From Thermotogae bacterium (GTDB lineage: Bacteria > Thermotogota > Thermotogae > Mesoaciditogales > Mesoaciditogaceae): a stretch of 34,474 nt of DNA. The position numbers and the translations under genes are program-made. How positions within the stretch are numbered: the first letter of the stretch is position 1; every line of letters begins with the position of its first letter. Shown here piece by piece: positions 1 to 34,474 of the stretch. Location: assembly GCA_026988035.1 (NCBI GenBank), contig JALSLY010000077.1:1-34474 (forward strand), written 5' to 3'. Below the pieces are notes generated by a model that was not told the DNA's origin, did no database searches, and worked only from the letters and a program-made list of their open reading frames with translations.

Positions 1-36
1 AACGAGAAAGATGAAGAGAATGAAATAGTTGCTTGA
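1..36 (+). CDS. C-terminal tail of an upstream gene (partial)
   Basis: From base 1 the first forward frame stays open for 11 codons, encoding a very acidic tail (NEKDEENEIVA), and stops at TGA 34-36. A terminator-like hairpin begins at the stop codon, which is what the end of a plus-strand gene would look like. The fragment is too short for any family call. A second forward frame is also open for eight codons before a TAG, so the reading frame is not certain. Confidence 0.3.
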   Translation, partial: NEKDEENEIVA

Positions 37-57
37 AAAAGGGCTTTTTAAGCTTTT
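31..57 (+). terminator. AU-rich hairpin with short U-tract
   Basis: Bases 31-39 (GCTTGAAAA) can pair with 45-53 (TTTTTAAGC), giving nine base pairs including one G-U around a five-base loop, followed by TTTT at 54-57. It lies between a plus-strand stop codon (34-36) and the end of a possible minus-strand ORF (56-58), so it could end transcription in both directions. The stem is mostly A-U and therefore weak. Confidence 0.4.
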
Positions 58-373
58 AAGGATGCAGGAATAATTTTACAGCAAATACTTGACACAACCG
101 GGTCTCAAAATCACTCATGAATGTATCCAAGCAAAGAATGACTCTTCCTATCCTACCCTTTTCATTCGTCTTGATTTCCATCCTGTTGTCGAAGACGATT
201 TTCACTAAATCTTTGTATTCTGGTGTATAAGCGATAAGAATTCGAGAAATTTTACAATTTTGAGTATTCACGTACGATAGGATACAAAAGTCTGAAGGAA
301 TACCTTGAGCAAATGTGTGGAACTCTCTCTCACTCAAGTTTTCTGATATTTTATCCGGTTTTGATGGGAGCAC
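56..373 (-). CDS. Doubtful small hypothetical protein, 105 aa
   Basis: This 105-codon open frame starts at GTG (371-373) and ends at TAA next to the hairpin at 31-57. I recognise no family. The predicted protein has mixed composition, no transmembrane segment and no clear motif. There is no good ribosome binding site: only GAG lies about 16 bases before the GTG. It is reported because it is the only sizeable frame in the first 550 bases and its composition looks protein-like, but it may be a chance ORF inside a long intergenic region. Confidence 0.3.
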   Translation of the reverse strand: MLPSKPDKISENLSEREFHTFAQGIPSDFCILSYVNTQNCKISRILIAYTPEYKDLVKIVFDNRMEIKTNEKGRIGRVILCLDTFMSDFETRLCQVFAVKLFLHP

Positions 374-554
374 TACAGTTTTATGCTCTTTTCAATGGTT
401 GGAGTTCTTCACTTTTATCAACGTTCATCTCTTTAACTCGACCTGCATAATTTGAGAAAATGATTTTTTGCCGATTGAAAGAGATCTTAACAGTTATCAA
501 ATAAGACCATTATGGAATGGACTATATTTGAACGATGGGGAAGTTGAAAGAAAT

Positions 555-1715
555 ATGAAAGTAAAAATAGGAATAGATAACTTTATTCAGCAATCAAATC
601 AATGGAAGGACAAACACATTGCGCTTCTCACCAATGCAACCGGCATAGATACTGCTTTAAATATGGACTTAGATCTTCTAATGGCTAATGGTTTCAACGT
701 TGTAAAGCTCTTTGGGCCTGAGCACGGCATCTGGGGTACGGCTGCTGATGGTGCAAATGTGTTGGATGAAATTGAACCTCATTATAAAATACCAATTTTC
801 TCGCTGTACGGTAAAACACGAAGGCCAACTTTTGAAATGCTGGAAGGAATAGATGTCGTTATCTATGATATCCAGGATGTAGGACTACGATTCTACACTT
901 ACATATATTCTCTTGCTTATATGATGGAGAAATGTGGGGAAATGGGAGTAAAGGTTGTCGTTTTGGATAGACCCAATCCGCTTTCTGGGAGAGTTGAAGG
1001 TCCTGTCATCAAAAAAAGATTAGAATCTTTCGTTGGAGGCTATGAACTTGCTCTTAGATATGGTCTAACCGTTGGAGAATTGGCACTATATTTCAATGAG
1101 CGGTTCAACATGAATGTTGAATTGGAAATCGTGAAAATGGATGGTTGGAAGCGTTGGATGTATTACGATGATACAGGTTTGCTTTGGAATACGCCATCTC
1201 CAAACATTCCATCATTTGAGCATGCTTTACTCTACGCTGGGATGTGCCTTTTAGAAGGAATTAACGTTTCGGTTGGTAGAGGCACGGTGCATCCATTTAA
1301 ATACGTGGGTGCTCCATGGATAGATTCAAAAAAATTAAAAGCTGAGATGGACGCAGTTTCTCATCCAGGTGTTAAATTCAGGGAGAGAGCTTTTATACCA
1401 CTTGCATCGAAGTATGCAAATGAAATATGTCATGGCTTAGAGTTTTTTGTTATTGATAAATCAAAAGCAAAACCAATTGAGTTAGCATTAGAACTTGTTT
1501 CAAGACTTAAAAAAATTCATTCAAAAGAATTTGAATGGGATACCTCATATCATGGCGCAAACGATCGTTATCATTTCGATCTCTTAATTGGTGATGATAA
1601 GTATAGAAAAGCAATAGACGAGGGAAGGAATGGACAAGAGCTTTCAAGAATGTGGAAAGAAGAATCCAAAGAGTTTCAAGAACTTTCGAAAAAATATTGG
1701 CTTTATCCGGAGTGA
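555..1715 (+). CDS. namZ: NamZ-type exo-beta-N-acetylmuramidase (DUF1343, GH171)
   Basis: This family removes N-acetylmuramic acid from the non-reducing end of peptidoglycan fragments. The protein (386 aa from the chosen start) shows the DUF1343 landmarks in order: LFGPEHGIWG at 52-61 with the conserved acidic residue expected at the active site, YDIQDVGLRFYTY at 104-116, VLDRPNPLSG at 136-145, SPNIPS at 215-220 and EGINVSVGRGT at 234-244. I chose ATG 555 because family homology begins there and GGGGA plus GAAAG precede it. A TTG at 468 would add 29 residues but has no ribosome binding site. A weak promoter (TTAACA 487-492, TATGGA 511-516) would lie downstream of that TTG. There is no signal peptide, so unlike secreted homologues this enzyme is probably cytoplasmic. 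It is the first gene of a six-gene salvage operon; nagZ follows after 14 bases. Confidence 0.9.
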   Translation: MKVKIGIDNFIQQSNQWKDKHIALLTNATGIDTALNMDLDLLMANGFNVVKLFGPEHGIWGTAADGANVLDEIEPHYKIPIFSLYGKTRRPTFEMLEGIDVVIYDIQDVGLRFYTYIYSLAYMMEKCGEMGVKVVVLDRPNPLSGRVEGPVIKKRLESFVGGYELALRYGLTVGELALYFNERFNMNVELEIVKMDGWKRWMYYDDTGLLWNTPSPNIPSFEHALLYAGMCLLEGINVSVGRGTVHPFKYVGAPWIDSKKLKAEMDAVSHPGVKFRERAFIPLASKYANEICHGLEFFVIDKSKAKPIELALELVSRLKKIHSKEFEWDTSYHGANDRYHFDLLIGDDKYRKAIDEGRNGQELSRMWKEESKEFQELSKKYWLYPE

Positions 1716-1729
1716 GGTGTTTTTCTTTT

Positions 1730-3328
1730 ATGAAAAGCCGAGTTGAAGAAATTCTTGGTTCAATGAGTCTTGAGGAGAAGATAGGGCAAGTGGTTATATG
1801 TGGTTTCTATGGTACTACTCCATCAAAAGAGATAAAAATTTTGATTCAAAAGTATCATCTCGGAAACGCAGTGCTCTTTAAAAGAAACCTTGAAAATCCG
1901 GAACAGGCGAGGAAACTCACGTCGTCACTTCAAGAGATGTCGAAAAATCCTTTGTTGATTGCAATAGATCAGGAAGGTGGAATTGTTACTCGCCTTACAG
2001 AACCATTCACTATTTTTCCAGGAAATATGGCAACAGCAGCAACTCAAGATTCCCACAATGCTTATTTGACGGGTTTAATTATGGCTAAAGAAATGCGTGC
2101 AGTAGGCATAAATTGGGATCTTGCACCGGTTGTAGATGTCAATGATCTTCCAGAAAATCCCGGCATCGGTGTGAGAAGTTATTCCGATGATCCTAAGATC
2201 GTTGCTGAATTTGCTTCTGAATTTCTGAAAGGATTACACGATGGAAAAGTAGCAGCGTGTGCCAAGCATTTTCCTGGAAAAGGGCACAGTGCAAAAGATG
2301 CACATTTGGAAATGCCAACGGTTGACAGAGATCGAGAAACTTTAGAAAAAGTAGAATTATATCCATACAGAGAACTGATAAAAGTTGGTCTTGATTCTGT
2401 AATGCCGTCACACGTTTATTATCCGGTACTTTGTGAAAAACGGGATCTTCCAGCTACTCTTTCAAAAAAAGTCATGACGAATCTTTTGAAGGGTGAAATG
2501 AATTTTGAAGGAGTAACCGTTACTGATGATCTGGAAATGAGTGGAATAGCAAATTCTTTATCTGCCAGTGAAGCAGCATGGTGTTCCTTAAAGGCAGGTG
2601 CTGATGTTGTAATGATTTGTCACACATTCGAAGAGCAAGTAAAAGCATTTGAAAAGATCAAAGAGAAAGTGTCAAATGGAACAATTCCTGTTGAAAGGCT
2701 CAATGATGCTGTTAGAAGGATACTTCAAATGAAAGAAAATATAGGACTTTTTGAAGATAAACTTGTGATAGAGAGTGATATTGGGAGTGAAGAATCGAGA
2801 AAAATAGCCGAAAAAATTGCTCAACGTTCCATAACTGTATGTCGTGATTTCGACGAAGTTATCAAGAAAGTACCAAATGCTCCCATTTTAGTTGTTTGTC
2901 CTTCGAGTATGAATTTGGTGAAAGTTGAAGAAGGTGGCGATCGGCAAAGCTCGGAATTTGTGAGAATATTCAAACAAATGTTAGGATTTGAAGTCAAAAG
3001 TGTATCTGTTTCTTCTAAGCCTACAAGTGATGAAATTGAAAGGGTAGTTTCGGAAATTGAAAATTTTAAAGGTGTAACTTTGCTGTGCACACTCAATGCG
3101 CATATTGTGAAGGAAATGCGAACGCTTGTGGACAAGGTGATGGAAAAGCGTGCAAGATCGACTTTACTTGTAGCACTCAGAAATCCGTATGATGGATTTC
3201 TACCAAATGTCAGAAATTCTGTGGCACTTTATAATTATTCCAAACTTTCCCAATATGTTTTCGTTCAAATGATTTTGAATCAAGAAAAATTTAGCGGGGT
3301 CCTTCCTCTAATTCATTGGAAAGGATAA
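1730..3328 (+). CDS. nagZ: NagZ-type beta-N-acetylglucosaminidase (GH3), two-domain form
   Basis: NagZ removes terminal GlcNAc from muropeptides. The 532-residue protein carries IDQEGG at 79-84, the loop KHFPGKGHSAKDAH at 179-192 holding the catalytic His of the NagZ Asp-His dyad, and TDDLEM at 265-270 containing the nucleophilic Asp. About 160 residues follow the GH3 barrel, as in the two-domain enzymes of Bacillus type rather than the short enterobacterial form. ATG 1730 is preceded by GTGAGGTG. The open frame extends back to 1652 inside namZ, but that extension lacks family similarity. No signal peptide is present. NamZ and NagZ together would dismantle GlcNAc-MurNAc chains from the non-reducing end. 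The kinase gene starts five bases after the stop. Confidence 0.93.
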   Translation: MKSRVEEILGSMSLEEKIGQVVICGFYGTTPSKEIKILIQKYHLGNAVLFKRNLENPEQARKLTSSLQEMSKNPLLIAIDQEGGIVTRLTEPFTIFPGNMATAATQDSHNAYLTGLIMAKEMRAVGINWDLAPVVDVNDLPENPGIGVRSYSDDPKIVAEFASEFLKGLHDGKVAACAKHFPGKGHSAKDAHLEMPTVDRDRETLEKVELYPYRELIKVGLDSVMPSHVYYPVLCEKRDLPATLSKKVMTNLLKGEMNFEGVTVTDDLEMSGIANSLSASEAAWCSLKAGADVVMICHTFEEQVKAFEKIKEKVSNGTIPVERLNDAVRRILQMKENIGLFEDKLVIESDIGSEESRKIAEKIAQRSITVCRDFDEVIKKVPNAPILVVCPSSMNLVKVEEGGDRQSSEFVRIFKQMLGFEVKSVSVSSKPTSDEIERVVSEIENFKGVTLLCTLNAHIVKEMRTLVDKVMEKRARSTLLVALRNPYDGFLPNVRNSVALYNYSKLSQYVFVQMILNQEKFSGVLPLIHWKG

Positions 3329-3333
3329 GTAAA

Positions 3334-4245
3334 TTGCGAGCGATTGGAATAGATGGTGGCGGAAGCCATACGAGATTTGTTCTTTATGACGAAAAAGTGG
3401 GTGTTTTAAATTCGTTAGAAATAAATTCGCCGGGTAACTACCACCTCATAGGTGCTGAAGGAGTAAAAAAAATTTTTAAAGAGGGGATAAAACGGGTTTC
3501 TAGTAACTCTTATTTTGACACCATTGGAGCTGGACTAAGTGGTGTAGACAGGCCGACCGACAAAAAGATAATATCTGAGATATTCGAAGAGATAGGCGTA
3601 AAAGATTTTGCCATTTCGAATGATGGTGTTACAGCGTTGTGGGGCGCGACCGGTGGTGTTGGAATTTTGATGATATCTGGAACCGGCTCGATTATCGTTG
3701 GGAGAAATTCCAAAGGCAAAGTCTATAGGGCGGGAGGATGGGGGTACATGTTTGATGAATATTGCAGTGGCTTTTGGTTTTCAAATCGTGCAGCAATGGC
3801 TGCTCTTAATTATAGGGATAGGCTTGGGCCGTTTACCACTCTTGAATCTGTCCTTGTGAATTTTTATGGTATCAAATCAATAGATGACATCGTGTATCTT
3901 TACTATTCTGATTTTGATAAGGCAAAAATTGCCTCAGCTGCCAAAGTTGTTTTGCAGGAAGCTCAAAAAGGTGATGAAATTTCTATGAAGATCGTGAAAA
4001 ATGGTGTGGAAAATGCGCTAAATATGATTTCAGTAGTGGCAAGAAGATGTGGATTTGGAGGGAGATTCACGTTTTCTTACATTGGAGGCCTTTTTAACTC
4101 CAAATATTTTCTTAGAAGAGTGGAGAATGCTTTCGAAGCGACTTTCCCAAGGGCACAATTTATGCACCCAAAATTTGGAGCAGATGTGGGAGCAGCACTG
4201 ATGGCAATCGACTTGTGGAGGAAAAAAGATGAACAGGTTGGATGA
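3334..4245 (+). CDS. BadF/BcrA-family amino-sugar kinase (GlcNAc/MurNAc kinase)
   Basis: The protein has an ASKHA-fold kinase layout: phosphate-1 motif GIDGGGSHTRF at 5-15, GAGLSGVDRP at 66-75, SNDG with the putative catalytic Asp97, ISGTGSIIVG at 115-124 as phosphate-2, and GGLF near the C-terminus as the adenosine region. Its 303 residues fit the family that includes eukaryotic GlcNAc kinase and clostridial MurK, which phosphorylates both GlcNAc and MurNAc. Genomic context favours one or both of these sugars, released by the two upstream glycosidases; the exact specificity is inference. I chose TTG 3334, which has AAAGGA eight bases upstream and begins exactly at the family's MRAIGIDGGG; an upstream TTG at 3316 lacks such a site. 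The 3' end overlaps the next gene by 17 bases. Confidence 0.85.
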   Translation: MRAIGIDGGGSHTRFVLYDEKVGVLNSLEINSPGNYHLIGAEGVKKIFKEGIKRVSSNSYFDTIGAGLSGVDRPTDKKIISEIFEEIGVKDFAISNDGVTALWGATGGVGILMISGTGSIIVGRNSKGKVYRAGGWGYMFDEYCSGFWFSNRAAMAALNYRDRLGPFTTLESVLVNFYGIKSIDDIVYLYYSDFDKAKIASAAKVVLQEAQKGDEISMKIVKNGVENALNMISVVARRCGFGGRFTFSYIGGLFNSKYFLRRVENAFEATFPRAQFMHPKFGADVGAALMAIDLWRKKDEQVG

Positions 4246-5287
4246 ACTTTTTGAAAGAGCGATTGAGTCAGGAGCTTTTCCGGGCGCAGTTTTGCTTGTT
4301 GGAAATTCCGATAAAATAATATTCCAAAAGGCTTATGGTTATCGCTCATTAAGACCTGAACGCGAAAAGAATGATGTCAACACGATATACGATATTGCAT
4401 CGATGACCAAAGTTGTAGCGACAACCCCTGCGATCATGCGGCTCGTAGAAGAGGGAAGGATCAGATTGTACGATCCTGTACGCCTTTTTATAGAAGACTT
4501 CGATACTGAAGAGAAAAAAGATATTCGAATATGGCATCTTTTAACTCACACTTCTGGTCTTCCGCCGTATTCAGAGGCTTGGAGATATGCAAAAGGAAGG
4601 GAAAATCTTCTTAAAACAATAAATTCTATCAAGCCGACTAATTGTGTCGGGAAAAAATTTGTTTATTCCTGTTTGAATTTCATAACACTTATGGAAATCG
4701 TGGAAAAGACCACCTTAAAGAGCCTTGATGAATTTGTGAAACGTGAGATCTTTGCTCCTCTGAAAATGGAACACACGGCCTTTAATCCACCAAAAAATTG
4801 GATGTCTCAAATTGCTCCCACTTCAAAACGAGATGGCAATCTGTTGCGTGGAAAAGTGGATGATGAATTGGCATATTACCTTGGAGGAATAAGCGGAAAC
4901 GCAGGGCTTTTTTCAACTGCCAGTGATATCTACAAGTACGCTAAAACTTTTATGAATAATGGATTTTTTGGGACAAAGAAAGTTTTTTCGAAGGCAACGG
5001 TTAGTACTTTTACCAAAGAATTTTTTTCGAACGGTGAGGTTCGTAGAACACTCGGATGGGATATGAAATCAATCATGTGTTCCTGCGGTGATCTTATGAG
5101 TGATAAATCCTATGGTCATACCGGTTTCACAGGAACATCTATTTGGATAGATCCCATATACGATGTTGTGATCATACTCTTAACAAACAGAGTTCACATT
5201 AGTCGATGGGAGAATCAAGAAAAGATCATACGATTTCGGCCCCGACTGCACAATTACATTTTGAGTCATCTGGAGGAGTTAAATTGA
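4229..5287 (+). CDS. Serine beta-lactamase-fold hydrolase (S12/class C), AmiE-like candidate
   Basis: This 352-residue protein has the three active-site motifs of the penicillin-binding/class C fold: SMTK at 58-61 (nucleophilic Ser58, Lys61), YSCLNF at 146-151 (Tyr146) and HTGFTGTS at 297-304. In Bacillus subtilis a member of this family, AmiE, sits beside nagZ and namZ and acts as an N-acetylmuramyl-L-alanine amidase that strips the peptide from MurNAc. That is the best guess here, ahead of a carboxypeptidase or esterase. No signal peptide or membrane anchor is visible, so it would act on imported muropeptides. ATG 4229 has GGAGG upstream and lies inside the kinase gene. The TGA overlaps the TTG of anmK as TTGA. 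Confidence 0.85.
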   Translation: MNRLDELFERAIESGAFPGAVLLVGNSDKIIFQKAYGYRSLRPEREKNDVNTIYDIASMTKVVATTPAIMRLVEEGRIRLYDPVRLFIEDFDTEEKKDIRIWHLLTHTSGLPPYSEAWRYAKGRENLLKTINSIKPTNCVGKKFVYSCLNFITLMEIVEKTTLKSLDEFVKREIFAPLKMEHTAFNPPKNWMSQIAPTSKRDGNLLRGKVDDELAYYLGGISGNAGLFSTASDIYKYAKTFMNNGFFGTKKVFSKATVSTFTKEFFSNGEVRRTLGWDMKSIMCSCGDLMSDKSYGHTGFTGTSIWIDPIYDVVIILLTNRVHISRWENQEKIIRFRPRLHNYILSHLEELN

Positions 5288-6435
5288 AGATAATGGATAA
5301 GCTTTTTGAAATAGTCAATAAGGAGAATAGAATTATAGTTGGTATGATGTCTGGGACATCCGCAGATGGTGTAGATCTTGTGGCTATAAGAATCAATGGA
5401 TGTGGACGAAAAACAAAAATTGAAGTGATAGAAACTCAAAAAGTAGATTATCCTTTCTCACTGAAAGAAAAGATTCTCAAATCCATGAAAGAAAATTCGA
5501 AAGTTCGTAACGTATGTGCACTTGATTTCGAACTCGGGAATTTCTTTGGAAACTGTGCGAAAGATTTCATGAAATCAAATAATTTGCAAGTTGATATAAT
5601 TGCAAGTCATGGCCAAACTGTTTATCACCACCCACGTCCCGATGATTTTCCCGCTTGCACTCTTCAGATCGGGGATGGTGATCTTATAGCTGCAAGAACC
5701 GGTGTTATAACCATTTCCGATTTCAGAGTGAAAGATATTGCTTATGGAGGAGAAGGTGCTCCTCTTGTTGCATACGTGGATTATATGCTTTATTCAAGTA
5801 AGAAAGAGTCAATCGCGTTTAACAATTTAGGTGGAATTTCCAACGTTACCTACATTTCAATGAATGCAACTGAAAGCGATGTGATCGCATTTGATACGGG
5901 TCCTGCCAATGCACTGATTGATCTTGTTGTTTCAAAGTTTTTTAATGCTCCATTCGATGAGAACGGGAATTTTTCTTTAAAAGGTCATATCAACGAAAAA
6001 ATCCTTGAAGTTCTCAAAAAGCGAGAGATGCCCTATATATCCCGTACTCCTCCAAAATCAACTGGCAAAGAGGTATACAATGTTGATTATATTGATGATG
6101 TGGCAAATTCGCTTTTTAACCCTTATGATATAGTGAGAACAATTGTTGAATTTACGGCGTGGACAATTTGGGAATCTTACAGAAGATACATAATTCCTAA
6201 AGGGCTTGACCGAATGGTATTGACAGGTGGAGGTGTTATGAATAAAACCTTGGTAGAAACGTTGAAGAAATATTTCAAAGGGATTCAAATTGAAATAGCT
6301 GAAGATTGGAAGTTCAGAGAAGCTAAAGCATTCGCCGTACTTGCGAATGAGCTTTTATGCTCAAATCCAGCAAATAATCCAAAGGTTACTGGTGCAATTT
6401 CTAAAGCATTTCTTGGGAAAATATCACTTCCATGA
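5284..6435 (+). CDS. anmK: Anhydro-N-acetylmuramic acid kinase
   Basis: AnmK hydrolyses the 1,6-anhydro bond and phosphorylates anhydro-MurNAc to MurNAc-6-phosphate using ATP. The 383-residue protein shows GMMSGTSADGVD at 20-31, ASHGQTVYHHP at 107-117, LQIGDGDLIA, ISDFRVKD at 144-151 with the catalytic Asp146, GGEGAPLV, NLGGISN at 181-187, AFDTGPANALID at 202-213 and TGGGVMN near the end, all expected for the family. TTG 5284 is preferred because GGAGG (5272-5276) lies seven bases upstream and it overlaps the previous stop; ATG 5293 is three codons later. The enzyme implies that the cell also takes up products of lytic transglycosylases. The partner etherase MurQ, needed to turn MurNAc-6-P into GlcNAc-6-P, is not in the window. 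Confidence 0.95.
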   Translation: MKIMDKLFEIVNKENRIIVGMMSGTSADGVDLVAIRINGCGRKTKIEVIETQKVDYPFSLKEKILKSMKENSKVRNVCALDFELGNFFGNCAKDFMKSNNLQVDIIASHGQTVYHHPRPDDFPACTLQIGDGDLIAARTGVITISDFRVKDIAYGGEGAPLVAYVDYMLYSSKKESIAFNNLGGISNVTYISMNATESDVIAFDTGPANALIDLVVSKFFNAPFDENGNFSLKGHINEKILEVLKKREMPYISRTPPKSTGKEVYNVDYIDDVANSLFNPYDIVRTIVEFTAWTIWESYRRYIIPKGLDRMVLTGGGVMNKTLVETLKKYFKGIQIEIAEDWKFREAKAFAVLANELLCSNPANNPKVTGAISKAFLGKISLP

Positions 6436-6449
6436 GAGGATGATTTTAA

Positions 6450-7190
6450 ATGGAAATAGATAAAAACAGTCCGATACCCATATATCATCAGTTATACGGA
6501 ATACTCAAAAGCAAGATCGAAGAAGATCAAATGAAGCCGGGGGACTATCTTCCCTCTGAGAACAAATTGGCTCAAATGTATGGTGTTAGCAGATTGACTG
6601 TGAGGCAAGCGCTTTCTGAGTTAGCAGAAGAGGGACTTATTGAAAAACAAAGGGGAAAAGGTACAATTATAATCCAGCCTAAAAATATCGAAAATCTTAC
6701 AGTATTGAGAGGATTCACAGATGAGGCACGTATGACTGGGCATTCGGCAAGTTCCATAGTGATCAAAAATAGGCTTGTTGATGCTCCGGTGATAGTTATG
6801 GAGAAATTGAATTTGCCAGTCGGATCGAAAGTTGTTCTACTTAAAAGATTAAGATTGTTGGATAACGTTCCGTATGCTATTGAGTGGGCTTACATAAATC
6901 CTGCAATCGACACACGCGTGTTGAATATACTTGAGATGGATATGTCTAAATCATCTCTTTATGAATTCTTTCGGAACACCCTAAAACTAAAAATGCAATA
7001 CGCAGATGAAACGCTTGAAGTGACAGTGGCCACCTCTGAAAGTGCAAAGCTCTTAAATATATCGCCTGGGGATTGTGTGGTTCTGCGTAGAAGATTCACA
7101 TATGTATACAACGAACGGTGTGTGGAATATGTTCAGTCTTTGTACAGAGGAGACAAATACAAATTTAATATACGGCTTCGTGCAAGATGA
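6450..7190 (+). CDS. GntR/HutC-family regulator with UTRA domain
   Basis: The 246-residue protein has an N-terminal winged helix-turn-helix (about 8-75; LPSENKLAQMYGVSRLTVRQ spans 34-53) followed by a UTRA effector-binding domain (about 90-240). Family members such as NagR/YvoA and DasR sense phosphorylated amino sugars. As the last gene of the salvage operon, 14 bases behind anmK with GAGAGGA before its ATG, it most likely controls this operon in response to a pathway intermediate such as GlcNAc-6-P or MurNAc-6-P. That is inference; I found no convincing palindromic operator in 374-554. The gene ends seven bases before the convergent HAD gene, and no clear terminator lies between them. Confidence 0.88.
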   Translation: MEIDKNSPIPIYHQLYGILKSKIEEDQMKPGDYLPSENKLAQMYGVSRLTVRQALSELAEEGLIEKQRGKGTIIIQPKNIENLTVLRGFTDEARMTGHSASSIVIKNRLVDAPVIVMEKLNLPVGSKVVLLKRLRLLDNVPYAIEWAYINPAIDTRVLNILEMDMSKSSLYEFFRNTLKLKMQYADETLEVTVATSESAKLLNISPGDCVVLRRRFTYVYNERCVEYVQSLYRGDKYKFNIRLRAR

Positions 7191-7197
7191 AATAAAT

Positions 7198-7821
7198 TCA
7201 GTTCTTTGTGATTTCGTTTACATGCTTAAAACGCATTCCGATTTTGGTGCATGCTCCGTCAAGAATGGGATCATTTCCTATCATCACACATTCTTGTGGT
7301 TCAACACCCAATTTTTGCGTTATTTCCGTGTAATATTCCCCTCTTGGTTTAAGATAATGCGAATCTTCCATAACCGTTACTAATGAGAATTCTTCTTCAC
7401 TCAATCCCGCCCATTCCATTCTTTTTACAATTGCGATTTTAGGAAAGATCGGATTAGTTGCGAGTACTCTTTTGACTTTTAAACTTCTCATCCATTGTAT
7501 GAGATAAACATTTGGAACTGTCAAGGATTTGAGCTCATTGAACGCTGTGAGATAGAATGAATTGAACCGCTTCTCGAGTTTTTCTGCAAGATAATTTCCC
7601 ATTTCTTTTTTCATTTCTTCCATGAACTTATCATAATTAGTTGTGTTTCCATTATCCAAAGTGATCTTCTTGATAATTTGTTGTACTCTGTCAACGAGTC
7701 TGAATGGATTTATAAGATCTTTACAATAATCACCCAATACTTTAAAATAAGCAGAATAAAATTCTTCCTCATTAGAAAGTAAAAGTGTTCCGTCCAAATC
7801 AAACAAAACTGCCTTTAGCAT
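7198..7821 (-). CDS. HAD-superfamily hydrolase (phosphatase-like)
   Basis: The 207-residue protein starts with HAD motif I, FDLDGTLL (nucleophile Asp8, acid/base Asp10). It has a helical cap, motif II in LATN, a Lys in KPRGEYY and motif IV in IGNDPILDGACTKIGM. This is the layout of small phosphatases of the phosphoglycolate-phosphatase type; the substrate cannot be read from sequence. ATG 7821 is chosen because AAAGGA lies nine bases upstream, although a TTG six codons earlier (7839) is open. A perfect TATAAT lies about 37 bases upstream at 7858-7863. A product of the neighbouring amino-sugar pathway could be its substrate, but the opposite orientation gives no support for that. Confidence 0.8.
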   Translation of the reverse strand: MLKAVLFDLDGTLLLSNEEEFYSAYFKVLGDYCKDLINPFRLVDRVQQIIKKITLDNGNTTNYDKFMEEMKKEMGNYLAEKLEKRFNSFYLTAFNELKSLTVPNVYLIQWMRSLKVKRVLATNPIFPKIAIVKRMEWAGLSEEEFSLVTVMEDSHYLKPRGEYYTEITQKLGVEPQECVMIGNDPILDGACTKIGMRFKHVNEITKN

Positions 7822-7857
7822 CTCCCCCGGTCCTTTCAATTGCTCTTGTTTTTTGCT

Positions 7858-7863
7858 ATTATA
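7858..7863 (-). promoter_or_regulatory. -10 element of the HAD gene promoter
   Basis: TATAAT reads on the minus strand, 36 bases before the HAD start codon. No good -35 is visible at 16-18 bases, and the expected -35 area abuts the inverted repeat at 7886-7901, so the promoter may depend on a regulator bound there. Confidence 0.45.
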
Positions 7864-7885
7864 TCATCTTACATTAGATTTCTTA

Positions 7886-7901
7886 TGTGTATGTATACAC
7901 A
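7886..7901. promoter_or_regulatory. Perfect inverted repeat, possible operator
   Basis: TGTGTAT-GT-ATACACA is a perfect 7+2+7 inverted repeat between the divergent HAD and DUF3795 genes. It lies just upstream of the -35 position expected for the HAD promoter. Its size and symmetry suit a dimeric helix-turn-helix regulator of GntR or similar type. Which protein binds is unknown; the GntR/HutC protein encoded about 700 bases away is one candidate. Confidence 0.35.
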
Positions 7902-8015
7902 AACTTATGTTGTGCGTGCGAGTAGTGCGAAAAAAGAATGTGGAAAATCTGCGAAAAAAGTCAAAAGATCCGGGTGTAGAATATAGAAAACAGGATCGTT
8001 AGGAGGTCTCAATTT

Positions 8016-8258
8016 ATGGATTTTGATAAAACTCTCATAGCCCCATGTGGCATATATTGTGGTGCTTGTAAAACGTACATTGTGGGTAAGTGCAAAGGAT
8101 GTCTTGACTCTAACACCATTAAGTGCACGATATACAAATGCGTGTCCATAAAGGGATTGGAAACATGTGGAAATTGCCAAAAATTCCCATGTGATGTACA
8201 TTACAGAAAAGAAACGGCTGTTTACTCTCCAAAATTTCTTGATTGGAAGAAAGCATAA
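8016..8258 (+). CDS. DUF3795 cysteine-rich small protein, 80 aa
   Basis: This 80-residue protein has ten cysteines (11, 15, 18, 26, 29, 37, 42, 51, 54, 59) in CxxxCxxC and CxxC groupings, beginning with the family signature CGIYCGAC. The family is widespread in anaerobes; its function is unknown to me, and zinc or iron-sulfur binding is the obvious inference. ATG 8016 is preceded by GGAGGTC at a good distance. It is transcribed alone, divergent from the HAD gene. TAGAAT around 7977-7982 could be a -10 element, but no strong -35 is seen. Confidence 0.8.
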   Translation: MDFDKTLIAPCGIYCGACKTYIVGKCKGCLDSNTIKCTIYKCVSIKGLETCGNCQKFPCDVHYRKETAVYSPKFLDWKKA

Positions 8259-8313
8259 GCATGTTAGCCACTCTTGATTGGTTTATTAACAAAGGCAACA
8301 ATGTGTTGAAGTG

Positions 8314-9369
8314 TTAGGAAGTTGGTTTTATGGCCCCTCTGTAATGATCAAACACTTCTTCTTTCAAAAGGGTAAAAGCTTTCACAACTCTGGGTGAATA
8401 AAGCTTCCCGGAATTTAGCACGATTTCGTTGTATGCTTCTTGCAGAGGAATTGCTTTCTTGTATGGTCTCTTGCTAACCATTGCATCAAAGCTATCTGCA
8501 ACAGCCACAATTAATGAAGGCAGAGGAATCTTCTTGCCTTTGAGTTTTTTGGGATAACCGCTTCCGTCCCATCTTTCATGATGTGATAGCGCAATGTTAG
8601 ATGCGAGTTTAATGATTCCTGAAGAAGATTTACTCATTATGTCATATCCAATCTTCGAGTGTTTTTTCATGATCTTCCATTCTTCGGTTGTTAATCCTTG
8701 CGGTTTTAACAAAATCTTATCTGGTATGCCTATTTTTCCCAGATCATGTAAAGGCGCCGCAAACTGAATCTGTGTGACGAAAGATGAAGGAAGACCCATT
8801 TGTTCTGCCATTCGTCCTGAAAGCCACCCTACTCTAAAAGTATGCTCATGTGTTTCATCATCTCTGAATTCAGATATTTTATTCATGATGTCCAGCATTT
8901 CAAAGCCTATTTGAAAGTTCTTTTCCATTAGCTCTTCGAGATCTTTTTCAGCTATTCTCAATCTACCGTGGAGTCTATTTTGTATGGTGGCTTTATATTG
9001 ATAAAAATTTGACGCTCTGAGGGCAAGTCTTATCCTTGTTTCCATCATATTGAAGTTGATCGGCTTTAAGAGAAAATCATCTGCGCCAACCTGTGCGGCT
9101 CTTTTCACGGTTTCTTTATCTGAAAGGGCTGTCAAGATTACAACAATTGATGGGATTCCTCTTTCTCGAATCTTTTTTGTGGCTTCGATCCCGTCTATTT
9201 CTGGCATGGATACATCCATCAAAATAACGTCCGCACTTTCATCTTTTAACTTGGAAAGAGCTTCCAAACCATTTTTAGCTTCGATAACGTCGTAATTTTT
9301 GTATCTCAGAAAATCAGCCATCATTTCCCTTGTTGCATCGTCGTCTTCGACGATCATTAAGTGTGCCAA
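8314..9369 (-). CDS. Response regulator with HD-GYP c-di-GMP phosphodiesterase domain
   Basis: Residues 1-115 form a receiver domain with the acidic pocket at 9-11, phosphoacceptor Asp52 in LMDVSMP and Lys102. A linker leads to an HD-GYP domain (about 165-345) with HDLGKIGIP (His208-Asp209), HHERWDGSGYP at 263-273 and DSFDAM...RPYK, all key metal and substrate residues intact. Such proteins hydrolyse cyclic di-GMP on phosphorylation, as in the RpfG group. Start TTG 9369 has GGAGGTGA six bases upstream and overlaps the end of the histidine kinase gene by 13 bases, so the two are translationally coupled and very likely partners. A diguanylate cyclase is encoded at 30136-33351. Confidence 0.92.
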   Translation of the reverse strand: MAHLMIVEDDDATREMMADFLRYKNYDVIEAKNGLEALSKLKDESADVILMDVSMPEIDGIEATKKIRERGIPSIVVILTALSDKETVKRAAQVGADDFLLKPINFNMMETRIRLALRASNFYQYKATIQNRLHGRLRIAEKDLEELMEKNFQIGFEMLDIMNKISEFRDDETHEHTFRVGWLSGRMAEQMGLPSSFVTQIQFAAPLHDLGKIGIPDKILLKPQGLTTEEWKIMKKHSKIGYDIMSKSSSGIIKLASNIALSHHERWDGSGYPKKLKGKKIPLPSLIVAVADSFDAMVSKRPYKKAIPLQEAYNEIVLNSGKLYSPRVVKAFTLLKEEVFDHYRGAIKPTS

Positions 9370-11459
9370 ATCAAGTCACCTCCGTCTGTCATAAGCATCA
9401 TCAAGATAACAAGTCCCCTTCTTCGAGTAGCTACAAATCTGTTCATAAAAATTCTTACAACTTTTAGGTCGTTTGGGACGAGGAGAACAAAGGTATCATG
9501 TAAGTCTATAAGTTCCTCCGTTAGATCGGAGAACTTTTTTACGATTATTTCTTTAGTAGAGAAAGAATGCACAATTTCTTCTGCCCGTTTTATGTACCTT
9601 GACACACTTTCTTCAAACACCAAGACGATCTTCTCACTCAACAAACTTTTTAGTTCTTTGGCTATTTGATTTATGTCATGTCCCTTTTCCATTACTTTTG
9701 CGTCTACATTTTCTTCGGAAAGTCTGGCGCCTGTGTAAATCACAAAGTCTGTATCGGACAATTCTACATCAGAACGCATTTTTTTAATCAGTTCGTTTCC
9801 ATTCTCATCCGGAAGAGACAGACTCGTTATCACGAGATCAGGTCTGTGCTCAAGCGCTTTCAAATACCCTTCATTTGCAGTTTCAGCCTCGACAACAGCG
9901 TGGTTCCTGAGAATAACCTTCAAGAGTTTTCGTGTTTCTTCATCAGGTTCAATGACGAGTACTTCTTTCTTTTCTTTTCTTTCATAAGATACAGGTTTTA
10001 CAACTCTTGGAATTTTAACGCAAAAAGTTGTTCCCTTTCCCACTTCACTTTCCAATTTTATTTCTCCATGCAAAGCTTCTACGAATTTTTTGACTACAGA
10101 GAGCCCCAATCCAGTTCCTTCTCCTTTAGCTCCCGACACAAACGGCTCAAAAATAGTTTCTCTTATGTTAGGTGGTATTCCCTTTCCGGTATCTTTCACT
10201 TCTATTACAAGATAATTGCCTTTGAACCCCATATAACCGTTCACGCTTCCGGAATTCGTGTATTTGACAGCGTTGTTCAAGAGATTTGAGATGATGGGAG
10301 AAAGTACTTTTGGATCTCCAGAAAAGATCTTTGGTACTTTGAATTCGAAAGAAAAATCCAAGCCTTTTTGACTCGATAAAGCTTTGTACTGATCTATTAA
10401 TGCTTTGAAGTCCGAAGCTTTGAGTTCCCTCATCTTTACGGTTATGCCTTTTGTTTCAATCTTAGAGAGATCGAGAAGATTGTTGGTAAGAGAAATAGCA
10501 CTTTCGACGGCAGCCTTTATGGAAGAGAGGGGCTTTCTAAAATCAGATGCGTTTCCAAAGACTCCAAGTTCCATGAGCTGAATATTACCGTATACGACAT
10601 TAAGAGGAGTTTTGAGCTCGTGTGAAATTGAACGTAGAAAACTCGTTCGATACTCTTCGAGTTCTTTTAATTTGTCATAGAGCTTCTGAAGTTGCTCTTC
10701 ATGGTAATGTTTTTCGGTTATATCGATGATAATCAGCACACCAATGTACTTTCCATCGTGCTTTATCGTATTGCCAATCACATCCGCAAAGACTATTTTG
10801 CCGTCTTTTGTTAAGAATCTCACACCCTGCCATGGTTGATCAAATATCTCACCTTTAATTCTCTTTTCTACGATCTTTATCTCTATTTTCTGATCTTCCT
10901 CAGAATAGAGGAGATCCCAGATCCTCATCTTTTTTTCTTTTAGCTCGGATAGTTTGTATCCAAACAGATTTTCAAAAATATCGTTTATGTATATAAAGCC
11001 TTGCTGATCGTACATGGCAATGCCAATAGGTGTATGGTTTAACAACACATCGAGAAGTTGAGAATCTTCTTCGAGCTGCTTTTCCAATTGTTTTTCTTTT
11101 GTTATGTCTCGAATAACTCCAATATTTTCAAACCAGTTAGGTGCTTTTTGAACAGCACGAAATGTGTCGTTGAGGAAAAGATAGGAACCATCTTTTTTCC
11201 GGAATCTGTAGTCGTGTGAGATGAGAGCCCCGTTTTTGATCGAACTCATAATTTTGTAAACCTTATCTTTGTCCTCATCATGCACGTTTTTGAACCAAAA
11301 ATCGGGTTCCTTTATGGCACTTGCATCCCATCCTGTCCATTTCTCAATATGCTTTTCATTAGAAAGCTGAAGAAAGTAGAGTGCTATTTTGTTTTTTTCT
11401 ATTACCAACTTCGTCTTGTATAGGAGTATAGGAAGTCCCGCAAAATCTGCAAGTTTCAT
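9357..11459 (-). CDS. Soluble PAS-PAS hybrid histidine kinase with degenerate receiver
   Basis: The 700-residue protein has no membrane segment. PAS domains lie at about 20-122 and 132-250, then a coiled linker, HisKA with SISHELKTPLN (phospho-His280), and HATPase with N-box NLLNNAVKYT (391-401), DTGKGIP at 423-429 and GTGLGLS at 449-455. A receiver-like domain (about 498-608) follows, but the position of the phosphorylatable Asp is Ser546 (PDLVITSLSLP), so it cannot take phosphate in the usual way. A last module of about 90 residues (610-700) has alternating strand/helix character and no motif I know. ATG 11459 follows GGAGGGGAG. It probably senses a cytoplasmic signal or redox state and drives the overlapping HD-GYP regulator. 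Confidence 0.9.
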   Translation of the reverse strand: MKLADFAGLPILLYKTKLVIEKNKIALYFLQLSNEKHIEKWTGWDASAIKEPDFWFKNVHDEDKDKVYKIMSSIKNGALISHDYRFRKKDGSYLFLNDTFRAVQKAPNWFENIGVIRDITKEKQLEKQLEEDSQLLDVLLNHTPIGIAMYDQQGFIYINDIFENLFGYKLSELKEKKMRIWDLLYSEEDQKIEIKIVEKRIKGEIFDQPWQGVRFLTKDGKIVFADVIGNTIKHDGKYIGVLIIIDITEKHYHEEQLQKLYDKLKELEEYRTSFLRSISHELKTPLNVVYGNIQLMELGVFGNASDFRKPLSSIKAAVESAISLTNNLLDLSKIETKGITVKMRELKASDFKALIDQYKALSSQKGLDFSFEFKVPKIFSGDPKVLSPIISNLLNNAVKYTNSGSVNGYMGFKGNYLVIEVKDTGKGIPPNIRETIFEPFVSGAKGEGTGLGLSVVKKFVEALHGEIKLESEVGKGTTFCVKIPRVVKPVSYERKEKKEVLVIEPDEETRKLLKVILRNHAVVEAETANEGYLKALEHRPDLVITSLSLPDENGNELIKKMRSDVELSDTDFVIYTGARLSEENVDAKVMEKGHDINQIAKELKSLLSEKIVLVFEESVSRYIKRAEEIVHSFSTKEIIVKKFSDLTEELIDLHDTFVLLVPNDLKVVRIFMNRFVATRRRGLVILMMLMTDGGDLIWHT

Positions 11460-11600
11460 CTTCTCCCCTCCTATTGCGTGAGTTCTAACTTAGAAGCCAG
11501 CCTGATATTGGTGAGTCAAACCATTCTTGCTCGCTCCACGTTAAGATGTTCCTAAAAGTGATACAACTTGATATCTTCTTTTTGCACAAGTTGGCTTTTT
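11460..11600 (-). promoter_or_regulatory. Possible structured 5' leader of the kinase/HD-GYP operon
   Basis: The putative start site near 11603 leaves a leader of about 140 nt. Read on the minus strand, AAGCCA (11592-11597) can pair with TGGCTT (11494-11499) to close a domain of about 100 nt. Just inside it, CAACTTG (11587-11593) pairs with CAAGTTG (11564-11570). It does not match the c-di-GMP-I, T-box or other aptamer consensus I know. The folding is by eye and may be fortuitous. Confidence 0.3.
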
Positions 11601-11609
11601 TATCCATAA

Positions 11610-11639
11610 ATTATACAACATTAACATATCCAAATTGAA
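11610..11639 (-). promoter_or_regulatory. Promoter of the kinase/HD-GYP operon
   Basis: On the minus strand, TATAAT at 11610-11615 lies 18 bases from TTCAAT at 11634-11639. The -10 is perfect and the -35 weak. It is the only convincing -10 in the 286-base gap upstream of the kinase. Confidence 0.5.
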
Positions 11640-11745
11640 CTGAAGATGATCATGAGCCGTTGTAGTCCAGAACGAGGAATTTCAGTACGAGGATTTTTGT
11701 CAGCATGTTTTAAAGACTACTTCATTGTCTATACGATGAGGTGGT

Positions 11746-13275
11746 TTACATACAGGAATATCTATCTTTATCGTGCAGATCAGCTTTTTCAAAAATTTTA
11801 TCGTAAATATCTTTTCCATAACTCGTTTGCAAAGGTTTGCCTTTAATTATTTTGAAAGTTCGGCTTCCGTCATCCCGCCTCTGAGCACGCAGAAAAATGG
11901 CGTTGTTCATCCTTTTCTCGTAAAAGTTATGCGCGAGTTCGTACATGTGCGTGACAAAGAAAACCTCGACATGGTTTTCTATCAGTGCGGAGACTATCTG
12001 TCTTGCTATCTCAGCTCCTTCCCTTTCATTTGTGGTGGCAAATGATTCGTTAAATAATATCATGGAATTTGTACTTATCTCGTCCACGATATCGCTCATT
12101 CTGTTCAACTCTTCATCGAATTTTCCACTGTTCATTGTCGCGTCTTCTTCGCGTTTGTAGTGTGTAAAAAGGCCGTTACAGATATTGGCAGAAAAAGATT
12201 CAGCCGGAACAAACATGCCACATTGCATCATCAACTGGGATAAACCTATACTACGCAAGAAAGTGGACTTTCCTCCCTGATTGGCCCCTGTAATTATGAA
12301 TAAATCTTTGTCAACGGCGTCAAGATCGTTGCCAACGATTTTTTGATTCATGGTTAAAGCAAGGCAGACATCGTACAACCCTTTGAAAGAAAGTTTACGT
12401 TCGCCTTGATCTACAGGCGCCGGAAAAGAAACCGGCTCTCCAATTTTAGAAAGTTGTTCATACAAATTCAAAGTCCCAATGTAAAAGGCAAGTTCGGTTC
12501 TCAGAATGTTGAAGAAATTAAGAATGTGATTTGCAGACTGGGCGAGTGCATTTGCAACTAGATTGATCCCTTTGTCCTTTAGCTCCGAAAGTGCCTTTGC
12601 ACCACTTTCGTCGCGATCGCTTATAGAAAAAATGTACGCCTGCTCTTTTTTTGAAAATATTCGTCCAATCCAGCTTTTTCTTTTGTGATTTGGTTTACGG
12701 ATTACGTAATTTGTACCTTTATTTCCCTTTCCCAATTCCGCACTGATCAAGATCCCATTACGAAACTCCAGTTCATTCAGATGATTCTCGACAATTTTAA
12801 AATATTCGTCGCTTAGTTCCTCCTTCAACATATCAAAAAATCTCTTAAAGCCCTCTGACTCAAACTTATCAGAATATCTATCTGCGATTCTTTTTAATTT
12901 TTTAAGTGTGCTAACAAGCAGCTCCATGATTTTTATAGAACTGTTCAGTATCCCAGCCAAGTATTGACTGAAGAAACCAAAATAAGTCTTTTTCTCATCT
13001 TCAATCGATTCTAACGCAATGTTATACATGTCTCTCACAACAGAAGGATTTTTCAGACAGTCTCTGAGGATATCTTGACGATACAGTATCGTTTCCATAT
13101 CATTCAAGCTTGAAAGGACAGCTTCTTTTGCCACACGAAGTAAGAAATCATCACCAAATGCCATAGCGTTGAACAAAGTATTCAACTCAAGATCTTGTGT
13201 CAAAGATCGTTCATTCGGTGGTAATTTTTTCTGTAAATCAAAATCATGATCTTTAAACATCAAAAAGACTTTCAT
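11746..13275 (-). CDS. MutS-like ABC ATPase (core plus ATPase domain), 509 aa
   Basis: The C-terminal half is a MutS-type ATPase: Walker A GANQGGKS at 330-337, Walker B MILFNE at 405-410 in which Asn takes the usual Asp place, followed by ATTN, and VTHMYEL with His443. The N-terminal 320 residues are helical and resemble the MutS core/lever region, with [15 protein letters not shown] near the start. The mismatch-recognition and connector domains of true MutS are absent, so this is a MutS-family paralogue of unknown role, not a canonical mismatch-repair MutS. ATG 13275 has AAAGGA eight bases upstream, and its ATGA overlaps the stop of the upstream MutS-like half. It lies downstream of the fluoride riboswitch, in the same operon as its split paralogue. 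Confidence 0.85.
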
Positions 13276-14048
13276 TGCTTTATCCTTTCTTTCAAGTAAT
13301 CATAAGTAAGGCGGTATTTTTTCGCAATGGATATTGCGTATGAAAGACCGTCAGCAGGTTTCCTTAAGATCTTATATGTTCGAAGTACTGGATTTTCTGG
13401 AGCCACCGTGCTTACCATACTCACGACTTTTTCGCTTAAAGAAGATAGTTCATCCATGAAGGTCACCAGAACTGTCAATGAATCTAATTGTATTATCTTT
13501 TCCATCACTTTTTTGCTCAAAAACAGGGCATCCTTGAGGGTAGTGGATGAAAAAATTTCGTTCATTATGATAATGCTATTTGGTGTTGCCAAATTCAAAA
13601 TAGCACGAATTCTCACCAGATCATCTTCAAGTTTCCCACGGAGACTATTGATATTTTCTTCTACTTCAAAGTGTGTGAAGAGCTTGTCAAAAAGGAAAAG
13701 TTGTGCTTCTTTACCAGGTACAGGACATCCTAAAAGAGCTAAATAATGCAACTGCCCAAAGGTACGTGCAAAAGTTGTTTTTCCGCCCTGATTAGGGCCC
13801 GTTACAACGAATATGCGTTCTTTGCCTTTGAGATAAAAATCGTTACATACAACTGATGATCCTTCTTCAGTTATTAATTTATGCGCAAGGGCTAAATCAA
13901 ATCCCTCGTAATCGTAAACTTCTTTACTTGTGTTTGAGATTTTTGGATAGCAAAACTTTAGTTGCGATCTCTTTAGTATTGCAATATATTCAAGATAGGC
14001 AACGTAAAATTGTATTTCTCGATCGAAGTTGGATATCGTTTTGTCCAT
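13272..14048 (-). CDS. C-terminal ATPase half of a split MutS-like protein
   Basis: This 258-residue frame holds Walker A GPNQGGKT at 84-91, Walker B IIIMNE at 159-164 followed by IFSSTT, and VTFMDEL, the same arrangement as the 509-residue neighbour. Its first residues ([16 protein letters not shown]) match what I recall as the middle of full-length family members, not an N-terminus. It begins with ATG 14046-14048 immediately after the TAG (14049-14051) of the preceding gene, in the same reading frame. No Shine-Dalgarno is seen before this ATG, so translation would need reinitiation or readthrough. Together the two halves would be about as long as the intact paralogue. Confidence 0.8.
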
Positions 14049-14810
14049 CTAATTTCTGTTTTGTGTGTAATAGGTGTCGAGATTTAAAAATGTATCTGGA
14101 TACAATTTGGACACAAGTTCCAATATTTTAGCTTCCACATGGTTCATGTTCATCACTTCGAGGAATTTAATCCTGTAATCCTTTACCGATTCTTGCTTAA
14201 ATTTTTCAAATATTTTTTGGACTTCTTCACTGTAGTCAATTTCAGATTCATATTTTTGAACTTTAACCCTGTTGTCTTTTATGAATATAGAGTACTTAAT
14301 AGTGGATAAATCGACTTTGAGTTTCTTGGTCTGCGCAAAGAGTGATTTAAAGCGATCAGAAGTGGTGTAACTTTCCAAATATTCTCGAAAGGCTAAAAAG
14401 CCTCGTGACTTTAAATCTAAATGTGATAAATCGTGCGCCAGAGAAACTACCGAATCGCAGTAAATTTCAAGGGCGTCCAAAAACCATCTTTCCTTCTGAT
14501 GCCGGTAATAAAGTTTGTTACTCTGAGCAATGTCTTTGCGCATCATATGCATCCTATCAGCAAAGATTTCTATATGTTTGAATAGTTCTTCGTTTTCAAG
14601 ATCCTGCATTATTTCTTGTCGATATTTGATCGCATCTATGTCATTTAATGGAGTGTAAAAAAACGGTTTTAAATCATATTCTTGTTTTTGTGCAGTTATG
14701 GCATCTATAATCTGATCAAGGTTTAAGTCAGAGAAAAAATCTGGCATTTCAGTTGTTTCTCTTTTTATCTCATCTTGAATTTTTTCAAACAAGATGCTTT
14801 GAAAAACCAT
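14049..14810 (-). CDS. N-terminal core half of a split MutS-like protein
   Basis: The 253-residue helical protein corresponds to the region before the ATPase domain in the intact neighbour, with DIDAIKYRQEIMQDLENEEL resembling [15 protein letters not shown] there. It contains no ATPase motifs and ends at an in-frame TAG directly abutting the ATPase half. ATG 14810 is chosen because AGAGGTG lies six bases upstream and because an earlier ATG (14834) falls inside the U-tract of the riboswitch terminator. It is the first gene after the fluoride riboswitch. It could be one part of a genuine two-subunit protein, a recent nonsense mutation, or a sequencing error. Confidence 0.8.
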   Translation of the reverse strand: MVFQSILFEKIQDEIKRETTEMPDFFSDLNLDQIIDAITAQKQEYDLKPFFYTPLNDIDAIKYRQEIMQDLENEELFKHIEIFADRMHMMRKDIAQSNKLYYRHQKERWFLDALEIYCDSVVSLAHDLSHLDLKSRGFLAFREYLESYTTSDRFKSLFAQTKKLKVDLSTIKYSIFIKDNRVKVQKYESEIDYSEEVQKIFEKFKQESVKDYRIKFLEVMNMNHVEAKILELVSKLYPDTFLNLDTYYTQNRN

Positions 14811-14830
14811 AAAGGCACCTCTTTTCACAT

Positions 14831-14873
14831 ACAAAAAGCTGATGACACTACATTCCTGTAGAAGCCATCAGCT
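14831..14873 (-). terminator. Riboswitch-controlled intrinsic terminator
   Basis: On the minus strand, AGCTGATG (14866-14873) pairs with CATCAGCT (14837-14844). An inner five-pair stem CTACA-GGAA-TGTAG is stacked inside, and TTTTTGT (14831-14837) follows. The 5' arm is also part of the fluoride aptamer core, so ligand-bound aptamer and terminator are mutually exclusive: fluoride should allow read-through into the MutS-like genes. Confidence 0.85.
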
Positions 14874-14914
14874 GTTATCAGCAGTTCTTATTCTACTGGG
14901 GAGCTTCATCCCAA
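14857..14914 (-). promoter_or_regulatory. Fluoride riboswitch (crcB motif) aptamer
   Basis: Reading the minus strand, GGGA-TGAAGC-TCCC (about 14900-14912) forms the first hairpin and GCTG-ATAA-CAGC the second. These are followed by TGATGGCTTCTAC (14858-14870). The loop bases GAAGC pair with GCTTC as the pseudoknot. Compared with the T. petrophila aptamer as I recall it (loop GAGGC, partner GCCTC), one G-C pair has become A-U on both sides, a compensatory change that strongly supports the call. The conserved AACTG before the second hairpin is present. About ten extra bases (including GTAGAATAAG) lie between the first hairpin and AACTG. The aptamer overlaps a terminator, as expected for a transcriptional ON switch. 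Confidence 0.88.
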
Positions 14915-14919
14915 TATAT

Positions 14920-14950
14920 ATTGTACCTCTTCCACAATACTTTTGTTCAA
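14920..14950 (-). promoter_or_regulatory. Candidate promoter of the fluoride-controlled operon
   Basis: On the minus strand TTGAAC (14945-14950) and TACAAT (14920-14925) are separated by 19 bases, which is long. Transcription would start near 14914, at the first base of the aptamer. A perfect TATAAT at 14960-14965 is an alternative but has no recognisable -35. Confidence 0.4.
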
Positions 14951-15049
14951 GTTATTGCAATTATAGCATAACTATTGAAGCAGACCTATTTAAAGATCTC
15001 CACAACCAGATGTGTGCTTGCAAGTGTTATGATTCCAACAATCTTGCCA

Positions 15050-16219
15050 TCAAAATTCACTTTCTAAGATGTCAACAACTTTCTGAGTGCCACCGAGATT
15101 CAACAGTTTTTCGCCAGCTTTCTTCGCGTTATTCCTATATATTGGATTTGCCTCAAATCCCTGAATGATTTGTTCAATCCTTCGAGATGTGAAATCCTCC
15201 ACTTCAAGTGAAATTCCGGCGTTTAATTTTTTTACAGAAACAGCGTTATATCGGCGCTCAAACACATTGCCCGGACATATAATCTGAGGAACACCGCTAA
15301 TCAAACCTGTCATTATACTGTTTTGTCCACCATGATTTATAAATGCCACAGCTTTGGGCATAAGATCAACAAAATCGAATCTATGTCCTACGTTAATATT
15401 ACCTCTCTTGAACGGTTTAGCACCTTTTGTGGCAATATATACCTGAAAGTCTGTTCCAACAAAAGCTTCAGTGAGCACCTTTATGAGCCGTTTTGGAGTA
15501 ATAGTTCCACTACCCATGTACGCTATGATATTTCTCTTTCGAGTCGATGTCTCTTTTGGCTTCTGTACAGTAACAAAAGGACCCACGTGGATCACTTTCT
15601 CATCATCTATAGGCTCTAACTCATATGAGCTGGCTACGATTTTTAAATCTGCCCAATCAAATATATCTAAAGCAGATTCTATTTTGGGTAGGCCATTGCG
15701 CCCCAAAAATTCTTTAACTCCTTTACTGTATTCAGGATCGGAGGCATAGGATTTTTGAACTGGAAAACTGTAAGCAGTTATGACTTTTACATTTTCTAAC
15801 TTTGCTGCAACGATAGCAGCGATACGAAACTCTGCATAAACAACATCTGGTTTAAAGTCTCTTATTGCCTTTTGAAGGCAGTGTACATCTTTTGGAAAGA
15901 ATTTCTTGTGGATTGCTCCTACAATGTACAAAACTTTTTCGAAACTCGTAACTTTCAATCTTGGCTGAATGCCCAACGCTTGTATACCATGCATGGCTTT
16001 AAATATTCTCTTACCAATAAATAGAGGCAAACCAAAAGGTGATGGAATAGGTGCATAGTAATTTTTAACAGCTTTAACAGGACGATAATTCCCATCTTTT
16101 GCCGCACAAAAAGCTACCTCATGCCCCCTCTTTTTAATTTCAATGGCCAATGCCTGCGCTCTTGTAATTGGGCCACTCGTCTCTGCCAAAGCGGCCATTG
16201 GAGCAATTAATATTTTCAT
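15050..16219 (-). CDS. GT1-type (UDP-glycosyltransferase/MGT-like) glycosyltransferase
   Basis: The 389-residue protein has a GT-B layout: an N-terminal Rossmann half starting MKILIAPMA with RAQALAIEIKKRGHEV (acceptor side), and a C-terminal half with IIAYMGSGT at 231-239 and INHGGQN at 294-300 followed by SGVPQIICPG, the nucleotide-sugar-binding region of the UDPGT/macrolide glycosyltransferase group. No transmembrane segment is evident. Acceptor and donor cannot be read; glycolipid or natural-product-like acceptors are typical. ATG 16219 follows GGAGGT. It lies 46 bases downstream of the metallopeptidase gene in the same direction and ends about 100 bases before the fluoride operon promoter. 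Confidence 0.8.
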   Translation of the reverse strand: MKILIAPMAALAETSGPITRAQALAIEIKKRGHEVAFCAAKDGNYRPVKAVKNYYAPIPSPFGLPLFIGKRIFKAMHGIQALGIQPRLKVTSFEKVLYIVGAIHKKFFPKDVHCLQKAIRDFKPDVVYAEFRIAAIVAAKLENVKVITAYSFPVQKSYASDPEYSKGVKEFLGRNGLPKIESALDIFDWADLKIVASSYELEPIDDEKVIHVGPFVTVQKPKETSTRKRNIIAYMGSGTITPKRLIKVLTEAFVGTDFQVYIATKGAKPFKRGNINVGHRFDFVDLMPKAVAFINHGGQNSIMTGLISGVPQIICPGNVFERRYNAVSVKKLNAGISLEVEDFTSRRIEQIIQGFEANPIYRNNAKKAGEKLLNLGGTQKVVDILESEF

Positions 16220-16265
16220 AAAATTCTACCTCCGATGTAGAACAAGTTGAAATCATCACATCTCG

Positions 16266-16937
16266 TCATATTCTCAGAAGATATCCGTTATTTTTCAGCC
16301 ATTCTTGACGTCTTTTATAATCAGGCATCAATATCTTGACTTCATCCCAAAAGCTTTTTGAGTGGTTTCTCACTTTAAGATGTGTAAGCTCATGAACCAC
16401 AACATAATCCACAACAAAAAGTGGAGCCATTATCAATCTCCAGGAAAAATTCAAATTTCCTTTGGATGAGCAAGAACCCCATCTCTTTTCAGCATTTGTT
16501 ATGGTAATTTTGCTGTACGTAAAATTTCTCTTCTTGGTATAGCATTCAACCCTTTCAGGGATTTTCTCAAGGGCTCTTTTTTTGTACCAATCAATAAAAA
16601 CTTCTCGCGCTGTTGATAAATAATTTTTAGAAAGAAAGAAACCTTGGTTAAATATCAATGGTTCATTTTGCTCATCTATGATCGTTAATTCGTAATATTG
16701 TCCCATATAGAAAATTTTTTCGCCATTTACGAATTCTTTTTTAACAAATTTTGTTTCTCTCGAGAGAACTTCTTTTCTCCTCTTCTCTATCCAGGTTACG
16801 TGCTTGGCGACAACTTCCTTTATGATCTGCTCGCTCACTCTAAATGGAGCCTTGACAATCAAAGCGGCATCATCTGTTATTTGAAGAGCAATAGTTTTTC
16901 TTTTCATTCTTATGAGTTTGTCTATCTTGATTTTCAT
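16266..16937 (-). CDS. YgjP-like zinc metallopeptidase (DUF45/WLM type)
   Basis: The 223-residue protein has the YgjP-family layout: a beta-rich N-terminal half, WGSCSSKGNLNFSWRLIMAP from residue 153, and VVHELTHLKVRNHSKSFW around 180-197. This holds the HExxH zinc site (His182, Glu183, His186) and the second conserved His192. The family is widely conserved and its substrate is unknown to me. ATG 16937 is chosen over the GTG at 17000: AGAAGGGG precedes it, and the best promoter (16985-17014) would start transcription downstream of that GTG. No signal peptide is seen, so it is probably cytoplasmic. Confidence 0.85.
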   Translation of the reverse strand: MKIKIDKLIRMKRKTIALQITDDAALIVKAPFRVSEQIIKEVVAKHVTWIEKRRKEVLSRETKFVKKEFVNGEKIFYMGQYYELTIIDEQNEPLIFNQGFFLSKNYLSTAREVFIDWYKKRALEKIPERVECYTKKRNFTYSKITITNAEKRWGSCSSKGNLNFSWRLIMAPLFVVDYVVVHELTHLKVRNHSKSFWDEVKILMPDYKRRQEWLKNNGYLLRI

Positions 16938-16984
16938 CCCACTTGTGCCCCTTCTTTGTTTTATGCTTTCAATTATCTCTATCA

Positions 16985-17014
16985 GTTGTAAAGTTGACAC
17001 ACAACTTAAGTCAA
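16985..17014 (-). promoter_or_regulatory. Promoter of the metallopeptidase gene with spacer operator
   Basis: On the minus strand TTGACT (17009-17014) and TACAAC (16985-16990) are 18 bases apart. The spacer contains a perfect inverted repeat, AAGTTG-N5-CAACTT (16991-17007), positioned where a bound repressor would block RNA polymerase. The -35 overlaps the stop codon of the upstream hydrolase gene. Confidence 0.5.
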
Positions 17015-18309
17015 TATTCTTTTATCCAGTTCGCTACATCCTTTACGACCTCTTCATAAACATGAGAAGGCTTTTCGTAATTCAAGGGTGATGGCACCCC
17101 TTCAACCGGCGTAAAAATATGACTTAAAGAAGGATACCATTTAAATGTGAAGAGCTTGCTTGAGCCAAAAGCTTTTTTGAATATACTGAAATCTTTCATC
17201 GTTACTTGATAATCTTTTCCACCTTGACAGATCAAAACAGGTTTTGAAAGGGTTTTAAGAATTTCCACTGGGGAGTACTTTTCAAGTTCATAGTAGTAAG
17301 CTGCAGGAGCTCCCATGACATATTTAGAACTTTTCAATTTATGTGCCTTCAACAATTTGAGTTCTTTTACCATCAGATCTATCTTTTCTTTAGCCGCTTC
17401 GTTTTTCGTAAAAGTTGAAAGATATTCAAACTGATCTATGATTAATGTTGCCAATGATCTTTCAGACGCGGCAAGCATTATTATCCCGGCAATCTTCTTG
17501 TTTTCTTTTGCTATTTCTGGTGCAAGGTATCCACCAAGGCTATGACCAAGAACAAAAACTTTACTTACAAATGGCTCTTTTAGCATGTAATTTATTGCGT
17601 ACGATGCATCTTGTAGATAAACATTTTCTACATTCACAGGTGACACTTTTACACCATAGACGTACGTTCTTTTATCGTATCTCAAAACAGCTATTCCCAT
17701 TGATGAAAGACCGTATGCTAAATCTTTAAATGGTTCATTTGGCCCGATACTCTCGTTCATGTCAGAAGGACCTGAACCAGGGATTAAAACTACAGCAGGA
17801 AAAGGCCCTTTTCCTTTAGGAATTGTCAATTCTGCTGGTAACTTCCATTTGTCACCTATTTCCAACTTTTTCACGCTAAATTTGTTCAAGTCCACATAAG
17901 ATGGGATCGAATATTTAGGAGCCTTGCCTGGTGCTATCCACAAACCAGCAATTTTAAGTTTGCTATCAAGAACAACTTTTATGTTTAAGTATGCCTTTTC
18001 AAATTTTGTATTCACGACAACAATCACATACTCTCCACTTTTGGCTGCTTCAAGATTCGCAATGAATTCATACTTCCCAGACTGTGCCTGAAGGCTTTCC
18101 CAGATAGCGCTTAATTTTGAAAGGGGTAAAGCAGCAGACATTTTTGGAGTGAGCATTTCCTCGGCGGAGTTAAAGTTGCCGCTTGCAAGATATTCAACAA
18201 AAGTACGGGCTGTTTTGATCTGGACTTCCGGAAAAAGCTGTGTTGCGAACAAAGTAAGTGACAACAAAATAATTATTAACACGGTTAAAAAACTCAATTT
18301 TCTCTCCAT
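17011..18309 (-). CDS. Secreted alpha/beta hydrolase with N-terminal DUF3887-like domain
   Basis: The 432-residue protein begins with a signal peptide or N-terminal anchor (MERK then a hydrophobic run to about residue 23). A DUF3887-like, NTF2-fold-like region at about 34-125 follows, then an alpha/beta hydrolase. The catalytic triad is visible: Ser257 in GHSLGG (255-260), Asp366 in QGGKDYQV and His397 in SLSHIF; PGSGPSD at 177-183 supplies the oxyanion region. The same fusion is common in Firmicutes esterase/peptidase-like hydrolases of uncertain substrate. ATG 18309 is preceded by AAGGAGGG. It follows the ABC permease gene by 57 bases in the same direction and may be co-transcribed with the YtrA-type ABC operon. 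Confidence 0.87.
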   Translation of the reverse strand: MERKLSFLTVLIIILLSLTLFATQLFPEVQIKTARTFVEYLASGNFNSAEEMLTPKMSAALPLSKLSAIWESLQAQSGKYEFIANLEAAKSGEYVIVVVNTKFEKAYLNIKVVLDSKLKIAGLWIAPGKAPKYSIPSYVDLNKFSVKKLEIGDKWKLPAELTIPKGKGPFPAVVLIPGSGPSDMNESIGPNEPFKDLAYGLSSMGIAVLRYDKRTYVYGVKVSPVNVENVYLQDASYAINYMLKEPFVSKVFVLGHSLGGYLAPEIAKENKKIAGIIMLAASERSLATLIIDQFEYLSTFTKNEAAKEKIDLMVKELKLLKAHKLKSSKYVMGAPAAYYYELEKYSPVEILKTLSKPVLICQGGKDYQVTMKDFSIFKKAFGSSKLFTFKWYPSLSHIFTPVEGVPSPLNYEKPSHVYEEVVKDVANWIKEY

Positions 18310-18366
18310 TTTTATTCCCTCCTTCGTGTGTATAGTAGGCAGCTAAGAAACTGTATTGATCCTCAT

Positions 18367-19140
18367 TTAGCAAATATCCATACTTCTAAACTGTAAGTAT
18401 CCAAGCGTAAATATCACTGCACATATTAAAAGCACGATGATTGTTGGGAAAATCCCTATGGTTGGATTTTTCAAAACCGTTTTTCCACCCATATATCCAA
18501 AGAGATCGAGAAATTTTGTCTGTTTGAAAAAGCCAGAGATCCCCAATCCTATGTATATTGCTATATCAAGAAGAAAAGGTTTAACCTGACTTTTAAACAG
18601 CAGCGATGTGTAAGCTCCTATTTGGTAAAGCAAGAGCGTTCCGACCATGATTCTGAATGTCCAAGCAAATGCCATTGTAGACGGAAGAGCATACCCCATG
18701 ATATTAGCTGTCAAGATGTAAGCGATTCCTCCTCCAAATATGGTGATCAATACGGCAACATAACCGATTAAGACTTTTGTTGAGTATATTTCCCATCGAC
18801 CCATCCTTCCAATTAGAAGGTAAATCGTCCGTTTTTCCCTCTCTTTTGAAAAGAGCGGGAAACTTAATACAATTGCAGCCAGTGCTGCTATTTGCATGTA
18901 CGTTTTTCCAAACCATTGAGAATAGGAATAATACGAAAAGTCGTTTGCGATCCGCGATATCTCAGATGCTAAAGTTTTTCCCAACGATGAATTTTTCAAC
19001 GACTCCTGAACCTGGGGTAAACCAAGAGCACTAACAACGGTACTTTTAATCATAACCGTCACGATAGCCAATCCTGCAAGAATAGCCAACATGATCACAG
19101 TTCTCATCTGTATGGCTTTTATTTCTTTGTAGGATTTCAT
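18367..19140 (-). CDS. ABC-2 type transporter permease
   Basis: The 257-residue integral membrane protein has about six hydrophobic segments (around 13-40, 82-95, 121-147, 156-180, 187-200 and 229-250) and the motif FSKEREKRTIYLLIGRMGRWEIYSTK after the second, typical of ABC-2/GldF-like permeases in which this cytoplasmic helix contacts the ATPase. ATG 19140 overlaps the stop of the ATPase gene as ATGA. The arrangement GntR(YtrA)-ATPase-permease is a common self-regulated module responding to cell-envelope stress or antibiotics; the substrate is unknown. Confidence 0.85.
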   Translation of the reverse strand: MKSYKEIKAIQMRTVIMLAILAGLAIVTVMIKSTVVSALGLPQVQESLKNSSLGKTLASEISRIANDFSYYSYSQWFGKTYMQIAALAAIVLSFPLFSKEREKRTIYLLIGRMGRWEIYSTKVLIGYVAVLITIFGGGIAYILTANIMGYALPSTMAFAWTFRIMVGTLLLYQIGAYTSLLFKSQVKPFLLDIAIYIGLGISGFFKQTKFLDLFGYMGGKTVLKNPTIGIFPTIIVLLICAVIFTLGYLQFRSMDIC

Positions 19141-19844
19141 TTTTCTCCCCCCTTGATCATTTCCAGAAATGATTCGGAAAGATTGAGTTTGTTGCTTTCT
19201 TTTAATTTATCTAACGTACCGTTATACAAAATTTTTCCCTCTTTTAGAATGATGAGTTCATCACAAACCTCTTCTACTTCTGATAATATGTGGGAAGAAT
19301 AAACAACGGTTTTCCCAACGATGGCATTTTCCCTTACTATGTCAAGTACTTCTTTTCTGATAATTGGATCAAGTCCCCAGGTGGGTTCATCCAAAACGTA
19401 GAGTTTAACATCTTGGGCAAATGCCAGAGCCACGTAAAGTTTTGTTCTATTTCCTTGGGAAAGTTCTCCAATTTTTCTTTTCATGGTTAAGTTTAATCTT
19501 TTTGAGAGGATTTCAAATTTCTTGGGCGAGAAATTCGGTGCAAACGACGCGAAAATTTTCACCATTTCAGGGATTTTTACCCATTCATACAGAGATTTCT
19601 CTTCTGGTACGAATGAAACTTTTTTTACACCATTTGGAAATGGAATTTTCCCTAAAGTAAGGACTTCTCCGGATGTAGGTTTTATCGCGCCAAGTATAGA
19701 CTTGAGTGTTGTTGTTTTGCCAGCACCATTCGGCCCAAGTATTGCAAAAATGCTTCCTTCTGTCACGTTGAAACTTATGCCTTTTAGTGCTTCAACTCCA
19801 TTTTTGTAAGTTTTTGAGAGATCTTTAACTTCTATTACGCTCAT
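19137..19844 (-). CDS. ABC transporter ATP-binding protein
   Basis: The 235-residue ATPase has Walker A GPNGAGKT at 37-44, a signature motif in the form ELSQGNRTK at 127-135, Walker B LYVLDEP at 148-154 and a switch His in YSSHILSEVEE. The Q-loop position reads FVPEE, with Glu in place of Gln, as is common in YtrB/CcmA-like proteins. ATG 19844 is preceded by GAAGGAGTG; a TTG two codons earlier is also open. The start lies inside the end of the GntR gene, indicating coupled translation. It energises the neighbouring ABC-2 permease. Confidence 0.92.
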   Translation of the reverse strand: MSVIEVKDLSKTYKNGVEALKGISFNVTEGSIFAILGPNGAGKTTTLKSILGAIKPTSGEVLTLGKIPFPNGVKKVSFVPEEKSLYEWVKIPEMVKIFASFAPNFSPKKFEILSKRLNLTMKRKIGELSQGNRTKLYVALAFAQDVKLYVLDEPTWGLDPIIRKEVLDIVRENAIVGKTVVYSSHILSEVEEVCDELIILKEGKILYNGTLDKLKESNKLNLSESFLEMIKGGEK

Positions 19845-20220
19845 TCTCAAACACTCCTTCCATAATAGCTGAGAACCTCTTGTTTATCTCTTCTTCTGAA
19901 AGTGCAAATCTTTTCATTTTAAGGATGATTCTCCTCATTGCATCATCTAAATCCATTAATCTTTTTTCTATAGAAGAGGGTGGGGGCTTAGCAACGTAAT
20001 AACCGATGCCTGGTTTGGAGTCAACGTAACCTTCAGACTGGAGAATGAAAAAAACTTTTGCTATCGTGTTTGGATTAACACCCAAATTTATCGCCAATTT
20101 TCGAACAGATGGCAATGCCTCTCCTTCTATTAGTTCATTAGCTAATATCATATCCTTAATCGCAACTACTATTTGTTTGTAAACTGGAATATCTGAGTGA
20201 TGATCCACCTTGATTTTCAT
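19825..20220 (-). CDS. GntR-family regulator, YtrA subfamily
   Basis: The 131-residue protein has an N-terminal winged helix-turn-helix (about 5-75) with IPVYKQIVVAIKDMI and LPSVRKLAINLGVNPNTIAK, then only about 50 residues of helical C-terminal region for dimerisation. This short C-terminus defines the YtrA subfamily, whose members usually repress the ABC transporter operon they head. GGAGGA lies before ATG 20220. A consensus promoter and an inverted repeat overlapping its start site (20230-20249) indicate autorepression. Confidence 0.92.
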   Translation of the reverse strand: MKIKVDHHSDIPVYKQIVVAIKDMILANELIEGEALPSVRKLAINLGVNPNTIAKVFFILQSEGYVDSKPGIGYYVAKPPPSSIEKRLMDLDDAMRRIILKMKRFALSEEEINKRFSAIMEGVFENERNRS

Positions 20221-20229
20221 TTTTCCTCC

Positions 20230-20249
20230 TGTACTACTGTGCTAATACA
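20230..20249 (-). promoter_or_regulatory. Probable YtrA-type operator
   Basis: On the minus strand TGTATTA-N6-TAGTACA is an inverted repeat with one mismatch, lying at the predicted transcription start and just before the ribosome binding site of the YtrA-family gene. Its place fits an autorepression operator. Confidence 0.5.
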
Positions 20250-20255
20250 ACGTTC

Positions 20256-20284
20256 ATTATGTCATAAAAATTTTTAGATGTCAA
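20256..20284 (-). promoter_or_regulatory. Promoter of the YtrA-ABC operon
   Basis: On the minus strand a perfect TTGACA (20279-20284) and CATAAT (20256-20261) are separated by exactly 17 bases. It is the best consensus promoter in the window. Confidence 0.75.
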
Positions 20285-20360
20285 GTTGAACGAAATATCA
20301 AGATTCGTAGTTAAAGAAGATTTCTGGCAAGAAATGAAGAAAAATGAATTTAAAAGTTAA

Positions 20361-20391
20361 TTGGGACTCTCACGCCCTTTTGAAGTATAAT
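20361..20391 (+). promoter_or_regulatory. Promoter of the glutamine amidotransferase gene
   Basis: TATAAT (20386-20391) is perfect; TTGGGA (20361-20366) is the only -35 candidate, at a long 19-base spacing. The start site would fall a few bases before the AGGTGA ribosome binding site, leaving a very short leader. Confidence 0.4.
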
Positions 20392-20410
20392 ATGCACAAC
20401 AGGTGATAGT

Positions 20411-21097
20411 ATGTGTAGAATGATTGCAATTATATCGCGAAATCCCGTAGATGTTGCCCCTTACTTTGAGGCTCTAAAAGAGCAAGCTTTGCATGGTAAA
20501 AATTCTCCACATGGTGATGGATGGGGAATTGCTCTTTACAATGGTAAAGATTTTATGTTGAAGAAAAGCAAAGAATTTGTATGGAATGCCCCAAAATTCA
20601 GTGCAAAAGCGTATATGGCTATACTTCATGCCAGAAAATCCAGTTTCTCTGATGCCTCTGTTTTTTTCTCACATCCTTTTGTTAATGATCTTCGTGGGAA
20701 AATATGGTCTTTTGCTCACAATGGCGTTATCAAAGGACTATCATCTCTTTCTGTTGATGAAATAGATACGCAAATTTACAATAGGATCTTTGTTAATGAG
20801 CTTAAAGAGTACGATCCTGTTGAATCTATGAAGCGGACTGTAAAAAAAATTAAATCTGGTGGATTCGAATATACATCGTTGAACACATTTGTGGCAAATG
20901 GTTCTCAGCTCTACGCTTTTAGGATCACAGAAAAAGACGAAGATAACTACCACACGATATTTTACAAAGGTGATTCTAATATGTTCTTGTTCTCCACAGA
21001 ACGATTTGGAAACGGGTGGAGTGAACTGAAGAATGGAGAATACGCCTTTGCGGACAGAACAAATAGTAAAGTGAAAGTCAAAATTGGAAAAATTTGA
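20411..21097 (+). CDS. Class II glutamine amidotransferase-like protein (YafJ/GATase type)
   Basis: Cys2 follows the initiator Met and would become the N-terminal nucleophile. The family pattern continues with HGDGWGIALY (34-43), ILHARKSS (71-78, glutamine-binding Arg), SHPF (87-90) and FAHNG (101-105). The 228 residues correspond to a stand-alone glutaminase domain, as in YafJ and EgtC-like proteins, with no fused synthase. The acceptor of the released ammonia is unknown. ATG 20411 has AGGTGA four bases upstream. The next gene follows after 35 bases. Confidence 0.85.
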   Translation: MCRMIAIISRNPVDVAPYFEALKEQALHGKNSPHGDGWGIALYNGKDFMLKKSKEFVWNAPKFSAKAYMAILHARKSSFSDASVFFSHPFVNDLRGKIWSFAHNGVIKGLSSLSVDEIDTQIYNRIFVNELKEYDPVESMKRTVKKIKSGGFEYTSLNTFVANGSQLYAFRITEKDEDNYHTIFYKGDSNMFLFSTERFGNGWSELKNGEYAFADRTNSKVKVKIGKI

Positions 21098-21132
21098 TAT
21101 GCTTTTGAATTGAAAATTCTGGAGGTGCTGTT

Positions 21133-21828
21133 ATGAGAAAAATTTTACCTTTTTTTGTTATATTCGTTTTGCTCGTTTCTTTCATATTTGCCTATTCACT
21201 TGATAAAATTTTGCTTAAGAACTTTAACACTGTTATGTTATTGGCAAAGTATGAGAACAAAAGTGCGATTGTAGTTTTTTCGGATCCCAACTGCGTGTAT
21301 TGTCAAAAGCTTAAAAGTGAAACTCTTATGGACAAGACTGTTCAGCAATTGCTCGCCAACAATTTCATAATTGGTGAGATATATCCAACTGATGAGAAAG
21401 CAAATTTTAACGGTAAGATCTATTCTTACAGAGAGCTTTTTTCTGGATTTGGGGTTCGTGGAACACCAACTTTGGTGTTTTTTCAGTCAAATGGCAAACC
21501 CATAACTTTTTTGCCTGGCTATGTAGGTCCGTCTGATTTTCAAACGATTTTAAGATATATAGCAAAAAAAGAGTATATGCGCAATGTCAAGTTCGAAAAT
21601 TTTGCACGAACACACGACACTTTTATGGGAACGCCAACAACGTTAAAAATATCTCCCAAAATAGAGAAATATATTTTGACCCATGATCCAATGGCGATCA
21701 AGATAGAGAAAGCACCAAGTAAAGGCTCTGATCGTTATGCTAAATACCTTGTAGAAGGCAAAAACGCTGAGTCCATCGCGAATAATATGATGAAGTCCGG
21801 GTTTTACAATGTTTTTGTCGTGAGATGA
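21133..21828 (+). CDS. Exported thioredoxin-fold protein (CVYC motif)
   Basis: The 231-residue protein has a signal peptide (positive MRK, hydrophobic run to about residue 20). A thioredoxin-like domain follows with the redox motif DPNCVYC (Cys54, Cys57) and the cis-Pro loop GVRGTPTLVFF. This is the SoxW/thioredoxin-7 type used for thiol reduction or disulfide chemistry outside the cytoplasm. After the thioredoxin domain, about 70 residues end in KYLVEGKNAESIANNMMKSGF, which faintly resembles the last part of a rhodanese domain but lacks a Cys at the active-site place. GGAGGTG precedes ATG 21133. DUF5685 starts seven bases downstream. Confidence 0.85.
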   Translation: MRKILPFFVIFVLLVSFIFAYSLDKILLKNFNTVMLLAKYENKSAIVVFSDPNCVYCQKLKSETLMDKTVQQLLANNFIIGEIYPTDEKANFNGKIYSYRELFSGFGVRGTPTLVFFQSNGKPITFLPGYVGPSDFQTILRYIAKKEYMRNVKFENFARTHDTFMGTPTTLKISPKIEKYILTHDPMAIKIEKAPSKGSDRYAKYLVEGKNAESIANNMMKSGFYNVFVVR

Positions 21829-21834
21829 AAAAAT

Positions 21835-22677
21835 TTGACAGGATATGTCAAACCCGATCTTGACGAGTTGAAAGTGAAAGACTTGAAGTTGTATAATGCG
21901 TACTATTGTGGTATATGTACAGCTTTATCTAAAAAGTATGGCCCACTTTCCCGAGTGCTTTTAAGCTACGATGCAACATTTATTGCCATCCTTCTTGATG
22001 CTTTTTCAGACGAGGAGAGAATTTTTGGCAAATCGCACTGCCCACTTCCCCCTTTTCAAAAGAAACGCGTTGTGGTAGAAAATCATTCTGTTAGTTTTGG
22101 AGTTGAGATTTCACGCCTGAGCACACGTCTGAAGATGGATGATATCACACGTGATTCAAAGTTTTTCAAGCGCATACTTGCATATTTAGCCATACCTATT
22201 TTGGGGAGAGTGGACATTTCTCTCATGGAATCTGTAAAACCCATGATTAACAAGATGATCTTCTTTGAATTGGCAAAATCTCCGAATCCTGATGAGATCT
22301 CTGACGTATTCGGAGAAATCATGAGAACTATGGCAAAAACAATAGACAAGATACAACCTGCAGAGCTTTTTCTTTACTTAATAGGCAAATGGGTTTATCT
22401 CATAGATGCTCTTGATGACATTTCGAATGATATCAAAAGAAAGGTATATAATCCGTATTTTTTAAAATATGAAAAGTTTTTTTCAGAAGATGGTTTGGAA
22501 AAGTTCATCGCGTTTGTTAAAAAAAACGAAGAACCTTCTATGAGATTTCTTATATCCAGGGTTCAGGAAGAATTTTCGAGTATTGAGAGTGAAATGACAA
22601 AAAATTCTCAACTGATTAAAAATGTGGTATTCTATGGGATGCCTAAGATTACTTCGAAGATCCTGAAGTGTTCATGA
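21835..22677 (+). CDS. DUF5685 family protein
   Basis: The 280-residue protein begins with the family pattern GYVKPDLDELKVKDLKLYNA then YYCGIC (Cys25, Cys28), SHCPLPP (His68, Cys69) and, around residues 185-200, YLIDALDDISND. The Cys/His positions suggest metal binding and the Asp-rich helix is a possible second site; the function is unknown to me. The start is TTG 21835 with only a weak GAGATG upstream, six bases after the thioredoxin-fold gene, so it may rely on coupling. A DnaJ-domain gene follows; the pairing of DUF5685 with a small DnaJ protein recurs in other bacteria as I recall. Confidence 0.8.
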   Translation: MTGYVKPDLDELKVKDLKLYNAYYCGICTALSKKYGPLSRVLLSYDATFIAILLDAFSDEERIFGKSHCPLPPFQKKRVVVENHSVSFGVEISRLSTRLKMDDITRDSKFFKRILAYLAIPILGRVDISLMESVKPMINKMIFFELAKSPNPDEISDVFGEIMRTMAKTIDKIQPAELFLYLIGKWVYLIDALDDISNDIKRKVYNPYFLKYEKFFSEDGLEKFIAFVKKNEEPSMRFLISRVQEEFSSIESEMTKNSQLIKNVVFYGMPKITSKILKCS

Positions 22678-22683
22678 TCAAAA

Positions 22684-22719
22684 AGAGAGGAGCGAAGTTG
22701 CCCTTTCGCAACGAATTTT
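22684..22719 (+). promoter_or_regulatory. Ribosome binding site separated from start by a hairpin
   Basis: GAGAGGAG (22685-22692) is the only good Shine-Dalgarno for the DnaJ-domain gene but lies 27 bases before ATG 22720. In between, GTTGC (22697-22701) pairs with GCAAC (22708-22712), or alternatively GCGAA (22692-22696) with TTCGC (22705-22709). Folding the first hairpin away shortens the effective distance to about eleven bases. Confidence 0.4.
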
Positions 22720-23295
22720 ATGAGAGATCCTTATGAGATTCTTGGCGTTAGAAAAGATGCAAGCAAGGATGAGATCCGTGCTGCTTACAGAGATCTGGTA
22801 AAGCGTTATCACCCAGACAAATTTCAATCAAACCCAGATATGCTCAAGCTGGCAGAAGAGAAAATGAAAGAGGTGAATGAAGCCTACAATTACTTGATAA
22901 ATCATGCTGATGAAGGCATCTCGTACAGCACCGATGATGCAAGTATTTATGCACAGGTTAGGCAGAAAATCCAAAGTGGCGCACTTTATGAGGCAGAAGA
23001 TTTGTTGATAAAGATATTGGACAAATCCAACCCAGAGTGGTATTTCTTGAACGGAATTATTTACGCTCAACGTGGATGGTATAACAAAGCTCATGAGTAC
23101 ATAAAGCATGCGCACGAAATGCGTCCAGACAACCAAGAGTATGCGCAAGCTTACAAGACGGTGGAAAGAGCTTCAAAATCGTATGGCCCAGTCTACACTG
23201 GTGGCCAAATGGATGAAGGCACAGCATGTTTAAGCTGTTGTGCAACTCTTGCATGTGCAGATCTATGTTGTAATTGCATGGGTGGTGGATGTTAA
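22720..23295 (+). CDS. DnaJ-domain protein with Cys-rich C-terminal tail
   Basis: Residues 2-65 form a J domain with YEILGV, the HPD motif at 31-33 and [11 protein letters not shown] helical, TPR-like stretch follows (about 75-155). The last 22 residues hold eight cysteines (170, 173, 174, 179, 183, 184, 186, 191) in CLSCC...CADLCCNC form, ending GGGC. The protein lacks the G/F region and zinc fingers of DnaJ itself, so it is a specialised J protein that would recruit DnaK to a particular client. The tail may bind zinc or a cluster, or may be lipidated. Its partner is probably the adjacent DUF5685 protein. Confidence 0.85.
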
Positions 23296-23298
23296 AAG

Positions 23299-23796
23299 TT
23301 GAAAACGAGATCCATGGCTTTTGGAGCCATGTACTCTGCTTTTTCCGTTTTGTTGTTGATTTTATCGGTGACATTTGGGGATGATATGTTTCTTCTCATG
23401 CTTTCCTCAATCCCAATAGCTTTTGTAACGGATTATTTAGGACGCAAAACGGGGCTTGTTTCTTATTTCACGGTTTTAGCGTTGTCATTTGCTTTCTTTG
23501 CTATTAGGCCTTCGATTATAGGTTTTGCGGTGATCTTTGGGCCGTATACTCTGATAAGAACGTTCGTTTCAAAAAATCTTCTTTCTCGTGTTATTGTGAG
23601 ATGGTTAATACTTGTTGCTCTTTCTTTTTTGTTTTATGAGATATTAAAGGTTGTTGTTGAAATTCATGAGAACTATTTGGAATTGGCAACAATAGTTCTT
23701 ACAGTAATTGCTCTGTTTCTTTACGAAAGGCTCGTTGAGTTTTCTCTGCGATGGCACAGAAGATTGATTAAGAGGCTTTCAGGTACGGAACGATAA
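23299..23796 (+). CDS. Small integral membrane protein, 165 aa
   Basis: About five hydrophobic segments (around 8-26, 30-43, 54-82, 98-118, 126-142) are followed by a basic tail (RWHRRLIKRLSGTER). The N-terminus MKTRSMAFGAMYSAFSVLLL resembles small multi-pass proteins of the ECF S-component/DUF2232 kind, but I cannot assign a family. The start is TTG 23299, three bases after the DnaJ-domain gene, with GGTGG upstream, so it belongs to the same operon. Its last 29 bases overlap the end of the convergent AI-2E-family gene. Confidence 0.65.
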   Translation: MKTRSMAFGAMYSAFSVLLLILSVTFGDDMFLLMLSSIPIAFVTDYLGRKTGLVSYFTVLALSFAFFAIRPSIIGFAVIFGPYTLIRTFVSKNLLSRVIVRWLILVALSFLFYEILKVVVEIHENYLELATIVLTVIALFLYERLVEFSLRWHRRLIKRLSGTER

Positions 23797-24781
23797 ACAC
23801 GTCCCAATAATCTTTTAGCAAAATCGCGATCGGAACTGCTACAAAAGCACCAATTGGACCTATGATTTGAGTAAAAGCTATTATGGCAATTACCATCCAG
23901 AAAGGATTCAATTTTGATTGGTTTTGGACCGCTTTTAAGAAGATCACAAAGGCCGCGGAATGTACGGCAATTAAAACGATCCAAAACCATATAAAAACGG
24001 TTATTCCTTTCATAAGAGCAGCAATTGCAAGTGGAATGAGTTCAAGAAGTACACCTACAATCGGTATATAGTTCGTTATAAAGACCCAACTGCTAAGCAA
24101 AATACCAGAGCTAATTCCTGTCACGGTTAAAAAGACACCCATTGCTATGGCCGTAAATAGTGCTGCTATTGTCACCCCTACAATATAGCTTTGCATATGA
24201 TGATACGATCTTTTCAAAAAAATCTCGACAGGTTTGGATGAACTCAGCGGGAAAAAATAGATGGTAGAGATCTTTTTGAAGTGCTCAAGATAGTACGAAA
24301 CGTATACACTTCCTATAATAGAAAAGAAAAGAGTTGCCATCATTGATGGAGTAGCTGCGGCTAATTTTGTTATTGCACCAGATATCCAATTTGTAATGGT
24401 TGGCTTTACGGTATTCATTATATTGTTTATGACATCCTTAGAAGTTGGGGAAATTTTGAAATATGAAAGTTTCTCCCACTCTTTGTTTTTAAGAAAGTTC
24501 TCCATAAAGTTCAGAAAGTATTTTCCTTGTTGGTAAATAACCGGGATCAAAAAGCCGATAACTATGGCAACGAATCCATAAAAAATGATCAGTGAGATTG
24601 TGACACTAAGGAATCTCTTTCCTGTAAGTTTGGTAAGGAAGTTTGATACTGGCTCAAGCATGATAGCAACAAAGAAGGAAAGCACGGAGACCTCGAAAAC
24701 GTGAGGTAGTACTCTTCCGGTTAGTAAAAAAAGTACTATATAAACAAATACGATGATCGTAGATTTTCGTCTTGCATTCAA
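23768..24781 (-). CDS. AI-2E/PerM-family membrane protein
   Basis: The 337-residue protein has the family layout: N-terminal hydrophobic segments (about 8-45 and 58-82), a soluble stretch (about 85-135), then several C-terminal helices. It contains SYIVGVTIAALFTAIAMGVF, SWVFITNYIPIVGVLLELIP and, near the end, IIGPIGAFVAVPIAILLKDY, all typical of the AI-2E transporter (UPF0118) family. Members include proposed autoinducer exporters and Na+/H+ antiporters; the substrate here is unknown. Start TTG 24781 has GGGGAGG eight bases upstream. The 3' end overlaps the convergent membrane-protein gene. Confidence 0.87.
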   Translation of the reverse strand: MNARRKSTIIVFVYIVLFLLTGRVLPHVFEVSVLSFFVAIMLEPVSNFLTKLTGKRFLSVTISLIIFYGFVAIVIGFLIPVIYQQGKYFLNFMENFLKNKEWEKLSYFKISPTSKDVINNIMNTVKPTITNWISGAITKLAAATPSMMATLFFSIIGSVYVSYYLEHFKKISTIYFFPLSSSKPVEIFLKRSYHHMQSYIVGVTIAALFTAIAMGVFLTVTGISSGILLSSWVFITNYIPIVGVLLELIPLAIAALMKGITVFIWFWIVLIAVHSAAFVIFLKAVQNQSKLNPFWMVIAIIAFTQIIGPIGAFVAVPIAILLKDYWDVFIVPYLKAS

Positions 24782-24831
24782 AATGTTTTCCTCCCCACAA
24801 ACGATAAAGCGGTCTTCATCAATTATTTACG

Positions 24832-24837
24832 ATTATA
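24832..24837 (-). promoter_or_regulatory. -10 element upstream of the AI-2E-family gene
   Basis: TATAAT reads on the minus strand 50 bases before the TTG start. No convincing -35 is seen at 16-18 bases, so this is a partial promoter call. Confidence 0.35.
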
Positions 24838-24925
24838 CCATTTCGATTCATATGAAAATGCTTAGATTGATGCCAAAAATGATAATATTGTTTTTGAGTA
24901 ATTGTTGCTTCAGGAGAGGTGCGCG

Positions 24926-26161
24926 TTGTTGAAAAAAGACAAGATGTTCTACAAATTTTCCCTTTACGGATTTCTCAAAAATCTTAGATTCTTCGATCCT
25001 TTTATGGTGCTTTTTTTTAGAGAAGTGGGATTGTCCTTTTTCGAGATTGGTTCGCTTTTTGCTATACGTGATCTTTCAACGAATTTTCTCGAGATTCCCA
25101 CGGGTATTTACGCTGATGCTTTTGGAAGAAGAAGAAGCATGATAATGGCTTTTGTTTCTTACGTCATATCATTTGGGATCTTCTACTTTTTTTCTTCTTT
25201 TGCTATGTATGCTTTAGCCATGATTCTATTTGCTTTTGGGGATGCATTCAGATCAGGCACTCACAAGGCACTTATACTTGAATATCTCAAGATAAATCAT
25301 ATGGAAGATATAAAAGTTGAGTACTATGGTCACACGCGTGCAGCTTCGCAGTTAGGTTCTGCTGTGAGCTCCTTGATAGCTGCAGCACTCGTTTTTTACA
25401 GTGGTAGCTATCGATACATATTTATAGCATCGGTTATTCCATACGTTTTAGATTTGATTAATTTGGCCACTTATCCTAAAGAGCTCGATGGTGAACTTTT
25501 GAAGATTCAAAAAGGTGCCATTTTGAATCAAGTTAAAGCTACTCTTAAGGGATTTTGGGGAATTTTTGGTAGTCGCGATGCGATGAAAGCTATATTAAAC
25601 AGCGCGGTTTTTTCCTCGTTCTTTAAAGTTACCAAAGAATACTTACAGCCGATCGTTAAAACTTTTGCTCTCTCAATTCCGGTTTTTGTTGCAATGAATA
25701 GCGCAAAACGCTCTTCAGTTATCATTGGTGTTGTTTATTTCAGCATATACCTTTTGACGAGCTATGCCTCGAGAAATGCCAGCAAGTTCAGCAAGAAATT
25801 CAGAGATCTTCCAATGGCTATAAATTTGACCTTTCTCGTTGGAGCGGTATTTCTGACCTTATCTGGCATCTCAACACATTATAATATGCAGCTGTTGTCA
25901 ATACTGTTGTTTTTAATACTCTATGTTTTGCAAAATCTAAGACGCCCTATGAATGTGTCTTTTATAAGTGACAAGATATCACACAAAATGATGGCCTCCG
26001 GACTCTCAGTTGAGTCTCAACTTACGACTATCTCCATGGCAATAATGGCACCAGTTATGGGGATGCTTGCAGATTTGCTCGGTGTGGGTATGGCCCTTTT
26101 GATCATAGGAACTGTTATGTTTCCCCTTACTTTTGTCTTAAAGGTGAAAAATGCCTATTAG
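24926..26161 (+). CDS. Major facilitator superfamily transporter
   Basis: The protein of about 411 residues has the twelve-helix pattern of an MFS carrier. The loop after helix 2 reads GIYADAFGRRRSMIM, a good match to the MFS signature GxxxDxxGRR, and LRFFDPFMVLFFREVGLS marks helix 1. It resembles the poorly characterised drug/sugar-efflux-type MFS proteins; the substrate is unknown. Adjacent TTG codons at 24926 and 24929 follow AGGAGAGGTG closely and are preferred over TTG 24902, which precedes that site. The gene stands alone, divergent from the AI-2E-family gene. Confidence 0.85.
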   Translation: MLKKDKMFYKFSLYGFLKNLRFFDPFMVLFFREVGLSFFEIGSLFAIRDLSTNFLEIPTGIYADAFGRRRSMIMAFVSYVISFGIFYFFSSFAMYALAMILFAFGDAFRSGTHKALILEYLKINHMEDIKVEYYGHTRAASQLGSAVSSLIAAALVFYSGSYRYIFIASVIPYVLDLINLATYPKELDGELLKIQKGAILNQVKATLKGFWGIFGSRDAMKAILNSAVFSSFFKVTKEYLQPIVKTFALSIPVFVAMNSAKRSSVIIGVVYFSIYLLTSYASRNASKFSKKFRDLPMAINLTFLVGAVFLTLSGISTHYNMQLLSILLFLILYVLQNLRRPMNVSFISDKISHKMMASGLSVESQLTTISMAIMAPVMGMLADLLGVGMALLIIGTVMFPLTFVLKVKNAY

Positions 26162-26213
26162 ATGCAATTTATCCCTTTTTAATTATGGTAAAATCTTGTT
26201 GGAGGTGTAACTT

Positions 26214-26735
26214 TTGAGAATAGGTGTGATAGGTTATTCTGGTGATATCAACAAGCCACCAGTAAAACCGTTGGTTGAGTTGTGTGAAACTCTCGGAGAA
26301 GAGATCGCAAGACGTGGACATGTGTTGGTAAATGGTGGTAGAGATGGAGTTATGGAAGCGGTGTCAAAAGGAGCAATGAATTTTGGCGGCATCGTTGTTG
26401 GTATACTTCCAAAATCAGATTTCGGAAATGATTACCTCACAGTGGCCATAGATACAGGAATGGATTTTTCTATGAGATCTATTCTCATGATGTACAATGT
26501 AGATGTGGTAATAAGTATAGGTGGAAAAGTTGGCACTGCTCTTGAACTGTTCGCAGCGTACGCTCACTCCAAATCAGCTATTTTGTTGAGAGGAACTGGC
26601 GGATGGACGGATAGAATAGCCAGCATATTGTTGGATGGGAAGTACATTGATGATCGAAAATTAGCCGAGGTAAAGAGTGCTTGGAGTGTACAAGAAGCAT
26701 TAGAAATGGTTGAAGCATTGGGGGCAACAAGATGA
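26214..26735 (+). CDS. TIGR00725/LOG-like nucleotide-binding protein
   Basis: The 173-residue Rossmann-type protein starts RIGVIGYSGD and contains LVNGGRDGVMEAVSKGA (35-51) and the variant LOG motif SIGGKVGTALELFAAY. The usual PGGxGTxxE reads IGGKVGTALE, which is normal for this subgroup. Related LOG proteins are nucleotide 5'-monophosphate phosphoribohydrolases, but activity has not been shown for this subgroup to my knowledge. TTG 26214 follows GGAGGTG. An extended -10 (TGG-TAAAAT, 26186-26194) lies just upstream. Its stop overlaps the gltX start by four bases. Confidence 0.85.
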   Translation: MRIGVIGYSGDINKPPVKPLVELCETLGEEIARRGHVLVNGGRDGVMEAVSKGAMNFGGIVVGILPKSDFGNDYLTVAIDTGMDFSMRSILMMYNVDVVISIGGKVGTALELFAAYAHSKSAILLRGTGGWTDRIASILLDGKYIDDRKLAEVKSAWSVQEALEMVEALGATR

Positions 26736-28138
26736 CAGTGAGAGTAAGGTTTGCTCCAAGTCCTACGGGATATTTGCACGTTGGAGGAGCACGCACAGCT
26801 TTATTTGATTGGCTATTTGCAAAAAAAAATGGTGGGAAATTTATTTTGAGGATTGAAGACACAGATATCCAACGTTCCACCCGAGAGTCTGAGGAATCTA
26901 TAATGCAAGACCTCAAATGGTGTGGATTGTATTGGGATGAAGGTCCTGATGTGGGAGGAATTTTTGGACCTTACAGACAAAGTGAACGCGTCAGTGCCGG
27001 GATTTATGAAGAATATGCGAATCAGCTTTTAGAGGCAGGAATGGCTTACTATGCAATTTATGAGTTAGAAGACACTAAGAGAATCCTAAAAAGAACCACT
27101 TCAGAAAAAGAGGCAAATAAGTATCGCCAAAAAGGGCATAGTATAACCGTGAATTTTAAAACACCGAACGGGAAAACGGTTTTTGACGACATAGCAAAAG
27201 GGAAAATGGAATTTGATAATTCCACATTTGAGGATCTTGTAATCGTAAAATCCAATGGGTACCCCACTTACAATTTCGCCGTCGTAGTTGACGATCATCT
27301 TATGAAAATTTCTCACGTAGTTCGCGGTGAGGATCATCTTACAAATACGCCAAAGCAGATAATGCTCTATGAAGCGCTCGGATGGGAGAAACCCAAGTTT
27401 ATGCACATTCCATTGATACTCGGCCCTGATAAAACACCTTTGAGTAAAAGACATGGAGGAACGTCTGTGGATTATTTCAGATCATACGGGATTATCGACA
27501 AGGCATTCGTGAATTACCTTGCCTTACTTGGCTGGGGCGTCGAAAATGAGATTTTCGATCCTTTCAAGAAGATAGAATCTTTTGATTTGCACAGACTCTC
27601 GTCAAAACCGGTGATTTTTGATTATGCAAAGTTAGAATGGATAAATGGCCAGCATATGAGAAGCATGCCAGTTGAAGAACTCATCGAAAAGTTTAAATCG
27701 TGGTTGGAGGGGAACTATTCAAAGGGACTCGGATGGTTTGAAAACATCGAGTATGCTGAAAAGGTAATGGAAATATGCCGTCAAAAAGTCAATAATTTAA
27801 AAGCATTGAAGGATTTTGTGGAACCATTTTTTGTTGAGAGACCGATACCAACTCAAGATGCCAAAAAAATATTAGATTTGCCTTACGTGCAATCTTATCT
27901 TTTATCAGCACTTGGCGCGATCAAAATGTTGAATAACTGGAACGTTAAAAACGTGGAAAGGGTTATAAGAACTGTTGCCGCCTCTGAGAATATTTCAAAG
28001 AAAAAATTCTTTCAACTTCTTCGTGTCGCGTTATTGGGGCAAACTGTTACACCTGGTTTGTTTGAAAGCATTTACGTTCTCGGAAAAGAGAGGTCTCTTA
28101 CCAGAATTCAATATGTTCTGAATGATATAAGCAAATAG
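26732..28138 (+). CDS. gltX: Glutamyl-tRNA synthetase
   Basis: The 468-residue class I synthetase shows the HIGH-type motif in APSPTGYLHVGGART (8-22), IEDTDIQRS, the conserved GEDHLTNTPKQ and the KMSKS-type motif LSKRHGG near residue 236, with a C-terminal anticodon-binding helical domain. Length and order are normal for bacterial GluRS. Whether it is the discriminating or the tRNA-Gln-misacylating form cannot be decided by eye. The ATG overlaps the preceding stop as ATGA, so the two genes are coupled. Confidence 0.97.
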   Translation: MTVRVRFAPSPTGYLHVGGARTALFDWLFAKKNGGKFILRIEDTDIQRSTRESEESIMQDLKWCGLYWDEGPDVGGIFGPYRQSERVSAGIYEEYANQLLEAGMAYYAIYELEDTKRILKRTTSEKEANKYRQKGHSITVNFKTPNGKTVFDDIAKGKMEFDNSTFEDLVIVKSNGYPTYNFAVVVDDHLMKISHVVRGEDHLTNTPKQIMLYEALGWEKPKFMHIPLILGPDKTPLSKRHGGTSVDYFRSYGIIDKAFVNYLALLGWGVENEIFDPFKKIESFDLHRLSSKPVIFDYAKLEWINGQHMRSMPVEELIEKFKSWLEGNYSKGLGWFENIEYAEKVMEICRQKVNNLKALKDFVEPFFVERPIPTQDAKKILDLPYVQSYLLSALGAIKMLNNWNVKNVERVIRTVAASENISKKKFFQLLRVALLGQTVTPGLFESIYVLGKERSLTRIQYVLNDISK

Positions 28139-28184
28139 GAACAAACCGTGTTTATTTGTCAAATATAGATTAGGAGTCAAATTT

Positions 28185-30122
28185 GTGAAAAAGACCGATA
28201 AAGTTTATGAGATATCTTACAATTCAAAGGAATCAATCGATCTTTTGAAAGAGCTTGATGATGAGCAACGTGCCGCCGTTCTTGAAGAGAAAGGTATTTC
28301 TCTCATCATTGCAGGGCCGGGTTCAGGTAAAACTAAAACGATAACTTATAAGATAGCATATCTCGTGTCAAGGAGGGTAAAACCCCACGAGATATTGCTT
28401 GTAACTTTTACGCGCGCTGCTGCTCGTGAGATGATTCATAGAGCTCAACAAGTTTCACGGAGTAAGCTTGATGGCATGCTCGCTGGCACGTTTCATCATG
28501 TGTGTAATTATTTGCTTCGAAAATATGCGCATGTTCTCAAACTTGATTCGAACTTCTCGATCCTTGACGAGGAAGACGCAAAAACTTTGGTAAAACATGC
28601 AAGAGGCTTGGTGGTATCTAAAGAGGAAAAATTTCCATCACCTTCTTTGATACGTAAATTGATTTCTCTAAGTGCTAATTTGGGCAAACCCATGGAAGAT
28701 GTCATCGAGGAAAGATTTCCGTATTTGTATCCGGTTACGGATAGGCTCAAAGAAGTGAAAGAAAAATATGAAAGATTGAAAATTGAGCAGTTGTCTCTCG
28801 ATTATGATGATCTTTTGAACTATACAAATGACCTTCTCAATGTAGAGGAAGTGAGAATAAAAGAAGCTTCGCGTTTCAAATGGGTTCTTGTCGACGAATT
28901 TCAAGATACGAACAAAATTCAATGTGACATTGTGAAAAAACTTTCATCTGTGCATCACAACTTGATGGTCGTGGGAGATGATGCTCAGAGTATTTATTCT
29001 TTTAGAGGCGCAAGATATGAGAACATATTTGACATCTCGAAAGAGAAAGGTGTGAAGGTTCACAAAATTCAAACAAACTATCGTAGTTCTCCCGAGATCG
29101 TTTCACTGATAAACAGTGTGATACCAAACAACGTTTTCAAAAAGAAGTTAAAATCTGTAAGACCTGCTTCAACGAGACCAGTTGTCATAAGCACATGGGA
29201 TTCTTTCGAGGAATCGGAATTTGTATCAAGTAGAATCATGGAACTTGTCAACGAAGGGGTTCCCGAAGAAGAGATTGCTGTGCTGTACAGAGCTCATGCT
29301 CATTCTATGGATCTTCAATTGGAACTCTCTAAATCGAATATCCCATTCATAGTCAAATCGGGAGTGAAGTTTACCGAATCGAGACATGTGAAAGATCTGC
29401 TTTCCTTTTTAAGAGTTCTAAACAATCCTCGTGACACTTTATCTTGGATTCGTCTTCTTCAACTTTTTACCGGCATAGGGCGAAAGGGAGCTAATATAGT
29501 GGTGAATGCGCTCCAAAATGAGACGGATCCCATTTCTTTGATAAAAGGCATTTCGAAATTTGGAAGGAAATATGAGATTGTTGGAGATATATTTAAAGAA
29601 TTGTCTGGAGAACAATCTCCATCGGAAGTTTTGGAAAAAGTCTACAAATCTTTTTACTCAGATTATCTTGCCATGACCTTTAATGATTTTCATGACAGAC
29701 AACTGGACATAGAAAGATTGATTGAAATTGCAGGAAGGTACGAAAACCAGATTGCTTTTTTGTCTGATCTGGCTGTAACAGAGGATATGGATTTGAAAAG
29801 AGAAGAGTATCAGAAAGAGGGGAAAGTAACACTTACCACAGTTCACCAGGCCAAGGGATTAGAATGGGATATTGTGTTTGTGTTGGCTATTAATCCAGGT
29901 GATTTCCCATCGATTATGGCCTTGAAAGTTGGAAATTTTGAAGAAGAGCAGCGTATTTTCTACGTTGCCATAACAAGGGCACGAAAGCAGCTTTATTTGT
30001 GCAGGCAGATGGGAGGATCGAGAAATCTCGTTTATGGCAACAAGATGGCTATAAATGGAAGTGAATACGATTTGATAGATATGATACCTCCTTCCCTGTA
30101 TGAACATTGGAGCGTGAAATGA
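28185..30122 (+). CDS. UvrD/PcrA-type superfamily 1 DNA helicase
   Basis: The 645-residue protein has the SF1 helicase motifs in order: Q-motif region LDDEQRAAV, Walker A AGPGSGKTKT (about 43-52), Ia VTFTRAAAREM, II VDEFQDTN, III VGDDAQSIYSFRGA, IV TNYRSSPEIV, V TVHQAKGLEWDIVFV and VI EEQRIFYVAITRARKQ. It is somewhat shorter than PcrA/UvrD and lacks the basic C-terminal tail that binds RNA polymerase or UvrB. It probably acts as a 3'-to-5' helicase in repair or replication restart. Start GTG 28185 follows AGGAG. A 14-base gap separates it from the GGDEF protein. Confidence 0.92.
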   Translation: MKKTDKVYEISYNSKESIDLLKELDDEQRAAVLEEKGISLIIAGPGSGKTKTITYKIAYLVSRRVKPHEILLVTFTRAAAREMIHRAQQVSRSKLDGMLAGTFHHVCNYLLRKYAHVLKLDSNFSILDEEDAKTLVKHARGLVVSKEEKFPSPSLIRKLISLSANLGKPMEDVIEERFPYLYPVTDRLKEVKEKYERLKIEQLSLDYDDLLNYTNDLLNVEEVRIKEASRFKWVLVDEFQDTNKIQCDIVKKLSSVHHNLMVVGDDAQSIYSFRGARYENIFDISKEKGVKVHKIQTNYRSSPEIVSLINSVIPNNVFKKKLKSVRPASTRPVVISTWDSFEESEFVSSRIMELVNEGVPEEEIAVLYRAHAHSMDLQLELSKSNIPFIVKSGVKFTESRHVKDLLSFLRVLNNPRDTLSWIRLLQLFTGIGRKGANIVVNALQNETDPISLIKGISKFGRKYEIVGDIFKELSGEQSPSEVLEKVYKSFYSDYLAMTFNDFHDRQLDIERLIEIAGRYENQIAFLSDLAVTEDMDLKREEYQKEGKVTLTTVHQAKGLEWDIVFVLAINPGDFPSIMALKVGNFEEEQRIFYVAITRARKQLYLCRQMGGSRNLVYGNKMAINGSEYDLIDMIPPSLYEHWSVK

Positions 30123-30135
30123 TTGGGGTGGTAGA

Positions 30136-33962
<3,827 letters not shown>

Positions 33963-33987
33963 CTGAATAATTTAGAAGTGTTTGAGG

Positions 33988-34474
33988 TTAATGTTTCACC
34001 ATTATTCCACCGCCAAGGAGAAATTCTCCCTTGTAAAAGGCAGCGATCTGACCCGGGGCTGGAATAACAGGTTCAAAGAAATGTACCTCAGTTGGATCGC
34101 CAAAATTCACACGGCACGGAATGGCTTTGGCTGTACTTCGAACTTTGCATTCACATTCAATTTTGCTTGGTAAATCTTCTAAAAGGTTTACTTTACGAAC
34201 AAAAACTCTATCTTTGAAAAGTTCTTCGCGTTCTCCAACGATCACCGCGTTTTTTGTTGGATCAATGTCTACAACATACACTCTATGTCCAGCTGCTAAC
34301 CCCAGTCCTTTACGTTGACCTATGGCATAAAGCTGATATCCAGAATGTTCTCCGATCACTTCCCCATTTGTGGTGATTATCGGGCCAGGAGATAATTCAA
34401 CGTGTTGCGAATTGAAAAATTTTTTCAAATCTCCATCTGGTATGAAGCACACATCCTGACTATCAGGTTTTGAG
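33988..34474 (-). CDS. mnmA: tRNA-specific 2-thiouridylase MnmA (N-terminal part outside window)
   Basis: The frame is open through the right edge, so the start lies beyond base 34474. The visible 162 residues begin SKPDSQDVCFIPDGD, containing the catalytic Cys of the SQDVCFI motif, followed by GPIITTNGEVIGEHSGYQLY, IGQRKGLGL and the C-terminal beta-barrel with PAPGQIAAFY and GGGIM. MnmA thiolates U34 of the tRNAs for Lys, Glu and Gln. The part lost is the N-terminal ATP-pyrophosphatase domain with the SGGVDSS loop. No break is seen in the visible part. Confidence 0.95.
   Translation of the reverse strand, partial: SKPDSQDVCFIPDGDLKKFFNSQHVELSPGPIITTNGEVIGEHSGYQLYAIGQRKGLGLAAGHRVYVVDIDPTKNAVIVGEREELFKDRVFVRKVNLLEDLPSKIECECKVRSTAKAIPCRVNFGDPTEVHFFEPVIPAPGQIAAFYKGEFLLGGGIMVKH

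Follow-up and report, generated by a model that had tools for sequence, protein, structure and literature searches.

Organization of the locus

The window (the whole stretch of 34,474 nucleotides that was analysed, from a genome of the Mesoaciditogaceae within the Thermotogota) contains on its minus strand a fluoride riboswitch, an intrinsic terminator and two adjacent genes, here termed A and B, that encode paralogous ATPases of the MutS-core type (Table 1). Judged from its sequence, the RNA is a riboswitch of the transcription-termination type that precedes a two-gene operon, with the ATG of gene A (at 14810) positioned approximately 20 nt beyond the terminator tail.

Table 1. Coordinates of features in the window, and of additional fluoride riboswitches in the same genome
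Feature	Position	Strand	Basis or remark
Fluoride riboswitch aptamer (RF01734)	14852-14922	-	cmscan 43.3 bits against a gathering threshold of 34; E 5.7e-9
P1 hairpin	14910-14912 with 14899-14901	-	two-sided changes in 3 of 4 P1 pairs, 32 aptamers
Pseudoknot 5' strand, GAAGC	14903-14907	-	partner 14861-14865
Pseudoknot 3' strand, GCTTC	14861-14865	-	common to pseudoknot and terminator
P3 hairpin, GCTG-ATAA-CAGC	14871-14882	-	RF01734 alignment
Intrinsic terminator	stem 14838-14872; tail TTTTTGT 14831-14837	-	-16 kcal/mol; z -4.55
Weak promoter-like site (TGAACA, 18 nt, TACAAT)	14920-14949	-	9 of 12 matches
Gene A, MutS-core ATPase, ~513 aa	13272-14810	-	all 511 positions of a profile of intact relatives matched; one TAG
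Gene B, paralogous MutS-core ATPase, 509 aa	11746-13275	-	PF00488 at 95 bits; family alignment; predicted fold
Fluoride riboswitch	L034:5836-5894 (G000:C69)		before NADHdh / proton-antiporter / hydrogenase-type operon
Fluoride riboswitch	L035:170-227 (C72), contig edge		visible sequence like a genus mate's MoxR operon; below Rfam cut-off
Fluoride riboswitch	L036:5033-5091 (C63)		before DUF6062; below Rfam cut-off

The first-pass annotation of this DNA described three open reading frames behind the riboswitch, of which the first was taken for a MutS-like gene and which together were thought to supply a pair of MutS-family ATPases. The family assignment and the pair both stood, but the gene layout did not: an in-frame TAG (14049-14051) splits one MutS-like gene into an N-terminal half (14052-14810) and an ATPase half (13272-14048), so that the first reading frame is only the N-terminal part of gene A and the three frames reduce to two genes. 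Gene A carries the motifs GPNQGGKT (Walker A) and IIMNEI (Walker B), and gene B the corresponding motifs GANQGGKS and ILFNES; gene B is open throughout and overlaps gene A by 4 nt, and an ATGA overlap between the two genes is found in 56 of 70 pairs. The window thus displays the attributes by which the A/B family is defined (adjacent A and B genes, the NQGGK and NE motifs, and a riboswitch in the genome), with A interrupted by the TAG.

The closest relative (genome G005, of the same family) has a Tyr codon at the position of the TAG, with agreement of the flanking residues. Interruptions of gene A have also arisen independently in two additional genomes, by one TGA (G060:C1:493835-495496) and by five stops (G073:C11:109577-112525), in both cases with the fluoride riboswitch kept upstream, which points to recurrent decay and indicates that some lineages can do without the pair. 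These interruptions, together with the TAG itself, give a somewhat less than even chance that the local copy is a decaying remnant, in which A is inactivated and the riboswitch drives only B or nothing useful. Against this stand the observations that both halves of A, as well as B, are still open and conserved (77-88% identity to G005), that an ATG comes immediately after the TAG, that the break lies at residues 252-257, where a loop connecting two helices is predicted, and that the TAG could be an assembly error. The position of the ATG and of the break would also permit re-initiation yielding a split protein; a split protein, a pseudogene and an assembly error are therefore all possible, and reading of the TAG as a sense codon found no support. 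The remnant reading applies to this copy alone and would not conflict with any of the proposed functions of the pair.

The riboswitch and its expression platform

The identity of the RNA as a fluoride riboswitch, first proposed from inspection of the minus strand and borne out by the Rfam search, is virtually certain on sequence grounds. Alignment of 32 fluoride aptamers from Thermotogota demonstrated that 94.3% of the structure cells in P1 and the pseudoknot are paired and that 7 of 12 pairs are altered on both sides; none of 500 shuffles reached the observed covariation, and slid versions of the structure reduced the paired cells to 38-56%. For the pseudoknot, 99.4% of cells are paired and three of five pairs exhibit two-sided changes (GC in 26 and AU in 6 aptamers at pair 17-68; UA in 24 and CG in 8 at pair 20-65), and the covariation of GAAGC/GCTTC with GAGGC/GCCTC that had been suggested earlier is present in this pair table. 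The outermost consensus pair of P1 is a mismatch in the window, and 81% of the P3 cells are paired among the Thermotogota aptamers, in an alignment that is rough.

The earlier proposal that the 3' half of the aptamer doubles as the 5' arm of a terminator was likewise confirmed, the 3' strand of the pseudoknot (GCTTCTAC) lying also within that arm, and the stability of the terminator being matched by none of 200 shuffles. In riboswitches of this class, binding of F- and Mg2+ docks the pseudoknot and thereby frees transcription from the terminator. Because the pseudoknot strand is common to the terminator 5' arm, the expression platform in the window is shaped like that of a fluoride ON switch: ligand binding would dock the pseudoknot, the docked pseudoknot would withdraw the 5' arm from the terminator, and transcription would then proceed into A and B. 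The promoter-like site is no evidence by itself, since 0.8 such sites are expected by chance.

In comparison to the fluoride riboswitches of Thermotoga petrophila and Bacillus cereus, the window RNA exhibits the same aptamer consensus, P1, P3, pseudoknot and overlapping terminator, but has a slightly longer segment joining P1 to P3 and controls no exporter in its genome. The extra bases of that segment (14884-14896, minus strand) are likewise found in G005, and a GUAGAA within it can pair with the UUCUAC of the pseudoknot strand, a possible rival to the docked state. The aptamer in genome G056, which we take to be the crystallised T. petrophila RNA, likewise stands before the A-B pair.

Two MutS-core proteins with a distinctive Walker B motif

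A and B form sister clades (100/100 support) that lie apart from MutS1, MutS2, KamC and KamC-like proteins, with KamC closer to MutS2 than to the A-B pair. Pfam searches placed only MutS_V above threshold in either protein; MutS_III was weak and sub-threshold in 8 of 41 A sequences, and no mismatch-recognition domain I, connector, Smr or nuclease domain was detected in A or B. The predicted folds correspond to MutS cores, comprising lever and ATPase (pLDDT 85.5 for A and 84.7 for B; AF2 for B). No NCBIfam model was reached above its cut-off by A or B: the two scored 89 and 80 bits against TIGR01070 (MutS; cut-off 641.7), the score against TIGR01069 (MutS2; cut-off 400) was 82 bits, and B and A scored 83 and 40 bits, respectively, against NF052383 (KamC; cut-off 300).

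Both proteins share a GxNQGGK motif and an Asn-Glu in Walker B. The Asn was found in 41 of 41 A and 51 of 52 B sequences, whereas ten of ten comparators of the MutS1, MutS2 and KamC types have Asp; the catalytic Glu is kept in every aligned sequence, so that ATP hydrolysis has probably been retained. Asp693 of E. coli MutS is reported to coordinate Mg2+. The Asn of A and B occupies that position, and PDB entry 3k0s is the corresponding D693N mutant.

The lever and ATPase core are shared with MutS1/MSH and MutS2, and the paralogous pair, which probably forms a heterodimer, recalls the MSH heterodimers; A and B differ from those proteins in the Walker B Asn, in GxNQGGK as opposed to GPNMxGK, and in that no mismatch, connector or Smr domain was detected. 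KamC, a MutS-like ATPase annotated in NCBIfam as a reactivase of lysine 5,6-aminomutase, resembles A and B in MutS-core size and fold and in its freedom from DNA-recognition domains, and is used in a metabolic operon, but it belongs to a separate clade and its Walker B keeps DE. B aligns to KamC over residues 88-448 and A resembles it in the ATPase only; no aminomutase was found among the annotated genes of the window.

Linkage of the pair to fluoride riboswitches

A link between the crcB motif and mutS was published by Weinberg et al. in 2010 (PMC2864571), in agreement with the earlier suggestion that the motif had been noted upstream of DNA-repair genes, and the main text of that study names mutS only as DNA repair. 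MutS is absent from a 2024 review of fluoride resistance (PMC11139923). The window locus is a further case of this known association. Added here are the two-gene organization, the division into clades of their own, the Asn in Walker B, the island context and the linkage at genome level, of none of which a description was found in the open-access literature.

When 84,980 species genomes were searched with only the B protein as query, and thus blind to RNA, the best 80 loci (57-84% identity) came from Chloroflexi, Bacillota, Desulfobacterota-type bacteria, Spirochaetes, Bacteroidota, Pseudomonadota and others. With a covariance model built from Thermotogota aptamers, whose calls below 25 bits are uncertain, a fluoride riboswitch was found in 60 of these 80 best loci, and at least two in 24 of the 80. 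In 57 loci both genes are intact and the sequence extends far enough upstream for assessment; of these, 27 have the riboswitch no more than 600 nt upstream of A, 13 have it within 3.5 kb, 7 have it elsewhere in the locus and 10 have none; these ten are not simply misses of the Thermotogota-built model, as a rescan with Rfam also found none there. At the level of whole genomes, RF01734 was present in 45 of 45 pair genomes searched (44 above cut-off), whereas only 4 of the 14 genomes used as controls had it. Within Thermotogota, 14 of 17 A genes stand directly behind a riboswitch, and none of the listed MutS1, MutS2 and KamC-like genes, compared by eye, is near one. The crcB-mutS link is no local oddity: the two genes are a conserved family, marked by a distinctive Walker B motif, that occurs together with fluoride riboswitches in many phyla.

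The genes that accompany the pair, counted as loci among the best 80 and, of these, those in riboswitch operons, encode MFS transporters (23, 8), enolase (19, 11), dynamin-like GTPases (13, 12), CPA-type antiporters (13, 10), CrcB (11, 5), USP (10, 6), phosphoglycerate mutase (6, 4; label from sequence reading) and DUF190 (5, 4). Genes of the same types (eno, gpmA, uspA, crcB and ppaC) make up an operon that fluoride induces in Enterobacter cloacae FRM (PMC5533749). No constant neighbour enzyme that might be a sole client was found across the pair loci.

Riboswitches, exporters and MutS homologues in the host genome

The genome that contains the window harbors four fluoride riboswitches, none of which precedes an exporter (for the three outside the window, see Table 1; for the MoxR comparison at L035, locus L052 shows MoxR-DUF58). 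In four relatives (L040, L042, L044 and L046) the riboswitches of the MutS pair and of the hydrogenase operon are divergent and about 0.06-1.9 kb apart, forming a bidirectional fluoride island; in the genome of the window the two parts of this island are separated. CrcB was not detectable in any of ten Mesoaciditogaceae genomes, each of which has one CLC. That of the window's genome was considered as a CLC-F exporter, but its GHGVP and GREGP motifs, its long C-terminal part and its lack of a riboswitch make it look like an ordinary CLC, which it probably is. The notion that pair and exporter are mutually exclusive in Thermotogota was also set aside, being confounded by descent, and CrcB is present in 30 of 45 other pair genomes. 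With four fluoride riboswitches and no detectable CrcB, this genome offers a natural test bed.

An ordinary MutS1 (821 bits) and a separate MutS2-length homologue (767 aa) are encoded elsewhere in the same genome, and the presence of its own MutS1 speaks against the pair as a replacement of mismatch repair. A KamC-like MutS-core ATPase, scoring at or below the KamC cut-off, is found behind glycine-cleavage genes (L118:5028-6590, G000:C84), and likewise at L121.

Possible functions of the pair

Export, together with over-production of the poisoned enzymes, is the usual explanation of fluoride resistance. A widely distributed, fluoride-switched pair of ATPases that neither exports fluoride nor belongs to its known targets suggests a third route to resistance, and A-B is very likely a dedicated fluoride-response pair rather than a mismatch-repair system. 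The label of ‘DNA repair’ that has been attached to the association since 2010 is probably misleading. The corresponding explanation, that DNA is damaged or miscopied under fluoride stress and that the MutS pair corrects this, draws on the MutS core fold and ATPase and on the suggestion of Weinberg et al. of a stress able to damage DNA (PMC2864571); it appears very unlikely in view of the domains detected (beyond MutS_V, only the weak MutS_III of some A sequences), the canonical MutS1 in the same genome, the replaced Walker B Asp, and neighbours that are fluoride-target enzymes and transporters.

We tentatively prefer, at only slightly below even confidence, that the fluoride-induced pair remodels and reactivates Mg-dependent enzymes that have been poisoned by fluoride. 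By analogy, A-B would work in a KamC-like manner and carry out no DNA repair: it would act as a clamp on Mg-dependent enzymes or complexes that fluoride has trapped (for example, of the enolase type, or nucleotide-MgFx dead ends), remodelling them and freeing the inhibitor using ATP. The Walker B Asn, by replacing the Asp that coordinates Mg, would lower the affinity for Mg2+ and so leave the pair difficult for MgFx to poison. The near-invariant Asn yields a testable prediction about an ATPase that works in fluoride. The NCBIfam annotation of KamC suggests that MutS-core ATPases can be enzyme reactivases, which favours a remodelling ATPase over DNA repair, and that annotation together with the KamC-like protein behind the glycine-cleavage genes indicates that a metabolic role for this fold would be nothing unusual. 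Several observations argue against remodelling: the similarity to KamC is below the family cut-off, is confined in A to the ATPase, and is to a protein nearer MutS2 in the tree; there is no constant client neighbour; ten of the 57 pair loci have no nearby riboswitch; and A is interrupted in three genomes. A more specific form of the remodelling proposal is doubtful. In it, A-B would be a fluoride-specific, ATP-driven repair heterodimer whose Walker B Asn allows it to go on cycling while other ATPases are trapped by MgFx, and which extracts fluoride-metal complexes from poisoned enzymes. If it were true, lineages without a Fluc exporter, such as this Mesoaciditogaceae genome with no detectable CrcB, would owe their tolerance to repair and to the rerouting of metabolism and not to export.

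Two additional explanations were considered. Fluoride-metal complexes might trap translational GTPases, with A-B clamping and splitting the stalled ribosomes in the manner of MutS2; the predicted fold does match the MutS2 core and the MutS2-disome complex (7qv3), and a nuclease is not required for such an activity, but the undetected Smr domain, the placement of the pair outside the MutS2 group and the separate MutS2-length protein in the genome render this distinctly unlikely. Alternatively, the pair might be a nucleotide or Mg2+ sensor whose weak Mg site flips state when fluoride sequesters Mg2+ and which then signals to MoxR, dynamin-like or USP proteins. The conserved D-to-N change at the Mg-coordinating position (the site of the E. 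coli mutation in 3k0s) and the frequency of ATPases, GTPases and USP as neighbours would fit with sensing, but no partner is constant and the catalytic Glu is kept in every aligned sequence, and this explanation is unlikely.

Fluoride riboswitches in other settings

Several loci displayed additional features. Between four and seven fluoride riboswitches occur within 18 kb at L131, L153 and L146, and three of them stand in tandem within 270 bases at L153 (3874-4139). At L200:10090-12086, the ORF that follows a fluoride riboswitch (46.3 bits) resembles a TnpB-type transposon protein. At L129:10382-12202, a fluoride riboswitch (41.5 bits) lies directly before an apparent dihydroxy-acid dehydratase (IlvD), an enzyme that, to our knowledge, has not previously been listed as a fluoride target.
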